Shown here: positions 1-64,000 of the stretch, one piece after another
Layout of the letters: every line of letters starts with the position of its first letter
Numbering within the stretch: the first letter of the stretch is position 1
NCBI GenBank assembly: GCA_025358295.1
Contig: JANYJY010000059.1
Location: forward strand, 1 to 64,000
DNA length: 64,000 nucleotides
Reading direction: 5' to 3'
Origin: Gammaproteobacteria bacterium
GTDB lineage: Bacteria; Pseudomonadota; Gammaproteobacteria; Steroidobacterales; Steroidobacteraceae
Translations under genes and position numbers: made by a program
Notes under the pieces: model-generated
The model's database searches: none
The model's input: only the letters and a program-made list of their open reading frames with translations
Told to the model about the DNA's origin: nothing

Positions 1-484
1 ACCCCCCGGCACTGAGCTCGCCGGTGGCCGATTGGATGTAATTCGGCAGCCCCATCTTATCGATCAGCCCGAGCTGCTCTTCGATGAAGTCGATGTGCTC
101 TTCCTCACTTTTCTGGATCTGCACCAATAGCTCGCGGGTCACGTAATCCTTCACCGTTTCGCAGTGGGCGATGGCGGCAACGTATTGCGGGTGCGCGGCC
201 AGCTCGCGCTTCAAATCGCACTGCAGTATTTCTTTCACATCCTCGCCGATGAACAGCTTGCCGAGGTCTTGCAGATTCGGAAGTCCCTCGAGGAAAAGGA
301 TGCGCTTGACCAGGCGATCGGCATGCTTCATTTCATCGATGGATTCCTCGTACTCGAGCTTGCCAAGGCGCTTCATGCCCCAGTTGTCGAGCATGCGAGC
401 ATGCAGAAAATACTGGTTGATCGAGGTGAGTTCGTTCTTCAATGCCTGGTTGAGGAACTCCAATACTTTCGCGTCGCCGTGCAC
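1..484 (-). CDS. bfr: Bacterioferritin (3' end cut by window edge)
   Basis: Iron-storage ferritin that oxidises Fe2+ at a di-iron centre and stores it as a mineral core in a 24-subunit cytoplasmic shell with intersubunit haem. The read-through protein has the Bfr ferroxidase residues at their usual numbers (Glu18, Glu51, His54) and the haem-ligand Met52; later EEEHIDF-type helix residues are present. The start is GTG at 482-484: an in-frame TAA lies three codons upstream and AGAGG sits about 5 bases before it. About 161 codons are visible, so only a few C-terminal residues are probably missing compared with the usual 155-160. It lies downstream of bfd on the same strand, 110 bases away. Bfd returns electrons to the Bfr haem to release iron, so the pair is functional. 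Confidence 0.95.
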
Positions 485-594
485 GTTAGCCTCTTAAGTT
501 GGCGCCGATAATGCGCTCAGGTAAACAGGAATTGTACTTCCGAAGGGCACCGCAAGGAACCCGGTAAGGAACCGGTAGGGCGCTAGTGAACGTA

Positions 595-819
595 TTACGC
601 CGCGAATTCGCTGCCAGCGTGTGGGAAGTAGCTGAGAGTTACGGATTCGCCATGGGCGTTGAGAGAGTGGGACAGGGCCGCTTTGGCTTCGGGCAGGCAC
701 TTGCCGCAACAAGTGCCCACACCCAGCTCGCGGGTGAGATCGCGCAAACTGGTGGCGCCACCTTTTACCGCAGCTTTGATATGCCGCTCGGATACCGCTT
801 TGCAGACGCAAACTATCAT
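595..819 (-). CDS. bfd: Bacterioferritin-associated ferredoxin (Bfd)
   Basis: Small [2Fe-2S] protein of 74 residues that docks on bacterioferritin and reduces the haem to mobilise stored iron. It shows the BFD-domain cysteines: CVC near the start and the later CCGKC group. I start it at the ATG at 819 because the known family begins with Met-x-Val-Cys-x-Cys; an in-frame start at 861 would add 14 residues with no homology. The C-terminal tail after the last cysteine is about 28 residues, somewhat longer than in the shortest homologues. A Fur-box-like sequence overlaps its predicted promoter, as expected for a gene needed under iron shortage. Confidence 0.93.
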   Translation of the reverse strand: MIVCVCKAVSERHIKAAVKGGATSLRDLTRELGVGTCCGKCLPEAKAALSHSLNAHGESVTLSYFPHAGSEFAA

Positions 820-825
820 GCGACT

Positions 826-859
826 ATTGTGAACGCGAATACGAATGATTGTCAATACC
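826..859 (-). promoter_or_regulatory. Predicted bfd promoter overlapped by a Fur-box-like site
   Basis: Read on the minus strand, TTGACA at 855-850 and CACAAT at 831-826 are 18 bases apart. The 19 bases at 841-859 match the classical Fur consensus GATAATGATAATCATTATC at 13 positions, including an unbroken run of seven, and cover the -35 element. The -10 element ends only six bases before the bfd ATG, so the transcript would have almost no leader. Confidence 0.55.
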
Positions 860-973
860 ATCTAATTTAACTTAAGGAAGCTCAGTGCGGGGCCTGCTTG
901 TGGTGAAATGAAATCGGGGTAGACCGGGCAGAGTCAAGTAATTTTGGGTTGCTACAGAAGGGAGATTGGGTCG

Positions 974-2155
974 ATGAGACTGATTGCTGCTGGTTTGGTC
1001 GGTATTGCCGCCTGTGCCTCTTTAATGACCGCAGGTTGCGGCAAGTCGGGCGGCGGCGGGCAGGCTCCGCCCGCGCCACAAGTCACCGTCGCCCAGGTTC
1101 TGGAGAAACGGGTCAAGGACTGGGATGAGTTCACCGGCCGGCTGCAGGCCGTTGAGACGGTGGAGATCCGCCCGCGGGTTTCGGGATATATCGACAAGGT
1201 GGCGTTCACCGAAGGCGGGCAGGTCAAGCGCGGCGACCTTTTGTTCGTCATTGACCCGCGGCCGTACCGGGCGGAATACGATCGGGGCGCCGCGGACCTG
1301 AAGCGCTACAAGACGGCGCTCGATCTCGCGCGCATCGAATTGGGCCGTGTGCAGCACCTGAAAGACAGCGGCGCGGTTTCCCAAGAAGAGTTGGACGAAC
1401 GCAAAAGCACGGTCGCGCAGGCTGAAGCCAATGTGGCGGGTTCCGAAGCCACGCTCGAAACGGCGTCGCTCAATTTGAATTTTACGCGAGTCACGAGTCC
1501 CATCGCCGGGCGTGTCAGCCGCGCGGAAGTCACGCGCGGCAATTTGGTTACCGGAGGCAGCAACGGCGGCACCTTGCTCACATCCGTCGTTTCGATGGAC
1601 CCCATCTATCTATATTTCGATGGGGACGAACAGGCCTATTTGCGGTACACGCAAATGGCGCGTACCGGCGAGCGGCCGAGTTCGCGCGATGCGCCGAATC
1701 CAGTGCAAGTCGGCCTCGCCAACGAGGAGGGATTTCCCCACGTAGGAACCGTGGATTTCGTCGACAACCAACTCAACCCCCAGACCGGCACCATCCGTGC
1801 GCGCGCCGTTCTGCAAAACAAGGACGGCCAATTCACGCCGGGTCTATTCGCGCGGGTGCGGTTGCTGGGCAGCGGTGAATATGCGGCGATCTTGATCGAT
1901 GATCGCGCCGTGAACACCGATCAAAGCCAAAAATATGTGTTCCTGCTGGGTTCCAACAATCAGATCGAATATCGCAAGGTTAAACTCGGGCGGGTGATCG
2001 AGGGATTGCGAGTTGTTCGCGAGGGCCTGAAGGCCGGAGATGTGATTGTGGTGAACGGCGCGCAGCGCGTGCATCCCGGCGTCACAGTCTCGCCGCAACG
2101 GGTTGCGATGGGATCGGAGGCCGCCGCGACGGCCGCGGCGCCGGCGGTAAAATAG
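974..2155 (+). CDS. RND efflux periplasmic adaptor, MexE-like lipoprotein
   Basis: Membrane-fusion subunit of a tripartite drug/solvent efflux pump; it bridges the inner-membrane RND protein and the outer-membrane channel. The protein (about 393 aa) starts with a lipoprotein signal with lipobox TAGC, followed by a Gly/Pro linker, a barrel/lipoyl half-motif with RPRVSGYI and GDLLFVIDPR, a coiled-coil hairpin around residues 100-160, and the matching lipoyl half SPIAGRVSRAEV. The ATG at 974 follows GGGAGA; an in-frame start at 944 would put ten residues before the signal peptide. It is 12 bases upstream of the RND gene. MexE/BpeE-type assignment comes from recognisable sequence style; the substrate is unknown. 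No regulator gene is adjacent. Confidence 0.92.
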   Translation: MRLIAAGLVGIAACASLMTAGCGKSGGGGQAPPAPQVTVAQVLEKRVKDWDEFTGRLQAVETVEIRPRVSGYIDKVAFTEGGQVKRGDLLFVIDPRPYRAEYDRGAADLKRYKTALDLARIELGRVQHLKDSGAVSQEELDERKSTVAQAEANVAGSEATLETASLNLNFTRVTSPIAGRVSRAEVTRGNLVTGGSNGGTLLTSVVSMDPIYLYFDGDEQAYLRYTQMARTGERPSSRDAPNPVQVGLANEEGFPHVGTVDFVDNQLNPQTGTIRARAVLQNKDGQFTPGLFARVRLLGSGEYAAILIDDRAVNTDQSQKYVFLLGSNNQIEYRKVKLGRVIEGLRVVREGLKAGDVIVVNGAQRVHPGVTVSPQRVAMGSEAAATAAAPAVK

Positions 2156-2167
2156 GCGCACACAGCG

Positions 2168-5100
2168 ATGAATATCTCATCGTTCTTCATCGAACGGCCA
2201 ATTTTTGCCACGGTGCTCGCCATCTTGATCACAGTGGCGGGACTGCTCGCCATGCCGGTGTTGCCGATCAGCGAATACCCTGAAATCGTTCCGCCCACGG
2301 TGGTGGTCAGCGGCCAGTACCCTGGTGCATCGCCCAAGACGATCGCGGAAACTGTCATCACGCCGCTTGAGCAGCAAATCAACGGCGTGGAAAATGCGAT
2401 TTACACCAATTCCACCGCGACGCCCGACGGCACATTCTCGATCACCGTCACTTTTAAACTGGGCACCAACCTGGACACCGCGCAGGTGCAAACCCAAAAC
2501 CGGGTTGCGCAAGCGGAAACGCGGCTGCCGGAAGTTGTGCGCCAAATCGGGCTGGTGACGCAGAAGCGCTCGCCCGACCTGACCATGGTGGTGTTCCTGC
2601 GCTCCGTTGACGGCCGTTACGATTCGCTTTACCTGCGCAACTACGCCGTCATTCAAATCAAGGACGTGCTGGCTCGACTGCCTGGAATGGGCGATGTGAG
2701 AGTGTTCGGTTCAGGCGACTACGCGATGCGGCTGTGGCTGGACCCAGGCAAGATTGCCGCGCGCAACATGGACGTCGACGAAGTGCTGGCGGCCGTGCGT
2801 GAACAGAACGTGCAAGTGGCTGCAGGCCAGATCGGCGGGCAGCCGTCGCTCCCGGGCACTCAATTCCAATACATCGTCAATGCGCAGGGCCGACTGCAGA
2901 CCGAGCAGGAGTTCGGCAATATCGTCGTCAAAAGCGGTGCCAAGGGCGAGACGACCTACTTGCGCGATGTCGCGCGGCTCGAACTCGGTCCGGATAATTA
3001 TGCCTTGCGCAGCATGCTCGACGGCGCACCGGCGGTTGCGATTCCCACGTTCCAATTGCCGGGCGCAAACGCGCTGCAGCTGTCGGACGCGGTGCGGGCC
3101 ACGATGAAGGAATTGGCGAAGAATTTCCCTGAGGGAGTCACCTACGAAATCGACTACGACCCCACCGTCTTCGTGCGAAGTTCCATCGAAGCGGTCGTGC
3201 ACACGCTGTTCGAGGCTGTATTGCTGGTCGTCATGGTGGTCGTGGTTTTCCTACAGACCTGGCGCGCCAGCGTGATTCCCCTGGTCGCCGTCCCGGTGGC
3301 CATCGTCGGGACGCTTGCCATACTGCTGCTCGCCGGCTTCTCCATCAATTCGCTCACCTTGTTCGGATTGGTGCTCGCCACGGGCATCGTCGTCGACGAC
3401 GCCATCGTGGTGGTTGAGAATATCGAGCGCAAGATCGAGCACGGCTTGAATCCGCATGCCGCGGCGCATGCAGCCATGGGCGAAGTGACACGGCCGATCA
3501 TTTCCATCGCCTTGGTGTTGTGCGCCGTGTTTATTCCGGTGGCGTTCGTCAGCGGGCTTACCGGACAGTTCTACCGGCAGTTCGGCATCACCATCGCCGC
3601 GAGCACCATCATTTCCACGTTCAACTCGCTGACTCTGTCGCCGGCGCTGGCTGCGCTGCTGCTCAAGCCTAAGAGCGCGGCGCCCGATGCCTTTCAGCGC
3701 GGCATCAATCGCGTATTCGGCAGATTCTTTGCACTATTCAATCGCGGTTTCGAGAGCGCTTCGGAACGTTATGGCCACGGCGTCCGCCGCATCACAGCCA
3801 TCCGTGTCGTGGTGCTCGGCGGATTCGCATGTTTGTTGATCGCGACCTGGGGCATGTTCCACGTGGTGCCGGGCGGTTTCATTCCCGCCCAGGACAAGCA
3901 GTACTTGATCGGCATCGTCCAATTGCCGGATGCCGCATCGCTGGACCGCACTGAGAAAGTGGTGCGCGAAATCTCCAAGCTGGCGACCGAGACTCCGGGG
4001 GTGGAGCATGCCATCGGATTCTCCGGCCTCTCAGTCCAGGGCTTCGTCAATTTGAGCAATGCTGCGGTTCTGTTCTTCCCCTTAAAGGCCTTCGATGAAC
4101 GCAGCGGCAAGGACTTGTCGGCCGGCGCCATCGCGGCATCATTGAACCGCAAATTCAGCGCTATCCAAGATGCAGTGATATTTGCGGTGCCGCCTCCGCC
4201 GGTGCAGGGCTTGGGCACTACGGGCGGATTCAAGCTCTACTTGCAGGATCGAGGCGCCCACGGCTACGACGAACTGGCGCGCGTCACCGCGGAGGTCTTG
4301 AATAAGGCGAGGCAGCAGCGCGAGCTCAATCCCTACGCCACGTATTCCACGTTTCAAAACAACGTGCCGCAGTTGTTTGCCGATGTGGATCGCGTCAAGG
4401 CTAAGAATCAAGGTGTGCCCCTGTCGAATGTATTCAATACTTTGCAGGCGTATTTGGGCTCTGTTTATGTGAATGATTTCAATAGGTTCGGACGTACTTA
4501 TCGTGTATATGCTCAGGCAGAGCCGCAATTTAGAAGCCAGCCAGAGGACATCGCAAACCTGAAGATGCGCAACTTGCAGGGCGAGATGGTACCGATGGGC
4601 GCGGTCGCCGATGTTCGCTTCGAAGCGGGGCCGGATCGCGTCTCGCATTACAACGTGTACCTGGCGTCCGACATTAATGGGCAGGGCTCGCCCGGCACCT
4701 CGTCCGGCCAGGCCACCGCCACCATGGAACGTGTGTTGCGCGAAACCTTGCCGAACGGTTTCGGCTATGAATGGACCGATTTGACCTTCCAGCAAAAGTC
4801 GGCGGGAGACACCGCGCTGCTGGTATTCCCAATTTGCGTCTTGCTGGTGTTCCTGATCCTGTCTGCTCAATACGAGAGTTGGGCGCTGCCGCTTGCCGTC
4901 ATTCTGATCGTGCCCATGTGCCTACTCTCCGCGATGGTGGGTGTTTGGTTGAAGGGCTCGGATAACAATGTGTTGACCCAGATCGGCTTCATCGTGCTCG
5001 TGGGACTCGCCTGCAAGAACGCCATCTTGATCGTCGAGTTCGCGCGTGAACGCGTCGAGCATGGGTTGGCTCCGGTCGAGGCGGCGATCGAGGCGTGCCG

Positions 5101-5368
5101 GCTGCGTTTGCGCCCAATCCTCATGACTTCGTTCGCATTCATTATGGGGGTGATTCCTCTCGTGACCGCGAGCGGCGCCGGCAGCGAGATGCGCCAAGCC
5201 ATCGGCATTGCGGTGTTTGCCGGCATGTTGGGTGTGACGCTGTTCGGTTTATTCCTGACGCCGGTGTTCTTCGTCACCATCGAAGGCTGGCTTGAGAAGC
5301 GCAGGAATGTGGGTGCAGGGCCGCCGCCGGTTGCGGACTTAGGCCTACTGGAGAACGAGCGTGCGTGA
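2168..5368 (+). CDS. RND multidrug efflux transporter, MexF-like (HAE1)
   Basis: Inner-membrane, proton-driven pump of the AcrB/MexF class, 1066 aa, the normal length. It opens with the family N-terminus NISSFFIERPIFA and a first membrane helix, has two large periplasmic loops, and carries the proton-relay Asp pair at residues 410-411 (GIVVDDAIVVVENIER) and the TM10 lysine in LACKNAILIVEFA. Works as a trimer with the adaptor before it and the channel after it. Its stop overlaps the GTG start of the outer-membrane gene by eight bases, so the three genes are one transcription unit. The sequence is closest in style to MexF/BpeF, which export chloramphenicol, quinolones and trimethoprim; that spectrum is family knowledge, not shown here. 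Confidence 0.95.
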   Translation: MNISSFFIERPIFATVLAILITVAGLLAMPVLPISEYPEIVPPTVVVSGQYPGASPKTIAETVITPLEQQINGVENAIYTNSTATPDGTFSITVTFKLGTNLDTAQVQTQNRVAQAETRLPEVVRQIGLVTQKRSPDLTMVVFLRSVDGRYDSLYLRNYAVIQIKDVLARLPGMGDVRVFGSGDYAMRLWLDPGKIAARNMDVDEVLAAVREQNVQVAAGQIGGQPSLPGTQFQYIVNAQGRLQTEQEFGNIVVKSGAKGETTYLRDVARLELGPDNYALRSMLDGAPAVAIPTFQLPGANALQLSDAVRATMKELAKNFPEGVTYEIDYDPTVFVRSSIEAVVHTLFEAVLLVVMVVVVFLQTWRASVIPLVAVPVAIVGTLAILLLAGFSINSLTLFGLVLATGIVVDDAIVVVENIERKIEHGLNPHAAAHAAMGEVTRPIISIALVLCAVFIPVAFVSGLTGQFYRQFGITIAASTIISTFNSLTLSPALAALLLKPKSAAPDAFQRGINRVFGRFFALFNRGFESASERYGHGVRRITAIRVVVLGGFACLLIATWGMFHVVPGGFIPAQDKQYLIGIVQLPDAASLDRTEKVVREISKLATETPGVEHAIGFSGLSVQGFVNLSNAAVLFFPLKAFDERSGKDLSAGAIAASLNRKFSAIQDAVIFAVPPPPVQGLGTTGGFKLYLQDRGAHGYDELARVTAEVLNKARQQRELNPYATYSTFQNNVPQLFADVDRVKAKNQGVPLSNVFNTLQAYLGSVYVNDFNRFGRTYRVYAQAEPQFRSQPEDIANLKMRNLQGEMVPMGAVADVRFEAGPDRVSHYNVYLASDINGQGSPGTSSGQATATMERVLRETLPNGFGYEWTDLTFQQKSAGDTALLVFPICVLLVFLILSAQYESWALPLAVILIVPMCLLSAMVGVWLKGSDNNVLTQIGFIVLVGLACKNAILIVEFARERVEHGLAPVEAAIEACRLRLRPILMTSFAFIMGVIPLVTASGAGSEMRQAIGIAVFAGMLGVTLFGLFLTPVFFVTIEGWLEKRRNVGAGPPPVADLGLLENERA

Positions 5369-6794
5369 CCGGTCTACGAACAAGCGGGCGACGCGATATC
5401 TCACCGTCAGTCTCGCGCTCCCGGCGCTCATGGCCGGTTGCGCGGTCGGTCCCAACTATCATTCACCGGAAATGCCGGTCGATGCGCATTTCGCAAACGC
5501 CGGCGAGCCCGGCCTCGCCGAGGAGGATGCCGTCGAACAGTACTGGTTGGCGTTCGCCGACCCCCTGCTGAACGGCCTCATAGACGATGCGTTGGCGCAC
5601 AATAAAGACCTCGGCGTGGCGGCGGCAAACCTGCGCGCGGCGCGAGCAGCGAGCAGATTGGCTGGGTTCGATCAGTTTCCCACGGTCAGCCTGAACGGCG
5701 GGTACACGCACACGCTGAAATCTCGGCAGCAGCTGCCCGGGGTTGACAGGCACGACCGCGAATTCGACGTGGCGCAGGGCGGCTTCGATGGCCTATGGGA
5801 ATTGGATTTGTTCGGACGCGTGCGGCGCAATGTCGAGGCGGCGCGCGGTGACTTGGGCGCAAGCGCTGCGACCCTCCAGGATGCGCGAGTCAGCGTCATC
5901 GCCGAAGTGGGCCGGGACTACTTCATTTTGCGGGGCTTGCAGGATCAATTGGCACTGACCGAGCGTAATGCCGATAACCAACTGAGTTCGGCGAAGCTCA
6001 CCCGGACCCGATTGGAAGCGGGCCGGGGAAATGAGCTGGATACTTCGCGCGCCGAAGCGCAGTGGCAAACCACCCTGGCATCAATTCCCAGCTTGGAAGC
6101 CTCGATTGCGACGACGATCTACCGGCTGAGCGTGCTGACCGGACGACAGCCCACGGCGCTCAACGAGCGTTTGTCGGCGCAGGTGCCGTCGCCAAACTTG
6201 CCCAAGTTGAACGCCATCGGCACGCCCGAGAAGTTGCTGCGGCGCCGGCCCGACGTACGGGTGGCGGAACGCCGGCTGGCTGCCGCCACGGCGCGCATCG
6301 GCGTGGCGACGGGCGACTTGTTCCCCAAGGTGACCATAGTGGGTGAGGTCGGCTACTCGGCGCCTACCTTCGCCGATTTCGGACAAAGAGATGCGCGCTT
6401 TGTTGCCTTGGGGCCGAGCATTTCTTGGGCGGCGTTCGATCTGGGCCGGGTCCGGGCGCGGATCAACTCGGCCAAGGCGCAAACCGACGCCGCATTGGCG
6501 GCCTATGAGGGCGCGGTTTTACACGCGCTCGAGGACACGGAAGGAACGATGATTGTCTACGGCCGTTCGCAGACACGACGTGCGTCGCTGCAAGTGGCCG
6601 CCGCTGCCAGCGATAAGGCAGCCGATCTGGCGCGCCAGCGATTCGAGGGAGGGTTGATCGATTTTCTCGAAGTGCTCGATGCAGAGCGTACGGCCTTGAG
6701 CGCGGAACTTTTGCTGTCGCAAAGTAGAACCGATGCAGCCACGTCGTTGATTGCCGTTTACAAGGCATTGGGCGCCGGGTGGGCGCCGCGCTGA
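5361..6794 (+). CDS. Outer-membrane efflux channel lipoprotein, OprN/NodT family
   Basis: TolC-like outer-membrane exit duct of the efflux pump, 477 aa. It has a lipoprotein signal with lipobox MAGC followed by AVGPNYHSPEMP, the typical start of NodT-family channels, and two repeated outer-membrane efflux domains rich in coiled coil (roughly residues 70-260 and 280-470). GTG start at 5361 follows GGAG seven bases upstream and overlaps the RND stop. It completes the adaptor-pump-channel operon. The next gene starts 14 bases downstream and may be read from the same transcript. Confidence 0.93.
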   Translation: MRDRSTNKRATRYLTVSLALPALMAGCAVGPNYHSPEMPVDAHFANAGEPGLAEEDAVEQYWLAFADPLLNGLIDDALAHNKDLGVAAANLRAARAASRLAGFDQFPTVSLNGGYTHTLKSRQQLPGVDRHDREFDVAQGGFDGLWELDLFGRVRRNVEAARGDLGASAATLQDARVSVIAEVGRDYFILRGLQDQLALTERNADNQLSSAKLTRTRLEAGRGNELDTSRAEAQWQTTLASIPSLEASIATTIYRLSVLTGRQPTALNERLSAQVPSPNLPKLNAIGTPEKLLRRRPDVRVAERRLAAATARIGVATGDLFPKVTIVGEVGYSAPTFADFGQRDARFVALGPSISWAAFDLGRVRARINSAKAQTDAALAAYEGAVLHALEDTEGTMIVYGRSQTRRASLQVAAAASDKAADLARQRFEGGLIDFLEVLDAERTALSAELLLSQSRTDAATSLIAVYKALGAGWAPR

Positions 6795-6808
6795 ACATTT
6801 TGCACCCG

Positions 6809-8635
6809 ATGTTCTCCCGACGTCGGAGCGCTGGTCTGGCAGGGCTCGTCGCACTCGTGTGGGTGGCGCACGGCGCCGGCGCCGCACAACTCATTCACGC
6901 TGCCGATTTGTTTGTGGCGCGTGGGTCGGGGAGTTTGATCGACAATACCGCCTTCATTCCCGGCGCCGGCGCGCGCGCGGCGCACGCACCGTTCTTGGGC
7001 ACGTTGGTGCTGTCTGAGAGTGAGATGAGCACTCAGCCCAACGTCCTCGCTTCACGCGAGGTTCTCGGCCGCGACGCCAAGCTATTTCCCGGCGTTTCGT
7101 TGTCGTTCTTGACCCTCGACGGCGACCTGGTGCCTTTTTCTCAGGACGTCATCCGCTATGGCTCCACCGCCGCCGGACGAAGTTTCTGGGACATCATCGT
7201 TCAGCCGGGCCGTGTCTGGTCGGAGCCCACGGACGGTGCTTGGTCGCGTGCCGCGTTCCCGTTTGCCCTCGTCAACTCTCTCGAGGGGGAGACCCATAAC
7301 GGGATTGCGATTTTTCTATACAAGAAGGGACGCGTCTCCAATCTGCGCTTTCAAATCGTCCAGCAGACGGCGCCGTTTAATGTGAAGGAACACTTCACCG
7401 CCGCCGGCCTCGTGCCGACACACTGGGCGGCGGCATCGACCGACCCGCTCGAGGCGGTCCGCCATATCTATCAGGCCTCGTTGCTCGATCCCGTGCACAT
7501 GGGCGCATGGAAAGATTTGTCGGCCAAGGTCGGGCGCGCCACTCTTGCCGGGTTCGACGGCGCCATGCCCGCAGAGGACATCGTGCTCTCAGGCCTGGAC
7601 CATGCCGGTACGTTCTATATCAAGCAATGCCGCAGCGCTGCCGGACCGCTTCCCTGGTGCGAGCGGGCCCGTTTCGGCGTCTGGTCCGCTGGTAAGGCGC
7701 TGGTCAATGAAACGGCGTTGCTGCGCCTTGCCCAGAAGTTCGGTCCCGGCGTGTTCGATCTGAAGATCAAGGATTATGTGCCGGAAGCTGCCGCCCATCC
7801 CGGTTGGAGCAATGTCCGCTTTGAGGACGCGATCAATATGGCGACCGGTATCGGCAACGGCAGCTCGAAGCGCGACCCGAATGAGATTGAAGACGGTTAT
7901 CTGGATCCGAGTTATGCGCGCTGGTACGAGGCGCGCTCCGCCCGCGACAAGGTCGCGGCACTGCTCGAGGATGGTGGCATCTATCCTTGGGGCCCGGGCA
8001 AGGTTGTGCGCTACCGGGATCAGGACATGTTCATTCTCGGCGTGGCGATGAACAACTATCTAAAATCCAAGCAGGGGGCTTCGGCCGATATCTGGTCCCT
8101 GTTGGAGGATGAGGTATTCGCGCCCATCGGCATCCGCTACGCGCCGGTGAATCGTACCCTCGAGCCGGACGGGAGCCGCGGCCAGCCGCTCATGGCCTTT
8201 GGGTACTATCCGAGCCTCGCCGACATGGTGCGCATCGCACGGCTGTATCAACACGGCGGTCGACACGCCGGGATCCAGATCCTCTACGCCCCCAGGATCA
8301 TGGAAACTGCGGCCGGACCGTTGCCGCGCGGGTTGCCCACGGGAGAGAAATTGACGTTCGGCGAGAGCACCTACGGCAACGCTTTCTGGATCGCGCCCTA
8401 TGTGTCTTCGCAGGGATGCCGCCTCTACTACCCGCGCATGATCGGCTGGGGCGGCAATATCGTCGCCTTGCTGCCGCACGGGGTAACCGGCATTCGCCTC
8501 GCCAAGAGCGCGGGGAGCGCGGACAACTCCGATGTAGACACGACGGGCATGGCGCGCGCAGCGGATCGTTTGGTCAAGTTCTGCGATAATGCGCCGCTCC
8601 GATCAGCCGCACAAAAGATGAGAAATTCACCATGA
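6809..8635 (+). CDS. Secreted beta-lactamase-fold serine hydrolase
   Basis: Predicted exported protein of about 608 aa with a signal peptide ending near GAGAAQ. The C-terminal half has a class C beta-lactamase/PBP-like catalytic set: SAGK (SxxK) with Ser near residue 293, a Tyr-based second motif at YRDQD, and a GWGGN third motif before the last strands. The N-terminal 280 residues form a separate domain I do not recognise. I chose the ATG at 6809 because it gives a clean signal peptide; a GTG at 6779 would overlap the efflux channel gene. No clear ribosome-binding site precedes it. It may be an esterase or amidase rather than a true beta-lactamase. Its stop overlaps the exonuclease start as ATGA. 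Confidence 0.75.
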   Translation: MFSRRRSAGLAGLVALVWVAHGAGAAQLIHAADLFVARGSGSLIDNTAFIPGAGARAAHAPFLGTLVLSESEMSTQPNVLASREVLGRDAKLFPGVSLSFLTLDGDLVPFSQDVIRYGSTAAGRSFWDIIVQPGRVWSEPTDGAWSRAAFPFALVNSLEGETHNGIAIFLYKKGRVSNLRFQIVQQTAPFNVKEHFTAAGLVPTHWAAASTDPLEAVRHIYQASLLDPVHMGAWKDLSAKVGRATLAGFDGAMPAEDIVLSGLDHAGTFYIKQCRSAAGPLPWCERARFGVWSAGKALVNETALLRLAQKFGPGVFDLKIKDYVPEAAAHPGWSNVRFEDAINMATGIGNGSSKRDPNEIEDGYLDPSYARWYEARSARDKVAALLEDGGIYPWGPGKVVRYRDQDMFILGVAMNNYLKSKQGASADIWSLLEDEVFAPIGIRYAPVNRTLEPDGSRGQPLMAFGYYPSLADMVRIARLYQHGGRHAGIQILYAPRIMETAAGPLPRGLPTGEKLTFGESTYGNAFWIAPYVSSQGCRLYYPRMIGWGGNIVALLPHGVTGIRLAKSAGSADNSDVDTTGMARAADRLVKFCDNAPLRSAAQKMRNSP

Positions 8636-9429
8636 AGATTTTTTCCTGGAACGTCAACGGCATTCGCGCCGTGCTTAAGAAGGGCGTCTTCCAGCCGTTT
8701 CTCGCCGAGTACAAACCCGACATCGTGTGCTTGCAGGAAACCAAGGCAGAGCGTGGGCAGTTCGAGATCGAATTGCCCGACTATCGTGAATACTGGAATT
8801 CCGCGGTGAAGAAAGGCTATTCGGGCACCGCCATATTCTCGAAGCAGGAGCCGCTGTCGGTGGTCAACGGCTTTCCCGACGACTTCGCCAAGCGATATGC
8901 ATTCGCTGATGAGCTGCAGCGCGACAGCGCCGAGGAAGGCCGCGTCATGACCGCGGAATTCAAAAAGTTCTACGTCGTCACGGTGTATACGCCGAACGCC
9001 AAGGAAGATCTGAGCCGACTGGACCTGCGCTTCAAGCACTGGGACCCCGCGTTTCTCGCCTACTGCCGCCAGCTCGAAAAATCCAAGCCGGTCGTCTTTT
9101 GCGGCGATCTCAATGTGGCGCACACGGAACTCGACCTTGCGAATCCGAAACCGAATCGCGGCAAGAAAGGCTTTACCGACGAAGAGCGCGCGGGATTCCA
9201 GAATATGGTGGATGCCGGATTCGTGGATACCTTTCGTTTGTTTACCCAGGGTAACGGACACTATTCGTGGTGGAGTCATTTCGCGAATTCGCGGGCGCGT
9301 AATATCGGGTGGAGAATCGACTACGTCCTAGTCTCGAATCAATTGCGCAACGCCGTTAAAAGCGCCGAGATTCATCCCAGTGTCTTGGGCAGCGATCATT
9401 GCCCCGTCAGCATCACGCTCGATGCATAA
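8632..9429 (+). CDS. xthA: Exodeoxyribonuclease III / AP endonuclease
   Basis: Base-excision-repair nuclease that cuts 5' of abasic sites and removes 3' blocking groups. The 265-aa protein carries the exonuclease-endonuclease-phosphatase fold motifs: SWNVNGIRA at the start, CLQETKA (metal-binding Glu), GDLNVAH (catalytic Asp-Asn), and GSDHCP (catalytic His) near the end. Length fits the ExoA/XthA family of about 260-270. The ATG overlaps the preceding stop by four bases and its own end overlaps the phosphatase start, so the three genes are probably co-translated although their functions are unrelated. Confidence 0.95.
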   Translation: MKIFSWNVNGIRAVLKKGVFQPFLAEYKPDIVCLQETKAERGQFEIELPDYREYWNSAVKKGYSGTAIFSKQEPLSVVNGFPDDFAKRYAFADELQRDSAEEGRVMTAEFKKFYVVTVYTPNAKEDLSRLDLRFKHWDPAFLAYCRQLEKSKPVVFCGDLNVAHTELDLANPKPNRGKKGFTDEERAGFQNMVDAGFVDTFRLFTQGNGHYSWWSHFANSRARNIGWRIDYVLVSNQLRNAVKSAEIHPSVLGSDHCPVSITLDA

Positions 9430-10147
9430 GTCGACCGGCGCGCTGTGGCGCGGACAGCCATTGTCTTCGGTCTTGTTTGACCTTGACGGTACGCTTCTGG
9501 ATACCGTGGCGGATATCGCGTTGGCATTGAACCGAGCCATGGGTGAATTCGGCTGCAAATGGCTGCCCGAAAGCGAGGTACGACAAATGATCGGGCGCGG
9601 CACGCCTGTTCTGATCGAGCGCGCGATTGCCTCGCAGGGCCGGGCGGTCGATGCTGGGGCCCAGGCCGCCATGGTCGAGCGTTTCTTTCACTACTATGGT
9701 GAGTTGGAGGAAACGAATGAAAACCGCTCACAACCTTATGCGGGCGCAGTTGCAGCGCTGAGAGCCATCCACGAGGCCGGATTGCGCACTGCGGTGGTCA
9801 CCAACAAGCAGCATCGCTTTGCGCGCGCCTTGCTCGAGCGGCTGCAGCTCGCGAGTTGGGTGGATGTCGTGGTCGGCGGCGACACCTGCGCGCGCCGCAA
9901 GCCGGACCCGCAACCATTGTTGCACGCATGCGCGTCGCTGAGCGCTCCGTCAGCACAGTCCCTGATGGTTGGCGACTCGATCAATGACGTGCTGGCAGCG
10001 CGCGCCGCCGGCATTCCGGTGGTTTGCGTCTCGTACGGCTACAACGAGGGCCGGGATCCGCGCACCTTGGAGTGCGATTCGCTGCTCGACTCCCTGGCGG
10101 AGCTGCCGGTATTGCTCGGGATCGGTTCCCCGCCCCAGGGGCGCTGA
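9422..10147 (+). CDS. gph: Phosphoglycolate phosphatase (HAD family)
   Basis: HAD hydrolase of 241 aa that removes phosphate from 2-phosphoglycolate, a product of repair of 3'-phosphoglycolate DNA ends and of glycolate metabolism. Motif I FDLDGTLLDT has the nucleophile Asp; motif II is VVTNK; motif III is the Lys in RRKPDPQPL; motif IV is VGDSINDVLAA. The C-terminal half with SYGYNEG is typical of Gph. Starting at the ATG at 9422 gives MHKSTG and overlaps the xthA stop by eight bases; an earlier start would run inside xthA. The xthA-gph adjacency makes sense because both process oxidised DNA ends. Confidence 0.88.
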   Translation: MHKSTGALWRGQPLSSVLFDLDGTLLDTVADIALALNRAMGEFGCKWLPESEVRQMIGRGTPVLIERAIASQGRAVDAGAQAAMVERFFHYYGELEETNENRSQPYAGAVAALRAIHEAGLRTAVVTNKQHRFARALLERLQLASWVDVVVGGDTCARRKPDPQPLLHACASLSAPSAQSLMVGDSINDVLAARAAGIPVVCVSYGYNEGRDPRTLECDSLLDSLAELPVLLGIGSPPQGR

Positions 10148-10183
10148 TAGAATCGACCTTTCCACGTCGTTACGGGTGTTGAA

Positions 10184-11491
10184 ATGAGGACAATACTTCT
10201 GCTGGCGATTGTCGCGACATGCTTCGCCCCGGTTCATGCCGGCGAGCCGCCCAGCCGCTATGGCGTCGATGCACCGGAACTCGCCCACCTAGGACAAGAC
10301 GCGGTGGGCTTTAAAACCATGCGCTTGATTCAGCATGGGCAAATCGATGTGCTGGCTTTCGATGTCGCCAAGGGCTCCGCTCCCTTGTCGGATCGCACAC
10401 TCGAAGTGGATTTGTGGTACCCGGCCAAGGTTTCGCCGTCCGCGCCGCGCGTGCGGTACGAGGGCACTCTCGTTTCCGAGCCACCGGCGCCTCCGGCACG
10501 GTTTTCCCTTCCCGGCCTCGCCGTGCGCGACGCGCCGCAGTCGGGAACGGGGCATCCGCTGATCATTGTTTCACATGGCTACAGCAACGATCCGATCGCC
10601 ATGTCATGGCTGACCGAGAATCTGGCGTCAAAAGGTTACGTGGTAGCGGCGATCCGTCACGAGGATCCGCCAATAACCGACCGCGCTGCGTTTGCCGGGC
10701 CCTTGCTGCGCCGGCCGCTCGATATCGCCTTCGTTGCACAGAGTCTGCAGAGCATGCTCGGCGCGGATTATTTTGTGGACCCGGAACGTACCGCCTTGAT
10801 CGGATACTCCATGGGCGGCTACGGTGTTCTGACCGTGGCCGGCGCGACTCTCGATCCGGACGGCGGCGCCGTCAAGCGCGTGCCCGGTGGATTAATGCTG
10901 CCATTTGCGCGCGGGGGCGCGATGAGCGATTCGCTCAAGGTTCGGGGCTTGCGAGCAGTCGTGGCCATTTCACCCGCCGGTGGCGGGTCGCTCGCGTCCT
11001 GGGGGGCGGAGGGCATGCGCGGCATCGTTGCGCCGCTACTGCTCATCGCCGGCAATGAGGATAGAACGGTGGACTACGCGACCGGCGCGCGCGCTATTTT
11101 CGATCTGGCAAGCGGCGCACATCGATACCTGCTGACATTCAAAGGCGGCGGACACGCCATCGGCTTGGGCCCGGCGCCCGACTCCATGCGGCGCAAGCTG
11201 TGGGACCAAGATTGGTTCGAGGATCCCGTTTGGCGCAAGGAGCGCATCAACGCCATCAATGCGCACTTCATCACGGCGTTTCTGGACCTGCATCTCAAAG
11301 GCGATACCAGCCGTGCCGCCTACCTCGACGTCTCGGTGAGCGAGTCCTCCGTCGGTGTGTGGCCGGTCACCACCCCGCCGCTTGCCTACGATGCGTACAG
11401 TCCCGGCACGGCGCCGTTCACCGTGTGGAAGGGCTTTCAACGCAATCATGCCGCCGGCTTGGAACTGCTGCAGTCGAGCCCCGTGCCGTGA
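10184..11491 (+). CDS. Secreted alpha/beta hydrolase (dienelactone hydrolase-like)
   Basis: 435-aa predicted periplasmic hydrolase. The signal peptide ends at VHAGE. An alpha/beta-hydrolase core begins near residue 120 (HPLIIVSHGY, oxyanion region), the nucleophile elbow is GYSMGG with Ser209, and an acid/His part follows with LLIAGNEDRTVDY and FKGGGHAIG. The arrangement resembles Pfam families annotated as platelet-activating-factor acetylhydrolase-like or predicted dienelactone hydrolase; the substrate cannot be read. Its TGA overlaps the GTG of the next serine hydrolase as GTGA, so the two hydrolases are likely translated together. Confidence 0.78.
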   Translation: MRTILLLAIVATCFAPVHAGEPPSRYGVDAPELAHLGQDAVGFKTMRLIQHGQIDVLAFDVAKGSAPLSDRTLEVDLWYPAKVSPSAPRVRYEGTLVSEPPAPPARFSLPGLAVRDAPQSGTGHPLIIVSHGYSNDPIAMSWLTENLASKGYVVAAIRHEDPPITDRAAFAGPLLRRPLDIAFVAQSLQSMLGADYFVDPERTALIGYSMGGYGVLTVAGATLDPDGGAVKRVPGGLMLPFARGGAMSDSLKVRGLRAVVAISPAGGGSLASWGAEGMRGIVAPLLLIAGNEDRTVDYATGARAIFDLASGAHRYLLTFKGGGHAIGLGPAPDSMRRKLWDQDWFEDPVWRKERINAINAHFITAFLDLHLKGDTSRAAYLDVSVSESSVGVWPVTTPPLAYDAYSPGTAPFTVWKGFQRNHAAGLELLQSSPVP

Positions 11492-12675
11492 CATCGCTCC
11501 CATTCCCGCGGGCGGTACCCGAGGAGATCGGCTTGTCGTCGACTCGCCTGGCGGGCCTGGGGGCGGTACTCAGGGGCGAAGTCGATCGAGGGCGCGTGCC
11601 CGGCGCCGTAGCGCTCGTCGCGCGCCGTGGACGCCTTGCTCTGTTCGAGAGCTATGGGTTGCGCGATCCTGCGAGCGGGGCGCCGATGGCGAATGATGCG
11701 ATTTTTCGAATCTACTCCATGACCAAACCCATTACCTCGGTGGCGGCGATGATGCTATGGGAGGAAGGGAAGTTCCTGCTGAGCGATCCGATCGAGAAAT
11801 TTCTTCCGGAGTTCTCGGCGATGGCCGTGGCCGTGGATAGCCGGGGAGACCTTGGGCGCGAACCGCTGGGACGCGCCATCACCATCCAGGACTTACTGCG
11901 TCATACATCGGGACTCACCTACGAGTTCCGCGGCCCCGGGCCTGTACAAAAAATGTACATGAGTGCGAAAGTGTATGGCCGCTCGCAAAGCAATGCCGAT
12001 CAAGTCGCCACTTTGGGCAATATGCCCCTGCTGCATCAGCCAGGAACGCGGTGGGAGTACAGCCGTTCTACGGATGTCGTCGGCCGTCTCATCGAAGTGT
12101 TGTCGGGCCAACGACTGAGCGAGTTCTTTGAGCAGCGCGTTCTGGCGCCGCTCGGCATGGTCGACACGGCATTTCACGTACCGGAGCGCGACCATTCACG
12201 TCTGGCACAGGCCTTTGCCAAGGATCCGGACGGCGGCGCAACGGTGCAACTGTTGGAGGTCCGCAATGCACCGAATTTTGAGTCCGGCGGGGGCGGCCTG
12301 GTATCTACGGCAGTCGATTACGCGCGCTTTCTGCAAATGCTGCTGAATGGAGGAACGCTCGAGGGGTGTCGTCTGCTGAGCCGCAAAACGATCGAACTCA
12401 TGACCGCTGATCATCTCGGAGCGATCACCGGGGCACCTGATCTTCTACTCCCGGGATATGGATTCGGTCTCGGCTTTGCCGTGCGCATGCACGCCGGCAT
12501 CGCCTCGGACCCGGGTTCGGTCGGTGAGTACTTTTGGGGCGGCCTTGCCGGTACCACGTTCTGGGTGGATCCTGCAGAACAGCTGTTTGCGCTGATGCTC
12601 ATTCAAGCGCCGGGCCAGCGTCAGTATTTTCGCAACTTATTCCGCAACCTGGTGTACGCAGCCTTCGACGATTAA
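11488..12675 (+). CDS. Serine hydrolase, EstB-like class C beta-lactamase family
   Basis: 395-aa protein without a signal peptide, so probably cytoplasmic. Motifs of the EstB/class C family: SMTK (Ser77, Lys80), YSRSTD as the second Tyr motif, and WGGLAGT near the C-terminus in place of the KTG box, a substitution seen in esterases rather than true beta-lactamases. The GTG at 11488 is chosen because it overlaps the upstream stop (GTGA) and coding similarity begins just after it; upstream in-frame sequence is only the shadow of the previous gene. Likely an esterase or lactonase acting on products of the neighbouring alpha/beta hydrolase, which is an inference from the overlap. Confidence 0.8.
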   Translation: MTSLPFPRAVPEEIGLSSTRLAGLGAVLRGEVDRGRVPGAVALVARRGRLALFESYGLRDPASGAPMANDAIFRIYSMTKPITSVAAMMLWEEGKFLLSDPIEKFLPEFSAMAVAVDSRGDLGREPLGRAITIQDLLRHTSGLTYEFRGPGPVQKMYMSAKVYGRSQSNADQVATLGNMPLLHQPGTRWEYSRSTDVVGRLIEVLSGQRLSEFFEQRVLAPLGMVDTAFHVPERDHSRLAQAFAKDPDGGATVQLLEVRNAPNFESGGGGLVSTAVDYARFLQMLLNGGTLEGCRLLSRKTIELMTADHLGAITGAPDLLLPGYGFGLGFAVRMHAGIASDPGSVGEYFWGGLAGTTFWVDPAEQLFALMLIQAPGQRQYFRNLFRNLVYAAFDD

Positions 12676-12872
12676 CCGGCGTGCGGCACCGGGGATACGA
12701 CTTGCGGCGCATAGCGGTGTTGCGAGAACCTACGTCACAGTCTTTGATTTCAACTAAGCGGTAAAACCCCGGATTACACCTAAGAGATGACCTTCATCAC
12801 GGCAGTTTCTGTTCGAACGTGACAAAAATGCAGTCTATGTGGTGCTGCACTGCGGTCTAATGCCGGTCGGAT

Positions 12873-14834
12873 ATGCGAAAAGCTAACAATCTCGCGTTGA
12901 TCACGGCTATTTTCATGTCGGTAGCCATGTCTGGCGCCGCCGTGGCCGAGTCGACGTTCGCCGATCAATTGGAAATGCTCGAGTGGTCGGATCCGGAGCG
13001 CGCGGCGCAGATGGTCGATGCTGCCACGCCATTGGCCGCCGAATCCGTGGCCGCGGAAATCGACATGCTCGAGATTCGCGCGATGATCTACGCGGATAGC
13101 ACGCGCGACCAAGACGTGTATGCGGTCGAGCGGCGTTTGGAAACCATCGCCGGCGAGGGCAATGAATCCGCGGTTCGAGCCGGGATGTTCGTGCGGGCCT
13201 ATGCAGCGCGGCAGCACAATCAATATGCTGCTGCCGAGGCTGAACTGAAGGGCATCGAGATCAGTGCGATCCACAGCGACACGGAGCGCTATCGCGTGTT
13301 GTCGCTACGCGGCCATGTGCTGCGAATTTTAGGTCAGGACGAAGCCGCACTGCCTTTCTTGGAGCAGGCGTTGGATCTGGCCAATAAGATGCACGACGAG
13401 CTGCGTACCGTTCACGCGAGACTCTCGCTTGCCCGCATCTATACTGACAGTGGTAACTTCGATCGCGCCATGGCCGAATTGCGCTCGGCACGCACCATCG
13501 CGACGAAGTTGGGCGATGAGACGTCCCTCGTGGAGACCGAAGAGCGCCAAGCCGACATCGCGGATCGACGCGGCGATCGAACCGAGGAGCGCCGCGCTTC
13601 GTTGGCGGGCCTCGAGCACGCCAAGGGATCGGGAAGCAGCAAATGGATCCAACTGGCATTGCTCAATCTCGGCGATTCTTATTTGAAGTCACGCGACTTT
13701 GCCGAATCGCTCAAGTATTCCAAAGAAGCACTGCCTATCATGTTGCGTACCAATCAACACGACGACGAGCAGGTCACGCTGTTCAATGAGGGTCTGGCAT
13801 ATATCGGGCTCGGCAGCATCAAGGAGGGGGAGAAGCTTGCTGAAGGGGCGATCACCGAAGCGCTCGCCGGCAGCGACCTGTTGGACGCCAAGGAGTTGCT
13901 GCGCGAATACGCGGATGCGCTGGAACATGCGGGCTACTTGATGATGGCGATCCAGGTGTATCACCGCTACGACGCGATCAGCGAAAAATTCATGACGAAT
14001 ACGCGGCAACGTGCGTTTCTCGAGCTCTCTGCGCAATTCGACGACGAGCGCAAGGCCCGCGAACTCGAGCTGCTGCGGCGGGACAATGCGCTCAAGGTCT
14101 CTGAAATGCGTGGCCAGCGGCTGCGCCAGCAATTGATTCTCGCCGGCGCCTTATTCATCGCATTCATCTGTGCCGCTCTCGTATGGGCATTCGCCCGGGT
14201 GAGCAAGGTGAACGAGAAGCTGCGCTTCAGCAGCGAGCATGACCCGCTCACAGGTCTGTCGAATCGGCGCTATTTCAACGAGCGCGTTCTGGCCGTAGAC
14301 GGGGGCCGGCCGGTAGGCGGCTGCGTATTGTTGGCGGATCTCGATCACTTCAAGCGCATCAACGACACCTTCGGTCATCCGGCAGGCGACGCCGTGCTGG
14401 CGGCGATGAGCCAGCGCCTGTCGGCAGCGCTACGCGAAAATGACAAGCTCGTTCGGTGGGGCGGGGAGGAGTTCTTGGCGGTGCTCGGGCCCATGTCGCC
14501 GACACAGGCGGATATGACCGCGGCGAGGCTGTTGCAAGCCGTGCGCCGCGATCCCGTCTTGTGGAACGGCCATATGATTCGCTGCACGATTTCCATCGGC
14601 TATGCCAGTTTCCCGATGGCCGGCGCCGACACCGATATCTCGCTGGACAGCGCCATCAGCCTGGTCGACAAGGCGCTATACGAAGCCAAGCGCCGCGGCC
14701 GTGATCGAGCCTGTCTCATCAAGGTCGTCAGCGCCCGTGACGAGAAGGATTTGACGACCATCAGCTCGGAATTCGAATCCGCAACCATAGACCGGCGGGT
14801 TCAGTTGGTCGAGATCCTGGGCGCAGCCGCCTAG
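12873..14834 (+). CDS. TPR sensor diguanylate cyclase (GGDEF)
   Basis: 653-aa membrane protein that should make c-di-GMP. A signal peptide (ends near AVAES) is followed by about 380 residues of TPR-like helical repeats predicted to lie in the periplasm, a short coiled coil, one membrane helix around residues 420-440, and a C-terminal GGDEF domain. The active-site loop is GGEEF at 530-534, which is catalytically competent, and an RxxD inhibitory site (REND, 521-524) sits exactly five residues upstream, so product inhibition is expected. The remaining tail is short. The upstream 197-base gap (12676-12872) must hold its promoter; I see no convincing elements or RNA gene in it. Confidence 0.9.
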   Translation: MRKANNLALITAIFMSVAMSGAAVAESTFADQLEMLEWSDPERAAQMVDAATPLAAESVAAEIDMLEIRAMIYADSTRDQDVYAVERRLETIAGEGNESAVRAGMFVRAYAARQHNQYAAAEAELKGIEISAIHSDTERYRVLSLRGHVLRILGQDEAALPFLEQALDLANKMHDELRTVHARLSLARIYTDSGNFDRAMAELRSARTIATKLGDETSLVETEERQADIADRRGDRTEERRASLAGLEHAKGSGSSKWIQLALLNLGDSYLKSRDFAESLKYSKEALPIMLRTNQHDDEQVTLFNEGLAYIGLGSIKEGEKLAEGAITEALAGSDLLDAKELLREYADALEHAGYLMMAIQVYHRYDAISEKFMTNTRQRAFLELSAQFDDERKARELELLRRDNALKVSEMRGQRLRQQLILAGALFIAFICAALVWAFARVSKVNEKLRFSSEHDPLTGLSNRRYFNERVLAVDGGRPVGGCVLLADLDHFKRINDTFGHPAGDAVLAAMSQRLSAALRENDKLVRWGGEEFLAVLGPMSPTQADMTAARLLQAVRRDPVLWNGHMIRCTISIGYASFPMAGADTDISLDSAISLVDKALYEAKRRGRDRACLIKVVSARDEKDLTTISSEFESATIDRRVQLVEILGAAA

Positions 14835-14988
14835 GGTACAACCCGACTTCTCGATTACCCGGCATTCGCCGGCCGGCGGACTGCATTCCTTGAATTGGCG
14901 GCTAGAATTTTGCCTTTCCCGAACTGCGTTCGTAGATGATAGGCTCCCCGCCAGTGATGACTAAGAACAACGGGAACTGAGCGGTCAC

Positions 14989-17553
14989 ATGAAGGTTTTG
15001 GCTGACTTAGCGAACGCCGAGGAGCCTGGTGCCGGCGCACCATGGGCTTTGTTTGACCTGATTGGCGCGGGCATTGCCGTGACCTCGGCCGAAGGCAACC
15101 TGGAATACTGCAATCCGGCGCTCTCGCAGATGCTGGTGCAACACGCCGATGATCTGCGGGGAATATCAATATTCAGGCTGCTGGACGGCGGCGCCGACAA
15201 TGAAATGGAGAGATTGCACTGGAGCGCGCTTGCGACCCACAACGAGCTGCGTTGCCGCGTGCGCTGTTACAGGGGAAGGTTTGGCGCAATTGCAGTTTTG
15301 CGCCGCGTGGAGCGACATGACGGCCACCGCGTCATTTGGTCGTTCATCGACGCCAGGTGCAATGAGCCGGCCGCGGAACTGGCTCTTTGGGGCACCGAAA
15401 TCGGCCTTTGGGATTGGGATATCGTCAATGATCGGCTCAACTGGATCAACGATTGGTGCGAACACGCACAGTTAACGGCATTCTCCGGCAGCGGTCATGA
15501 GCAGCTCTGGTCGTCGCGAATACATCCCGAAGATGTGCCTGCATACCGGGAAGCGCTGACCCGGCATATGGACGGTGCACCGCCCTACGATGTCGAATAT
15601 CGGCTGCGCAATCACGACGATGAATGGGTGTGGATACAGGAGCGGGGCCGCATCATCGAGCGCGACTCGACGGGACGGCCCCTGCGCATGGTGGGGCTGT
15701 GCCTCGACGTGGATGAGCGGCACAATTCCGCGACCGCCCTAGAGCGCAGCGAGTCGCGGCTGGCGCATACCGTTTGGGCGACCAGTGTCGGCATGTGGGA
15801 TCATGATCTGCCCGCCGACACCGTGCATTGGTGGAATGACTGGTGCGCTGAAGTCGGTCTGGATCCGTGCTCGGGGGCGGGCCACACGGAGCACTGGAAT
15901 GTGCAGGTTCACCCCGAGGATTTCCCTTCGTACTCGGACAGATACTTGGCGCTGATCGAGGGCCGGAGCGATACCTTCGAGACGGAATATAGGCTGCGCA
16001 CGGTAAAAGGACACTGGCGATGGTTCCTGAGCCGCGGCCGCGCCACGTCCCGCGATGTATCGGGGCGCGCCATTCGCGTCGCCGGCGTGACCTTCGATGT
16101 CGATTCGCGCAAGCACGTGGAACTCGCGCTGCGCGACAGTGAGGCACGGCTCGAGGCCGCCATCTGGGGCGCCGATCTTGGGCTGTGGGATTGGAAGCTC
16201 GATAACGATTCGCTGCTGTGGCTTTCTGATTGGCCGAGCCGGTATGGAATGGACTGCGCGATGCACACGGTCCGGCGCGACCAATGGATAGATCGGGTGC
16301 ATCCTCTGGATCGCCAGAAATATGCGGCCGAGGATCATGCGCTCATCCACGACGGGAGAAACTCCGCGGAAAGCGACTATCGGATTCTTTCATCGTCCGG
16401 AGAATGGCGCTGGGTCAACGTGCGCACCAGAGTGATCGAGCGCAATGGCGCCGGACAGGCGGTACGTATCGTCGGCGCCTGCATCGACGTAGATTCGAGG
16501 CGCCGCGCCGAGCAAATGTTGCGCACTCAAGCCATGATCTTGGAGACCATGCGCGAGGGTGTGGTTCTTGTCACTCTGGACGGTCACATCGTCTTCACGA
16601 ACCCCGCGCTCGATCACATGTTCGGCCGAAAGTCCGACGAATTGTCCGGGATGTCACTGCTGGAGCTGTTCAATAGCAGGCAGATCCAGTCGCCGAGCGC
16701 GGCACTGGAGGGGTTGCTGGAATTGCACAACCGCGGCGGCAAGCGCGACACGCTGTTTCGCCGGCCCGACGGCAGCCAATTCGCAGGCGAGGTGTTGTCC
16801 GCGGAAATCGAGCTCAACGGCGAGAAGAGAATTCTCGTCGTGGTGCAGGACGTTTCCGAACGCAAGCAGCTGGAGTCGCAAATAGTCGAAATCGCCAATC
16901 AAGAACGCCGGCGCTTAGGGGCTGACCTGCATGATGGGCTCGGTCAGGAACTGACCGGCATTTCCCTCATGTTGCGCAGTCTGGCGAAGCGTGTGGCCGG
17001 CGCCACATTCGATGCCGGGCCCGAAATCAACGAGATCATCGCTCTCGTGAATCATGCCATTCAAAGCTCCCGCAAGATGGCGTTGGGCATTTCGCCGGTG
17101 ACGCTCGAACGCGGCGGCCTGCTACCCGCCCTGCAAACTCTCATCCGCTGGTCGCGGGACAGCTACGACATCGATGTGCGATTGCGCTTGTCCATCCGAT
17201 CGCCGCTGGTTATAGGCGAATCCGCCGCCGCCCACCTCTATCTGATCGTGCAGGAGGCGATGAATAACGCGGTTCGACACGGGCGCGCTCGGTCGATAGT
17301 CGTCACTCTGCGGTCCAATCGAAACTGGGTATCGCTATCGATCACTGACGACGGCGTAGGCATTCCTGAGAGTGTTGCTCGCGGCGCCGGCATGGGGCTC
17401 AAGCTCATGGAGTATCGCTCCGCTGTGATCGGCGGCGTCATCGGGATACGGCGGCTGCGAGACGGCGGCACCAGAATTCACAGTGTATCTCCGCAGGATG
17501 CGGGCGCAGTCCGATTCCAAAAAGATCACATCACGAAATTCTTCGACGGTTGA
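14989..17553 (+). CDS. Multi-PAS sensor histidine kinase, NarL-type (HisKA_3)
   Basis: 854-aa kinase with no membrane helix, so a soluble sensor. An N-terminal PAS domain (about 20-120) is followed by three tandem, clearly homologous PAS_3 units (about 130-500), each opening with a Trp-rich segment (GLWDWD, GMWDHD, GLWDWK) and ending in a PAC-like VGLCLDVDER/VAGVTFDVD/VGACIDVDS strand. A fifth PAS (about 512-620) precedes the dimerisation helix with the phospho-acceptor His648 (ADLHDGLGQELTG) and a HATPase domain (NN at 759-760, DDGVGI, GMGLKLM). The nearest matching NarL-type regulator is at 62850-63578, far away, so its partner is not obvious. The start ATG has only a weak ribosome site (GAGCGG). 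Confidence 0.9.
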   Translation: MKVLADLANAEEPGAGAPWALFDLIGAGIAVTSAEGNLEYCNPALSQMLVQHADDLRGISIFRLLDGGADNEMERLHWSALATHNELRCRVRCYRGRFGAIAVLRRVERHDGHRVIWSFIDARCNEPAAELALWGTEIGLWDWDIVNDRLNWINDWCEHAQLTAFSGSGHEQLWSSRIHPEDVPAYREALTRHMDGAPPYDVEYRLRNHDDEWVWIQERGRIIERDSTGRPLRMVGLCLDVDERHNSATALERSESRLAHTVWATSVGMWDHDLPADTVHWWNDWCAEVGLDPCSGAGHTEHWNVQVHPEDFPSYSDRYLALIEGRSDTFETEYRLRTVKGHWRWFLSRGRATSRDVSGRAIRVAGVTFDVDSRKHVELALRDSEARLEAAIWGADLGLWDWKLDNDSLLWLSDWPSRYGMDCAMHTVRRDQWIDRVHPLDRQKYAAEDHALIHDGRNSAESDYRILSSSGEWRWVNVRTRVIERNGAGQAVRIVGACIDVDSRRRAEQMLRTQAMILETMREGVVLVTLDGHIVFTNPALDHMFGRKSDELSGMSLLELFNSRQIQSPSAALEGLLELHNRGGKRDTLFRRPDGSQFAGEVLSAEIELNGEKRILVVVQDVSERKQLESQIVEIANQERRRLGADLHDGLGQELTGISLMLRSLAKRVAGATFDAGPEINEIIALVNHAIQSSRKMALGISPVTLERGGLLPALQTLIRWSRDSYDIDVRLRLSIRSPLVIGESAAAHLYLIVQEAMNNAVRHGRARSIVVTLRSNRNWVSLSITDDGVGIPESVARGAGMGLKLMEYRSAVIGGVIGIRRLRDGGTRIHSVSPQDAGAVRFQKDHITKFFDG

Positions 17554-17558
17554 CGCCG

Positions 17559-18431
17559 TCACTCGTCCGGCTTAGGCCTCGGGGATCCGCCTCGACGCAG
17601 CAGAGTCAGCGCCAAAACCACGGATGCGATCATGAGAAACAAACTGACCGCATTCAGCACCGGAGTCGCGCCCTCGCGCATGCGGCCATACATCATCACG
17701 GTCAACGGCGTATCCGCGCCCACCAGCATCAGGGTGGTGTTGAAGTCGGCGAACGACATGAGAAAGGAGATGGCCGCGGAGCCCAGCAGGGCGGGACGCA
17801 GATAGGGCAGCAGGATGGTTCGAAACACGGCGGCCTTGGAAGCGCCGAGATTGAGAGCTGCTTCCTCGAGAGTACGGTCGAAACGGCGCAGCCGTGCGCT
17901 GATGGTCAGGGTCGCTATGGTGGCGATGTAGGAGAACTGGCCGAGAACGACCAAGGGCAGTCCTGGTCGGAGAAAATCGAGTTCCAGACCCAAGGTGTCG
18001 TCGGCAAAGTCGGCGACGCGGCTGGCGAATGCGAGTATGGAAATGCCGAGGATGACTCCCGGGATGACCAGCGGCGCCAGCATCAAGATCGACAACACCT
18101 GCTTGCCTGGGAAGCGTCCGCGCTCGATGAGAAAGGCGTTGGTCATTCCGACAATCGCCGACAATACCGTCACGCAGGCGGCCACGATGCAGCTGGTCCA
18201 AATGCTCCCCAGCAATTCACTGTCGGCGAAAAGGCCGGTGCGGCCTGAACTTGAATTGCCGAGAAACCAGTCGAGAGTGAAACCACGCCAGGGAGGAGCG
18301 GGGTAGGGCGCGTCGTTGAAAGCGAACACCGCGACCACAATCAACGGTAGAAATAGGAAGGCAAGAAAGGCGATCAGATAGGCGGCGGTGGCGGTACGCA
18401 GCCAAGCGGGGCGCGGCAGGGAGGGAATCAA
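17559..18431 (-). CDS. Polyamine ABC transporter permease, PotC-like
   Basis: Inner-membrane permease of about 290 aa with roughly six helices and the binding-protein-dependent transport loop EAALNLGASKAAVFRTILLP. It pairs with the upstream PotB-like permease and the ATPase for uptake of spermidine/putrescine or a similar amine. The only start compatible with the operon is TTG at 18431-18429, which overlaps the PotB stop as TTGA; the in-frame sequence further upstream is the shadow of potB. Length matches PotC/PotI (about 280) with that start. Last gene of the four-gene unit; it converges on the histidine kinase, whose stop is five bases away. Confidence 0.88.
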   Translation of the reverse strand: MIPSLPRPAWLRTATAAYLIAFLAFLFLPLIVVAVFAFNDAPYPAPPWRGFTLDWFLGNSSSGRTGLFADSELLGSIWTSCIVAACVTVLSAIVGMTNAFLIERGRFPGKQVLSILMLAPLVIPGVILGISILAFASRVADFADDTLGLELDFLRPGLPLVVLGQFSYIATIATLTISARLRRFDRTLEEAALNLGASKAAVFRTILLPYLRPALLGSAAISFLMSFADFNTTLMLVGADTPLTVMMYGRMREGATPVLNAVSLFLMIASVVLALTLLRRGGSPRPKPDE

Positions 18432-19300
18432 GTTCGCCTCATGACGTCGCCGAAGCGCTGGCCGCTGGCCCTCAGGCCGAGCATCACGAGCGCGGTGGAT
18501 AGTCCGAGCAAGAGGAAACCGAAGGCAGCGCCCTGTTCCCAATTGAAGCGCGTGATGAACTGGGTATAGATCTGCTCGGTGAACCACTGGGAGTTCTTGC
18601 CGCCGAGCAATGTGGGCGTCAGGTAATTGCCGAGGGTGAGCATGAACACCACGATGCATCCGGCGGTGATGCCCGGCGCGGCGTGCGGGATGACGATGGT
18701 GCGCAGAATCGAGAATCCGCCGGCCCCCAGGTCATAGGCTGCCTCGATCAGTGAATTGTCCAGGCTCTCAAGGCTCGATACCAGGGGCACCACCATGAAA
18801 AGCAGAGAGGTGTACACCAGACCCACCAGGATGGTGGCGTCGCGATACAAGAGCTCTACCGGGACCGCCGTCAGTCCGAGCTTTACCAGCAAGGCAGGTA
18901 AAACTCCGGACTCCCGCAGCAGGATCATCCAACCCAGCGTGCGCACTGTTTCGCTGACCCAAAACGGGATCAGGCAAATGATGAACAGCAGAGAGCCGGC
19001 TCGGCCGCGCGCCAGCTTGGCAATGATCCAGGCGATCGGAAATGCGAGCAGCAGCGTCAGGAAAGTCGCGATCACCGACATGATTGCCGTGCGCACGAAC
19101 ACATGCCAATACAATGGTTCCGCGAAGAAGGTCTTGTACTGAGCCAGACTGGGTGTGTACACGCGGGGACCGGTTCGCTCGCGGAAGGACAGTACGGCAA
19201 GATCCACGTGGGGCAAGACGATCAGTGCGCCGAGCCACAGCAGGGCGGGTGCGAGCAGCAGGCCCAGCGCGAGCCGCCCGTGCCAGCGAGAGTCACGCAC
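18428..19300 (-). CDS. Polyamine ABC transporter permease, PotB-like
   Basis: 290-aa inner-membrane permease, about six helices, with the EAA loop IEAAYDLGAGGFSILRTIVIPH that contacts the ATPase. N-terminal segment LLLAPALLWLGALIVLPH is typical of PotB/PotH. The GTG start overlaps the potA-like stop by eight bases in the string GTGCGTGA. Works with the other pot-like products in the same order as known operons (binding protein, ATPase, permease B, permease C, as transcribed here). Confidence 0.9.
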   Translation of the reverse strand: MRDSRWHGRLALGLLLAPALLWLGALIVLPHVDLAVLSFRERTGPRVYTPSLAQYKTFFAEPLYWHVFVRTAIMSVIATFLTLLLAFPIAWIIAKLARGRAGSLLFIICLIPFWVSETVRTLGWMILLRESGVLPALLVKLGLTAVPVELLYRDATILVGLVYTSLLFMVVPLVSSLESLDNSLIEAAYDLGAGGFSILRTIVIPHAAPGITAGCIVVFMLTLGNYLTPTLLGGKNSQWFTEQIYTQFITRFNWEQGAAFGFLLLGLSTALVMLGLRASGQRFGDVMRRT

Positions 19301-20396
19301 CGGTGCGCGCCGGGAAACAGACCGCCCGCGAAGGATCGAAGCTGAACATGACTTTCTCTTGCGGCTTCAGATCGGAGAACTGTCCGGTCTGCGGCAGGGC
19401 TATGCGAAACTCGCGGCGCGAGCGCGCTTCCTGCAATAGAACCGCCGAATTCGCCCCGTCGAACAGCACGCTCTGCACATCACCGGCGTGATGCGGTTGG
19501 CCCGGCGGCAATTCCGCTGCGCTGCGCGCCAGGATGGCAACTTCCGGCCGCACGAACACCTCCACGGCATCGCCCGTGGCAATGGCGCCGGATTTGAGCG
19601 CGCGCACCACCCATCCGTCCGTGGTTGCGATCTCGGCGACTGCGCCGTCCGTTTCGGTGGTTCGTCCCACAATGCGATTGTTCGCGCCGACGAAGCCCGC
19701 GACAAACGGGGTCTGCGGCCGGTAATACAGATCCTGAGGGGTGCCCAATTGCTCGAACCGCCCATGGCTCATCACGCCGACGTGATCGGAAAGAACCAGT
19801 GCCTCGGACTGATCGTGCGTAATGTAGACGAAAGTCGTGCCGAAGGACGCCTGCAGCTGCTTGAGCTCGATTTTCATGTGCTCGCGCAGTTTCAAGTCGA
19901 GAGCCCCCAAGGGTTCGTCCAGCAGCAGCAGAGTCGGCTCGAGCACCAGGCTGCGCGCGATGGCGACGCGTTGCCGTTGGCCGCCCGACAGCTCGTCGAC
20001 GCGCTTATCTGCGGCGCTGCCCAAGCCCACGCGCTCGAGCATGGCGATGCTGCGTTTCACTCGTTCTGCCCGGCCCATGCCGCGCCGTGCCAGCCCAAAG
20101 GCAACGTTCTCGCCCACCGACATCATGGGGAACAGCGCCAGCTGCTGAAACACCATGTTCACCGGACGACGGTTCGGTGCCACACCTTGCATGCTCTTGC
20201 CGCCGATGGCGATGTCGCCGCTGTCCGGCGCGATGAATCCGGCAATCATGCGCAGCAGGGTGGTCTTGCCGCAGCCCGACGGACCCAGAATGGAAAAAAA
20301 ACTGCCGCGTTCGACCGTGAACGACAGAGAATCGACGGCAACGTGGTCCGCGAATCGCTTCACGACGGCGTCCGCCACCAAATCCGGAGTGCTCAA
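19293..20396 (-). CDS. Polyamine ABC transporter ATPase, PotA/PotG-like
   Basis: 367-aa ABC ATPase. Walker A is GPSGCGKTT, Q-loop VFQQLALFP, signature LSGGQRQRVA, Walker B LLLLDEPLGALD, H-loop YITHDQ, and the C-terminal TOBE-like regulatory domain spans about residues 270-360. I start it at TTG 20396-20394, which overlaps the stop of the binding-protein gene as TTGA; an in-frame GTG six codons later is the alternative. The N-terminal 30 residues that a longer reading would add are a shadow of the upstream gene. Couples ATP hydrolysis to the two permeases downstream. Confidence 0.92.
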   Translation of the reverse strand: MSTPDLVADAVVKRFADHVAVDSLSFTVERGSFFSILGPSGCGKTTLLRMIAGFIAPDSGDIAIGGKSMQGVAPNRRPVNMVFQQLALFPMMSVGENVAFGLARRGMGRAERVKRSIAMLERVGLGSAADKRVDELSGGQRQRVAIARSLVLEPTLLLLDEPLGALDLKLREHMKIELKQLQASFGTTFVYITHDQSEALVLSDHVGVMSHGRFEQLGTPQDLYYRPQTPFVAGFVGANNRIVGRTTETDGAVAEIATTDGWVVRALKSGAIATGDAVEVFVRPEVAILARSAAELPPGQPHHAGDVQSVLFDGANSAVLLQEARSRREFRIALPQTGQFSDLKPQEKVMFSFDPSRAVCFPARTGA

Positions 20397-21457
20397 TTGG
20401 CGGCCTTTACGCGGTCGAGCACCCGCCCTTCCATTTCCTCCAGCCCGGGGGGAATGGCCGGATACCAATGGATGCCCTTTAGGTCGTTGTTGGGAAAGGC
20501 CGCGGCGAATTGCGCCTTGAGGCGCGGGTCGATGAGCGGTGCCGTATTCATGGCGGCAGAAAAGCTACCCACCGACTTGATGACGCGGGCGGCATTTTCC
20601 GGGCGCATCGTGAAATTGATCCACGCGTACGCGGCGGCATCGTTGCGGCCGCGGGCGGGCAGCGCAAAGGTGTCGAGCCATCCAAGGGCGCCGGATCGGG
20701 GCACGACGAATTGAATATCGGGATCGCTGCGATTAAGCGTCCATCCGCCGGTATCCCACATCATGGCCGCGACGACTTCACCGGAACGAATGCCGTTGAG
20801 CAGCTGATCCTTGTTGTCGTAGAAGAATTTGAAGTTTGCCTTGCAGGCGATCAGCGCGGCACCGACTTGGTCCATCAGGGCCCCATAAGCCTTGGTGTCG
20901 CCGTAGAGCGCGAAAGGATCCTTGCCCGCGGCGAATGCGAATGCCATCAACGTCGGGCGCCTCAGGCGAACGGCAGTCTTGCCCTTCAGGTCGGGTCTGC
21001 AAAGATCGGGATAGTCGGCGATTTTGGTGCGCTTGCTGTTCACCACGAGACCGTCGGTTCCCCACAGGTATGGCAATCCGTAGAGCTTGCCATCGAGGGT
21101 GGTGTTCTTGCGCACGATGCTCAAAAACTCGGGCTGGAACTGCTCCAACTTGAGCTTGATGGTATCGATGGGCTTGTAGATTCCGAATTCGCGCTGCGCG
21201 GCCAATATACGGTCCTGAGAAGGCTGCGCCAGGTCGTAGCCCGCGCCGCCCGTCGCACGCAGCTTCGAGATCATTTCCTCGTTGTTCGACAGGGTCAGTT
21301 CGACGTCGATGCCGGTTTCTTTCTTGAATGCGGCGATCAGGTCGGCGGGTACGTAATCGGCCCAGCTGATGATGCGCAGCTTTTGATTGTCGGCCTGGAC
21401 CATACCCGCGCCCATGCTCAGCGCGAGTACGAATGAGGCCATCAAGATGTGTTTCAT
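20393..21457 (-). CDS. Polyamine-binding periplasmic protein, PotD/PotF-like
   Basis: 354-aa periplasmic substrate-binding protein of the spermidine/putrescine class. The signal peptide is cleaved near MVQADNQ; the mature start LRIISWADYVPADLI and the YGLPYLWGTDGL segment are family hallmarks, with Trp and acidic residues that line the amine pocket. ATG at 21457 follows AGGGGGAA at good spacing, so translation initiation is strong here and the following genes depend on coupling. First gene of the four-gene importer unit; the promoter must lie in the 120 bases shared with the divergent HAD gene. Whether it binds putrescine, spermidine or another cation is not decidable by eye. Confidence 0.92.
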   Translation of the reverse strand: MKHILMASFVLALSMGAGMVQADNQKLRIISWADYVPADLIAAFKKETGIDVELTLSNNEEMISKLRATGGAGYDLAQPSQDRILAAQREFGIYKPIDTIKLKLEQFQPEFLSIVRKNTTLDGKLYGLPYLWGTDGLVVNSKRTKIADYPDLCRPDLKGKTAVRLRRPTLMAFAFAAGKDPFALYGDTKAYGALMDQVGAALIACKANFKFFYDNKDQLLNGIRSGEVVAAMMWDTGGWTLNRSDPDIQFVVPRSGALGWLDTFALPARGRNDAAAYAWINFTMRPENAARVIKSVGSFSAAMNTAPLIDPRLKAQFAAAFPNNDLKGIHWYPAIPPGLEEMEGRVLDRVKAAN

Positions 21458-21577
21458 CAATGTTTCCCCCTATCCTCTGCGCATCTTACCGAATCCCCGG
21501 CGTACAGGCGGGTTCCTTGAACGCCGCGCCCCAAATCGGCCAGCAGCCGGGCCGGCGGCGCGGCATACTGCGGCAGT

Positions 21578-22255
21578 ATGACACGCAAGAAAACCGCATT
21601 TCTCTTCGACCTGGACGGCACTCTCATCGACAGCGTGTACCAGCACGTGCTCGCCTGGAAATCCTCCCTGGATCAAGAAGGCATTCCTCTGTCGGTATGG
21701 CGCATCCATCGCAAGATCGGCATGAGCGGCGGCCTGTTTACAAACATCCTGCTGCGAGAAACCGGATTCGACAATACGCCCGAGCGCCTGGAGCGCCTGC
21801 GGCTGCGCCATGCTGAGGCGTACCGCGCGCTGTCCTCCAGTGTGCAGCCGCTGCCCGGTGCGCGCGAATTGCTCGACTACCTGACGGATCAAGGCACTCC
21901 CTGGGCGATCGCAACGAGCGGACGCATGGAGACTGCCGGACATAATCTTGCCGCTCTCGGCGTCGATCCGGCCAAGGTGCCGGTGGTCACCCGGGATCAG
22001 GTCAAATACGCCAAACCCGATCCGGATCTGTTTCTCACGGCGGCGGAACGTCTCGGCGTCGATATTCGCGACTCGCTGATTCTCGGCGACAGCATTTGGG
22101 ACATGATCGCCGCCCAGCGCGCACGCGGACTCGGCGTCGGATTGTTGTCCGGCGGTTACGGCGAAGAGGAATTGGCGCGTGCAGGCGCTTTTCGCGTATA
22201 TGAGGATCCGGCAGATCTGCTCAAGCACATCGACGAAGTAGCTGCGCGAAGCTGA
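21578..22255 (+). CDS. HAD-superfamily sugar-phosphate phosphatase-like protein
   Basis: 225-aa HAD subfamily IA hydrolase with FDLDGTLIDS (motif I), IATSG (motif II), the Lys of KPDPDLFL (motif III) and LGDSIWDM (motif IV). The alpha-helical cap lies between residues 18 and 90. It resembles beta-phosphoglucomutase-like/phosphoglycolate-like phosphatases, but the cap gives no clear substrate. It is a second HAD enzyme besides the gph at 9.4 kb and is divergent from the polyamine operon. A GC-rich hairpin follows its stop. Confidence 0.85.
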   Translation: MTRKKTAFLFDLDGTLIDSVYQHVLAWKSSLDQEGIPLSVWRIHRKIGMSGGLFTNILLRETGFDNTPERLERLRLRHAEAYRALSSSVQPLPGARELLDYLTDQGTPWAIATSGRMETAGHNLAALGVDPAKVPVVTRDQVKYAKPDPDLFLTAAERLGVDIRDSLILGDSIWDMIAAQRARGLGVGLLSGGYGEEELARAGAFRVYEDPADLLKHIDEVAARS

Positions 22256-22277
22256 CCCGGGCGAATCTGGGCCCGGG
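22256..22277. terminator. Possible bidirectional terminator hairpin
   Basis: Perfect seven-base stem CCCGGGC (22256-22262) and GCCCGGG (22271-22277) with an eight-base loop, placed in the 32-base gap between the convergent HAD and antiporter genes. There is no clear T-run on either side, so it may act only weakly or as an RNA 3'-end stabiliser. Confidence 0.4.
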
Positions 22278-22287
22278 CGCGTGCAAT

Positions 22288-23376
22288 CTACGGGACGACG
22301 GTGGTAAACAAATAGACGACGAAGATCGTCAGCAGGACGATGCCGTGCAGAATGATGGTCCGCCCGGTTCGCAGCACCAGCGAGGCGACGAATAACGACA
22401 GCATAAGCAGCAGCGTCGCCTTGTTGTCTATCCCAAGCCGCAGGTGGGTGTGCATGTAGATCGACAGGAAACTGACCACGGGAATCGTCAGGCCGATGCT
22501 GGCGAGGGCGGATCCCAGGGCCAGATTGAGGCTGCTCTGCAGATGATTGGCGCGCGCCGCCCGCAATGCCGCGAGTCCCTCGGGCAGCAAAACGATTCCC
22601 GCGATGATCACTCCGACCAACGCATTCGGAGCGCCCAGTCGAGTGACGGTGGCTTCCAGGGCCGGGGCCAATTTCTTGGCGAGCAGCACGACCGTCACCA
22701 AGCACACCATCAAGAAAATCGAGCTCCAGGCTGTCATCGCGTTGTTGGGCGGGACCGCCCGATGCGCCGGTTTTTCCACATCGTCATCTTCCAGAAAGAA
22801 CTGCCGGTGGCCGATTGTCTGCGTGAAAATAAACGCGCCGTACACCACGAGCGTGACGATGGCGATGAGAATCAGTTGGCTCTCGGAGTAGTAGGGCCCG
22901 GGCGTCGTCACCGTATAGTTGGGGAACACCAGAGTCATGACGACAATGGCACCCAAGGCGACCAGTGCCGCGCTGACGCCGTCGAGGCTGAAATTCTGCT
23001 GGCGGTGCCTCACGCCCCCGACTAACAGCGAGATGCCAATGATGCCGTTCAAAATGATCATGACGGCCGCGAACACGGTGTCGCGTGCCAACCCTGCCGC
23101 TTCCTCTCCGCCGGCAGCCATCAACGAGACGATGAGCGCAACCTCGATCAGCGTCACGGCCAGCGCCAGCACCAGCGTCCCGTAGGGTTCGCCGACGCGA
23201 TGAGCGACCACTTCCGCATGATGGACTGCCGCGAATACGCTGCCGGGCAGAGCGGCGGCCACGAAAGCCAGGATCACGCCCCCCGAGCCGAATCCGAGAT
23301 AGGCAACCAGCAACACGGTCACCGCGAAGATCGGCGTGGCGATGGCCCAAAATGGAATTTTCGCGATGGCGGGCAT
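22288..23376 (-). CDS. chaA: Calcium/proton antiporter, ChaA-like
   Basis: 362-aa inner-membrane CaCA-superfamily exchanger, about eleven helices. Two copies of the alpha-repeat with the acidic/helix signature are visible: VTLIEVALIVS in the N-terminal half and IAGIVLLPEGLAALRAA in the C-terminal half, separated by a charged cytoplasmic loop (FLEDDDVEKPAHR). Length equals that of E. coli ChaA (366). Exports Ca2+, and in some homologues Na+ or K+, against protons. It stands alone, divergent from the M20 peptidase gene. Confidence 0.88.
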   Translation of the reverse strand: MPAIAKIPFWAIATPIFAVTVLLVAYLGFGSGGVILAFVAAALPGSVFAAVHHAEVVAHRVGEPYGTLVLALAVTLIEVALIVSLMAAGGEEAAGLARDTVFAAVMIILNGIIGISLLVGGVRHRQQNFSLDGVSAALVALGAIVVMTLVFPNYTVTTPGPYYSESQLILIAIVTLVVYGAFIFTQTIGHRQFFLEDDDVEKPAHRAVPPNNAMTAWSSIFLMVCLVTVVLLAKKLAPALEATVTRLGAPNALVGVIIAGIVLLPEGLAALRAARANHLQSSLNLALGSALASIGLTIPVVSFLSIYMHTHLRLGIDNKATLLLMLSLFVASLVLRTGRTIILHGIVLLTIFVVYLFTTVVP

Positions 23377-23427
23377 ACGGTTCAGCTATTCTCGCAGGTC
23401 TCGTAGAAAAAGAGCGAAGTGACTGCA

Positions 23428-24867
23428 ATGAAAACAATGAATTTGCGCAAGCTGGGAATGGGCTTGAGTGCGGTGACTTTGAGCGCGGCGGCAATGAGCG
23501 CCGCGGCACCGAGTGCGAGTGTGCCCGCTGCGCCGGAGCCGGTGCGCGTCGAAGCGCGAGATATATTCGCCAACATCATCGGCATCGAGAGTTCGTTAGG
23601 TAAGGGTAAAGTTCCGCTGGTCGCCAAATATCTCGCTGAGCGATTCAAAGCCGGCGGCTTTCCTGCCGCGGATATACACATCCTGCCGCTGGGGGAAACC
23701 GCTTCGTTGGTCGTCCGCTACCGGGGCAGTGGCAAGGGTGGTCGACCGATCGTATTCATCGCTCACATGGACGTGGTCACCGCCAAGCGCGGCGATTGGC
23801 AGAGGGATCCTTATCGTCTGATCGAGGAGGACGGATTCTTTTTCGGCCGCGGCACATCAGACGTCAAGCAGGAAGTCGCATTGTTGACCGCCACGTTCCT
23901 GCGGCTCAAGGCGGAGGGATTCGTTCCCGCCCGCGATCTCATCATCGCCTTCAGCGGCGATGAAGAGACCGCGCAGGCAACGGCCAGGGATCTCGTCACC
24001 ACACATCGCGACCTTGTCGATGCGGAATTCGCGCTCAATGGCGACGGCGGCGGCGGCGTACTTGCCGATGACACGTCCAAGCCGCTCCTTTACTACGTCC
24101 AAGGCGCCGAGAAGAGCTCGGCTCAATTTCTGCTTACCACGCACAATCCCGGCGGCCACAGCTCGCAGCCGCGCCCGGACAACGCGATCTATGAGTTGGC
24201 TGATGCGCTCAAGGCGGTTCAAAAGTACGAATTTCCGCTGAAGTGGAATGAATGGACGCTGGCAGATTTCAAGGCCGCGAGCGGAGTCACCAAGGGACCG
24301 CTGGGCGAGGCGATGGCGCGTTTCGCTGCGCAGCCGGGCAATGCCGCGGCAGCGGCGGAGATTGCGAAGAATCCAGCCTATGTGGGGCGGATTCGCACCA
24401 CCTGCGTGGCCACCATGTTGAACGGCGGCCACGCGGAAAATGCCCTGCCGCAGTCGGCGACGGCCACTATCAATTGCCGGATTTTCCCGGGGACCAGTGC
24501 GGCCGACGTACAGAAGACCTTGCAGGGTCTGGTGGGCGCCCAGGTTGAGGTCCGGCAGGGCTACGATGCGTTGGTATCGGACGCATCGCCAATGCGCGCC
24601 GATGTCATGGCGGCGGTCGCGAAAGCCGTTGCGGCGGCAGCTCCGGGTACGCCAGTGGTTCCGACTCAGGCGGCCTATGCCACCGACGGCGCCGTGTATC
24701 GCAACGCCGGGATACCCACCTATGGCGTGGGCGGCGTTTTCATCAAGGACAGCGAGGGGTTCGCGCACGGACTCAACGAGCGGATCCGGGTGGACGAGTT
24801 CTACAGAGCGTTGACCTACTGGGACGTGCTGATCAAGGCGCTTGCGGGCTATGATGAGAGGCTATGA
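23428..24867 (+). CDS. Secreted M20 family metallopeptidase
   Basis: About 479 aa with an Ala-rich signal peptide, so periplasmic. Zinc-ligand motifs of M20/ArgE-type enzymes: FIAHMDVVT (His, Asp), GRGTSDVKQ (bridging Asp), FSGDEET (catalytic Glu plus Glu ligand) and HGLNE near the C-terminus. A dimerisation/lid domain is inserted around residues 215-330. Family members are carboxypeptidases or aminoacylases; substrate unknown. ATG 23428 gives a proper signal peptide, while an in-frame GTG at 23419 would add only three residues. Its stop overlaps the cupin start (ATGA). Confidence 0.88.
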   Translation: MKTMNLRKLGMGLSAVTLSAAAMSAAAPSASVPAAPEPVRVEARDIFANIIGIESSLGKGKVPLVAKYLAERFKAGGFPAADIHILPLGETASLVVRYRGSGKGGRPIVFIAHMDVVTAKRGDWQRDPYRLIEEDGFFFGRGTSDVKQEVALLTATFLRLKAEGFVPARDLIIAFSGDEETAQATARDLVTTHRDLVDAEFALNGDGGGGVLADDTSKPLLYYVQGAEKSSAQFLLTTHNPGGHSSQPRPDNAIYELADALKAVQKYEFPLKWNEWTLADFKAASGVTKGPLGEAMARFAAQPGNAAAAAEIAKNPAYVGRIRTTCVATMLNGGHAENALPQSATATINCRIFPGTSAADVQKTLQGLVGAQVEVRQGYDALVSDASPMRADVMAAVAKAVAAAAPGTPVVPTQAAYATDGAVYRNAGIPTYGVGGVFIKDSEGFAHGLNERIRVDEFYRALTYWDVLIKALAGYDERL

Positions 24868-25337
24868 CAGATTCACGAGTACCCGATTGGCGTCTCGACG
24901 GCGTCAAGGTCATCAAGAGCGACCGGCTGGACGCCAATACACCGCAAACGCCCGGAATGCTGCGCGCCGCGGCCATCAATTCCGCCCGTGGTGCGCAAAA
25001 GATTTGGGCGGGGACCGTGACCATTCAGCCGAACGCCAAGACCGGAGCCCACCATCATGGCGCACTGGAGAGCGTCATCTACGTGGTGCGGGGCGTGGCG
25101 CGGATGCGCTGGGGTGACCGGCTCGAGTTCGTTGCCGAAGCCGATGCCGGGGATTTCATCTTCGTGCCGCCCTATGTGCCGCATCAGGAGATCAACCGGT
25201 CGAGCGACTCGCCGCTGGAATGCGTACTGGTGCGCAGCGACAACGATGCGGTGGTCGTGAATCTCAATATAGACGCCGCGGAGCGGGTGGAAGAGGTGTA
25301 TTGGATAGACCCGATTCATCGCATTTCGACCAAATAG
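24864..25337 (+). CDS. Cupin-domain protein
   Basis: 157-aa single-domain cupin. The first metal motif GAHHHGALESVIYV (His-His-x-Glu pattern) and the second, with FVPPYVPHQEIN, form one complete metal site. No signal peptide, so probably cytoplasmic, in contrast to the secreted peptidase with which it overlaps by four bases. Small cupins of this type are often annotated as uncharacterised proteins near catabolic genes; a function cannot be given. Confidence 0.8.
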   Translation: MTDSRVPDWRLDGVKVIKSDRLDANTPQTPGMLRAAAINSARGAQKIWAGTVTIQPNAKTGAHHHGALESVIYVVRGVARMRWGDRLEFVAEADAGDFIFVPPYVPHQEINRSSDSPLECVLVRSDNDAVVVNLNIDAAERVEEVYWIDPIHRISTK

Positions 25338-25377
25338 GCGCGTGCTTTACCTTGTCTCGCTGACTACCTGTGTGCCG

Positions 25378-26055
25378 CTACAACGTGTGCAGATTCTCCG
25401 TTTCGCGCCGTAAATCCTTCAAATATTGTTCCGTTTCGGCCTTGCGCAATGCCACCCGACCCCGGCCCGCGGGGGACAACACTCGCGCCGGCACATTCTT
25501 TAGATTGTCCTCGATCATGGCCACGCCCTTGGGTCCGTCGGGTGCTGCGCCATTCGGATCGACAAGCGCCGTGATGCGCGCCACGCCTATCGCGCCCAGC
25601 CAATCGAGCGCATCCGCATCATGCAGGTACAAGGCCTCGGGGCCGATCGGATCTCGATAATACATATGCGTGCGAATCGCACCGCGAACGGCATCGATCT
25701 TCGTCATCGGAAATCCTGTATCCTTGAGGATGGTATCGACGATGTCCGCGGCCACGTCGGAGTGATCGAGCTTGGCCTTTTCCCAGGGCGGAAAGGCCGC
25801 CATGTCGTGCAGAAAGGATGCCGCGAACAAAACATCGTCGTCGAGAGTGATGTGATCTGCGGCAGCCAATTCTCGCGCCAAGGCGTAGTCGCGCATACAG
25901 TGCGAGTAGCCCCAGGCAGGATTCTTGAAATGCTTCGCGGCGAGGGCGCGGACGGTTGCGTGCCAGTCCGATGACGCGGCCGCCGCGAGGCTGGCGCCCA
26001 GACCCATGAGCAGTACCACTCCGCCCGCCAATGCCTTCTTTCCGAAACAGTTCAT
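25378..26055 (-). CDS. Exported HD-domain phosphohydrolase-like protein
   Basis: 225-aa protein with a clear signal peptide ending near ASLAAAAS. HD-domain metal residues appear as the His of GYSHC, the pair in FLHDMA, the His in KLDHSD, and the Asp of HDADALDW. The exported location is unusual because most HD hydrolases act on nucleotides in the cytoplasm. It is followed by no co-directional partner, and it lies just downstream of hpaR (17 bases) on the same strand, so the two may be co-transcribed by chance. Confidence 0.78.
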   Translation of the reverse strand: MNCFGKKALAGGVVLLMGLGASLAAAASSDWHATVRALAAKHFKNPAWGYSHCMRDYALARELAAADHITLDDDVLFAASFLHDMAAFPPWEKAKLDHSDVAADIVDTILKDTGFPMTKIDAVRGAIRTHMYYRDPIGPEALYLHDADALDWLGAIGVARITALVDPNGAAPDGPKGVAMIEDNLKNVPARVLSPAGRGRVALRKAETEQYLKDLRRETENLHTL

Positions 26056-26071
26056 CGTTATTCTCCGCTGG

Positions 26072-26536
26072 CTATGAGCTGTGATTGTAGTCGCGGTCCG
26101 GTGTCAATGCACCGATGAGTTCATCGAGTGCTCCGTAGAATCGGGTCGAAAATTCGGCGCCGATGACGGATTCGATGCGGCGGTAGGTCGCCTCGATTTG
26201 CGGGGCCATGCGGGCGCTCAGCGCGCGGCTGCGCGGGGTCAGCGAAACCATCAACCTGCGCTGATCCCGTTCGAGGCGCTTGCGCTTGATGTAGCCGACT
26301 TGCTGCATGCGCGACAAAACGCCGGCCAGGCTGGGACTGGATATGCGGCATAGCTCGCCGATCTCTCGCTGCTCCATGGGACCGGTGTCGATCAGTGCGC
26401 GTACGATTCGCCACTGCTGTTCCGTGATGCCGTGCTCATTGAGAATGGGCCTGAAATGGGCGATCACTAGCTCGCGCGCCTGCAACAGCAGCAATGGAAG
26501 ATTGCGGTGGCGCAATTTACCCGATTTTGGATGCAA
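26072..26536 (-). CDS. hpaR: Homoprotocatechuate operon repressor, HpaR-type MarR
   Basis: 154-aa winged-helix MarR repressor. The segment RHRNLPLLLLQARE, then AHFRPILNEHGITEQQWRI and VGYIKRKRLERDQRRL, matches HpaR closely; HpaR is released from DNA by 4-hydroxyphenylacetate or homoprotocatechuate. The only starts are TTG: one at 26536, preceded by GGACAGG, and one seven codons later directly before RHRNLP. The gene is divergent from hpaG1 and the 72-base spacer holds a perfect palindrome that should be its operator, giving both autoregulation and control of the pathway. Confidence 0.92.
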   Translation of the reverse strand: MHPKSGKLRHRNLPLLLLQARELVIAHFRPILNEHGITEQQWRIVRALIDTGPMEQREIGELCRISSPSLAGVLSRMQQVGYIKRKRLERDQRRLMVSLTPRSRALSARMAPQIEATYRRIESVIGAEFSTRFYGALDELIGALTPDRDYNHSS

Positions 26537-26589
26537 TACCTGTCCTCAGAGCGACGCACTGGTCACGGCGCCGATTACATGGCAATATT

Positions 26590-26603
26590 ACTAATATATT
26601 AGT
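26590..26603. promoter_or_regulatory. Putative HpaR operator
   Basis: Perfect 14-base palindrome ACTAATATATTAGT in the AT-rich spacer between the divergent hpaR and hpaG1 genes. Its size and symmetry fit a MarR-family dimer site, and its position would block both promoters. Confidence 0.7.
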
Positions 26604-26626
26604 GAATAGTGTTGGATAATATTCAT

Positions 26627-27334
26627 ATGGTTGAGCACGTGCCGGCCACGGCGGGCTGCCTTTCGATGCCATTCGACGTATATCCCTATCGGCTGAGCGG
26701 TACGGTCTACGGTGCCCTGCTGAATCACCGCTCCGTGTTGGCGGCGCTCGGCGAGTCGGCCAATCAACTGCCCTACAAGGCCCCGCCGATTGCTCCCATT
26801 CTGTATATCAAGCCGCGTAATACCCTGTCTTTATCGGGCGATCCCGTGAGAATCCCTCTTGAGACGCCCGAGCTCGAGGTCGGCGCCTGTCTTGGCCTGG
26901 TGATCGGCCGGACTGCATGCAAGGTATCCGAATCTCAGGCACTGGACTTCGTGGCGGGCTACCTCATCGTCGCCGATGTAAGTGTCCCCCACTCGAATCT
27001 TCACCGGCCATCGGTTCGGTTCAAAGCACGGGATGGGTTTTGTCCTCTGGGGCCGGCGGTTACGGCCCGAGCCGCCGTCGCGAATTGCGACGCGCTCATG
27101 CTCCGCATCCACGTTGACGGCGTTTTGGCACAAACGGCCAGCACCGCCGATCTGATTCGTCCGGCCGCTCGCCTGCTCGCGGACGTGACCGACTTCATGA
27201 CATTGGCGCCCGGGGACGTGCTGGCGCTGGGGTCTGCGGCGCCGGCCCCGCGGGTGCGCCCGAATCAAACGGCCACGATCGGCATTGATGGTTTGGGCAG
27301 TCTGAGAATCCCCTTCTTGGGTGCCGTCCCATGA
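26627..27334 (+). CDS. hpaG1: HpaG1: N-terminal-type subunit of the OPET decarboxylase/HHDD isomerase
   Basis: FAH-fold protein of about 235 aa corresponding to the N-terminal half of E. coli HpaG, which decarboxylates 5-oxo-pent-3-ene-1,2,5-tricarboxylate and isomerises the product. TVYGALLNHRS near the start, AGYLIVADVSVPHSN and KARDGFCPLGPA are characteristic. Where the paired G2 protein has the ExE metal ligands (HYECELAVVIG), this one has Gly and Cys (EVGACLGLVIG), so it probably lacks its own metal. The exact start is uncertain: ATG 26627 is used; ATG 26666 or TTG 26609 are possible. Stop overlaps hpaG2 as ATGA, consistent with a heterodimer of split halves. Confidence 0.85.
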   Translation: MVEHVPATAGCLSMPFDVYPYRLSGTVYGALLNHRSVLAALGESANQLPYKAPPIAPILYIKPRNTLSLSGDPVRIPLETPELEVGACLGLVIGRTACKVSESQALDFVAGYLIVADVSVPHSNLHRPSVRFKARDGFCPLGPAVTARAAVANCDALMLRIHVDGVLAQTASTADLIRPAARLLADVTDFMTLAPGDVLALGSAAPAPRVRPNQTATIGIDGLGSLRIPFLGAVP

Positions 27335-28131
27335 TGCGCGCGCGAGTAGCCTATTCCGGGGCCATCCACGAGGCCGTTCCCATCGCCGGGGCTGACCGCG
27401 CCCAAGGGGCGGGCGCTGAAGATCCGGATCGCGAGCGCCTGCGGCTGGCGGACGGACGAATGGTGGCTGCCGAGGACGTGGTGTGGCTACCGCCGTTCGA
27501 GGTCGGCACGGTGATTGCGCTCGGACTGAACTACGCCGACCACGCCAAGGAATTGGCGTTCAACGCCCAGCAGGAGCCGTTGGTATTTCTCAAAGGCCCC
27601 GGCACCTTGCTTGGCCATCGTGGGATGACGCGGCGGCCCGCCGGCGTGAATTTCATGCACTATGAGTGCGAGCTCGCCGTGGTTATCGGTGCCGAGGCCA
27701 GACAGGTCGCGCGCGCGCACGCAATGGATCATGTGGCGGGATATTGCATCGCCAACGATTACGCCATACGCGATTATCTGGAGAACTGGTATCGCCCGAA
27801 TTTGCGCGTCAAGAATCGCGACGGCGGCACCGTCCTGGGGCCCTGGTTCGTCGATTCGGCCGACGTCGCGGATCCTGCGCAGCTGGGGCTTCGAACCTAT
27901 GTCAACGGTCAACTCAAGCAGCAAGGAAATACCCGCGATTTGATTTTCGACATCCCCTACCTGATCGAATATCTCAGTGCGTTCATGACGTTGTCGCCGG
28001 GCGATGTCATTCTCACCGGGACTCCCGAGGGCGTGGTGAATGTGATGGAGGGAGATGTCGTCGCCTGCGAGATTGACGGTCTGGGCAGGCTGGTCAATAC
28101 CATCGTGGCGGATGTTGTGTTCGGACGCTGA
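27331..28131 (+). CDS. hpaG2: HpaG2: C-terminal-type OPET decarboxylase/HHDD isomerase
   Basis: 266-aa FAH-family enzyme matching the C-terminal half of HpaG. LGLNYADHAKEL, metal ligands in HYECELAVVIG, NDYAIRDYLENWYRPN with a further acidic ligand, and TGTPEGVVNVMEGD are all present, so it should be the catalytic half. Role: decarboxylation of 5-carboxymethyl-2-oxo-hex-3-ene-1,6-dioate-type intermediates and tautomerisation in homoprotocatechuate breakdown. Co-translated with hpaG1 (ATGA) and followed 11 bases later by hpaE. In E. coli G1 and G2 are fused in one polypeptide; here they are separate, as in Pseudomonas. Confidence 0.92.
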   Translation: MMRARVAYSGAIHEAVPIAGADRAQGAGAEDPDRERLRLADGRMVAAEDVVWLPPFEVGTVIALGLNYADHAKELAFNAQQEPLVFLKGPGTLLGHRGMTRRPAGVNFMHYECELAVVIGAEARQVARAHAMDHVAGYCIANDYAIRDYLENWYRPNLRVKNRDGGTVLGPWFVDSADVADPAQLGLRTYVNGQLKQQGNTRDLIFDIPYLIEYLSAFMTLSPGDVILTGTPEGVVNVMEGDVVACEIDGLGRLVNTIVADVVFGR

Positions 28132-28142
28132 GGGCGCAATCC

Positions 28143-29600
28143 ATGCAGATTCAACACTTGATCAACGGCGCGGCAGTCCCCGGCGCGGAATATTTCGAGA
28201 CGGTCAATCCTGCCACTCAAGCAGTCCTAGCGGAGGTGGCGCGGGGCGGCGTGCGTGAGGTTGATGCCGCCGTGGCATCCGCCAAAGCCGCGTTTCCGGC
28301 CTGGGCGGGACGGCCTGCCGGCGAGCGCGCAGCGCTGCTGCGCAAGCTCGGCGATTTGATCGCGCAGCATGTGCCCGATATCGCGCTGACCGAGACCAAC
28401 GATACCGGTCAAGTGATCGCGCAAACAGCCAAGCAGTTGGTGCCGCGCTCGGCCGATAATTTTCATTACTTCGCAGAGATGTGTGTGCGCGTGGATGGCC
28501 ACACCTATCCCACGCCCACCCACCTTAACTACACCTTGTTCCACCCTGTGGGCGTCTGCGCGCTGATCTCGCCGTGGAACGTTCCGTTCATGACGGCGAC
28601 CTGGAAGGTTGCGCCCGCGCTGGCGTTCGGCAATACCGCCGTACTTAAAATGAGCGAGCTCGCGCCGCTGTCGGCCGCGCGGCTCGGAGAGTTGGCCATG
28701 GAGGCGGGCATTCCGGCCGGTGTGCTCAATATCGTGCATGGCTACGGCTCCGAAGTGGGTGAACCCCTGTGCCGGCATGCCGATGTGCGCGCGATTTCCT
28801 TTACGGGATCGACGGCCACGGGCAACCGCATCGTGAAGGCCGCGGGTCTCAAAAAATTCTCGATGGAATTGGGCGGCAAAAGTCCGTTCGTAGTTTTCGA
28901 CGATGCAGATTTGGCGCGGGCTCTCGATGCCGCGATATTCATGATTTTCTCCAACAATGGCGAGCGCTGCACGGCGGGCTCACGCATTCTGGTGCAAAAA
29001 TCAATTTATCCGGAGTTCGTTAGAAAATTCACCGAGCGCGCGCGGCGCATTGCGGTGGGCGATCCCGTCGACGAGAAGACCCTGGTCGGACCCATGATCA
29101 GCGTGAATCACCTGGAGAAGGTGCGTCGGTACATCGAGATGGGGCCCAAGGAGGGGGCAACTCTGATGTGCGGCGGACTGGATACACCGAACATTGGCGC
29201 CGCGATGAGCAAGGGAAATTTCGTTCTGCCGACTGTGTTTGCCGATGTCGACAACCGCATGCGCATCGCTCAAGAAGAAATCTTTGGACCGGTTGCCTGC
29301 CTGATTTCCTTTACCGACGAGGCTGACGCCATCGCCAAGGCGAATGATATCGCCTACGGCCTGAGCAGCTATGTCTGGAGCGAGAATCTCGGTCGGGCGC
29401 ACCGCGTCGCCGCCGCCATCGAAGCCGGCATGTGCTTCGTCAACAGTCAGAATGTGCGCGACCTACGACAGCCCTTCGGCGGCACCAAGGCCTCAGGTAC
29501 CGGACGGGAAGGCGGCACTTGGAGCTACGAGGTGTTTCTGGAGCCGAAGAATGTCTGCGTGAGTCTGGGCTCGCACCACATTCCACATTGGGGCGCATGA
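28143..29600 (+). CDS. hpaE: 5-carboxymethyl-2-hydroxymuconate semialdehyde dehydrogenase
   Basis: NAD-dependent aldehyde dehydrogenase of 485 aa (E. coli HpaE is 488). NAD-binding SPWNVPFMTATWK, the FTGSTATG Rossmann loop, the catalytic Glu in ELGGKSPF and the catalytic Cys in NNGERCTAGSR are intact, and SSYVWSENLGRAHR and GTKASGTGREGG complete the family pattern. Oxidises the semialdehyde produced by ring cleavage of homoprotocatechuate. Start ATG follows GAGGG. Its stop overlaps the LigA-like start (ATGA), binding the second and first steps of the pathway in one translation unit. Confidence 0.94.
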   Translation: MQIQHLINGAAVPGAEYFETVNPATQAVLAEVARGGVREVDAAVASAKAAFPAWAGRPAGERAALLRKLGDLIAQHVPDIALTETNDTGQVIAQTAKQLVPRSADNFHYFAEMCVRVDGHTYPTPTHLNYTLFHPVGVCALISPWNVPFMTATWKVAPALAFGNTAVLKMSELAPLSAARLGELAMEAGIPAGVLNIVHGYGSEVGEPLCRHADVRAISFTGSTATGNRIVKAAGLKKFSMELGGKSPFVVFDDADLARALDAAIFMIFSNNGERCTAGSRILVQKSIYPEFVRKFTERARRIAVGDPVDEKTLVGPMISVNHLEKVRRYIEMGPKEGATLMCGGLDTPNIGAAMSKGNFVLPTVFADVDNRMRIAQEEIFGPVACLISFTDEADAIAKANDIAYGLSSYVWSENLGRAHRVAAAIEAGMCFVNSQNVRDLRQPFGGTKASGTGREGGTWSYEVFLEPKNVCVSLGSHHIPHWGA

Positions 29601-29929
29601 GCATGAGCCTCTACCATATGCAGAAATTCCTATTCGACATCAATCGTGACCGGGACCTGCAGCGGCAATTCAAGGAAGACATGCGGGACGTCCTGAACCG
29701 CTACGCCTTGAGTCCCGAGGAGCGCGGCGCGCTCGAGTCCGGTGATATCGGTCTGATCTACGTGCTGGGAGCGAACGGGCAATTGCTGATGCACTTCGCG
29801 GCATTGCTTGGCATGTCCTGGGTCGACTATATCGCCGCGATGCGCGCCGGCGTCGGCCGGCACGGGCCGGTTCGAGCCGGCGTGTACGCCATGACGACAC
29901 GGCTGGACGAGAAGGTGGCCGACGTATGA
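29597..29929 (+). CDS. LigA-like alpha subunit of an extradiol ring-cleavage dioxygenase
   Basis: 110-aa helical protein of the LigA (protocatechuate 4,5-dioxygenase alpha chain) domain family. The helices LYHMQKFLFDINRD, FKEDMRDVLNRYALSPEER, AL-x-SGDIGLIYVLGANGQLLMH are typical; LigA forms a lid over the active site of LigB. The start ATG at 29597 overlaps the hpaE stop; a longer reading frame upstream is only an hpaE shadow. Immediately followed by the LigB-like catalytic gene (ATGA overlap). Finding it inside an hpa cluster is unusual, because classical HpaD enzymes are single-subunit. Confidence 0.85.
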   Translation: MSMSLYHMQKFLFDINRDRDLQRQFKEDMRDVLNRYALSPEERGALESGDIGLIYVLGANGQLLMHFAALLGMSWVDYIAAMRAGVGRHGPVRAGVYAMTTRLDEKVADV

Positions 29930-30747
29930 GTCTCGTATTCGCGGGTATTTGCAGTCACGCTCCCGGCATTACCGGACGCGTGAACATGGCCGATCGAGCT
30001 GTCACTGAGGAATTGTATGGAGCCTATCGCGGCATGGCGGACGATCTCGCCGCCTCAAAGCCGGATGCTCTGATCGTAGTCGCCGCCGAGCACTTCGCCA
30101 ATTTTTTCATGAACAATATGCCTGCTTTCGCGATGGGCATGGCGGAGAGCTATGAAGGTCCGATCGAAGATCCAAAATGGCTGGGCATTCCTCACACCGC
30201 CGTTCCCGGGAACGCGCCGCTGTCGCAGCAGTTGATACGCGAGATCATGCAGACCGTGGATCTGGCGTACGCCGAGGAATGGAAATTCGATCATGGCGTC
30301 ATGGTGCCGTTGAGCTTCCTCACGCCGCGGTACAATTTGCCCATCATCCCGGTGAACATCAACTGTCAGGGACCGCCACTGGCGCCGCTGCATCGTGCGT
30401 GGGCTTTGGGCGAGGCGCTGCGGCGCGCCGCGGATCAGGTGCCGCAACGCATCGCCATGATCGGCACGGGCGGCATTTCGCATTGGCCGGCGACGCCGGA
30501 CTCCGGCAAGATCAACGAGCAATGGGATCGGGAGTTCTTGCGACGCTGGCAGTCCAATGACAAAGGGGCGATGTTGTCCTACACGGACGAGGCAACCTAC
30601 CGGGATGCCGGCCAGGGTGGATTCGAAATCAGGACTTTCATCAGCATCGCCGCTGCTGCGCGGGGTCAGGGCCGCTTGCAATACTACCGGCCGATTCCAA
30701 TTTTCTCGGTGGGCTGCACCATCGCCAACATGAGCATCGGTAACTAA
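29926..30747 (+). CDS. LigB-like class III extradiol dioxygenase, probable homoprotocatechuate 2,3-dioxygenase
   Basis: 273-aa catalytic subunit of the LigB superfamily (non-haem Fe2+). The first His ligand is His11 in ICSHAPG; a second His lies in AAEHFANFF; the conserved acid/base His is in IGTGGISHWP; HGVMVPLSFL is also family-typical. It takes the place of hpaD between hpaE and hpaF, so I infer that it cleaves homoprotocatechuate at the 2,3 bond together with the small subunit encoded just before it. Related enzymes act on protocatechuate, gallate or 2,3-dihydroxyphenylpropionate, so the substrate rests on gene context. It is followed three bases later by hpaF. Confidence 0.88.
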   Translation: MSLVFAGICSHAPGITGRVNMADRAVTEELYGAYRGMADDLAASKPDALIVVAAEHFANFFMNNMPAFAMGMAESYEGPIEDPKWLGIPHTAVPGNAPLSQQLIREIMQTVDLAYAEEWKFDHGVMVPLSFLTPRYNLPIIPVNINCQGPPLAPLHRAWALGEALRRAADQVPQRIAMIGTGGISHWPATPDSGKINEQWDREFLRRWQSNDKGAMLSYTDEATYRDAGQGGFEIRTFISIAAAARGQGRLQYYRPIPIFSVGCTIANMSIGN

Positions 30748-30750
30748 TAT

Positions 30751-31155
30751 ATGTCGCATATGACTTTGGAATACAGCGCGAATCTGCGCGAGGCGGGCCG
30801 ATTCGGTGAACTGTGCCGGAAGTTGTCGCAATTCATGTCGGCGTTGTCCGTCGATGGAGCCGCAGTGTTTCCTGCCGCGGGCGTGCGTGTTCGGGCCATT
30901 GCTTGCGAGGATTTCTGCATAGCCGACGGCGCGGCCGTTGATGCCGGTTTCGTGCACGCCATTCTAAAGATCGGTGCGGGCCGCAGCGCCGCAGCCAAGC
31001 GCGCGACCTGTAATGGGCTGTTCGACATCATGAAGACCCATTTTGCGGAACTATATGCGCAGCGCGGCCTGGCACTGTCGCTTGAATTCAACGAGTTCAG
31101 CGAGGCCGGCACCCTTAAGTACAACAACCTGCACGCACGTTACAAGAAATCCTAG
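30751..31155 (+). CDS. hpaF: 5-carboxymethyl-2-hydroxymuconate isomerase with Ser in place of Pro1
   Basis: 134-aa member of the CHMI branch of the tautomerase superfamily. FVHAILKIGAGRSAAAKRA, IMKTHFAEL, ALSLEFNEF and YNNLHARYK align with E. coli HpaF, and the Arg of VRVRAI is kept. The reading frame begins ATG TCG CAT, so the residue after Met is Ser; in the characterised enzyme it is Pro, whose free amine is the catalytic base. No alternative start gives a Pro. Either activity is reduced or lost, or this branch uses another base. Start follows the LigB stop by three bases with no strong ribosome site. Confidence 0.88.
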   Translation: MSHMTLEYSANLREAGRFGELCRKLSQFMSALSVDGAAVFPAAGVRVRAIACEDFCIADGAAVDAGFVHAILKIGAGRSAAAKRATCNGLFDIMKTHFAELYAQRGLALSLEFNEFSEAGTLKYNNLHARYKKS

Positions 31156-31180
31156 CGCCCCCGGCGCGGAGTAAAACCCC

Positions 31181-31984
31181 ATGTTGCCTGCCGACACCAT
31201 CCAATTGCTGGCGCGCCGTCTGTACGATGCGCGCAAGACGCGGACTCAATTGCGGCACTTCTCAGCCCAGCATGCCGGCATGACCATCGAGGATGGTTAC
31301 GCCATTCAAAGCGAATGGGTTAGGTTGGAGATCGCCGACGGCCGCCGCATCCAGGGCCGAAAGATAGGTCTCACTTCGCGCGCGATGCAGCAGGCATCGC
31401 AGATTACGGAGCCGGACTATGCGCCGCTGATGGATGATATGTTCTTTGCCAGCGGCAGTGACATTCCGTTCGAGCGTTTCATCGCCCCGCGTGTGGAAGT
31501 GGAATTGGCGTTCGTATTGCGCGCGCCGTTGCAGGGTCCGCACGTAACTCTGTTCGATGTACTGCGCGCAACCGACTACGTGGCGCCGGCGCTGGAAATC
31601 ATCGATGCCCGCATCGAGCAATTCGACCGCGAAACCAAGGCGCCGCGCAAGGTATTCGACACTATCGCGGATTTCGCCGCCAACGCCGGAATTGTTATCG
31701 GCGGCCGGCCGGTCAAGCCCGATGCCGTCGATCTACGCTGGGTGGGGGCGCTGCTTTACAAGAACGCTGTGATTGAGGAGAGCGGAATCGCGGCGGCGGT
31801 GCTGAATCATCCCGCCAACGGGATTGCCTGGCTGGCGAACAAGATCGCTCCGTACGGCGAATCCTTACGTGCCGGAGACGTGATATTGGGCGGCTCCTTT
31901 ACGCGGCCGACCGGCGCCGTGCGCGGAGATGTGCTGCACGCCGACTATGGTCCGCTTGGCAGCATATCGATGCGTTTTGTCTGA
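31181..31984 (+). CDS. hpaH: 2-oxo-hept-4-ene-1,7-dioate hydratase
   Basis: 267-aa hydratase of the MhpD/HpcG family, adding water to 2-oxo-hept-4-ene-1,7-dioate to give 4-hydroxy-2-oxo-heptanedioate with a Mg2+ ion. Diagnostic segments: [37 protein letters not shown] (Glu ligands) and [12 protein letters not shown]. Length is identical to E. coli HpaH (267). GGAG sits upstream of the ATG. Lies 25 bases after hpaF and 14 before hpaI. Confidence 0.94.
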
Positions 31985-31998
31985 ACGAGAGATCCATC

Positions 31999-32799
31999 AT
32001 GGAACTGACGATCAATACTTTTAAACGGGCATTGCAGGGCGGCAAGCCGCAAATCGGACTATGGGTGGGCTTGGCCGATGCCTACGCAGCTGAATTGCTG
32101 GCGACCACGGGTTTCGACTGCCTGGTGATCGACGGCGAGCATGCGCCCAATGATCCACGCAGCGTTCTGTCGCAATTGCAGGCGATGGCACCGTATCCGG
32201 TTCATCCCATCGTGCGCCCCGTCTCCGGTTCGGTGGAGCTGATCAAGCAGTATTTGGATATCGGCGCGCAAACGCTGATCATCCCCATGGTCGAGACGGC
32301 GGAGCAGGCCGCGCGAATGGTGGCGGCGACGCGTTATCCAACCCGCGGCATCCGTGGTGTCGGCAGCGCACTGGCGCGCTCGTCGCGCTGGAATCAGATC
32401 GATGATTACTTGCACCGCAGCGACGCTGAAATGTGCGTCTTCGTTCAAGTCGAATCCGTCAATGGATTGGCCAATCTGGAACAGATAGCCGCCGTTGAGG
32501 GGGTGGACGGCGTATTCTTCGGACCCGCGGATTTGGCGGCGTCGATGGGCTTGCTTGGCAAACCTTCGGATCCTGCCGTGCGGGGCGCCATCGTTGAAGG
32601 CATAGCCGCGGTTCGACACGCAGGAAAAGCGGCCGGCACGCTCACGTCGGACCGCAGCATCGCCCGCGAGTTTTTGAATCATGGCGCACAGTTTGTCGCC
32701 GTCGGCGTCGATACGACACTCTTGGTCAAGGCAGCCAAAGATCTGGCCGCGGAATTCACCGATGCATCGCGTGCGTCGGCTGGGGACGGCGCGTATTGA
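31999..32799 (+). CDS. hpaI: 4-hydroxy-2-oxoheptane-1,7-dioate aldolase
   Basis: 266-aa class II pyruvate aldolase that splits the hydroxy-keto diacid into pyruvate and succinate semialdehyde. The catalytic and metal residues of E. coli HpaI are recognisable: His in IDGEHAPND, Arg in IVRPVSGS, Glu in VQVESVNGL and Asp in [15 protein letters not shown] follows GAGAG. It ends the hpa transcription unit; a convergent HDOD gene ends 12 bases later. The dehydrogenase that would oxidise succinate semialdehyde is not in the cluster. Confidence 0.94.
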
Positions 32800-32811
32800 C
32801 GGCCGCCTGGC

Positions 32812-33735
32812 TCAAGCCGCCAAGGCTTCGTGTACCAGACTGATTTGTTTTTCCGCCTCGGCAAGAATGGCGGGGCAATCCTCCGTTCGCAATCCAACGG
32901 TGAGAAATGCGTTGGCGCCGTCGATTGCGGCGACGCGCGGCTCGGGCGCATTCAGGGCGTCGGCGAGCGCGAGGCTGACGATGAGAACGTCGGCGAGTCC
33001 TGCTGCATGCTTCCAGCGACGTTCGTGGTCCGTTTGTTCGCCCACGGCTTCGCACAGTTCTTCCGCAAATCCCCAGCTTTCCAGCACCGCCTTACCGATG
33101 GATGCCTGCCAGCCGGACAGAAGGTCCAGCCAGGAATTCTCATTTCCCATTCCCTTGGCATGAGTTGCCGCGCGGGCCATGATGTAGAGATTGCCTATGC
33201 CGTGCAGCAGTCCGGTCAAGAAGGCTTCGTCGGAGTTCAAGCGGGTTCGCCCGGCGACGATTCGGCTGATTGACGCGACCGCGATGCTTTTATTCCACAA
33301 ATCGGTCATGGGCTGCAGGATCGAGCGCAGCGACGATTCATTTTTCATCTGTTGCATCGCATAGGACATAGCCGTGCCGTGGACCATCTGATGTCCGAGG
33401 CGAGTGATGGCGGCGCGTAGATCCGTTATCGGCTTGCCGGTGCTGTTGAAGGCGGCTGAATTCGCGGTTTGCAGAATACGCGCGGCCAGTCGCGGTTCGG
33501 CACCGACGATGGTGACCACGTGATCGCTGGTCGTGTTCGGATCCGCCATGGCGGTGCTGATACGGATCACCACATTGGGAAAACACGGCAAGTCGATCGA
33601 GCCTTCGGAGACCTCCGCCGCCAGATTTTGCAGGAACGCGAGAGCCGCTGCCCGTTCCTCGGGTGTGGCAGGGCCGCCGGCCAAAACGGAACCTGTGCCT
33701 GACCGATAAGTGGGAGACGCGCCGGGCTCAGACAT
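32812..33735 (-). CDS. HDOD-domain signalling protein
   Basis: 307-aa protein with an HDOD domain from about residue 35 to 240: LPCFPNVVIRISTAM, VVTIVGAEPRLAARILQTANSAAF, LRAAITRLGHQMVHGTAMSYAM and LTGLLHGIGNLYIMARA. HDOD proteins lack HD phosphodiesterase activity and act as scaffolds in c-di-GMP, chemotaxis or stress signalling. It is third in a same-strand group after the lipase and OmpW-like genes (gap 36 bases to OmpW), but no functional link is known. Confidence 0.9.
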   Translation of the reverse strand: MSEPGASPTYRSGTGSVLAGGPATPEERAAALAFLQNLAAEVSEGSIDLPCFPNVVIRISTAMADPNTTSDHVVTIVGAEPRLAARILQTANSAAFNSTGKPITDLRAAITRLGHQMVHGTAMSYAMQQMKNESSLRSILQPMTDLWNKSIAVASISRIVAGRTRLNSDEAFLTGLLHGIGNLYIMARAATHAKGMGNENSWLDLLSGWQASIGKAVLESWGFAEELCEAVGEQTDHERRWKHAAGLADVLIVSLALADALNAPEPRVAAIDGANAFLTVGLRTEDCPAILAEAEKQISLVHEALAA

Positions 33736-33771
33736 TGGGTTGCACGCGCCTCCGGGACTGGTAGTTCAATA

Positions 33772-34479
33772 CTAGAAAGAATAACCCACTGACACGACCA
33801 ATGCCTGTGGCCCGAAATTGATGTCGGTCTTGCGAATAACGCCCGCCGTGTTGGCAGTGAGATGCGTTTTGACCTTGGAGATGGAATATGAGGCGTACAT
33901 ATTCCAATGGTCCGCGAAATGGTACGCAAGGCCCGCCGTTCCGGCCGGACCCACTGACGAAGTCAGAGAAAGCTTGGTGGGACCGCCGCTGGCCGCATCT
34001 CCTTGGGCAGTCGAATTCCGATCGTAGAAAGCGGTGTAGTTGACGCCGGCGCCGATGAAGGGCCGCAATTTGGCGTTCTCTTTGCCGAACATGTATTCCA
34101 GCAACAGGGTCGGCGCAATCCATCGTGCCGTTGCGATGATCTGTCCGTCGTAAGGCACGGAGCCCAGAGTCGCGACTCCCTTACCCTCGGTTTTCTGCAG
34201 AGGCGGATAACCCAAGGACAATTCCGCCGCGAAGTGCGGCGTCAATCGCCTCACATAGCCCAAGTAGAGCGTCTCGACGTTCTTAGCATTGATATTGGCT
34301 CCGGGCGGCACATACGGCCCCGAGAGATCATCGGCACTGACGTGATAGAACACCGAGTACAGGCCGATGCGAGCGCTGTTGCTGTAGACGTCGTCGGCGC
34401 GCGCCGATGCGGTGCAGTGAAGGCAGGCAGTTGCAACAGCGAGAGTGGCGGTCAATAGGCGGACGGGGAAAGTGGTCAT
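33772..34479 (-). CDS. OmpW-family outer-membrane protein
   Basis: 235-aa predicted eight-stranded barrel. Signal peptide cleaved near SARADD; the sequence then alternates barrel strands and ends in VGYSF, the C-terminal aromatic signal for the BAM complex. PTLLLEYMFG, LRPFIGAGVNYTAFY and INFGPQALVVSVGY are characteristic of OmpW. ATG at 34479 is preceded by AGAGGA. Family members (OmpW, AlkL) pass hydrophobic compounds through the outer membrane, which would suit its position 11 bases after a secretory lipase gene. Confidence 0.85.
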   Translation of the reverse strand: MTTFPVRLLTATLAVATACLHCTASARADDVYSNSARIGLYSVFYHVSADDLSGPYVPPGANINAKNVETLYLGYVRRLTPHFAAELSLGYPPLQKTEGKGVATLGSVPYDGQIIATARWIAPTLLLEYMFGKENAKLRPFIGAGVNYTAFYDRNSTAQGDAASGGPTKLSLTSSVGPAGTAGLAYHFADHWNMYASYSISKVKTHLTANTAGVIRKTDINFGPQALVVSVGYSF

Positions 34480-34490
34480 GGCCGATCCTC

Positions 34491-36104
34491 TTAAAGTACG
34501 CTGAAGAACGCGCGCGCGGCTGCGGCACAGAACGGCGCCACGGCGCCATGGTAGGCTTCTACCAGAAGCAGTTGCGCTGCCGCCGGCGACAATCCGCCCC
34601 CGGCAGGCGACTCGTAGTACGCCAGCAGGGCTGCCTGACTGCCCTGAAATCCAGTTTGAAAGGGAGCGAACGGACCGGCCGGCGTACCGCTCACGTCCAA
34701 TATCGAAATGAGACCGGCTTGCACCAAGGGAGCCCAGTAGGCCGCCATGGTCCCTGTGTTCACCGAGAAAAACACCGTAGGATCCGCATCGCCGCCGCAC
34801 AGTAAGGTGGGGGATTGCGGCCTCCACGCGCCGTTGCGCAAATCGTTCTTGTAGAAGGCTTGGCGCAACGTCTGCGCGGGCACGGCGGCCGCCAGCGGCA
34901 CGCCGGCGTGCGGGCTGGGAACCGCGCCGTCCGGATTCGACGCCGCATCGAGCGCGTAGCTCACACGGTAGGAATTGTTAATCAAGTAGGGTGAACCGAA
35001 GCCCGCCGCGAACAGCGGAGTTTGCGCAGTCGGTGGCAGGGGATAATTCGCGCTGCCGGGTACCGACAACAGTGCCGTCAATTCCGCGGACAACATAGGG
35101 TTGTTCGGCACGGTGACCACCGGCGTGGTGCTGTCGAACAGCGCCGTTTGTGGCAGCAGGCCGCTGGAGAAAATCGTGTCGAGCGGGGTCGCGCTGGGCA
35201 GCAAGTTTTCGATGCCGGTCGCGTAGGTCGACGAGTACACATCGCTGGGGGAGCTGTAAATATTGCCGTAGGCTTTTTGGTAGCCGGTGGCCAGCAAAGG
35301 CGAGAAGACCGTGGAGCCCAGATCGACATTGCCGAAGAAAATAGCATCGCCGAAAGCTTCCAGTGCGTACGGGCCCGACATGGGCGCCGCGCCCGTGACA
35401 GTGGCGCCGCTTGCCTCGAGCGCATGCTGGGTGGCCATGGCGACGTAGCCACCTTCGGAGTAGCCCGTGACGAACAGCTTGCCGTTATCGCTGGTTGCCG
35501 AGCTCAAGGTATGGGGTAAGGCCGCTCGCGCCGCCGTTAAAATATCGATCATTTCTCCCGATTGCTGTTCAGCATTGAGGTAGGGGTGATAGCCCAATGT
35601 CGAAATGTCGTAACCGGCGTAGTTAGGTGCCACCACGATGTAGCCTTGCGCGGCAAACATGGCGGCGATCAGCACGCCTTCCGTGTTGGCGGCATTGGTG
35701 ATATCGGCGATGTTGAGAGTCTTGTCGGTATTCGTGCCGTGCGCGTACAGCAACATGGGACGCGCTCCTGAGCACGTGGCTGCTGCACCCGTGGGCACCA
35801 TCAGCGCGCCGGATGACTCCGTGGATTCATTGGCGCCGCCCAAAGTCCAGAACTTGACATAGTAGAAATCCACGCCGCAACTGGGCTTGCCGGTGATTTG
35901 CAGCAGTTGCGCGCCGCTGCTGGTGGCGGACAGTTCCGCCTGTAAGGTTGCGGCATCCAGGGAAGCAATGCGAAACGGTGGATTCACCGCCGGAGTTCCG
36001 TGGGAAGTGGAGGCAGCGACCTGGGCGGTTTGGCTGCTCGATCCGCACGCGCACAACAGCGCAGCTGCAAGGGCTGCACTCAAATGCAACGCTAACTTGA
36101 ACAT
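34491..36104 (-). CDS. Secretory lipase-like lipoprotein (alpha/beta hydrolase)
   Basis: 537-aa exported hydrolase. Lipoprotein signal with lipobox LCAC; then a core with LLYAHGT, VVAPNYAGYD and the nucleophile elbow GYSEGG (Ser near 216), the pattern of the secretory-lipase (LIP) family. A late His in VEAYHGAVAPF is a good candidate for the triad; LLCGGDADPTVFF may supply the Asp. Starting at 36104 places GGGGAG upstream and gives the signal peptide; ten more residues are possible. Acts at the cell surface or in the periplasm on esters or lipids. The OmpW-like gene follows after 11 bases. Confidence 0.85.
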   Translation of the reverse strand: MFKLALHLSAALAAALLCACGSSSQTAQVAASTSHGTPAVNPPFRIASLDAATLQAELSATSSGAQLLQITGKPSCGVDFYYVKFWTLGGANESTESSGALMVPTGAAATCSGARPMLLYAHGTNTDKTLNIADITNAANTEGVLIAAMFAAQGYIVVAPNYAGYDISTLGYHPYLNAEQQSGEMIDILTAARAALPHTLSSATSDNGKLFVTGYSEGGYVAMATQHALEASGATVTGAAPMSGPYALEAFGDAIFFGNVDLGSTVFSPLLATGYQKAYGNIYSSPSDVYSSTYATGIENLLPSATPLDTIFSSGLLPQTALFDSTTPVVTVPNNPMLSAELTALLSVPGSANYPLPPTAQTPLFAAGFGSPYLINNSYRVSYALDAASNPDGAVPSPHAGVPLAAAVPAQTLRQAFYKNDLRNGAWRPQSPTLLCGGDADPTVFFSVNTGTMAAYWAPLVQAGLISILDVSGTPAGPFAPFQTGFQGSQAALLAYYESPAGGGLSPAAAQLLLVEAYHGAVAPFCAAAARAFFSVL

Positions 36105-36202
36105 GACTTTCTCCCCTCTGCCCTGAACTGACAAAGATGCTAATCGTTCGCGAATATGTTGTTGTTGTTCTGCAGACCCTCGGTCGCAATTGAACTTGAG
36201 TT

Positions 36203-36214
36203 TACGCTAGCGTA
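36203..36214. promoter_or_regulatory. Palindrome upstream of the lipase gene
   Basis: Perfect 12-base palindrome TACGCTAGCGTA, about 100 bases upstream of the lipase start and 35 bases after the xdhC-like stop. Size and symmetry fit a dimeric repressor site such as TetR type. No matching regulator is adjacent. Confidence 0.35.
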
Positions 36215-36248
36215 CACAAACAGGCACCCCCCGGTCCGAGGCGGCAAA

Positions 36249-37328
36249 TTATCGCGTGGCCGGCACCGCGGGGTAGCGGCCGGCCAGCCAGGCATGGATC
36301 TGGCTGACGATGGCTAGCGCGATGCCTTCCGGAGTCACCGCGCCGATATCGATGCCGACCGGACCGTGGAGCCTGCTTTTGAGCGAATCCGCCAGGGGAC
36401 CCAACTCCTGGGCGAGCCGGGTGCGGCGTGCCTCCGGACCCAGCAGTCCGATATACGCAGGAAGGCCCGTCTGAGCCATTTCGCGCAAATACATGGCGTC
36501 GGAGGGGAGGTGATGACTCATGACCACGGCGGCATGGCAGTGCTCCAGGGCAACCGCCGACCTCAACCGCCGCGGATCGCACAGGCTGACTGCAGCACCG
36601 GGGAAATCCGCCGCGACGACGAAGGCTGGGCGATGATCGACCACCGATACGCGCCAACCCAGGGCACGAGCGCTGCGCGCGACCGGCTGCGCATCCGGAC
36701 CCGCCCCGCAAATCAAGACATGCGGGGGCGGCGCCAGGTATTGCACCAGCGCGCGCGCACGGCGGCCCGCCTCGGTCCACTCCAGGTTACGCGACGTGCA
36801 TTCCATCAGCGCCGACGCGGCGGCATCGATCAGCATCGCTGGGGCGGGCGGGGCCGGTGCGCAGGTGCCCAGCGGTATTTCCGCGGATTCATGCACCGAC
36901 AGCAGCACGGTCGGGCGACTGAAGTCCGTGGCGCGCGCGGCCGCCTTGAGTGCCGTAGCCGCGGAACTGCCGGGGCCGGCGGGCTCCAGCAGCACGCGCA
37001 TCGCACCCTCGCACCCGGCGCCGATGCCGAACAGAATGTCGTCTGGGCCGCGCATGTCGTATTCGACGGCGCGCGGCAGGCCGCTCTCCAGCACTTCCTG
37101 CGCGTGTATCTTCAGATCCGCTTCCAGGCAGCCGCCGCTCAGCAGTCCCAGATAGCTGCCATCGGCCATGATGAGCATGCGCGCGCCGGGTTTGCGATAT
37201 GTCGAGCCGGCCGTTGCCACCACCGTCGCGAGAACCCGCGCGCTCGCGGTGTTCGGCGCATGTTCCAGCAGTAATTCGAGGCTCGTATCCAGGCGCACGT
37301 CGAGGCGAGAGGTTTTCATGCTCGACAT
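36249..37328 (-). CDS. XdhC/CoxI-family molybdoenzyme accessory protein
   Basis: 359-aa two-domain protein. The N-terminal XdhC_CoxI domain shows GSTYRKPGARM, LSGGCLEADL and GIGAGCEGAM; the C-terminal Rossmann domain begins at VLICGAGPDAQPVARSARALGW with the VVDHRPAF strand and ends with HGPVGIDIGAVTPEGIALAIVSQIHAWL. XdhC proteins bind molybdenum cofactor, sulfurate it and insert it into xanthine-dehydrogenase-type enzymes. No such enzyme is in the window, so this is an orphan; its client must be elsewhere. Start ATG at 37328, or the Met three codons later. Confidence 0.9.
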   Translation of the reverse strand: MSSMKTSRLDVRLDTSLELLLEHAPNTASARVLATVVATAGSTYRKPGARMLIMADGSYLGLLSGGCLEADLKIHAQEVLESGLPRAVEYDMRGPDDILFGIGAGCEGAMRVLLEPAGPGSSAATALKAAARATDFSRPTVLLSVHESAEIPLGTCAPAPPAPAMLIDAAASALMECTSRNLEWTEAGRRARALVQYLAPPPHVLICGAGPDAQPVARSARALGWRVSVVDHRPAFVVAADFPGAAVSLCDPRRLRSAVALEHCHAAVVMSHHLPSDAMYLREMAQTGLPAYIGLLGPEARRTRLAQELGPLADSLKSRLHGPVGIDIGAVTPEGIALAIVSQIHAWLAGRYPAVPATR

Positions 37329-37538
37329 TGTTTCAGAAAAGCACCAAATGTGTGCTGGTTAAGCGGGTCGCCATGGATCGACCCGGCGTCGTCGGCGACG
37401 ATTTGAGATCGAATTGTGACAAGGCCGGCGCGCTTACTCAAATCAATATCCGCCGGCCACGCGCGCGATGGCAGCGTATTCCCTGGTAAAATGCTTCATG
37501 GTTTCGCCAATGCACAAATCGATATTCAGGGAGAGCCA

Positions 37539-38432
37539 TTGAGCTGGCGCGGTTGGGGCGCTTTTGCCGCCCTCGGCATCATTTGGGGGCTGCCTTATTT
37601 CTTCATCAAAGTATCGCTGCAGGAACTCTCACCGGTCATTGTCGCATTCTCCCGTGTAGTGCTCGCTACGTTGATCCTGCTGCCGATTGCTTGGCGCCGC
37701 GGTGCGTTGCGTTCCTTGAATGCGCACAAGGGGGCGATCTGCGCGTTTGCCCTCGCAGAATTCGTCGTTCCCTTTTTGGTGATCTCGTTCGGCGAACGTT
37801 GGATCAGCTCGTCGGTCACCGGTATACTCATCGCCATGGTGCCTTTGTCGATTGCGCTGATTCAAAAATTCTTCGGTGTCCATGAGCGCTTGGGGCGGTG
37901 GCGTATCGTTGGGCTGGGGATGGGATTTATCGGGGTCGCCGCCTTGCTTGGATTCGACACGATCGCCTGGCCTCTGGGTTGGGCCGGCGTCGCCTGCATG
38001 TTGATCGCCACTCTAGGCTATGCCATCGGTCCTCTCATTATCCAGAGGCATCTCGGTGGGCTCGATCCGTTCGGCCCGCTGGCGGCGAGTTTGGCCGTGG
38101 CCAGCGCGGTGCTGTTCATTCCAGCGATGCTGGCCTTCCCCTCGCAGGTCCCCTCGACGCCCGTTCTCGCTTCCCTGGTCATGTTGGGAGTCGTCTGCAC
38201 GGCTGTGGCCATGTTGTTGATGTTTTATCTGGTGGGTCACGCCGGTGCGTCACGCGCGACGGTAATCACCTACATCAATCCCGCCGTAGCGACTCTGCTG
38301 GGCGTGCTGCTTCTGCATGAGAGCCTGGGAATCGGCGGAGTCCTTGCATTTGTTCTAATTCTCCTCGGCTCGTGGTTGGCCACCCGGGGAGCCGCGATGC
38401 AGTCCCGGCGGGCGCACGACGGGCCCGCCTAA
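37539..38432 (+). CDS. EamA/DMT-superfamily transporter
   Basis: 297-aa inner-membrane transporter with two EamA repeats, about ten helices (LGIIWGLPYFFIKVSL in helix 1; AMLLMFYLVGHAGASRATVITYINPAVATLLG in the second repeat shown in part). I choose the TTG at 37539 because AGGGAGAG lies at ideal distance and the family length of about 300 is met; ATG 37491 would add 16 hydrophilic residues without a ribosome site. Family members export or import amino acids and metabolites; substrate unknown. Stop codons overlap those of the convergent cupin gene. Confidence 0.85.
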   Translation: MSWRGWGAFAALGIIWGLPYFFIKVSLQELSPVIVAFSRVVLATLILLPIAWRRGALRSLNAHKGAICAFALAEFVVPFLVISFGERWISSSVTGILIAMVPLSIALIQKFFGVHERLGRWRIVGLGMGFIGVAALLGFDTIAWPLGWAGVACMLIATLGYAIGPLIIQRHLGGLDPFGPLAASLAVASAVLFIPAMLAFPSQVPSTPVLASLVMLGVVCTAVAMLLMFYLVGHAGASRATVITYINPAVATLLGVLLLHESLGIGGVLAFVLILLGSWLATRGAAMQSRRAHDGPA

Positions 38433-38818
38433 GGGGCAGGCGCGTTACGCCATACCACGTAGGTCTTCCGGAGAGTTTCGTGGACGATCCAAGTGCCATG
38501 GGTGTGCGGCGGAAAAAACGCGGCGTCGCCGGCGGCGAACTCGACTTTTTGCCCGTCGTCAGCCAAAAATGTGGCGCGCCCCGCGATGAAGTGACTGAAT
38601 TCCGCGTCCATCACCGCTCGCCGGAACTGCCCGGGAGTCGATTCCCAGGTACCCGTTTGTATCGTGCCGTCGGGCGCGACAAACCCGTCTTTCTTAAACA
38701 ATTGCACGCGTTTGCCGCCCGCCGGATTGTCCGGGCTGCCGACGGGGATCAGTGTGTCCGCGCCTAAGGAGGCCGGCGCCTTGATATGATTGATAGCCAT
38801 AAGATTGTCGTCCGTCAT
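38429..38818 (-). CDS. Cupin_3 (DUF861) protein
   Basis: 129-aa small cupin of the EutQ/ureidoglycine-like DUF861 type: GTWESTPGQFRRAVMDAEFSHFI in the middle, FAAGDAAFFPPHTHGTWIVHETLRKTYVV at the end (quoted in part as the family signature). DUF861 proteins often accompany FAD amine oxidases of the PuuB type, and here the two genes are divergent with their starts only 17 bases apart. The first Met is used; a second lies six codons later. No metal-site His cluster comparable to classical cupins is obvious, apart from HTHG. Confidence 0.82.
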   Translation of the reverse strand: MTDDNLMAINHIKAPASLGADTLIPVGSPDNPAGGKRVQLFKKDGFVAPDGTIQTGTWESTPGQFRRAVMDAEFSHFIAGRATFLADDGQKVEFAAGDAAFFPPHTHGTWIVHETLRKTYVVWRNAPAP

Positions 38819-38835
38819 GCCGTGTGCGAAGCCCT

Positions 38836-40119
38836 ATGATGCCATATAAAATCTCCGTGACGCCGCTGTGGATGCGCACTGCCAACATGCCGGCGGCATC
38901 TTCTCAACCCTTCCCCAGCAGTGTCGATGTGCTGGTCGTCGGCGCCGGATACACAGGACTTGCGGCCGCGCGCGAAACCGCGGCGGCAGGGCGATCCACC
39001 TGGGTGCTCGATGCCGGCGAGCTGGGGGCGGGATGCTCGAGCCGCAACGGCGGCCAGGTTGCCTACAGCATCAAACCGTCATTCGACTCGCTGAAGGCGA
39101 AGTTTGGCGCGGATCGGGCATTTAGGGTCTGTCGAGAAGGTCTCGACGCGGTGGCGTATCTGCGCTCGATGGCCGCTAATGAGATCGATTGTGATTGGCG
39201 CGACAACGGCTGTTTCTTCGGGGCCCACACCCCGAGGCATTTCAAGGCGATGGTCCGCGATGCCGAGAATCAACCGCGCGGGCTCGAACAGAGAATCAAC
39301 GTAGTTCAAAAATCCCTACAACATGAGGAAATCGACAGCGATTTTTATCACGGCGGGTGCGTGTTCGTGGATGACGCATCCGTCGATCCCACGCGCCTGT
39401 TGATCGCGCTGATGCGCCGTGCCCAGGAGTGCGGGGCGCAGGTCGTGGATCGCTGCCGCGTCACCGCGATAAAGTCCGCCCGCAACGGCTTCGAGGTGCT
39501 GACATCGCGCGGAGTCGTTCAGGCCCGGCAAGTTTTGCTGGCGACCAACGGCTACTCAGGCCCGCTGTCTGCCTGGCATCGGCGCCGGGTCATCCCCATC
39601 GGCAGCTATCAGATCGCGACGGAGCCACTGGGCGCCGAGCGCGTTCGCGCGTTGATTCCCTTTGCGCGGAACATCGTCGACTCGCGGCGCGTCGTCGTTT
39701 ATTTTCGGCCCTCGACAGACGGCGAGCGCATCATATTCGGCGGTCGGGCCGCGTTGTCGGAAAGAGATCCTCTGGCCTGCGTCAGCCGCTTGCAGCAAAT
39801 GATGAGCCGGATATTTCCGCAATTGAAATCGGTGCACGTGACCCACGCATGGGTGGGATGGGTGGGGTATACCTTCGATACATTGCCGCACTTGGGCCAA
39901 CACGAGGGGATTCACTACTGCATGGGATATTGCGGGCAGGGTGTCGTACTTGCGCCGTACCTCGGCAAACGCATCGGGCAGCAAATGCTGGGCCTGAAGG
40001 AGGGACTTACAGCCTTCGACGGCCTCGAATTCCCGTCGCGGCCCTATTATCGGGAGAAGCCGTGGTTTCTTGCGCCGTCGGTCTTTGCCTATCGCATGCT
40101 CGATTTCATCGGGCTGTAA
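38836..40119 (+). CDS. FAD-dependent amine oxidoreductase, PuuB-like
   Basis: 427-aa DAO-family flavoprotein. The ADP-binding loop VDVLVVGAGYTGLAAARE is near residue 30, followed by GELGAGCSSRNGGQVAY as in gamma-glutamylputrescine oxidase, and YCMGYCGQGVVLAPYLGKRIG near the C-terminus closes the FAD site. Likely oxidises an amine or amino acid to aldehyde/keto acid plus H2O2. Together with the polyamine importer at 17.6-21.5 kb and the aldehyde dehydrogenase at 49-50.6 kb it could serve amine catabolism, though the genes are not linked. GTG 38824 is an alternative start. Almost no room exists for a separate promoter on each strand. Confidence 0.85.
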   Translation: MMPYKISVTPLWMRTANMPAASSQPFPSSVDVLVVGAGYTGLAAARETAAAGRSTWVLDAGELGAGCSSRNGGQVAYSIKPSFDSLKAKFGADRAFRVCREGLDAVAYLRSMAANEIDCDWRDNGCFFGAHTPRHFKAMVRDAENQPRGLEQRINVVQKSLQHEEIDSDFYHGGCVFVDDASVDPTRLLIALMRRAQECGAQVVDRCRVTAIKSARNGFEVLTSRGVVQARQVLLATNGYSGPLSAWHRRRVIPIGSYQIATEPLGAERVRALIPFARNIVDSRRVVVYFRPSTDGERIIFGGRAALSERDPLACVSRLQQMMSRIFPQLKSVHVTHAWVGWVGYTFDTLPHLGQHEGIHYCMGYCGQGVVLAPYLGKRIGQQMLGLKEGLTAFDGLEFPSRPYYREKPWFLAPSVFAYRMLDFIGL

Positions 40120-40132
40120 ACGGCACGCCCGC

Positions 40133-41596
40133 GTGAATCGCAGCACCTATTCCAGCCTGCCGGAGCGGTTCTTCGCGCGCATCCACCCGACGCCCGTCGC
40201 GAAGCCACAACTACTGCGCTTCAATCACGCGCTCAAACTTGAGATAGGGCTCGAGCTTCAGGATACGAGCGATGACGCGCTGGCCGAGGCGTTCTGCGGA
40301 AATGTCATTCTGCCCGGATCGGATCCGATCGCCATGGCCTATGCAGGCCATCAGTTCGGCCATTTTGTTCCGCAACTCGGCGATGGACGCGCCATTCTGC
40401 TGGGCGAGGCAGTGGACAGTTCGGAAGTGCATCGTGACATTCAATTGAAGGGTTCTGGCAGAACTCCCTATTCGCGCGGCGGCGACGGCCGCGCCGCGCT
40501 TGGGCCCGTTCTACGCGAATATCTTATCAGCGAGGCCATGCACGCTCTCGGCATACCCACGACGCGCGCGCTGGCCGCCGTCCTCACCGGCGAAAACGTG
40601 TTTCGCGAAGGAGTGCTGCCCGGCGCGATATTGACCCGAGTGGCCGCAAGCTTCGTCCGCGTCGGCACATTTCAGTACTTCGCTGCACGCGATGATGTCG
40701 ATGCGGTTCGATTGCTGGCGGACTATGTCATCGACAGGCACTATCCGCATGTCAAATTCGAACCGCAACGCTATCTTTCTTTGTTGGGTGCGGTCATCGG
40801 CGCGCAGGCCTCGTTGATCGCAAACTGGATGCACGTAGGGTTCATTCATGGCGTCATGAATACCGACAACATGTCGGTGTCGGGAGAGACCATCGATTTT
40901 GGTCCTTGCGCCTTCGTGGATTCCTACGATCCGGCGGCGGTGTTCAGCTCGATCGACCGGCAGGGCCGCTATGCATTCGGCAATCAGCCGCACGCCGCCG
41001 TGTGGAATCTCGCGCGCTTCGCGGAAACGCTGCTGCCCCTCATCGATGAAAATCCGCAGCGCGCGGTCGAGCTTGCTACTGCAGCGCTCGCGGCATTTTC
41101 GACTCGCTTCGCGGAGCTATCGCTGGCAGGTCTGAATCGCAAGCTCGGTCTTGGCGTCCGCGAGGACGGCGATACGGCATTGTCCAATGATCTTCTCGAC
41201 GCCATGCATAAGAATGGTGCGGATTTCACGCTGACATTCCGCAGGCTGTGCGATGCCGCGGAGCGGGACTTGCGGGCGACGGATGTCAGGGAATTGTTTG
41301 CAAATCCCGAGGAGTTCGACGTGTGGGCCCTGCGGTGGCGCGCGCGGCTGGGCCGGGAGCCTCTCGACCCCCGGGTGCGCGCGGCGGCGATGCGACGGGT
41401 GAACCCGGCCGTCATTCCGCGCAATCACCGAATCGAACAAGTGATAGCCGCGGCCGTCAACGATCGGAACTTCGAACCTTTTGTCGCGTTATCTGCGGTG
41501 CTTTCGAGGCCCTATGAATCCGTCGAAGGGTTCGAGTCCTACGCAAATCCGCCGCAGTCCGGCGAGCGCGTGTTGCAAACGTTCTGCGGCACTTAG
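40133..41596 (+). CDS. selO: Protein adenylyltransferase SelO (YdiU)
   Basis: 487-aa pseudokinase-fold enzyme that transfers AMP from ATP to Ser/Thr/Tyr of target proteins during oxidative stress. Present: MAYAGHQFGHFVPQLGDGRA, QLKGSGRTPYSRGGDGRAALGPVLREYL (quoted in part), NTDNMSVSGETIDFGP with the metal Asp/Asn. It ends CGT, a Cys at the third-last position where eukaryotic SelO has selenocysteine, so the redox tail is kept. GTG at 40133 leaves a 13-base gap to the oxidase gene; a longer frame would be its shadow. Length is typical (about 480). Confidence 0.93.
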   Translation: MNRSTYSSLPERFFARIHPTPVAKPQLLRFNHALKLEIGLELQDTSDDALAEAFCGNVILPGSDPIAMAYAGHQFGHFVPQLGDGRAILLGEAVDSSEVHRDIQLKGSGRTPYSRGGDGRAALGPVLREYLISEAMHALGIPTTRALAAVLTGENVFREGVLPGAILTRVAASFVRVGTFQYFAARDDVDAVRLLADYVIDRHYPHVKFEPQRYLSLLGAVIGAQASLIANWMHVGFIHGVMNTDNMSVSGETIDFGPCAFVDSYDPAAVFSSIDRQGRYAFGNQPHAAVWNLARFAETLLPLIDENPQRAVELATAALAAFSTRFAELSLAGLNRKLGLGVREDGDTALSNDLLDAMHKNGADFTLTFRRLCDAAERDLRATDVRELFANPEEFDVWALRWRARLGREPLDPRVRAAAMRRVNPAVIPRNHRIEQVIAAAVNDRNFEPFVALSAVLSRPYESVEGFESYANPPQSGERVLQTFCGT

Positions 41597-41605
41597 GCCG
41601 GCCGC

Positions 41606-42499
41606 TCAGTTCGAGGATTGCGCCGCCAGAGCGAGCCGTGACCGGGTTTCCGGCGCCGTCAGAATTCTCACCCCCAGAAGTTCGATAATCGTACGGGCGC
41701 GCGTCACCAATTGGGCATTCGTCGCCGGGGTACCCTTGTCGAGATAGAGATTGTCCTCGAGGCCGACACGGACATTGCCGCCGAGAAGCACGGACTGTGC
41801 CGCCATCGGCATTTGCATGCGGCCCAGGCCGAAGGCCGACCAATGCGATCCCAGCGGCAGGGCATCGCGCATCGCCTTCATGGCTTCAGCGGATGCGGGT
41901 GCGCCGTATTTGATTCCGAGACACAGTTGAAACAGGGCCGGCTGGGCAATCAGTCCTTCCGATTGCAGCTGTTTGGCGAGTTCGATATGGCCTAGCTCAA
42001 ACACTTCCAATTCGGGCCGCACATGGTGCTGCCGGTAGGCGAGCGCCATGGTGCGCAGAAAGCCCGGAGTCGTCCCATACAACAGCTCGTCGAAGTTCAA
42101 TGAACCGCAATCGAGGCTCGCGATCTCGGGCAATAGGTCGAGTACGTGCGTCATCCGCTCCCGCGGACCGACAAAGTCCGTGCCTGCGCCGAAATCGAGT
42201 GGCGCATGTTCGGGACCCAGCACGAGATCGCCTCCCATCCCTCCCGTCAGGTTCAGAATCACACTGCTGTTTCGTTCTCTGATTCGCTGCACGACTTCGC
42301 TGAAAAGCACCGGATCACGGCTGGCCAGACCGGTGTTCGGGTCACGGACGTGAATATGGACGATGGCGGCGCCGGCGGCATGCGCCTCGAGAGCCGACTG
42401 TGCGATTTGTGCGGAAGTGACGGGGACATGCGGGTTTTTACGGACAGAGTCGGCCGAACCGGTCACGGCACAGGTGATGAAAACCTCAGTGGCCAGCAT
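41606..42499 (-). CDS. BKACE (DUF849) beta-keto acid cleavage enzyme
   Basis: 297-aa TIM-barrel enzyme of the 3-keto-5-aminohexanoate cleavage (Kce/BKACE) family, which condenses a beta-keto acid with acetyl-CoA to give acetoacetate and a CoA ester. Zn-site elements: HIHVRDPNTG (His pair), ILNLTGGMGGD, SLNFDELLYGT; the barrel end SHWSAFGLGRMQMPMAAQSVLLGGNVRVGLEDNLYL is highly typical (given here as short pieces by position 41760-41860). Substrate specificity in this family varies widely and cannot be read. The neighbours give no pathway, and two palindromes lie upstream. Confidence 0.92.
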   Translation of the reverse strand: MLATEVFITCAVTGSADSVRKNPHVPVTSAQIAQSALEAHAAGAAIVHIHVRDPNTGLASRDPVLFSEVVQRIRERNSSVILNLTGGMGGDLVLGPEHAPLDFGAGTDFVGPRERMTHVLDLLPEIASLDCGSLNFDELLYGTTPGFLRTMALAYRQHHVRPELEVFELGHIELAKQLQSEGLIAQPALFQLCLGIKYGAPASAEAMKAMRDALPLGSHWSAFGLGRMQMPMAAQSVLLGGNVRVGLEDNLYLDKGTPATNAQLVTRARTIIELLGVRILTAPETRSRLALAAQSSN

Positions 42500-42556
42500 G
42501 CGGTGCCGTGATCCGGTAGGGCGGGGCGGTTCGGGCCGCGCTGTCAGGGCGTAATA

Positions 42557-42591
42557 TATGTGTCAACATAGCGCACGTTTATTGCAATAAA
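42557..42591. promoter_or_regulatory. Two palindromic operator-like sites upstream of the BKACE gene
   Basis: TATGT-gtca-ACATA (42557-42570) and, eight bases further, the perfect palindrome TTTATTGCAATAAA (42578-42591), both in an AT-rich stretch 58-92 bases before the BKACE start. They look like dimer sites of a GntR- or LysR-type regulator; no such gene is next to them. Confidence 0.5.
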
Positions 42592-42675
42592 TGGACCGTC
42601 TCGCCGATCTTCAATAGTAGAACCTACAAGAGCCGAGCGTACAACACATGACCGTGGCGTTAAATATGTCATTAT

Positions 42676-42882
42676 CATTCACGGCCGATAGTCACTCGAG
42701 TGGATGGCTTGAAGGGTTTCTATCCTGCGGAGGACTATCACCAGGATTACTTGATTCACAATCCCACTGTTCCTTATATTGCAATGTACGACATTCCCAA
42801 AGTAGAAAATTTCAAGTGCGCGTATCCGGAGCTCTATAACGGACCGCCGGTATTGGCGCGTAACGAGGTTCGTCCGAGATGA
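42676..42882 (+). pseudogene. msrA: Peptide methionine sulfoxide reductase A, C-terminal remnant
   Basis: The frame HSRPIVTRVDGLKGFYPAED followed by YHQDYLIHNPTVPYI and PKVENFKCAYPELY is the C-terminal third of MsrA. The N-terminal two thirds, including the catalytic GCFWG motif, are absent: the frame is closed by a TAA at 42661 and the 160 bases upstream show no MsrA similarity. The fragment reads to a TGA that overlaps the modA start (ATGA), so an intact msrA once preceded modA and was cut by a deletion or rearrangement. The surrounding 300 bases are visibly more AT-rich than the window. A GTG at 42700 could still start a 60-aa peptide, unlikely to be functional. Confidence 0.8.
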
Positions 42883-43646
42883 AAATCCGCGGCATTGGTC
42901 TTATTCTGTCTTTGTGCTTGGTCAATTCCAGCTTCGGGTCGGGCACGGAGAAGGGGGCCATCACGGTGTTCGCCGCAGCCTCGTTGACCAATGCATTGCA
43001 GGATTTGGGGGATGCCTTCACGAAGGAAACATCCATCCCCGTCCGATTCTCGTTCGCAGCCAGTTCGGCGCTTGCCCGTCAGATAGAGAACGGCGCGCCG
43101 GCCGATGTGTTTTTCCCTGCCGATCTGGAGTGGATGGATTATTTGCAGACGAGAAATCTGCTTCAACGACAGAGCCGGCGTAATGTGCTCGGCAACAAGC
43201 TGGTTTTAATTGCGCCGGCGGACAGTACCGTGAAATTGAAGATCGAGCCGCACTTTCATCTGGTCGAGGCGCTGGGCAAGGGCCGTTTGGCCACCGGCGA
43301 TCCGGATTCGGTGCCTGGCGGCCGCTACGCCAAGGAGGCTTTGACGACGCTCGGGATATGGAATGAAGTCGTTGATCACTTGGTCCGTGCGGACAGCGTG
43401 CGTTCGGCGCTTGCATTCGTGGATCGAGGGGAAACACCGCTCGGCATTGTGTATGAGACCGATGCGCATATCGACAAGCGCGTCCGGGTCGTGGATGTGT
43501 TTCCCGCCAATAGCCATCTTCCGATCGTCTATCCCATTGCATTGACTACTGCGGCCACCGCCGATGCGGCGAAATTTGTCGCCTATATCAACGGTCCGGC
43601 CGGCGACCTGGCGTTCAAGGCCTACGGTTTTACTGTCTTGCACTAG
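42879..43646 (+). CDS. modA: Molybdate-binding periplasmic protein, orphan ModA-like
   Basis: 255-aa periplasmic binding protein with a signal peptide ending near SSFGSG. Family motifs: ITVFAAASLTNALQDL, FSFAASSALARQIENGAPADVFF, ATGDPDSVPGGRYAKEAL and ALAFVDRGETPLGIVYETDA. Normally binds molybdate or tungstate for ModBC. No modB or modC follows: the next gene is convergent. Either it serves a transporter encoded elsewhere or is a remnant of a broken operon, as the upstream msrA fragment suggests. ATG overlaps the msrA remnant stop; GAGG lies a little far upstream. Confidence 0.88.
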   Translation: MKIRGIGLILSLCLVNSSFGSGTEKGAITVFAAASLTNALQDLGDAFTKETSIPVRFSFAASSALARQIENGAPADVFFPADLEWMDYLQTRNLLQRQSRRNVLGNKLVLIAPADSTVKLKIEPHFHLVEALGKGRLATGDPDSVPGGRYAKEALTTLGIWNEVVDHLVRADSVRSALAFVDRGETPLGIVYETDAHIDKRVRVVDVFPANSHLPIVYPIALTTAATADAAKFVAYINGPAGDLAFKAYGFTVLH

Positions 43647-43710
43647 GCATCGCGCAGGCTCACATGAGTGCCCCTTCCGGAGCCTTGATCGAGGAAAGTG
43701 CGTTGCGGGT

Positions 43711-44724
43711 CTAACGAATCCCCGGCACCCCCTGCCGGATATCCGCCGAGAAAGTGGCGCTGTCGTCGGCTTTTCTGGCTCGTTCGGTGATGCGTCCGAG
43801 CGTACGCAGTTCCTGAAAGGAATAGTGCCGGTCGAGCCCGCCGACATCGTAGACGTATTCGGGAAGGTAGCCAGACAGCAGCAATCGATAGCTCAGCGGC
43901 AGATAACCGACGATACGGGTCATCATGTGGTAGACGAGGGTGGTGCAATTCACTGAAATAGTGTTGTAAAAGCGCGGCGTGCGCGCCAGCACGTTGGTCT
44001 CATCGACGTAGGCCAGAAATAAAGAGCGAATCGCGGTCAGCGGCATTTGCAGACGATATAAATAATCTTCTTCACGCCGAACATTGGTGCGCAGGCGGAT
44101 CACGTCGCGTTCGTCGGCTGCTATGACGCTGAGTTCGAATTTCTTGAAGAATCCGCCGATCTCGGAAAACGATTCGGTCTTCTCACGGCGTATTTCCACC
44201 GAAAAAACGATGTACTCATCGTCGTCGAATCCGAAAGAAATCAGCATATGCGCAATGGCCGGCCCTTGCCAGTACGACATGATGATATCGGCCGATTTCA
44301 AACGATCGAGGTCGTAGCTGCGCGATTCCCAGCGCTGTGTGTAGTCGATATTGCTGCGCCAGTCGAAATTGCGCACGTTGTGCAGGGTGACTCGATTGCC
44401 GTCCACTGTGCCGGTAGCCATGCGTGCGACATCATCGGCCCAGATCCGATCATTCGACGGAGCAATTCCTCGCCACCATATCAGCATGGCGGCGAACGCC
44501 AGTGCAAACATCAGCATGCCGACGGCCGCACGCCCGTGCCAAAGATACACTATCAGGATAAGACTGAAGCACACCCATACGGATACCGTCAGCGCTCTCA
44601 CTGCATTGCCGCCCGGCGCCTGAAACCAGAGCGCGAATGCGCCCCAGATGGCGGCTACACCCATCGTGAGGGTTGCCAGGAATAAGCCCGTGAACCGCAG
44701 GACGACAGCCGCAGTGATGGCCAT
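43711..44724 (-). CDS. DUF4105 (Lnb N-terminal domain) membrane protein
   Basis: 337-aa protein with three predicted membrane helices in the first 90 residues, then a DUF4105 domain: IDYTQRWESRSYDL, IIMSYWQGPAIAHMLISFGFDDDEYIVFSVEIRREK (partial quote by position 44190-44290) and NTISVNCTTLVYHMM, whose Cys is the likely nucleophile. The domain faces the periplasm and is related to the lacto-N-biosidase Lnb N-terminal region; its biochemical role is not established. It is the last gene of a six-gene operon, three bases after the PLP lyase stop. Confidence 0.85.
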   Translation of the reverse strand: MAITAAVVLRFTGLFLATLTMGVAAIWGAFALWFQAPGGNAVRALTVSVWVCFSLILIVYLWHGRAAVGMLMFALAFAAMLIWWRGIAPSNDRIWADDVARMATGTVDGNRVTLHNVRNFDWRSNIDYTQRWESRSYDLDRLKSADIIMSYWQGPAIAHMLISFGFDDDEYIVFSVEIRREKTESFSEIGGFFKKFELSVIAADERDVIRLRTNVRREEDYLYRLQMPLTAIRSLFLAYVDETNVLARTPRFYNTISVNCTTLVYHMMTRIVGYLPLSYRLLLSGYLPEYVYDVGGLDRHYSFQELRTLGRITERARKADDSATFSADIRQGVPGIR

Positions 44725-44727
44725 TTA

Positions 44728-45891
44728 TTACACCCTCGTATCCAAAGTGAGGAGCGCCTGAGCTAGATCGGCAATCAAGTCCGCGGGCTCTTCCAGTCCC
44801 ACGTTGAGCCGCAGGAGCCGGCCGCCATAATCCACTCCCGGGCGGTCGAGATTAGGGTAGAGAATGGCGAGGCTGGTGACGCCTCCCCAACTGAAACCGA
44901 TCTTGAATAGTTTTAGCCGGTCGGCGCAACCGGCAACCTCGCCCGCGCTGAACCGCCCGTCGAATACGACGGAAAATATGCTCGCGGAGCCGGTGAAATC
45001 GCGGCGCCAATACTCATGGCCGGGACAGGATTCGAGGGCGGGGTGCAGCACGGTTTTAATTTCGGTTCGCTGCGCCAGCCACCGTGCCACCTCCAAAGTG
45101 GATCTCTCGAGCCGCTCCAAGCGTACACCCAAGGTCTGTAGGCCGCGCAGTGCCAAACTGCAATCGTCCGGGGACACAGCCATGCCGAGTTGCTTGTATA
45201 CCGGCCCGATGGCCTCGTAGCAGCGGGTGTCGGCGACGGATACTGAACCCAGCAGCAAATCGCTGTGGCCGCCCACGTACTTGGTCAACGCCTGCATGCT
45301 GACATCCACACCGTGCGCGAATGCATCGAAGAGAACTCCAGCGGAATACGTGTTGTCGAGCGCCACCGGCACCTTGCGGGCGTGGGCGGCGGCCACCATG
45401 GCCGGCACGTCCTGAATCTCCATGGTGACGGACCCGGGGCTTTCCACCCAGATCAAGGCGGTGTTCTCGCGAATCAAATCGGCAATTCCGGCGCCTATCA
45501 GCGGGTCATACGCTTGCACCGAGATCCCGAGGCGCTGCAACAGTCCGCAAGCCAATTCTTGATTCGGGCCATAGGCAGTGAACGGAACCAGTGCATGCGT
45601 GCCCGCTGCACAAAACGAAAGATAAATCAGTGAAATCGCCGACTGACCTCCCGGAACGATGAAGCTATGATGAGCGCCCTCGATTTCAGCGATGCGCGCA
45701 CCCAGTTCCAATACCGTCGGCGTGCCGTATAGGCCGTACGAATAGCCGTTCTCAGTCTGCCTCCAATCGTCGGATACGTCGGCCTGACGCGCGAATATCA
45801 CTGTCGATCCGCGATAGGTCGGCGTCGCCAGCGAGCGGAAATTCGCTGGCGCATGCGCGTTGGGATGAATGAGTTTGGAGCGCCAATGCAT
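44728..45891 (-). CDS. PLP-dependent cystathionine beta-lyase-like enzyme
   Basis: About 387-aa Cys/Met-metabolism PLP enzyme. TPTYRGSTVIF, YGTPTVLELGARIAEIEGA (aldolase-type fold), VESPGSVTMEIQDVP, VALDNTYSAGVLF and the Schiff-base Lys in QALTKYVGGHSDLLLG are typical of MetC-type beta-lyases; GGVTSLAILYP near the end fits too. Cleaves a C-S bond of cystathionine or another cysteine conjugate. ATG at 45891 is two bases after the MFS stop. In an operon with two transporters and an aldehyde dehydrogenase it more likely degrades an imported compound than serves methionine synthesis (inference). Confidence 0.88.
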   Translation of the reverse strand: MHWRSKLIHPNAHAPANFRSLATPTYRGSTVIFARQADVSDDWRQTENGYSYGLYGTPTVLELGARIAEIEGAHHSFIVPGGQSAISLIYLSFCAAGTHALVPFTAYGPNQELACGLLQRLGISVQAYDPLIGAGIADLIRENTALIWVESPGSVTMEIQDVPAMVAAAHARKVPVALDNTYSAGVLFDAFAHGVDVSMQALTKYVGGHSDLLLGSVSVADTRCYEAIGPVYKQLGMAVSPDDCSLALRGLQTLGVRLERLERSTLEVARWLAQRTEIKTVLHPALESCPGHEYWRRDFTGSASIFSVVFDGRFSAGEVAGCADRLKLFKIGFSWGGVTSLAILYPNLDRPGVDYGGRLLRLNVGLEEPADLIADLAQALLTLDTRV

Positions 45892-45893
45892 GC

Positions 45894-47480
45894 CTACGAT
45901 CCGGCGTCGGCGGCCGCCTCCAATTCGCGCAGGTCGCGGCCCCGGGTCTCGCGGCCGAATATCCAAATGAACCCCAGGGCGAGAATCGCCGGAATGGAGA
46001 TCAGCGCTGCGGCCAGTCCCAACGTGGGCACGAAGGCCAGCGCGCTCAGTCCCTGGGCAATCAATCCGCCGATCTTACTCCAGCCTGCCACCCAGCCGGT
46101 GGCTCTGCCGCGCACTCGAATCGGGTAGTTTTCCGCCGCATACGGCAGAAGAATCGAAACCATAGCGCTCGACCCGATGATCAGCAGGGTCAGCGGCACG
46201 ACGGGGTTCGATAGGATGGGCAACAGGCCGGTACCGCGCAGGAGGATCGCCAGCAATCCCAGCGAGGTAATTCCGATCGCCAACATCAGCGATGACTTGG
46301 TGCTCCAAGCCCCGTAGAGGTAGGCCGAGACGAGGATTGTGGGCGCCGCCAGCAATGTCGAGCGGGCAATCAGAGTGCTCGCCATACCGACGCTGTGGCC
46401 TTCAGCGACCAGCACGCTGGGCAACCAAAGCAACACGCCGAAGTTGACCAAACCCCAGACCAGAGCGGCGAGCGTGAGCGCCGCAATCGTGGCCAGTAGA
46501 TGCGGATCACGAAAGCCTGCATCGATTCCACGGACGGGTGTTGCGTCGGGGCCCGGCTCGCGCACCGATGCGATCACTGCACCGAAGCGGGCCAGTGTTG
46601 CGCGGGCCTCCTTCAGGCGCCCGATGTGCTGCAGAAAACGCGCCGATTCGGGAATGAAAGGACTGAGTGCAATCAGCAATAAGCCGGTGGGCAGATTGAG
46701 GAACCACATGATGCGCCAACCGAAATACGGCTGCAGCAGTGCCGACAGTGCACTGGCAGCGAAATAACCGCCGATGCTGCCGATACCGCCCACTAAAACG
46801 AGGCACCAGCCCCGGTGTCTCGTCGGCATGATTTCCGCGAGCAGCGCATAGGCGACCGGCAGCATGCCGCCGGCGGCTGCGCCCATCAGGAAACACATGG
46901 CGACATTCCACCAGAACGAGGGCATCGCGCCGCAGATCGACGTGCCGACAAACATCACCGATGACAGCAGTATCGAGGCGCGGCGGCCGTACAAGTCGGC
47001 CAGCGCACCCCATATGAAAGAGCCGGCGGCTGTACCAAACAGTGCCGACAGCGGCAACAACGCCACGGTTGCGCGATCCACCGCGTATTCCGAACGCATG
47101 CCGGGTGTGACGAACCCCAGACTGGCCGGCTTCATAATGTCGATGATCAGGGCTACGGCCAGCACGCCCATGAGTCTCCAATGCGCTGCGGTGAGCGGCG
47201 CATCCTCGGGTGGCGCAATCGCGTCAAACGCCTCGCTAGCGGGCCGTCGACGCGGCAGCAATCCGTATCCCGCCGCTACAATGCCGAGGACGATCAGCAG
47301 CATGCCGATCAGCATTCCGGCATCCATGGGCATGCCCGACATGTTGAAGCCGGTATTGCGTGCCATCCAAAACATCGGCAGGTGCAGAATCACACCGATC
47401 GTGACCACCGTCGAGCCGAGCCAAAATGCCAGGGCATTGCGCCTTTCGGAAAAATGGAACAATTGAGCCGCCTGGCTCAT
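45894..47480 (-). CDS. MFS transporter with extra N-terminal two-helix module
   Basis: 528 aa. The main body, from about residue 100, is a 12-helix MFS carrier of the aromatic-acid/metabolite type: motif A GALADLYGRRASIL, AEIMPTRHRGWCLVLVGG, FFGWRIMW-like FGWRIMWFLNLPTG and PESARFL after helix 6. Before it, residues 1-95 contain two additional membrane helices (LAFWLGSTVVTIGVILHLP and MLIGMLLIVLGIVAAGYG) and a charged linker, absent from ordinary MFS proteins of about 430 aa. ATG 47480 overlaps the NCS1 stop (ATGA). Substrate unknown. Confidence 0.87.
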   Translation of the reverse strand: MSQAAQLFHFSERRNALAFWLGSTVVTIGVILHLPMFWMARNTGFNMSGMPMDAGMLIGMLLIVLGIVAAGYGLLPRRRPASEAFDAIAPPEDAPLTAAHWRLMGVLAVALIIDIMKPASLGFVTPGMRSEYAVDRATVALLPLSALFGTAAGSFIWGALADLYGRRASILLSSVMFVGTSICGAMPSFWWNVAMCFLMGAAAGGMLPVAYALLAEIMPTRHRGWCLVLVGGIGSIGGYFAASALSALLQPYFGWRIMWFLNLPTGLLLIALSPFIPESARFLQHIGRLKEARATLARFGAVIASVREPGPDATPVRGIDAGFRDPHLLATIAALTLAALVWGLVNFGVLLWLPSVLVAEGHSVGMASTLIARSTLLAAPTILVSAYLYGAWSTKSSLMLAIGITSLGLLAILLRGTGLLPILSNPVVPLTLLIIGSSAMVSILLPYAAENYPIRVRGRATGWVAGWSKIGGLIAQGLSALAFVPTLGLAAALISIPAILALGFIWIFGRETRGRDLRELEAAADAGS

Positions 47481-48874
47481 GCCGGATATCCGCCGCGGCG
47501 GGCGCGTATAACGAGGCGGCTGCATAGAAAATAAACCAAGCCCGCTGCCGCTGCCGCGGGCAAAGAGGCCGTCACGTAGGGATAGAACTCGGCGGACGCG
47601 TACGTCAGCGGATTGAGCAAGACCGTGTAGGTGATGCAACCTGCCGCCAGCGCCAGCATCGCCGCCGGATTGATGCCGCGCCAGAAGTGATACGGCCGCC
47701 CCGGCGCATCCGCGTACACCGCACGGATGTCGATTTGGCCGCGGCGAAGAACGAAATAGTCGACGATCTGAATACCGCATAATGGCGCGAATGCCACGGC
47801 GATCAGCGTCAGAAAATTGCCGAATTTCGCAAAGAACAAATCCGGTATGAAAATCCCGACCAAGGCCACCGGCGCGATGGTGATCATCAGCAGCGTGGTC
47901 CATGTGCGCTTTTGCATGGACGCGAAATTGCGCAAGCCGATCGCCGACGCGTAGATACCGGCGGTCGTCGTGCCGAAATTTGCGGCGGTGACGAAGGTCA
48001 GTGAAACGATCGCGTAGGTAGGTCCGCCGACGATGCGCAGCCACTCCGTGGGGTCGGAGGATTTGAGAACCAGCGAGCCCGCCAGCCCGATGAGGCTCAA
48101 TATCGGAACGGGGGCCGCCATGCCGAGCATCACCGGCAGGACCACGGTTCTGCCGTTGGGCGCCATTCGAATCATCGCGCCGATATAGGGCCACCAGGAG
48201 AGGGTTGCACCGATGCCGAGTTCGACGCCCGTGGTGTAGTTCCATAAATGGCTGGGGTTCGCGCCGGCGGGTTGGGCTGCGAGGAGTTCCGGCCAGCGGC
48301 GCGAAACGAGCAGATACAGCATCCAAAGCCCGATGAATACATGCGCGACCAGGATGTTCGACACCATCGAGACGCCGGTCGCACCGCGACGCAGCGCCGT
48401 GAAGATGATGGCGCACGCGACCACCGTTAACAGGGGCACCAAAGCGACGTTATGCGGACCCAAGTCGAGGATGCCGAGCGCCACGGCCAGCTGCACCGCG
48501 GATTTTGCGAAGAATATGATCAGCAAGGAATTCCAGCCGATGATTGAAATGGCCTGAAGCGCCGCCGGCACGACCCACCCGCGAGCTCCGAATTGGGGTT
48601 TGGTGGCGGCAATGGAGTCGATGCCGAACCGAACACAAGTGGGCCCCGCGGCGAGAAGCACGAGAAGCATGCCGATCATGCAGCCGGCGCCCAGCGCGAA
48701 GCCGCCTTTGATGAATCCAAGGTAACTGCCGACCGATTCACCGATCAGATAGCACCAGGTGGCGGCCGCAGTCGTGGCGAGCGTCAGAGTCAGGCGTGCG
48801 GCACCCCAAGTGCGCTCTCGGGGGAGCAGCGGCCAGCCGCTCTCGTCGGCTTGCGGACTCGCGGCCGCCGTCAC
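47477..48874 (-). CDS. NCS1-type nucleobase/hydantoin:cation symporter
   Basis: About 465-aa inner-membrane permease, 12 helices, of the Mhp1/CodB/PucI family: ERTWGAARLTLTLATTAAATW at the N-terminus, GARGWVVPAALQAISIIGWNSL, and a C-terminal CGIQIVDYFVLRRGQIDIRAVYA (the family YxxxRRGxxD region). Substrates of relatives are cytosine, purines, allantoin, hydantoins or thiamine. I use the GTG at 48874, which overlaps the small upstream gene stop (GTGA); TTG 48883 and GTG 48880 are alternatives. Preceded by the 62-aa membrane gene and followed by the MFS gene with overlaps. Confidence 0.88.
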   Translation of the reverse strand: MTAAASPQADESGWPLLPRERTWGAARLTLTLATTAAATWCYLIGESVGSYLGFIKGGFALGAGCMIGMLLVLLAAGPTCVRFGIDSIAATKPQFGARGWVVPAALQAISIIGWNSLLIIFFAKSAVQLAVALGILDLGPHNVALVPLLTVVACAIIFTALRRGATGVSMVSNILVAHVFIGLWMLYLLVSRRWPELLAAQPAGANPSHLWNYTTGVELGIGATLSWWPYIGAMIRMAPNGRTVVLPVMLGMAAPVPILSLIGLAGSLVLKSSDPTEWLRIVGGPTYAIVSLTFVTAANFGTTTAGIYASAIGLRNFASMQKRTWTTLLMITIAPVALVGIFIPDLFFAKFGNFLTLIAVAFAPLCGIQIVDYFVLRRGQIDIRAVYADAPGRPYHFWRGINPAAMLALAAGCITYTVLLNPLTYASAEFYPYVTASLPAAAAAGLVYFLCSRLVIRARRGGYPA

Positions 48875-49059
48875 GTCCACCAACCGACGGCGAGCAAGGC
48901 CAGAGGTAAGGCGATCCCCAATAGAATCATCCAGAACCAGCTGGCTGAATCGAAGTCCGCGGGCGGTGCACCGGTTTCGAATGCCGCGATGCGCGATTCC
49001 AATTCCGCCGGCAGTGCCTGCGGGCGGGGCACCGAGTCGGAGCGATCCGAGTCAGTCAT
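48871..49059 (-). CDS. Small single-pass membrane protein (62 aa)
   Basis: Short gene missed by many pipelines. MTDSDRSDSVPRPQ is followed by a polar stretch (ELESRIAAFETGAPPADFD) and one C-terminal helix ending GWWT. It overlaps the aldehyde dehydrogenase stop (ATGACTGA) and the NCS1 start (GTGA), so it is translated in the operon. No known family recognised. Its placement directly before a permease suggests an accessory subunit. Confidence 0.7.
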   Translation of the reverse strand: MTDSDRSDSVPRPQALPAELESRIAAFETGAPPADFDSASWFWMILLGIALPLALLAVGWWT

Positions 49060-50569
49060 GAGCGGCGCCGCGGAAGGATTCCGCATCGGAATACGGGAAC
49101 CACCAGAAGTCATGCGCCTTGGCGCCGTAGTCGATCATCGATAGTTTCGTATGCCTGAATGTATCCAGACCTTCCGCGCCGAGTTGTCGGCCCATCCCGG
49201 ACTGCTTGCGTCCGCCGAAAGGCCCCGCATCGTTGTCGAGCAGCGGAGCGTTGATCCACACCATGCCGGCTTCGAGTTCGTTCACGGCCCGCATGGATTC
49301 CTCCAGGTTGGTCGTATACACGGTGGCGCCAAGCGCATAGCGCGAGCGGTTGGCCAGTGTCATCGCTTCGTCGAAGCTCTTGACCACGCTTACCGGCGCC
49401 ACCGGCCCGAATGTCTCATCGTTCATAATGGGCGCATCGGGTGAAATATCGCCGAGGACGGTCGGATCGACGAACCAACCCTTGGCAAGATTTGCGGGCC
49501 GGCCGCCGCCCGCCAAGACCTTTGCACCCTGCGAGGTCGCTTGATCGAGTATGCCTAAATAGCGGGTGAGTTCGCGTTTCGACGCGAGGGGTCCCATGTC
49601 GACTCGCTCCAGCCCGTTGCCGACGCGAATCTGCCGCGTGTAATGCACTAGCCTAGCAATGAATTCGTCATAGACCTTTTCATGCACGTAAAAACGTTCG
49701 GCGGCCGCGCAGACCTGGCCGCAATTCAGGAATGCACCGAAGGCGGCGCCCCGTGCCGCAATATCGACGGGCGCCGACGGCATAACGATGAAAGGATCGT
49801 TGCCCGAAGTCTCGATCAGGGTGCGCTTATAAAGCCGCCCGCAGGTCTGCGCGATGATGCGCCCGGTCTCGATCCCGCCGGTGAACGCGATCATGTGCGT
49901 GTCCGGATGCTCGACCAAGCGCTTGCCCACGCCGCCACCGCCGGTGAGGACCTGCACCAGCCCCGCCGGTAGCGAGTCGAATGCCTCGATGAATTGCAGG
50001 GTCGTGAGGCTGGTCAGTTCGGACGGCTTGATGATGACGGCATTGCCGCTCGCAATCGCCGCCGCCGCCTGCCAGCACAGCAGGCAGAGTGGGTAATTGA
50101 ACGGCAAAATGATCACCACCACGCCGAGAGGATCCTTGGTCGTGAAATGAAACTGGCCATCCACTGCCGATCCCAGCACCTTGCCGTTTTCGTGCCGCGC
50201 GATTTCGGCGTAGTAGTCGATGGCGCTTGCCGACCATGCCACCTCGTCGAAGGATTCCTTGTAGGGTTTGCCCATTTCGCGGGTGAGCATCTCCGCTACG
50301 AGCGGCCGGGCCGCCATGACCTGTCTGGATACGTCGTGCAGCAGTTCGGCCCGGCGATGAAAGTTGACTGAGTGCCAGCTGCGCTGCGCCGTGCTGGCTG
50401 CCGCAACGGCCGCATCGATCTCCGCAGGCGTAGCATCTGCGATTTGCCCCACGCGCTCCTCGGTTGCGGGGTCCATCACGTCGGTCGACGCACTTCCCGC
50501 CGCACGCACGAGCCGGCCGCCGATTCGCTGGTGACCACTTAGTTTTGAGAATGCCGCAATCGCGCTCAT
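49052..50569 (-). CDS. Aldehyde dehydrogenase family protein
   Basis: 505-aa NAD(P)-dependent aldehyde dehydrogenase. ILPFNYPLCLLCWQ and FTGGIETGR form the cofactor site; the catalytic Cys is in NCGQVCAAAERF; GGRKQSGMGRQLG near the end is the oligomer segment. The general-base region reads ETSGNDPF rather than the usual ELGGK(S/D)P: the Glu is kept but the glycine pair and lysine differ, a sign of a less-studied subgroup. ATG 50569; it is the first gene of the six-gene operon, so the promoter should lie in 50570-50638. Confidence 0.9.
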   Translation of the reverse strand: MSAIAAFSKLSGHQRIGGRLVRAAGSASTDVMDPATEERVGQIADATPAEIDAAVAAASTAQRSWHSVNFHRRAELLHDVSRQVMAARPLVAEMLTREMGKPYKESFDEVAWSASAIDYYAEIARHENGKVLGSAVDGQFHFTTKDPLGVVVIILPFNYPLCLLCWQAAAAIASGNAVIIKPSELTSLTTLQFIEAFDSLPAGLVQVLTGGGGVGKRLVEHPDTHMIAFTGGIETGRIIAQTCGRLYKRTLIETSGNDPFIVMPSAPVDIAARGAAFGAFLNCGQVCAAAERFYVHEKVYDEFIARLVHYTRQIRVGNGLERVDMGPLASKRELTRYLGILDQATSQGAKVLAGGGRPANLAKGWFVDPTVLGDISPDAPIMNDETFGPVAPVSVVKSFDEAMTLANRSRYALGATVYTTNLEESMRAVNELEAGMVWINAPLLDNDAGPFGGRKQSGMGRQLGAEGLDTFRHTKLSMIDYGAKAHDFWWFPYSDAESFRGAAHD

Positions 50570-50638
50570 GAACAACTCCGTCGAATATAGCCAGTCGAGA
50601 ATTTTAGTGTGAGGGAAGGGCGAGCGGTGCGCTTTAGG

Positions 50639-51049
50639 TCAAGCGGGACCGGGAAGCTTCTGGTATTTGAATGTGCCCATCGCCTTCGCAATGAGGCGTT
50701 CGTCCGTGTCGCGCACCTCGCCTTCGCAGAAGGCCATGGTGTTTGAGCGGTGAAATGCATGCGCCGACGCCAGCAGGCGCGTGCCGGCGTTGGCCGGCTG
50801 CAGGAAATTGGTTTTCATCTCCACTGTCACGCCGCCGCCCGCGGTGGGGTCGAGTGAGCGGCCTGCCACGGCCATGGCAACATCGAGCAGAGTCATCAAC
50901 ACGCCGCCATGAGCGACCGACCAGCTGTTCAAATGTCTTGGAGCAAGATTCAGCGCGATGACCGCCCGGCCGTTGTCGGCGCTGATGAATTCGATGCCGA
51001 GGTCCTTGATGAAAGGAATGTCGTTCCGAAATGCGATTGATTGGCTCAT
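50639..51049 (-). CDS. PaaI-type hotdog acyl-CoA thioesterase
   Basis: 136-aa hotdog-fold protein. PRHLNSWSVAHGGVLMTLLDVAMAVAG contains the HGG motif and the helix Asp of the PaaI/4HBT group; VTVEMKTNFLQPA is also typical. Hydrolyses short or aryl acyl-CoA. Same strand as and 69 bases upstream of the aldehyde dehydrogenase, and divergent from the KgtP-like transporter (92-base spacer). Confidence 0.85.
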   Translation of the reverse strand: MSQSIAFRNDIPFIKDLGIEFISADNGRAVIALNLAPRHLNSWSVAHGGVLMTLLDVAMAVAGRSLDPTAGGGVTVEMKTNFLQPANAGTRLLASAHAFHRSNTMAFCEGEVRDTDERLIAKAMGTFKYQKLPGPA

Positions 51050-51141
51050 GAGGTGTGAATTTATTCTACCCTAGCCCGGGAGAATTGCAGAGACGCGGCG
51101 CACCTCGACTTGACCAATTCACAAAGACGGCTACCTTTGCA

Positions 51142-52449
51142 ATGGTTAACGACTCGAGATGGATCTTGGCACACATTCCCACGGTTTCACGGATCAGCGC
51201 AGTATTTGCGGGCTCGGCGGGCAATCTGGTCGAATGGTTCGACTGGTATACCTACTCGGCTGCCGCGTTGTATTTCGCGCCGATTTTTTTCCCCAAAGGC
51301 GACCAGACGGCGCAGCTTCTACAGGCTGCGGCGATATTCGCCGTGGGTTTCTTTGCCCGACCGCTCGGCGCCTGGTTGATGGGACTGTACGCCGACCGGG
51401 CGGGCCGCAAGGCTGCGTTGACATTGTCGGTCAGCATGATGTGCGGGGGATCGCTCGTGATTGCCGTGACGCCCGGAGCGGCCACGATCGGCCTCGGTGC
51501 GCCGGTCATTTTGCTTCTGGCACGGATATTTCAGGGCTTGTCCCTGGGCGGTGAATACGGCGCCAGCGCGACTTACATCAGCGAAGTGGCGGGACGCAAG
51601 TACCGAGGTTTCTGGTCCAGCTTCCACTACGTGACGTTGATCGGCGGTCAGCTCACGGCATTGGGCGTGCTGATCATTCTGCAACATTTCCTGTCGAAGG
51701 CCGACATGGCTGTCTGGGGATGGCGGATTCCTTTCGTGATCGGGGCCGGTCTGGCCTTCGTGGCCTTCTGGCTGCGGCGACGAATGCAGGAGTCCGAGTC
51801 GTTCGTGCGTGCCGCTGCGGCCGGAACCGGGGGAGCGGGCATGGCGCAACTTTTTGCCAAGCATCCGCGAGCGGCATTCACCGTTCTTGGGATGACGGCA
51901 GGCGGTTCGATGATCTTCTATGTCTATACCACGTACATGCAGAAGTTCTTGGCAAATTCTGCGGGATTCACCAAGGACCAGGCGTCTGAGATTAGTGCTG
52001 TCAGCCTGATTGCTTTCATGACCGTGCAACCACTATTCGGCTGGCTTTCCGACCGGGTCGGCCGCAAGCCCCTGTTGCTAATGGCGTTCGGCGGGGGGGC
52101 GCTGATTACCTGGCCCGTGATGACGGGCGTCGCGGCGGCGCACTCGCCCTGGGTTGCGTTCGGTCTGATCCTGGCCGCGATGATGATTCAGTCCGGCTAT
52201 ACCTCGATCAGCGGAGTCGTAAAAGCCGAGCTCTTTCCCACCGCCATTCGATCTCTCGGCGTCGCAGTGCCCTATGCACTGGCCAACGCAGTTTTCGGCG
52301 GCACGGCCGAATACATCGCACTATGGTTCAAATCAGCCGGCTCGGAGAGCGGATTTTATGTATATGCCTCGGTGCTGTCGGGGATCAGTTTCCTGACGGC
52401 ACTGACCATGAAGGAGACCCGCATACACAGCCGCATTCTGGAAGATTGA
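51142..52449 (+). CDS. MHS-family MFS dicarboxylate transporter, KgtP-like
   Basis: 435-aa proton symporter, close in length to E. coli KgtP (432). GSAGNLVEWFDWYTYSAAALYFAP, FFARPLGAWLMGLYADRAGRKAAL and RIFQGLSLGGEYGASATYISE (short segments in order) are the metabolite:H+ symporter signatures. Relatives import 2-oxoglutarate, shikimate or citrate. ATG 51142 gives the normal N-terminus; a longer frame to 51055 adds 29 residues. The MatB-like gene begins 17 bases after its stop, so its cargo may be malonate or a related diacid. Confidence 0.88.
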   Translation: MVNDSRWILAHIPTVSRISAVFAGSAGNLVEWFDWYTYSAAALYFAPIFFPKGDQTAQLLQAAAIFAVGFFARPLGAWLMGLYADRAGRKAALTLSVSMMCGGSLVIAVTPGAATIGLGAPVILLLARIFQGLSLGGEYGASATYISEVAGRKYRGFWSSFHYVTLIGGQLTALGVLIILQHFLSKADMAVWGWRIPFVIGAGLAFVAFWLRRRMQESESFVRAAAAGTGGAGMAQLFAKHPRAAFTVLGMTAGGSMIFYVYTTYMQKFLANSAGFTKDQASEISAVSLIAFMTVQPLFGWLSDRVGRKPLLLMAFGGGALITWPVMTGVAAAHSPWVAFGLILAAMMIQSGYTSISGVVKAELFPTAIRSLGVAVPYALANAVFGGTAEYIALWFKSAGSESGFYVYASVLSGISFLTALTMKETRIHSRILED

Positions 52450-52466
52450 TTCGGCATACTGTCATC

Positions 52467-54020
52467 ATGCTTGCCACTACCAATCCCGCCGACTGGGTCG
52501 AATCCTGGGCGCGCGTTCAGCCGCTGCAGCCATTCCTTAAGACTCCCGACGGCGGACAAATTACCTACGCCGAGCTTGACCGGCGTTGCGGACGCTTCGC
52601 CTCGGCTCTGATGCGCCGGGGTGTCGTGCCGGGCGATCGTGTCGTCGTTCAGGTCGATAAATCGGTGGAGGCGGTGCTGCTCTATCTTGCATGCCTGCGC
52701 ATGCGCGCGGTCTACGTGCCGATCAACGTGGCAAATACGCCCAATGAAGTCGATTATTTTTTACGCGACTCACAACCGCGTGTGGCCATCATCCGTCCGG
52801 CGGACCGTGCATTGCTCGAACCGCCCGCAACCGTGGCGGGGGTTCGTCACATCGAGACCTTGGGGGCGCAAGGTGAGGGGACGCTTCCCGCGCTCGTGCG
52901 GCAGGCCGATTCCGAACCCGAACTGTGCCGCAGCGGCGACGCGAATTCCCTAGCTGCCATCGTCTATACCTCTGGGACCACCGGCCGCTCGAAGGGTGCG
53001 ATGCTGACGCGCGGCAATCTCGCCTCCAACGCGGCGGTGCTCGCCCACGCATGGCGCTTCACCCAGAACGATGTGCTGCTGCACACTCTGCCGTTGTTTC
53101 ACGTTCACGGTCTGTTTGCGGCCATCAATACCGTGCTCGCATCGGGTTCCAGCCTCTTGCTGCTGCCGAAATTCGACGCGGCCGATGCGCTGCGGATTTT
53201 GCCGCAAGTGACAGTGCTCATGGGCGTTCCCACGCACTACACCCGGTTATTGCATCGGGCCGAACTGAATCTCGAGACGTGCGCCGGTATGCGGCTGTTC
53301 GTCTCCGGATCGGCGCCACTGCTCGAGGAGACTCAGCGTGAGTTTCGGGTGCGTACCGGCCACGAGATCCTGGAGCGGTACGGGATGACCGAGACATTGA
53401 TGAACACATCGAACCCCTATGAGGGCCCACGCAAGCCGGGTTCTGTCGGGCCGCCGCTGGCGGGAATCGAGGTCCGGCTCGCCAAAACCGAAGACGCAGC
53501 CGTCGAGGCCGGTGCGGACGTCACGGGCATGCTCGAGGTCAAGGGCCCGAATGTGTTCGCCGGCTACTGGCGGGACCCCGAGAAGACACGCGGCGAGTTC
53601 ACGTCGGATGGCTGGTTCAAGACTGGGGACCTCGGCCGTATCGATGACGATGGCTATGTCCAAATCGTCGGCCGCGCCAGGGATGTCGTCATCAGCGGCG
53701 GCTACAACGTCTATCCGAAGGAGGTCGAGATGGAATTGGATTCCCTGTCCGGCGTGCTGGAGAGCGCTGTGTTCGGCGTTCCACACCCGGATTTCGGCGA
53801 GGGTGTCACTGCGGTCGTCGTACCGCAAAGCACCGCGCAGTTGTCGGAGAGCGACATCATCAACTCTCTGCAAACCCGTCTGGCGCGTTACAAGGTGCCT
53901 AAGCGCGTCCTCCTGATTGGCGAGTTGCCGAGAAATACCATGGGCAAGGTCCAGAAAAATGTGTTGCGCGCCGAATATGCCTCTCTTTATGTGCCGGGGG
54001 CGCCGCCCGGGCGGGGCTGA
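52467..54020 (+). CDS. matB: Malonyl-CoA synthetase, MatB-like
   Basis: 517-aa acyl-CoA synthetase. ATP loop YTSGTTGRSKGAML, then ERYGMTETLMNTSNPYEGP, which is highly specific to MatB, GDLGRIDDDGYVQIVGR, ISGGYNVYPKEVE and NTMGKVQKN with the catalytic Lys. Makes malonyl-CoA (or methylmalonyl-CoA) from the free acid, ATP and CoA. Start ATG at 52467, 17 bases after the transporter. No malonyl-CoA decarboxylase (MatA) is beside it, so the product may feed fatty acid or polyketide synthesis or be decarboxylated by an enzyme elsewhere. Confidence 0.92.
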   Translation: MLATTNPADWVESWARVQPLQPFLKTPDGGQITYAELDRRCGRFASALMRRGVVPGDRVVVQVDKSVEAVLLYLACLRMRAVYVPINVANTPNEVDYFLRDSQPRVAIIRPADRALLEPPATVAGVRHIETLGAQGEGTLPALVRQADSEPELCRSGDANSLAAIVYTSGTTGRSKGAMLTRGNLASNAAVLAHAWRFTQNDVLLHTLPLFHVHGLFAAINTVLASGSSLLLLPKFDAADALRILPQVTVLMGVPTHYTRLLHRAELNLETCAGMRLFVSGSAPLLEETQREFRVRTGHEILERYGMTETLMNTSNPYEGPRKPGSVGPPLAGIEVRLAKTEDAAVEAGADVTGMLEVKGPNVFAGYWRDPEKTRGEFTSDGWFKTGDLGRIDDDGYVQIVGRARDVVISGGYNVYPKEVEMELDSLSGVLESAVFGVPHPDFGEGVTAVVVPQSTAQLSESDIINSLQTRLARYKVPKRVLLIGELPRNTMGKVQKNVLRAEYASLYVPGAPPGRG

Positions 54021-54069
54021 GCGCCTATTGTGGACCCTTGCGGGTTTCAGAAATCCCGGTAGCTGCCGC

Positions 54070-54086
54070 GCCGGCGTAACGCCGGC
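54070..54086. terminator. GC-rich hairpin between convergent genes
   Basis: Perfect seven-base stem GCCGGCG / CGCCGGC with loop TAA, in the 70-base gap between the MatB-like and DUF3501 stops. No T-run follows, so a terminator role is only probable from position. Confidence 0.45.
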
Positions 54087-54090
54087 CCCG

Positions 54091-54675
54091 CTAATCGAGG
54101 TCGTGGCAGAGGGAGTCGCGAATTGTTCGCGGCAACGGGCTCAGCAGATGCCTATACTCGTTGTGATCGACGCCGATACTCAATGAGGCGCCGCTTTTCA
54201 TTGCTTCAATCATCGAGGCCGACAGCTCAAAACGCAGAAAATGCACCGCCGAGGTCTTGTCGTCGTTTTCCCGCTCCATGTCTTCATCGGCGATTGCAAA
54301 TACCCGCTCCATTTCGCTGACCCGGATCCAGCATCGGTCCTCGACTCCGATTAGGTTCTCGAGCGCAGTACGACGCAACTCGGGGTCTGGAAATTCCAGC
54401 AGTAACGTCACTTTCCAATTGCTGCCGTCCGGAATCAGCGGATTGTAGGCATCCAGTTCGCCTTGGATGCCGTCGCTCTCAAAGATCCGTTCGGCGCGCA
54501 GCATTTCGAGAATTTGATAGCGTATTGTCGTGACATCCTCGAAGCACCAGGTCGCATTGGGCCCGACTTGGACATTGCGCAATTGCTTGTGAGCAATCAC
54601 CTCGCTGCGCAGGCGCCCCCGTTCGCACGCATATTGCTCCAGACTGAGTAGATCCGAGCGCACCAATTTTCTCAC
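54091..54675 (-). CDS. DUF3501 protein
   Basis: 194-aa protein of the uncharacterised DUF3501 family: LVRSDLLSLEQY at the start, RNVQVGPNATWCFEDVTTIRYQILEMLRAERI (in part) and SGASLSIGVDHNEYRH at the end. No signal peptide or membrane helix. Start GTG 54675 overlaps the Fe-S protein stop (GTGA), so both are translated together. The recurrent association rubrerythrin, CCG Fe-S protein and DUF3501 suggests one complex or pathway of peroxide or oxygen defence; the biochemical role is unknown. Confidence 0.87.
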   Translation of the reverse strand: MRKLVRSDLLSLEQYACERGRLRSEVIAHKQLRNVQVGPNATWCFEDVTTIRYQILEMLRAERIFESDGIQGELDAYNPLIPDGSNWKVTLLLEFPDPELRRTALENLIGVEDRCWIRVSEMERVFAIADEDMERENDDKTSAVHFLRFELSASMIEAMKSGASLSIGVDHNEYRHLLSPLPRTIRDSLCHDLD

Positions 54676-56054
54676 GCTAACGCCTCCAGGCCATAAGCCA
54701 TTCTCAGCAAAGTCAGCGGGTGCGTCGGCGGTGATCCATTGTCCAAACCGCTTTGGATTTGGTGCCCCGCCATCGGACAGTCGCTGGCATAGAAATCCGC
54801 GCCGCTTGCCTGAACACGCTCGATGACCGGCTTGCCGATCTTCATGGATATGTCGCGAAATGCGCGCTTGACGCCGTAGGTGCCATTGTGACCCGAGCAG
54901 CGTTCGATCGGCTCCACCGTGGTTCCGGGGATCAGCTGCAGTATGTCGCGGGTCTTCAGTCCGATATTCTGCACGCGCAGATGGCAGGCGACATGGTATG
55001 ACACCTTGCCGAGGGGGCGGGTGAAGTCCGTGCGCAGCAAGCCGGATTTGTGCCGCAGCGCCAGGTATTCGAACGGATCGAAAATGCGGCGCTTGACGGC
55101 TGCTATGCCGGCATCGTCCGGGAACATCAGCGGCAGTTCTTGTTTGAACATCAATACGCAGGAGGGAATTGGAGCGACGATGTCGTAGCCGTACTCGATC
55201 ATCGCCAGCATAGACGGTAAGTTCTTGTCCTTGAGCTCCGCTACCGCCTGCAAGTCGCCAAGCTCCAATTTCGGCATGCCGCAACAGTGCTCTTGCTCCA
55301 GCAGGGCTACTTCGATGCCGTTGTGCTCGAACACCCTCACGAGGTCCAGGCCTATTTCAGGCTCGTTGCGATTGCCGTAGCAGGTCGCGAACAGCGCAAC
55401 TTTGCCGCGCGTCACGCCCGCCGCCTGCGCCGTTGCGGCAGGGCTTACGCGCTTGGCAAGCTGCTTGCGCAGAGTATTGGATCGGTACGCAGGAACGGGC
55501 GCCTGCGGGTGGACGCCGAGGACGGCATCCAGGACCTTGCGACCCATCGAGCTCTTGGTCACGGCGTTGACGACTTCGGCCACCACCGGAATGCCGGCGA
55601 TCTTGCCGACCAAATCCGTGGAGCTCAGCACCTTGTCCCGCCAACCGGTCGCCCCGTCGCGGTTCTTGACGGCCTTGGCGCGCAGCATCAAATGCGGAAA
55701 GTCGACGTTCCAGGGATGCGGCGGGACATAAGGACACTTGGTCATGTAGCACATGTCACAGAGGTAACATTGGTTCACGACCTGCCCATAACTGTTCTTG
55801 TCTACGGCGTCGAGTTCGCCGGTCTTCGACTCATCGATCAAATCGAACAACGTCGGAAAGGCATTGCATAAATTGAAACAACGCCGGCAGCCGTGGCAGA
55901 TATCGAATACTCGTTCGAGTTCCTTTTGCAGCGCGCCGGCGTCGTAGAATTGTGGTTCCTGCCAGCCGAGCGCATGGCGAGTGGGCGCCTCTAAGTTGCC
56001 TTCACGGTCCGAGTTGCTCTGTCCGTCCGACACGGTGGGTCTCCCAACCGACAT
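54672..56054 (-). CDS. CCG-domain iron-sulfur oxidoreductase (GlpC/HdrD-like)
   Basis: 460 aa, soluble. Two [4Fe-4S] ferredoxin motifs: CHGCRRCFNLC near residue 50 and CYLCDMCYMTKCP near 100. Then two cysteine-rich CCG domains: the first with ATCYGN and EHCCGMPKLELGD, the second with ACHLRVQ and RCSGHNGTYG, where Ser replaces the middle Cys of CCG. GlpC and heterodisulfide reductases use such domains to pass electrons or bind a special cluster. ATG 56054; a second possible start six codons upstream. It lies 62 bases after rubrerythrin and overlaps DUF3501, so it is a plausible electron donor to rubrerythrin. Confidence 0.9.
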   Translation of the reverse strand: MSVGRPTVSDGQSNSDREGNLEAPTRHALGWQEPQFYDAGALQKELERVFDICHGCRRCFNLCNAFPTLFDLIDESKTGELDAVDKNSYGQVVNQCYLCDMCYMTKCPYVPPHPWNVDFPHLMLRAKAVKNRDGATGWRDKVLSSTDLVGKIAGIPVVAEVVNAVTKSSMGRKVLDAVLGVHPQAPVPAYRSNTLRKQLAKRVSPAATAQAAGVTRGKVALFATCYGNRNEPEIGLDLVRVFEHNGIEVALLEQEHCCGMPKLELGDLQAVAELKDKNLPSMLAMIEYGYDIVAPIPSCVLMFKQELPLMFPDDAGIAAVKRRIFDPFEYLALRHKSGLLRTDFTRPLGKVSYHVACHLRVQNIGLKTRDILQLIPGTTVEPIERCSGHNGTYGVKRAFRDISMKIGKPVIERVQASGADFYASDCPMAGHQIQSGLDNGSPPTHPLTLLRMAYGLEALA

Positions 56055-56116
56055 GATGGCGGGCTCCAACAATGGAGCCCGCTCGACGCAATCGACAGGG
56101 CGGCGGCCCTACACCC

Positions 56117-56530
56117 CTAGAGGTTATCCAAGGCCTTTTGAAAGCGGTTGGCGTGTGATCGCTCCGCCTTGGCCAGCGTCTCGAACCAATCAGCGATTTC
56201 GCCGAAGCCCTCGTCCCGGGCACTCTTGGCCATGCCAGGGTACATATCGGTGTACTCGTGGGTCTCGCCCGCAATCGCTGCCTTGAGGTTCAAGGATGTA
56301 GCGCCGATGGGCAGTCCCGTGGCCGGATCGCCGACCGCTTCCAAGTACTCTAAATGACCGTGGGCGTGGCCCGTCTCACCTTCGGCTGTGGAACGGAAAA
56401 CGGCCGATACGTCATTGAAGCCTTCCACGTCCGCCTTGGCCGCGAAGTACAAATAACGTCGGTTCGCCTGGGATTCGCCTGCAAATGCATCTTTCAGATT
56501 CTTTTCGGTCTTGCTGCCTTTTAGATTCAC
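56117..56530 (-). CDS. Rubrerythrin without rubredoxin domain
   Basis: 137-aa four-helix di-iron protein reducing H2O2. Iron ligands are recognisable as [33 protein letters not shown] and [12 protein letters not shown]. The C-terminal rubredoxin domain of classical rubrerythrin is missing, so electrons must come from another protein, probably the CCG Fe-S protein downstream. A strong AAGGAGA is nine bases before the ATG. First gene of the three-gene unit; a CRP/FNR-type palindrome is 64-80 bases upstream. Confidence 0.92.
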
Positions 56531-56594
56531 GGCTGTCTCCTTATAGGATTGCTTCCGCTCGACGTTAGACCTTGCTGCCGCGGTAAGTCAAATC

Positions 56595-56610
56595 GGTGAT
56601 CTCTATCACC
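56595..56610. promoter_or_regulatory. CRP/FNR-type palindrome upstream of rubrerythrin
   Basis: GGTGAT-ctct-ATCACC, a perfect six-base inverted repeat with a four-base spacer, extended to seven (CGGTGAT/ATCACCG) at 56594-56611. The form is a hybrid of CRP (GTGA-N6-TCAC) and FNR (TTGAT-N4-ATCAA) sites. Centred about 72 bases before the rubrerythrin ATG, an activating distance. Confidence 0.55.
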
Positions 56611-56758
56611 GCGATAGTCGGCCTCAATCACGGCGACAACCGGTACGCCGCCCGCAACCAGAAGCGAAGCCACGATCGCCACGGGCCGGGCTCTATTTGC
56701 GTTCCTCGGATAAGGCGGTAGTCTTCCGTCGAACGTTGCGCTTCGGTTGGAATAAATC

Positions 56759-58012
56759 GTGCCAGAACCACCCTCTCACCAATCTTTCCTCATTGCGGAC
56801 CATACCGCGAGGTTCGACGAGGACGGTCGATTGCGACCCTGGACCTCGTGGAATGACGCGCTCGACCGAGAAATGAATTTCTATCAGCAATGTCCGTCCG
56901 ATCACGGTTATCCCTATTTCGTGCTGGCCACATTTGTGGATGGAAGTTGGACCCCGGACCCGAATCGCACCGACGCCATTCCCGCGACTCAGAACGGGAT
57001 GGGAATCATCTCCTACGTTAAGTACTTCGAATTGCGGGGCAGCACCGACCTAAGGTTCATGAAAACGGCGTGCGCCATGGGCGATTACCTGGTGGGGGAA
57101 ACATTGACGCCGGCTTCCGGCCGCTATCCGGCGTTCACGCGTTCCACCGTCAAGCGGGATTGGTTTCCGCAACCCGCCGATTGCGGCTCGCAAAGTGATC
57201 GACCCTACGAGATCGAGCCCGACAAGGGCGGCATCGCCGGCTATGCGCTGGTGCTGCTTTCCGCGATCGCGGGAGAGCGGAAATACCTGGACCAAGGCCT
57301 GCAGAACGCACGAGTCCTGGCTGCGAATCAGCAGGTTGGCGACAAATCTCGCTCGCCCTGGCCGTTTCGAGCTGACTTCCGCAGCGGTGAAGCGCGCGGA
57401 CTCGTCTCAGGGAACATGACTTATATTTTGCGTCTCTACGATGCGCTGCTCGACCTTGGCTACGCGGAGTTCAGCGCTCCGCGCCGCTCATTGTGGACAT
57501 GGATCAAGGAATTTCAAATTCCCAGCGCTGCCGCGGACGGCGCGCTATTTGCCCAGTTTTTCGAGGATCACGACACGCCCACGAATCGCTCTGCCTGGGC
57601 GCCGCTGAATCTCGCCCGGTATCTGCTGGAGAAAAAACAAGCCCTCGATGTCGACTGGCTCGAAGACTGTGGGGCGCTGGTCGATTTCGTGCGCAGGACT
57701 TTCACTCACCAAGAATTCGGCATCACGGTTTGTCACGAACAAGACGAGGATCAGCAGGCTTGGGGCGGTATCAATTCAACTTATGGCGCGGTGCTCGCGC
57801 TGTATGCAAAGGCGATCGGGTCCAAGGCCCTCGCCGGCGAGGCGCGGCAAGCGCTGGATTTCACCGTGTATTCCATCGACGAGCTAGGCCGGCCTCGCGA
57901 TCTTTTCAAGAACTCCTCGCCAGGCGGCTGGCAGGAAGACGCCCACACGGACGTCATTCACAACTACGTCGACGCCCTACAGGCTTATCCCGAGTGGGGC
58001 GACGCGACGTAA
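56759..58012 (+). CDS. Uncharacterised protein, probable alpha/alpha-barrel fold
   Basis: 417 aa, no signal peptide. I do not recognise a named family. Repeated pairs of amphipathic helices, each ending in a small glycine turn (GMGIISYVKYFELRG, GGIAGYALVLLSAIAGERKYL, MTYILRLYDALLDLGY, GAVLALYAKAIG), are typical of six-hairpin glycosidase-like barrels such as GH88/GH105. Aromatic and acidic residues (WFPQPAD, WGGINSTYG, GGWQEDAHTD) could line a carbohydrate pocket. GTG start at 56759, with no near alternative. Monocistronic, divergent from the rubrerythrin unit, convergent with the secreted cupin six bases away. Confidence 0.72.
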   Translation: MPEPPSHQSFLIADHTARFDEDGRLRPWTSWNDALDREMNFYQQCPSDHGYPYFVLATFVDGSWTPDPNRTDAIPATQNGMGIISYVKYFELRGSTDLRFMKTACAMGDYLVGETLTPASGRYPAFTRSTVKRDWFPQPADCGSQSDRPYEIEPDKGGIAGYALVLLSAIAGERKYLDQGLQNARVLAANQQVGDKSRSPWPFRADFRSGEARGLVSGNMTYILRLYDALLDLGYAEFSAPRRSLWTWIKEFQIPSAAADGALFAQFFEDHDTPTNRSAWAPLNLARYLLEKKQALDVDWLEDCGALVDFVRRTFTHQEFGITVCHEQDEDQQAWGGINSTYGAVLALYAKAIGSKALAGEARQALDFTVYSIDELGRPRDLFKNSSPGGWQEDAHTDVIHNYVDALQAYPEWGDAT

Positions 58013-58018
58013 ACCCGG

Positions 58019-58486
58019 TCAATGGGCTGGGGCAGCCTCGACCCAAACGATGTCGTACTTCTGATTGAACGTTACCACCATGAGGCAGGGATTCTTGCCC
58101 TGGCAACTGAACCAATGAACGGCTTTGCCCGGCATCACGGCGACGCCTCCGGCGGACAGAGCGACGTCGTGCATGCCTTTCATGCCCGTCGACACGATGC
58201 CCTGGATGACGATCAGCTGTTCTTCGGCTGTGTGGTAATGAGGGGCCACGCGGCAACCCGCCGGCGCCTTCAGCAAGATGGTCGATGGCCCTGTATCGGG
58301 ATTGCCGTTTTCGAGTGCGCCCTGCAGGCATTTGACGTCCCCGTCTTGGGCAAAAATCGCCTCTTTGAGCGGAGTGACACCGTGATGCGCGGCGGGATTT
58401 CCCATAACGGCGAAGGGTAGCAATAACGCCATTGCGAGTGGGCCGGTCAGGCGTTTGCGAGAGAGAAACCGTCCGAAGCTGTTCAT
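58019..58486 (-). CDS. Secreted cupin protein
   Basis: 155 aa with a signal peptide cut near FAVMGNPAAH. A single cupin: VAPHYHTAEEQLIVIQG (metal His-x-His-x4-Glu) and VMPGKAVHWFSCQG (second His). Two Cys in the tail may form a periplasmic disulfide. ATG preceded by GGAAG. Substrate unknown; exported cupins of this sort are often annotated only as cupin domain proteins. Confidence 0.82.
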   Translation of the reverse strand: MNSFGRFLSRKRLTGPLAMALLLPFAVMGNPAAHHGVTPLKEAIFAQDGDVKCLQGALENGNPDTGPSTILLKAPAGCRVAPHYHTAEEQLIVIQGIVSTGMKGMHDVALSAGGVAVMPGKAVHWFSCQGKNPCLMVVTFNQKYDIVWVEAAPAH

Positions 58487-58561
58487 GGGTCTTCCTATGG
58501 GTTGAAGCGCTCAGCCTTGTATACTACCCCGCCATATTCTGCCGTCGCAGGAGACTTCGAC

Positions 58562-59317
58562 ATGCTGTCCACGCTTTTGTCCCCAGCTGAGATGGATCCG
58601 GAAGAGTGGCGTCTGCGTGGCGAGCTCACCGATTTCTATCATCTCATTGATTTTCTCGGTTGGACGGAGATGATCTTCAACCACATATCGGTGCGCTTGC
58701 CCGGTGCGGGGCATCACTATCTGGTCAATCCGTTCGGACTCAACTATACAGAGATCACCCCCGCGAACCTGCTCAAAGTGGGCATCGACGGCCGGCTGGT
58801 CGAGCCGTCCGCCTATGCCGCCAACCCGGCCGGCTTTGCCCTGCACGGCGCCATTCACGAAACGCGCGCCGACGTCGCCTGCGTGGCGCATACGCACACC
58901 ACCGCGGTCTCCGCGGTCGCGATGAAGCGCGGCGGGTTCGATCATAATAATTTTTACGGAGCGCAATTCTACGGCCGCGTCGGTTATCACGATTTCGAGG
59001 GCATCACTCTGTACGCCGACGAGCGCAGTCGCATGATTTCGAGCCTCGGCGACAAGCATGTGTTGGTGTTGCGCAATCATGGAATTGCCGTATGTGAACG
59101 CGATATTCCGACGACGTTCGCGCTCTTGTGGACGGTGCAGCGGGCGGCTGAGATTCAGTGCCAGGCGGCCGCACTCGGCGGGGAGGATGTGTTGTTGAGC
59201 GAGGAGGTGCAGCGACGTTGCCGGGATGCGGTTGCCGATCTGGGCAGTAATATTCGCGTGGCGCGGCTCTTGTTCGATGCGACCGTACGCCGCATGCGCG
59301 CCGCGGTTACGTCCTAA
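58562..59317 (+). CDS. Class II aldolase/adducin-family protein
   Basis: 251 aa. The Zn site of fuculose-1-phosphate aldolase-like proteins is visible in AHTHTTAVSA and in LVLRNHGIAV; the substrate-loop SVRLPGAGHHYLVNPFGLNYTEI fits the aldolase/decarboxylase branch. No catalytic Glu equivalent of FucA is obvious, so it may be a decarboxylase or hydroxy-acid enzyme rather than an aldolase. GCAGGAGA lies upstream of the ATG at 58562; a start at 58502 would add 20 residues. Stop overlaps that of the convergent permease. Confidence 0.85.
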   Translation: MLSTLLSPAEMDPEEWRLRGELTDFYHLIDFLGWTEMIFNHISVRLPGAGHHYLVNPFGLNYTEITPANLLKVGIDGRLVEPSAYAANPAGFALHGAIHETRADVACVAHTHTTAVSAVAMKRGGFDHNNFYGAQFYGRVGYHDFEGITLYADERSRMISSLGDKHVLVLRNHGIAVCERDIPTTFALLWTVQRAAEIQCQAAALGGEDVLLSEEVQRRCRDAVADLGSNIRVARLLFDATVRRMRAAVTS

Positions 59318-60648
59318 CGAGGGCGACCGCCGAAGAGCCTGTGCCCCAAGCGAAACAAGGGCCAGCCGGTGAGCAATATGACGATGCCGGCCGATGCAAG
59401 CGCCGGCTCCAAAGTAAAAACCCTTACCCCGACGGCGAGCAGGCTGGCGACGTACAACGCCGGCAGCAAGGGGTATCCTGGCATCGAAAATCCGCCGTCA
59501 CCGGTGCGGCGGCGGCGCAGGACAAACAGCGTCGATGCGACTACAGCCAGAGTGAGCGAGTCTGTAAAGATCACGTAATGCAGCAGCTTCTCGAAGGATC
59601 CGAGGACGAACGCCGGCAGCAACATGGTCGCGCCAAAGAATATCAGGCCGATTTCTTGCACCTGAGTGTCTGGATTGACCCGCAGGAACGCACGTGGCAG
59701 CACGCCGTCTTGCGCCATTGCATAGAAGCTACGCGGCATCTGAATGATAATGGCATTGACGAACCCCGCCGCTGAAAGGAACACGGCGATAGAAATCAGC
59801 ATTTCACCCGACGGCCCAAATGTCGCGCGCGATAGGGCTGCTGCCACCAGCGTCGAATCCGCGATGCCGTCGATTCCCAGCACGCGCTGGTAAGCGAAAT
59901 TGAGCACCAGATACAGCCCGACCACCGTGAACATGCCCGCGGTGATGGCGAGCGGGAAGCGTCGCCGAGCGTCCTTCAAGTCGGCGCCGAGATTCATGGT
60001 CAACTGATATCCGCCATAGGCATAGAAACACGGTATCAGCGCGGACACCAAGCGCAGCGCCGACGGCGCGGCGGCGACGTGTGGCGCCGCATGCGTGCGC
60101 GGAGCAACCAGCAGAGCCAGTACGGCGAGACCGACGATCATGGCGATCTTAAGAACCGACAGCAGATTCTGTACACGCGCACCGGGCTTCACGCCCCGGT
60201 AGTTCGATGTCAATAGGATCAGCATGGTCGCGCACGCCAGCACGAGCGACGCATGGGGTGTGCGCCAGGACGGCGGCAACAGCACCGGCATCAGATAGTC
60301 CGCACCGATGAACGCGACCCCGGCGGCGCCGGCTCCTTGCATCAAGGTCTGCGACCAATTCAGCATGAACGCCAGAGTTGGGTCGTAGCAGTCGGCAACA
60401 ACGCGGTAATAACCTCCGGCGCGCGGATACCGTGAACCGATTTCCGCGAAGGTCAGGGCGCCGATCAGGCTGATCACACCGCCCAGTATCCACGCGCCGA
60501 AAAATAGATCGGTGCCGCCGGCCTCTGCAGCAACGATGGCGGGTGTGCGAAAGATGCCGATGCCCACCACCAAGCTGAACACCACCATGGCAGTGTCGAA
60601 GGTCGACAGGCGCGCGCGGATAGGCGTCGCGCCGGGCTCAGCGTCCAT
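59314..60648 (-). CDS. APC-family amino-acid permease
   Basis: 444 aa, about 12 helices. VVGIGIFRTPAIVAAEAGG is the helix 1 unwound motif of LAT-like APC permeases; FAEIGSRYPRAGGYYRV and YGGYQLTMNLGADLKD are also typical. ATG 60648 overlaps the class V aminotransferase stop by eleven bases, so the two are co-translated; a longer N-terminus would be a shadow. The aminotransferase suggests it imports the amino acid that the partner then converts. Confidence 0.87.
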   Translation of the reverse strand: MDAEPGATPIRARLSTFDTAMVVFSLVVGIGIFRTPAIVAAEAGGTDLFFGAWILGGVISLIGALTFAEIGSRYPRAGGYYRVVADCYDPTLAFMLNWSQTLMQGAGAAGVAFIGADYLMPVLLPPSWRTPHASLVLACATMLILLTSNYRGVKPGARVQNLLSVLKIAMIVGLAVLALLVAPRTHAAPHVAAAPSALRLVSALIPCFYAYGGYQLTMNLGADLKDARRRFPLAITAGMFTVVGLYLVLNFAYQRVLGIDGIADSTLVAAALSRATFGPSGEMLISIAVFLSAAGFVNAIIIQMPRSFYAMAQDGVLPRAFLRVNPDTQVQEIGLIFFGATMLLPAFVLGSFEKLLHYVIFTDSLTLAVVASTLFVLRRRRTGDGGFSMPGYPLLPALYVASLLAVGVRVFTLEPALASAGIVILLTGWPLFRLGHRLFGGRPR

Positions 60649-61792
60649 GCCGGGCTTCTTCGAGCAGTGCCGCGAGGAGCTTAAATTGATCCAGCTCGTT
60701 GTAGAGTTGTGCGGAAATGCGCAGCAGCGGAACGGGATGTGGATAGAGCCAAGTTTCGACGCCGCGTTCACGAAACCAATCGTGCAGGCCTTTGCTGTCG
60801 AGCCGCTCCGCAGGCGAACCAGGATCGGCCGGCGGCAGGGGTATGGACGCCATCGAGCCTATCATTTCGGCCGGGCAAGGAGCCGTCGTCTCGAATGACT
60901 TCAGGAGCAGGGCGCGGGCTTCTAGCGCGAGCGAGCGATTAACGGCCATGACTTCGGGCCAGCCACCGGGCATAAGGCCGCTCATGAACCGCAGCGCCTC
61001 GGGAATGCATAGCCACGCGGTCGGATCGAATGTTCCAGTCCAATCGAATTCCGCGTGAAATCCCCCGGTGTAACCGTGGCTGATCACATTCGGATGCAGA
61101 TGCGATTGCCGATCGCGGCGCACGTGAAGAAAGGCCGCACCCTTTGGAGCGCACAGCCACTTGTGCGCATTGCCCGTATAATAGGCCGCGCCGAGCGCCG
61201 ATAAATTGAGCGGTATCATGCCGGGGGCGTGCGCCCCATCGACCAAAGTATCGATGCCGCGAGCTCTCAGATCGCTGACGAGGCGCGCCAGCGGCAGCAC
61301 GAGGGCGGTCGGACTCGTGACATGGTCGAGCAGCGCCAATCGCGTATTCTTTGAGACACCGTGCAGCACGGCGGCAACGATCTGTTCTTCGTCGCGGCAG
61401 GGGAACGGCAGGTTCGCCACCACCACCCGCAGGCCGGTTCGCCCCGCCACGAAATCGACAGTCTTGCGGCAGGCCGCGTAGGTATGATTGGTAAGGAGCA
61501 GCTCATCACCGGGCTCGAAGGACAGCGAGCGCAGCACTGCGTTGACTCCCGCGGTTGCATTCGGCACGAAGGCGAGTTCCGCCGGATCCGCGGCCAGAAA
61601 TACGGCCAGTGCTTGCCTTGCGGCGTCGACGCGAGCCGGCAGCGTTCCCGACAGGAAATCCACCGGTTCCCGCTCCATCTCCAGGCGCAAGGCAGACTGC
61701 AATTCCAGCACCACGCCCGGGCAGGCGCCGAATGATCCATGGTTCAGATAAACAACCGACTTATCGAGGCACCAATGTGAGGCTCGGTTCAT
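60638..61792 (-). CDS. Class V PLP aminotransferase, isopenicillin-N epimerase-like
   Basis: 384 aa. VYLNHGSFGACP, FVPNATAGVNAVLRSL, DHVTSPTALVLPLA, VDGAHAPGMIPLNL (PLP Asp) and the Schiff-base Lys in YTGNAHKWLCAPKG are family hallmarks. Relatives are epimerases, cysteine desulfurase-like lyases or aminotransferases. ATG at 61792 is used; a longer frame begins at 61819. Transcribed before the amino-acid permease, divergent from the DFR-like gene with 43 bases between starts. Confidence 0.88.
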   Translation of the reverse strand: MNRASHWCLDKSVVYLNHGSFGACPGVVLELQSALRLEMEREPVDFLSGTLPARVDAARQALAVFLAADPAELAFVPNATAGVNAVLRSLSFEPGDELLLTNHTYAACRKTVDFVAGRTGLRVVVANLPFPCRDEEQIVAAVLHGVSKNTRLALLDHVTSPTALVLPLARLVSDLRARGIDTLVDGAHAPGMIPLNLSALGAAYYTGNAHKWLCAPKGAAFLHVRRDRQSHLHPNVISHGYTGGFHAEFDWTGTFDPTAWLCIPEALRFMSGLMPGGWPEVMAVNRSLALEARALLLKSFETTAPCPAEMIGSMASIPLPPADPGSPAERLDSKGLHDWFRERGVETWLYPHPVPLLRISAQLYNELDQFKLLAALLEEARHGR

Positions 61793-61835
61793 GCACTCTA
61801 CGATATCATTGCAGCTCACTCATAAGGAGGCGGCA

Positions 61836-62855
61836 ATGAGCGCGATCTTGGTGACCGGCGGGTCGGGCTTCATCGCGTGCCATACCATTCTGCAGCTGCT
61901 GGCTGCGGGCCACCGGGTACGAGCCACGGTGCGTTCCCTGGCTCGAGAAGGCGCGGTGCGAGCCATGTTGCAGCGGGGCGGTGCCCAACCCGGCGACCGC
62001 TTGTCCTTCGTACCGGCCGATCTTCAATATGATCCGGGCTGGTCTGAAGCCGTTGCGAGGTGCGAATTCGTGCTGCACGTGGCCTCGCCATTTCCGCCCG
62101 GTGTGCCGAGACACGAGGATGAACTAATCGTGCCCGCGCGTGCCGGAACGCTACGCGTGCTGCGCGCGGCTCGGGATGCCGGCGTCAAGCGGGTGGTGCT
62201 GACGTCCTCGTTCGCGACCGTTGGCTATGGCCGGAAGCAGCAGGCAATGCCGTTCGATGAATCGAGCTGGACGGATCTTAGCGGCGAGGTGTCCGCTTAC
62301 GCGAAATCGAAGACCTTGGCGGAGCGCGCCGCATGGGAATTCATCGCCGCTGAGGGTGGTGCCCTGGAGCTGTCGGTCATCAATCCTGTCGCTGTGTTCG
62401 GTCCGGTTCTGGGGCCGGACTATTCGAGCTCGATTCTCATCTTGAAGCGAATATTGCAGGGCGCTGTGCCGGGCTGGCCGCAACTTTATTTCGGCGTCGT
62501 CGATGTGCGTGATGTGGCGGAATTGCACATACTCGCCATGACCAGCCCTGCCGCAAAGGGCGAGCGGTTCCTTGCTGTTGCCGGCGATTTCATGTCGGTG
62601 CGCGACATCGCCAAAGTGCTCAAGGCCCGCATGGGCGCCGCCGCCGGCAAAGTGCCGATCCGGCAACTGCCAAATTGGCTGGTGCGCGCCGCCGCTTTGC
62701 GCAATGCGGCGCTCACGCAACTGCTGCCCGAACTCGGCAAGGTGAAAAATGCCACCAACGAGAAGGCCCGGCGAGTGTTGAACTGGACCCCGCGATCCAA
62801 TGAGGAGTGCATTGTCGCCGCGGCTGAAAGTCTGGTTCGGCTGGGGCTGCTATAG
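61836..62855 (+). CDS. NAD(P)-dependent reductase, dihydroflavonol-4-reductase-like
   Basis: 339-aa extended short-chain dehydrogenase. VTGGSGFIACHTILQLL (cofactor loop), VLTSSFATVGYG and the YAKSK active-site Tyr-x-x-x-Lys are intact, with INPVAVFGPV as in DFR/cinnamoyl-CoA reductase proteins. ATG at 61836 is preceded by AAGGAGG, a very strong ribosome site; an in-frame ATG at 61791 is unlikely. Reduces an aldehyde, ketone or lactone; substrate unknown. Its stop overlaps the response regulator stop. Confidence 0.88.
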   Translation: MSAILVTGGSGFIACHTILQLLAAGHRVRATVRSLAREGAVRAMLQRGGAQPGDRLSFVPADLQYDPGWSEAVARCEFVLHVASPFPPGVPRHEDELIVPARAGTLRVLRAARDAGVKRVVLTSSFATVGYGRKQQAMPFDESSWTDLSGEVSAYAKSKTLAERAAWEFIAAEGGALELSVINPVAVFGPVLGPDYSSSILILKRILQGAVPGWPQLYFGVVDVRDVAELHILAMTSPAAKGERFLAVAGDFMSVRDIAKVLKARMGAAAGKVPIRQLPNWLVRAAALRNAALTQLLPELGKVKNATNEKARRVLNWTPRSNEECIVAAAESLVRLGLL

Positions 62856-63578
62856 GGCCTTGAATGACTCGCGCCGAAAGTGACCCAGCACCGCGAATCG
62901 CACCAGTTGCGACCCGCTGGAAATGTTCAGCTTCCGCTTAATGCGTTGGCGGTGAGATTCGATTGTCTTGATGCTCAAATTCAGCGATTGCGCAATCTCG
63001 CGCGTGCCCATGCCTTTGCCGATCATATGCAGAATTTGCAGCTCACGATTGCTCAGCAGATCGACCGGATCGGACGAAACATACGCAGTGCCGGCCGTAT
63101 ATTTATGAATCATGTGCGCGCCGATGGCTTCGGAGACGTAAATGTTGCCGTCCAGGACGCGCCGTATCGACACCAGAAACTGCTCGCTGGACGCCTGTTT
63201 CATGATGTAGCCGTTTGCTCCGACAGTCAGCAGGCGCTCGGCGTATATGGTCTCATCCTGCGCGGATAGAACCAGAATGGGCAACAGAGGGTGATGTGCG
63301 CGCACGTTTCGAACCAGGTCGATGCCGTCGGCCTGTTTCAGGCTGATATCGGTGATCAGGACGTCGGGATGTAATTTGTTGATGGCGGCGCGAGTTTCGC
63401 TCACGGTTTCCGTCTCTCCGCAGACACTGAAGTCGCCCTCGTTTTCCAGAACATAACGTAGGCCCTGGCGAATGATGGGATGATCATCGGCAATGAGTAC
63501 GCGCCGAACGCGGCGCGTCGCGGCGAATATCCCGCTGGTGGACGTTGATTCATCGACGCACATTTCGTTAAAAGTCAT
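62850..63578 (-). CDS. NarL/LuxR-family response regulator
   Basis: 242 aa. Receiver domain with DD at 31-32, phospho-acceptor Asp77 in LITDISL, and the Lys in YIMKQ; the C-terminal LuxR helix-turn-helix is NRELQILHMIGKGMGTREIAQSLNLSIKTIESHRQRIKRKL. About 24 residues precede the receiver, longer than usual. A strong GAGGAGAGG precedes the ATG. It follows the EAL gene by ten bases, so it shares its transcript. No kinase is adjacent; the NarL-type kinase at 15-17.6 kb is a candidate by class only. Confidence 0.93.
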   Translation of the reverse strand: MTFNEMCVDESTSTSGIFAATRRVRRVLIADDHPIIRQGLRYVLENEGDFSVCGETETVSETRAAINKLHPDVLITDISLKQADGIDLVRNVRAHHPLLPILVLSAQDETIYAERLLTVGANGYIMKQASSEQFLVSIRRVLDGNIYVSEAIGAHMIHKYTAGTAYVSSDPVDLLSNRELQILHMIGKGMGTREIAQSLNLSIKTIESHRQRIKRKLNISSGSQLVRFAVLGHFRRESFKAL

Positions 63579-63588
63579 TTTCCTCTCC

Positions 63589-64000
63589 TCAAGTATCCGT
63601 TGTTCCGCAGGCCACCAGCGCCGCGAGGGCCGCGACCAGTCCGGTGCGGGTTCCTGTTCGGTCTATCAACATGGCCGCGAAACTCGCGGCCGGCTGCGGT
63701 TGACAACAGTAGTAGCCCTGCCATTGGTCGCATTCGAGCCGGGTAACGAACTCCAGTTGTTCTGCCGATTCGATTCCTTCGGCGACAACTCGCAGGCCGA
63801 CCGTACGTGCGAGAGAGACGATGGCGCCGACGATGGATTCATCGGTTCTGCTGGTGGCCAGGTCGCGGATGAAACTGCGGTCGATTTTCAGTTTGTCGAT
63901 CGGAAACCGCCGCAGGTAGCTCAGGCTCGAATAGCCCGTGCCGAAGTCGTCGATGGCGACGCTGACTCCCAGTTTGCGCAGTTGCTTCAATATGCCGGCG
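63589..64000 (-). CDS. EAL-domain c-di-GMP phosphodiesterase (5' part outside window)
   Basis: C-terminal 137 residues of an EAL domain: VAIDDFGTGYSSLSYL, IDKLKIDRSFIRDL and VVAEGIESAEQLEF carry late metal and catalytic residues (DD, Lys, Glu). The EAL signature itself and any sensory part lie beyond the edge. The last loop reads GYYCCQPQPAASF, where most have GYLFSRPLP, a mild deviation. Degrades c-di-GMP if the missing half is intact, opposing the GGDEF protein at 12.9 kb. Ends ten bases before the response regulator start. Confidence 0.9.
   Translation of the reverse strand, partial: AGILKQLRKLGVSVAIDDFGTGYSSLSYLRRFPIDKLKIDRSFIRDLATSRTDESIVGAIVSLARTVGLRVVAEGIESAEQLEFVTRLECDQWQGYYCCQPQPAASFAAMLIDRTGTRTGLVAALAALVACGTTDT

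Follow-up and report, generated by a model that had tools for sequence, protein, structure and literature searches.

A rubrerythrin, RFO and DUF3501 gene module behind a predicted OxyR-type site in a Steroidobacteraceae genome

The window analysed here is a stretch of 64,000 nucleotides from a Steroidobacteraceae contig. Three of its minus-strand genes, encoding a rubrerythrin (RBR), a CCG/ferredoxin protein (RFO) and a DUF3501 protein, follow one another in the order that a sequence-only reading of this DNA had proposed, and the open reading frames and Pfam matches agree with it (Table 1). That reading had also described a rubrerythrin without a rubredoxin domain and a CCG protein overlapping DUF3501 at GTGA, and both descriptions hold: PF02915 spans RBR residues 10-133 with no rubredoxin family listed, and the RFO stop and the DUF3501 start share a GTGA located exactly at 54672-54675. 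With DUF3501 and RFO genes adjoining rbr, and with an RBR that consists of the ferritin-like domain only, the window locus is a new copy of the known aerobic-type rubrerythrin module RBR-RFO-DUF3501, as the trio was named by Cardenas et al. 2016 (PMC5114695; for this and the other papers cited, statements refer to the portion of the source compared here). The view that these genes form a real, conserved unit tied to peroxide defence is likewise sound, and was already in print (PMC5114695, PMC7050145). The trio has as neighbours plus-strand genes for an MFS transporter and an AMP-binding enzyme (Pfam), a thioesterase gene and, upstream, a plus-strand ORF without a Pfam match; an Rfam scan of 53000-58500 gave no match at the gathering threshold.

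Table 1. Genes and sequence elements of the rubrerythrin locus (window coordinates)
Feature	Position	Strand	Details
DUF3501 protein	54091..54675	-	GTG start overlaps RFO stop; PF12007 1.7e-65
RFO, two ferredoxin-type clusters and CCG-type cysteine domains	54672..56072	-	longest ORF; PF02754 7.5e-16
10-bp hairpin	56059..56082	-	lies between rbr and rfo; lacks a T run
RBR, ferritin-like domain only	56117..56530	-	137 aa; GTG start, AAGGAG ahead; PF02915 4.1e-29
Promoter-like TTGACT-N18-TAACGT	56562..56591	-	directly after the tetrad; -35-like TTGACT at tetrad end
OxyR-type tetrad ATTG-N7-CTAT-N7-ATAG-N7-CGAT	56592..56628	-	15/16 vs ATWG/CWAT
Palindrome GGTGAT-N4-ATCACC	56595..56610	-	exact; within right half of the OxyR-type tetrad

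Cardenas et al. recorded all three genes in 185 of 4461 genomes, RBR and DUF3501 alone in 25 organisms, and a DUF3501-RFO fusion in Nitrosomonas (PMC5114695). Our first genome set consisted of the window's own genome and 59 relatives (n = 60); DUF3501 was matched in 45 of these genomes, RBR in 44 and RFO in 44, with all three present in 41 (40 of the 59 relatives) and none in 13. The sequence-only reading had made its case depend on DUF3501 keeping company with the other two genes, and 41 of the 45 DUF3501-positive genomes match all three. RFO and DUF3501 alone were matched in G023, and RBR and DUF3501 alone in G057, where no RFO match appears genome-wide at E 1e-40. Two genomes match RBR and RFO without a DUF3501 match (G022, in which the RFO match ends at residue 394, and G038, in which it starts at contig base 6), and two others, G045 and G058, hold neither partner and only partial DUF3501 matches, all close to a contig start (about 0.7 kb or less). 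A second set comprised 80 loci and overlaps the first by one locus (L200 = L050); here RFO stands directly before DUF3501 in 75, RBR directly precedes DUF3501 without RFO in three (L150, L169 and L208, as judged on the locus DNA examined), and DUF3501 lies at the start of its contig in two. A phylum sample, for which 20 of 24 non-own hits were taken and four left out, has the order RBR-RFO-DUF3501 in 20/20 loci. At L062, the locus of G057, as at L150, L169 and L208, rbr sits directly ahead of DUF3501 with no RFO between them. A Nitrosomonas MAG carries RFO and DUF3501 as a single fused reading frame (L217:4603-6588).

Among solved chains, 9onm and 4di0 are closest to the window RBR (252 bits), followed by sulerythrin (1j30, 173 bits). 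Ferriperoxin of Hydrogenobacter thermophilus, an RBR relative, is a peroxidase without which aerobic growth stops, and it is reduced in vitro by NADPH and ferredoxin:NADPH oxidoreductase (FNR) (PMC3317640). The assignment of the window RBR as a peroxidase rests on characterised relatives; it would reduce hydrogen peroxide at its di-iron site.

Numbered from the TTG at 56072, the window RFO carries CX2CX2CX3C (residues 59-69) and, starting at residue 102, CX2CX2CX4CP, so that both ferredoxin-type motifs ascribed to the CCG protein are found; of the two CCG repeats ascribed to it, the first is CCG but the second reads CSGH. Among 72 RFO sequences (the window's and those from 71 of the 75 RFO-bearing loci, four partial ones being left out), both ferredoxin motifs occur in 72/72 and the first CCG pattern in 67/72, and the second repeat is C[SA]GH in every one of the 72. 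An RFO start at ATG 56054 or GTG 56033 seems likelier than one at TTG 56072, which sits within the hairpin of Table 1. The window RFO falls below the GlpC equivalog cut-offs (NF008369, 249.8 bits with a cut-off of 278; TIGR03379, 167.9 with a cut-off of 279.9) and has no match among solved chains by sequence at 0.001. The structure model of the L217 fusion has a CCG part similar to LutA, EtfD and HdrB (9a6l, 3.1e-8; 9ojn, 1.2e-7; 8rwn, 4.7e-6); with a pTM of 0.65 and a disordered linker, the same model lends no support to an RFO-DUF3501 interface.

A role for RFO as the electron donor of RBR is plausible and fits both the motifs and the gene order. Electrons would most likely be passed to RBR via two [4Fe-4S] clusters and a CCG-type centre, and the donor that feeds RFO itself would be encoded outside the locus. 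RFO cannot be an obligatory donor everywhere, because it is absent from four loci that keep RBR and DUF3501. These loci (the one in G057 and, in the locus DNA, L150, L169 and L208), together with the in vitro reduction of ferriperoxin by NADPH and FNR (PMC3317640), speak for an alternative in which a general NADPH/ferredoxin reductase feeds RBR and RFO does another job, for example coupling repair of the module to a quinone or thiol pool. An unrelated job would nevertheless be odd for a protein whose position is kept, before DUF3501 in 75/80 loci and between RBR and DUF3501 in 20/20, and we regard this alternative as unlikely. The literature surveyed (titles and abstracts of the matches listed) holds no report that tests RFO as a donor.

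The papers compared here give the role of DUF3501 as unknown. Our structure model of the protein (pLDDT 93.3) has 3fjv as its sole fold match at E 0.001 or better, an entry released in 2009 with function unknown; the next PDB match lies at 0.02, and a comparison with viral structures gave no match under 0.001. Across 39 DUF3501 sequences, E46, Q54, E57, E62, E73, Y77, D132, R135, K140 and H171 are invariant, and a conserved cysteine was sought and not found. With no conserved cysteine, DUF3501 is probably no redox carrier but a non-redox partner, which would probably dock, load or stabilise RBR. A stronger version of this idea makes DUF3501 the core partner of RBR, as a docking or metal-loading factor, and RFO an exchangeable donor: RBR and DUF3501 stay paired without RFO at four loci, 25 organisms have these two only (PMC5114695), and the cysteine-free set of invariant residues includes E46, Q54, E57, E62, E73, D132 and H171. 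Against it, DUF3501 is translationally coupled to RFO rather than to RBR, and is once fused with it; G022 and G038 match RBR and RFO without DUF3501; and the partial DUF3501 matches of G045 and G058 stand without either partner. On this balance we hold the stronger version to be possible, if somewhat doubtful.

The gap between rbr and rfo, in which the window has its strong hairpin, is enriched in perfect stems of at least 9 bp. They occur in 16 of 40 first-set loci, where 0.45 would be expected, and in 26 of 71 second-set loci, where 0.7 would be; elsewhere such stems number 0/42 at the RFO-DUF3501 junction and 2/40 in the 150 bases upstream of rbr. The gap stems of relatives are mostly unlike each other in sequence. 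A hairpin placed after rbr could allow RBR to be made in excess of RFO and DUF3501, which are translationally coupled.

Upstream of rbr, the sequence-only reading had singled out GGTGAT-N4-ATCACC as an oxygen-linked site of the CRP/FNR type. The palindrome is there, exact in every position, and it holds the only GTGA-N6-TCAC core of the window; looser matches to its pattern, with at most three mismatches, number 49 in the window where 24.1 are expected, and 0/100 shuffles reached 49. A CRP/FNR-type regulator bound at this site would couple the unit to the oxygen or catabolite state. Perfect 6-N4-6 inverted repeats are, however, as common in shuffles: the window has 27 of them, and ten mononucleotide shuffles gave 15 to 27 each. 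A search of the window for FNR-like TTGAT-N4-ATCAA, allowing one mismatch, found none, and the relatives do not conserve the palindrome: among 109 upstream regions scored it is perfect in the window alone, the genus sisters reach 10/12 at best with the other 13 at 6 to 9 of 12, and 0/69 second-set loci attain 11/12. We rejected the CRP/FNR site on the grounds that the perfect palindrome is confined to the window and that palindromes of the same shape arise equally often in shuffles, and consider control by such a regulator very improbable. The element that is conserved is the OxyR-type tetrad containing the palindrome, and the palindrome is better read as part of this predicted OxyR site. A promoter/terminator scan reported one terminator-like stem, against 3.1 expected in shuffles, and this stem is the palindrome itself.

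The tetrad is the best site in the window against ATWG/CWAT, the next best scoring 13. Measured against the strict OxyR consensus ATAG-N7-CTAT-N7-ATAG-N7-CTAT (PMC5720770), it matches at 14/16, a comparison in which no other window site reaches 13 and in which the rows compared from the table of that paper match at 10 to 13 bases; the tetrad thus has the sequence of a predicted OxyR-controlled promoter. The window and 14 relatives of its genus were compared over the 200 bases ahead of rbr. A tetrad of at least 12/16, a score that shuffles reach in at most 1.5% of cases, is found in 14/15 of these loci, and one of at least 13/16 in 12/15; L064 is the only genus locus that has none, and two others stand at just 12/16. 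The genome to which L064 belongs (G004; L064, L118) has no tetrad at rbr and a 15/16 tetrad upstream of its oxyR. Beyond the genus comparison, tetrads of at least 13/16 occur in 9/69 second-set loci (including the shared genus locus L200) and in 7/20 loci of the phylum sample. The promoter-like pair that follows the tetrad, or a close variant of it, is present in 7/15 genus loci, namely the window's and those of six sisters; a sigma-70 promoter scan called no promoter, TTGACT-N18-TAACGT included.

The window genome has an OxyR candidate (G000:C36:49865-50755) that scores 301.7 bits, under the NCBIfam cut-off of 329. It carries DGHCLRDQALEVC, in which both redox cysteines are present by motif, and a 13/16 tetrad lies upstream of its gene. 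Tetrads of at least 13/16 precede 7/20 of the oxyR genes examined, 5/14 within the genus. OxyR-model matches at E 1e-40 were obtained in 52/60 genomes, and all of them fall short of the curated cut-off. Because the search also matches control genomes such as Bacillus subtilis, the lower-scoring matches may represent other LysR proteins. In the locus DNA examined, oxyR is found at 3/9 tetrad loci, at 0/47 loci with the Irr-type box described below and at 1/13 others; in Sideroxydans, the trio clusters with oxyR (PMC7852563).

Outside the genus, the tetrad gives way to another element: in 21/25 loci an Irr-type box, TTAGACTnAGTCTAA, stands in its place at 11/14 or better, named after the Irr-box consensus. 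The box was first noticed in these same 25 loci and was therefore tested again on other sequences. The second set has the box in 47/69 loci, the tetrad (at least 13/16) in 9/69, neither in 13/69 and both in 0/69, an absence of overlap with a chance probability of 9e-6 if kinship is ignored; the phylum sample has the tetrad in 7/20, the box in 6/20, neither in 7/20 and both in 0/20 (chance 0.04). At no locus scored were box and tetrad found together. In the surveyed literature (titles and abstracts of the matches listed), no paper deals with sites for OxyR or Irr at the trio.

A candidate owner of the box is suggested by the Fur family. Of the 21 box-type genomes, 19 have a second Fur-family match in the range 60-82 bits (G028 and G052 are without it). 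Neither the window genome nor any of its 22 genus relatives has one; three of these genomes gave no Fur match whatever, and some are only 71-86% complete and could conceal an Irr-like gene. Box and Irr-like gene are associated (19/2 versus 1/18, the genomes being related). The paralogs of G026, G031 and G042, which have the box, and of G034, which lacks it, score best with IrrA, at 110.9 to 141.6 bits and under its cut-off of 150; that of G024, also without the box, scores best with a PerR model, again under the cut-off. Among the four outside-genus loci without a box, G034 alone has an Irr-like gene, that of G024 being PerR-like. PerR sensu stricto had been considered as the owner of this second operator and was replaced by an Irr-like protein, since the four scanned paralogs score best with IrrA. 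Five of the 20 phylum-sample loci have an Irr-like gene upstream of rbr, and four of the five lack the box at threshold. At L237, L238, L239, L241 and L242, the Irr-like Fur-family gene upstream of rbr is on the same strand and has 41-45% identity to the query. Auto-regulation of irr-like genes by the same box was dismissed, with a weak match in 1/20 loci. Irr is reported to bind the promoters of mbfA and of a rubrerythrin-like gene, whose proteins differ from the RBR described here (PMC3413700). Related bacteria appear to use either OxyR or Irr at rbr.

We posit, with fair confidence, that the window holds an OxyR-switched RBR-RFO-DUF3501 module, with RFO as the likely donor, DUF3501 as a non-redox partner and RBR made in excess. 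Peroxide would oxidise OxyR, which would then bind the tetrad, adjacent to the -35-like box on its upstream side, and turn the unit on. More tentatively, and with rather less conviction than we attach to the window module, this arrangement could be one state of a Proteobacterial module wired either to Irr (iron/heme) or to OxyR (peroxide) and never to both, in which lineages without Irr, such as the genus of the window, would have been re-wired to OxyR, DUF3501 would be an obligate non-redox partner, and RFO would be an exchangeable donor, made in smaller amounts owing to the hairpin after rbr. A link to OxyR or Irr gives the module a clear physiological signal, and loci that lack RFO offer a natural experiment on the partner that rubrerythrin needs. 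The trio is also of wider interest, as Gray et al. 2020 describe it from eukaryotes, Andalucia among them, in which the proteins are predicted to be targeted to mitochondria (PMC7050145).

Compared with known systems, the window locus is nearest to the module of Cardenas et al. (PMC5114695), with which it shares the same three families in the same neighbourhood, an RBR without rubredoxin and an RFO that is closest to GlpC; the fused DUF3501 and RFO in Nitrosomonas is common to both accounts, and the OxyR and Irr sites and the hairpin between rbr and rfo are absent from the portion of that paper compared. The Andalucia trio (PMC7050145) consists of the same three proteins, also viewed as one functional module, but these are predicted to be mitochondrial and their genes are physically unlinked, unlike those of the window. 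Ferriperoxin (PMC3317640) and sulerythrin are single-domain rubrerythrins like the window RBR, and ferriperoxin is an NADPH-FNR-dependent peroxidase. LutA, EtfD and HdrB have the fold of the CCG part in common with RFO, as modelled in the fused L217 protein, whereas RFO differs from them in its partners, RBR and DUF3501, and in a second CCG repeat that reads C[SA]GH.
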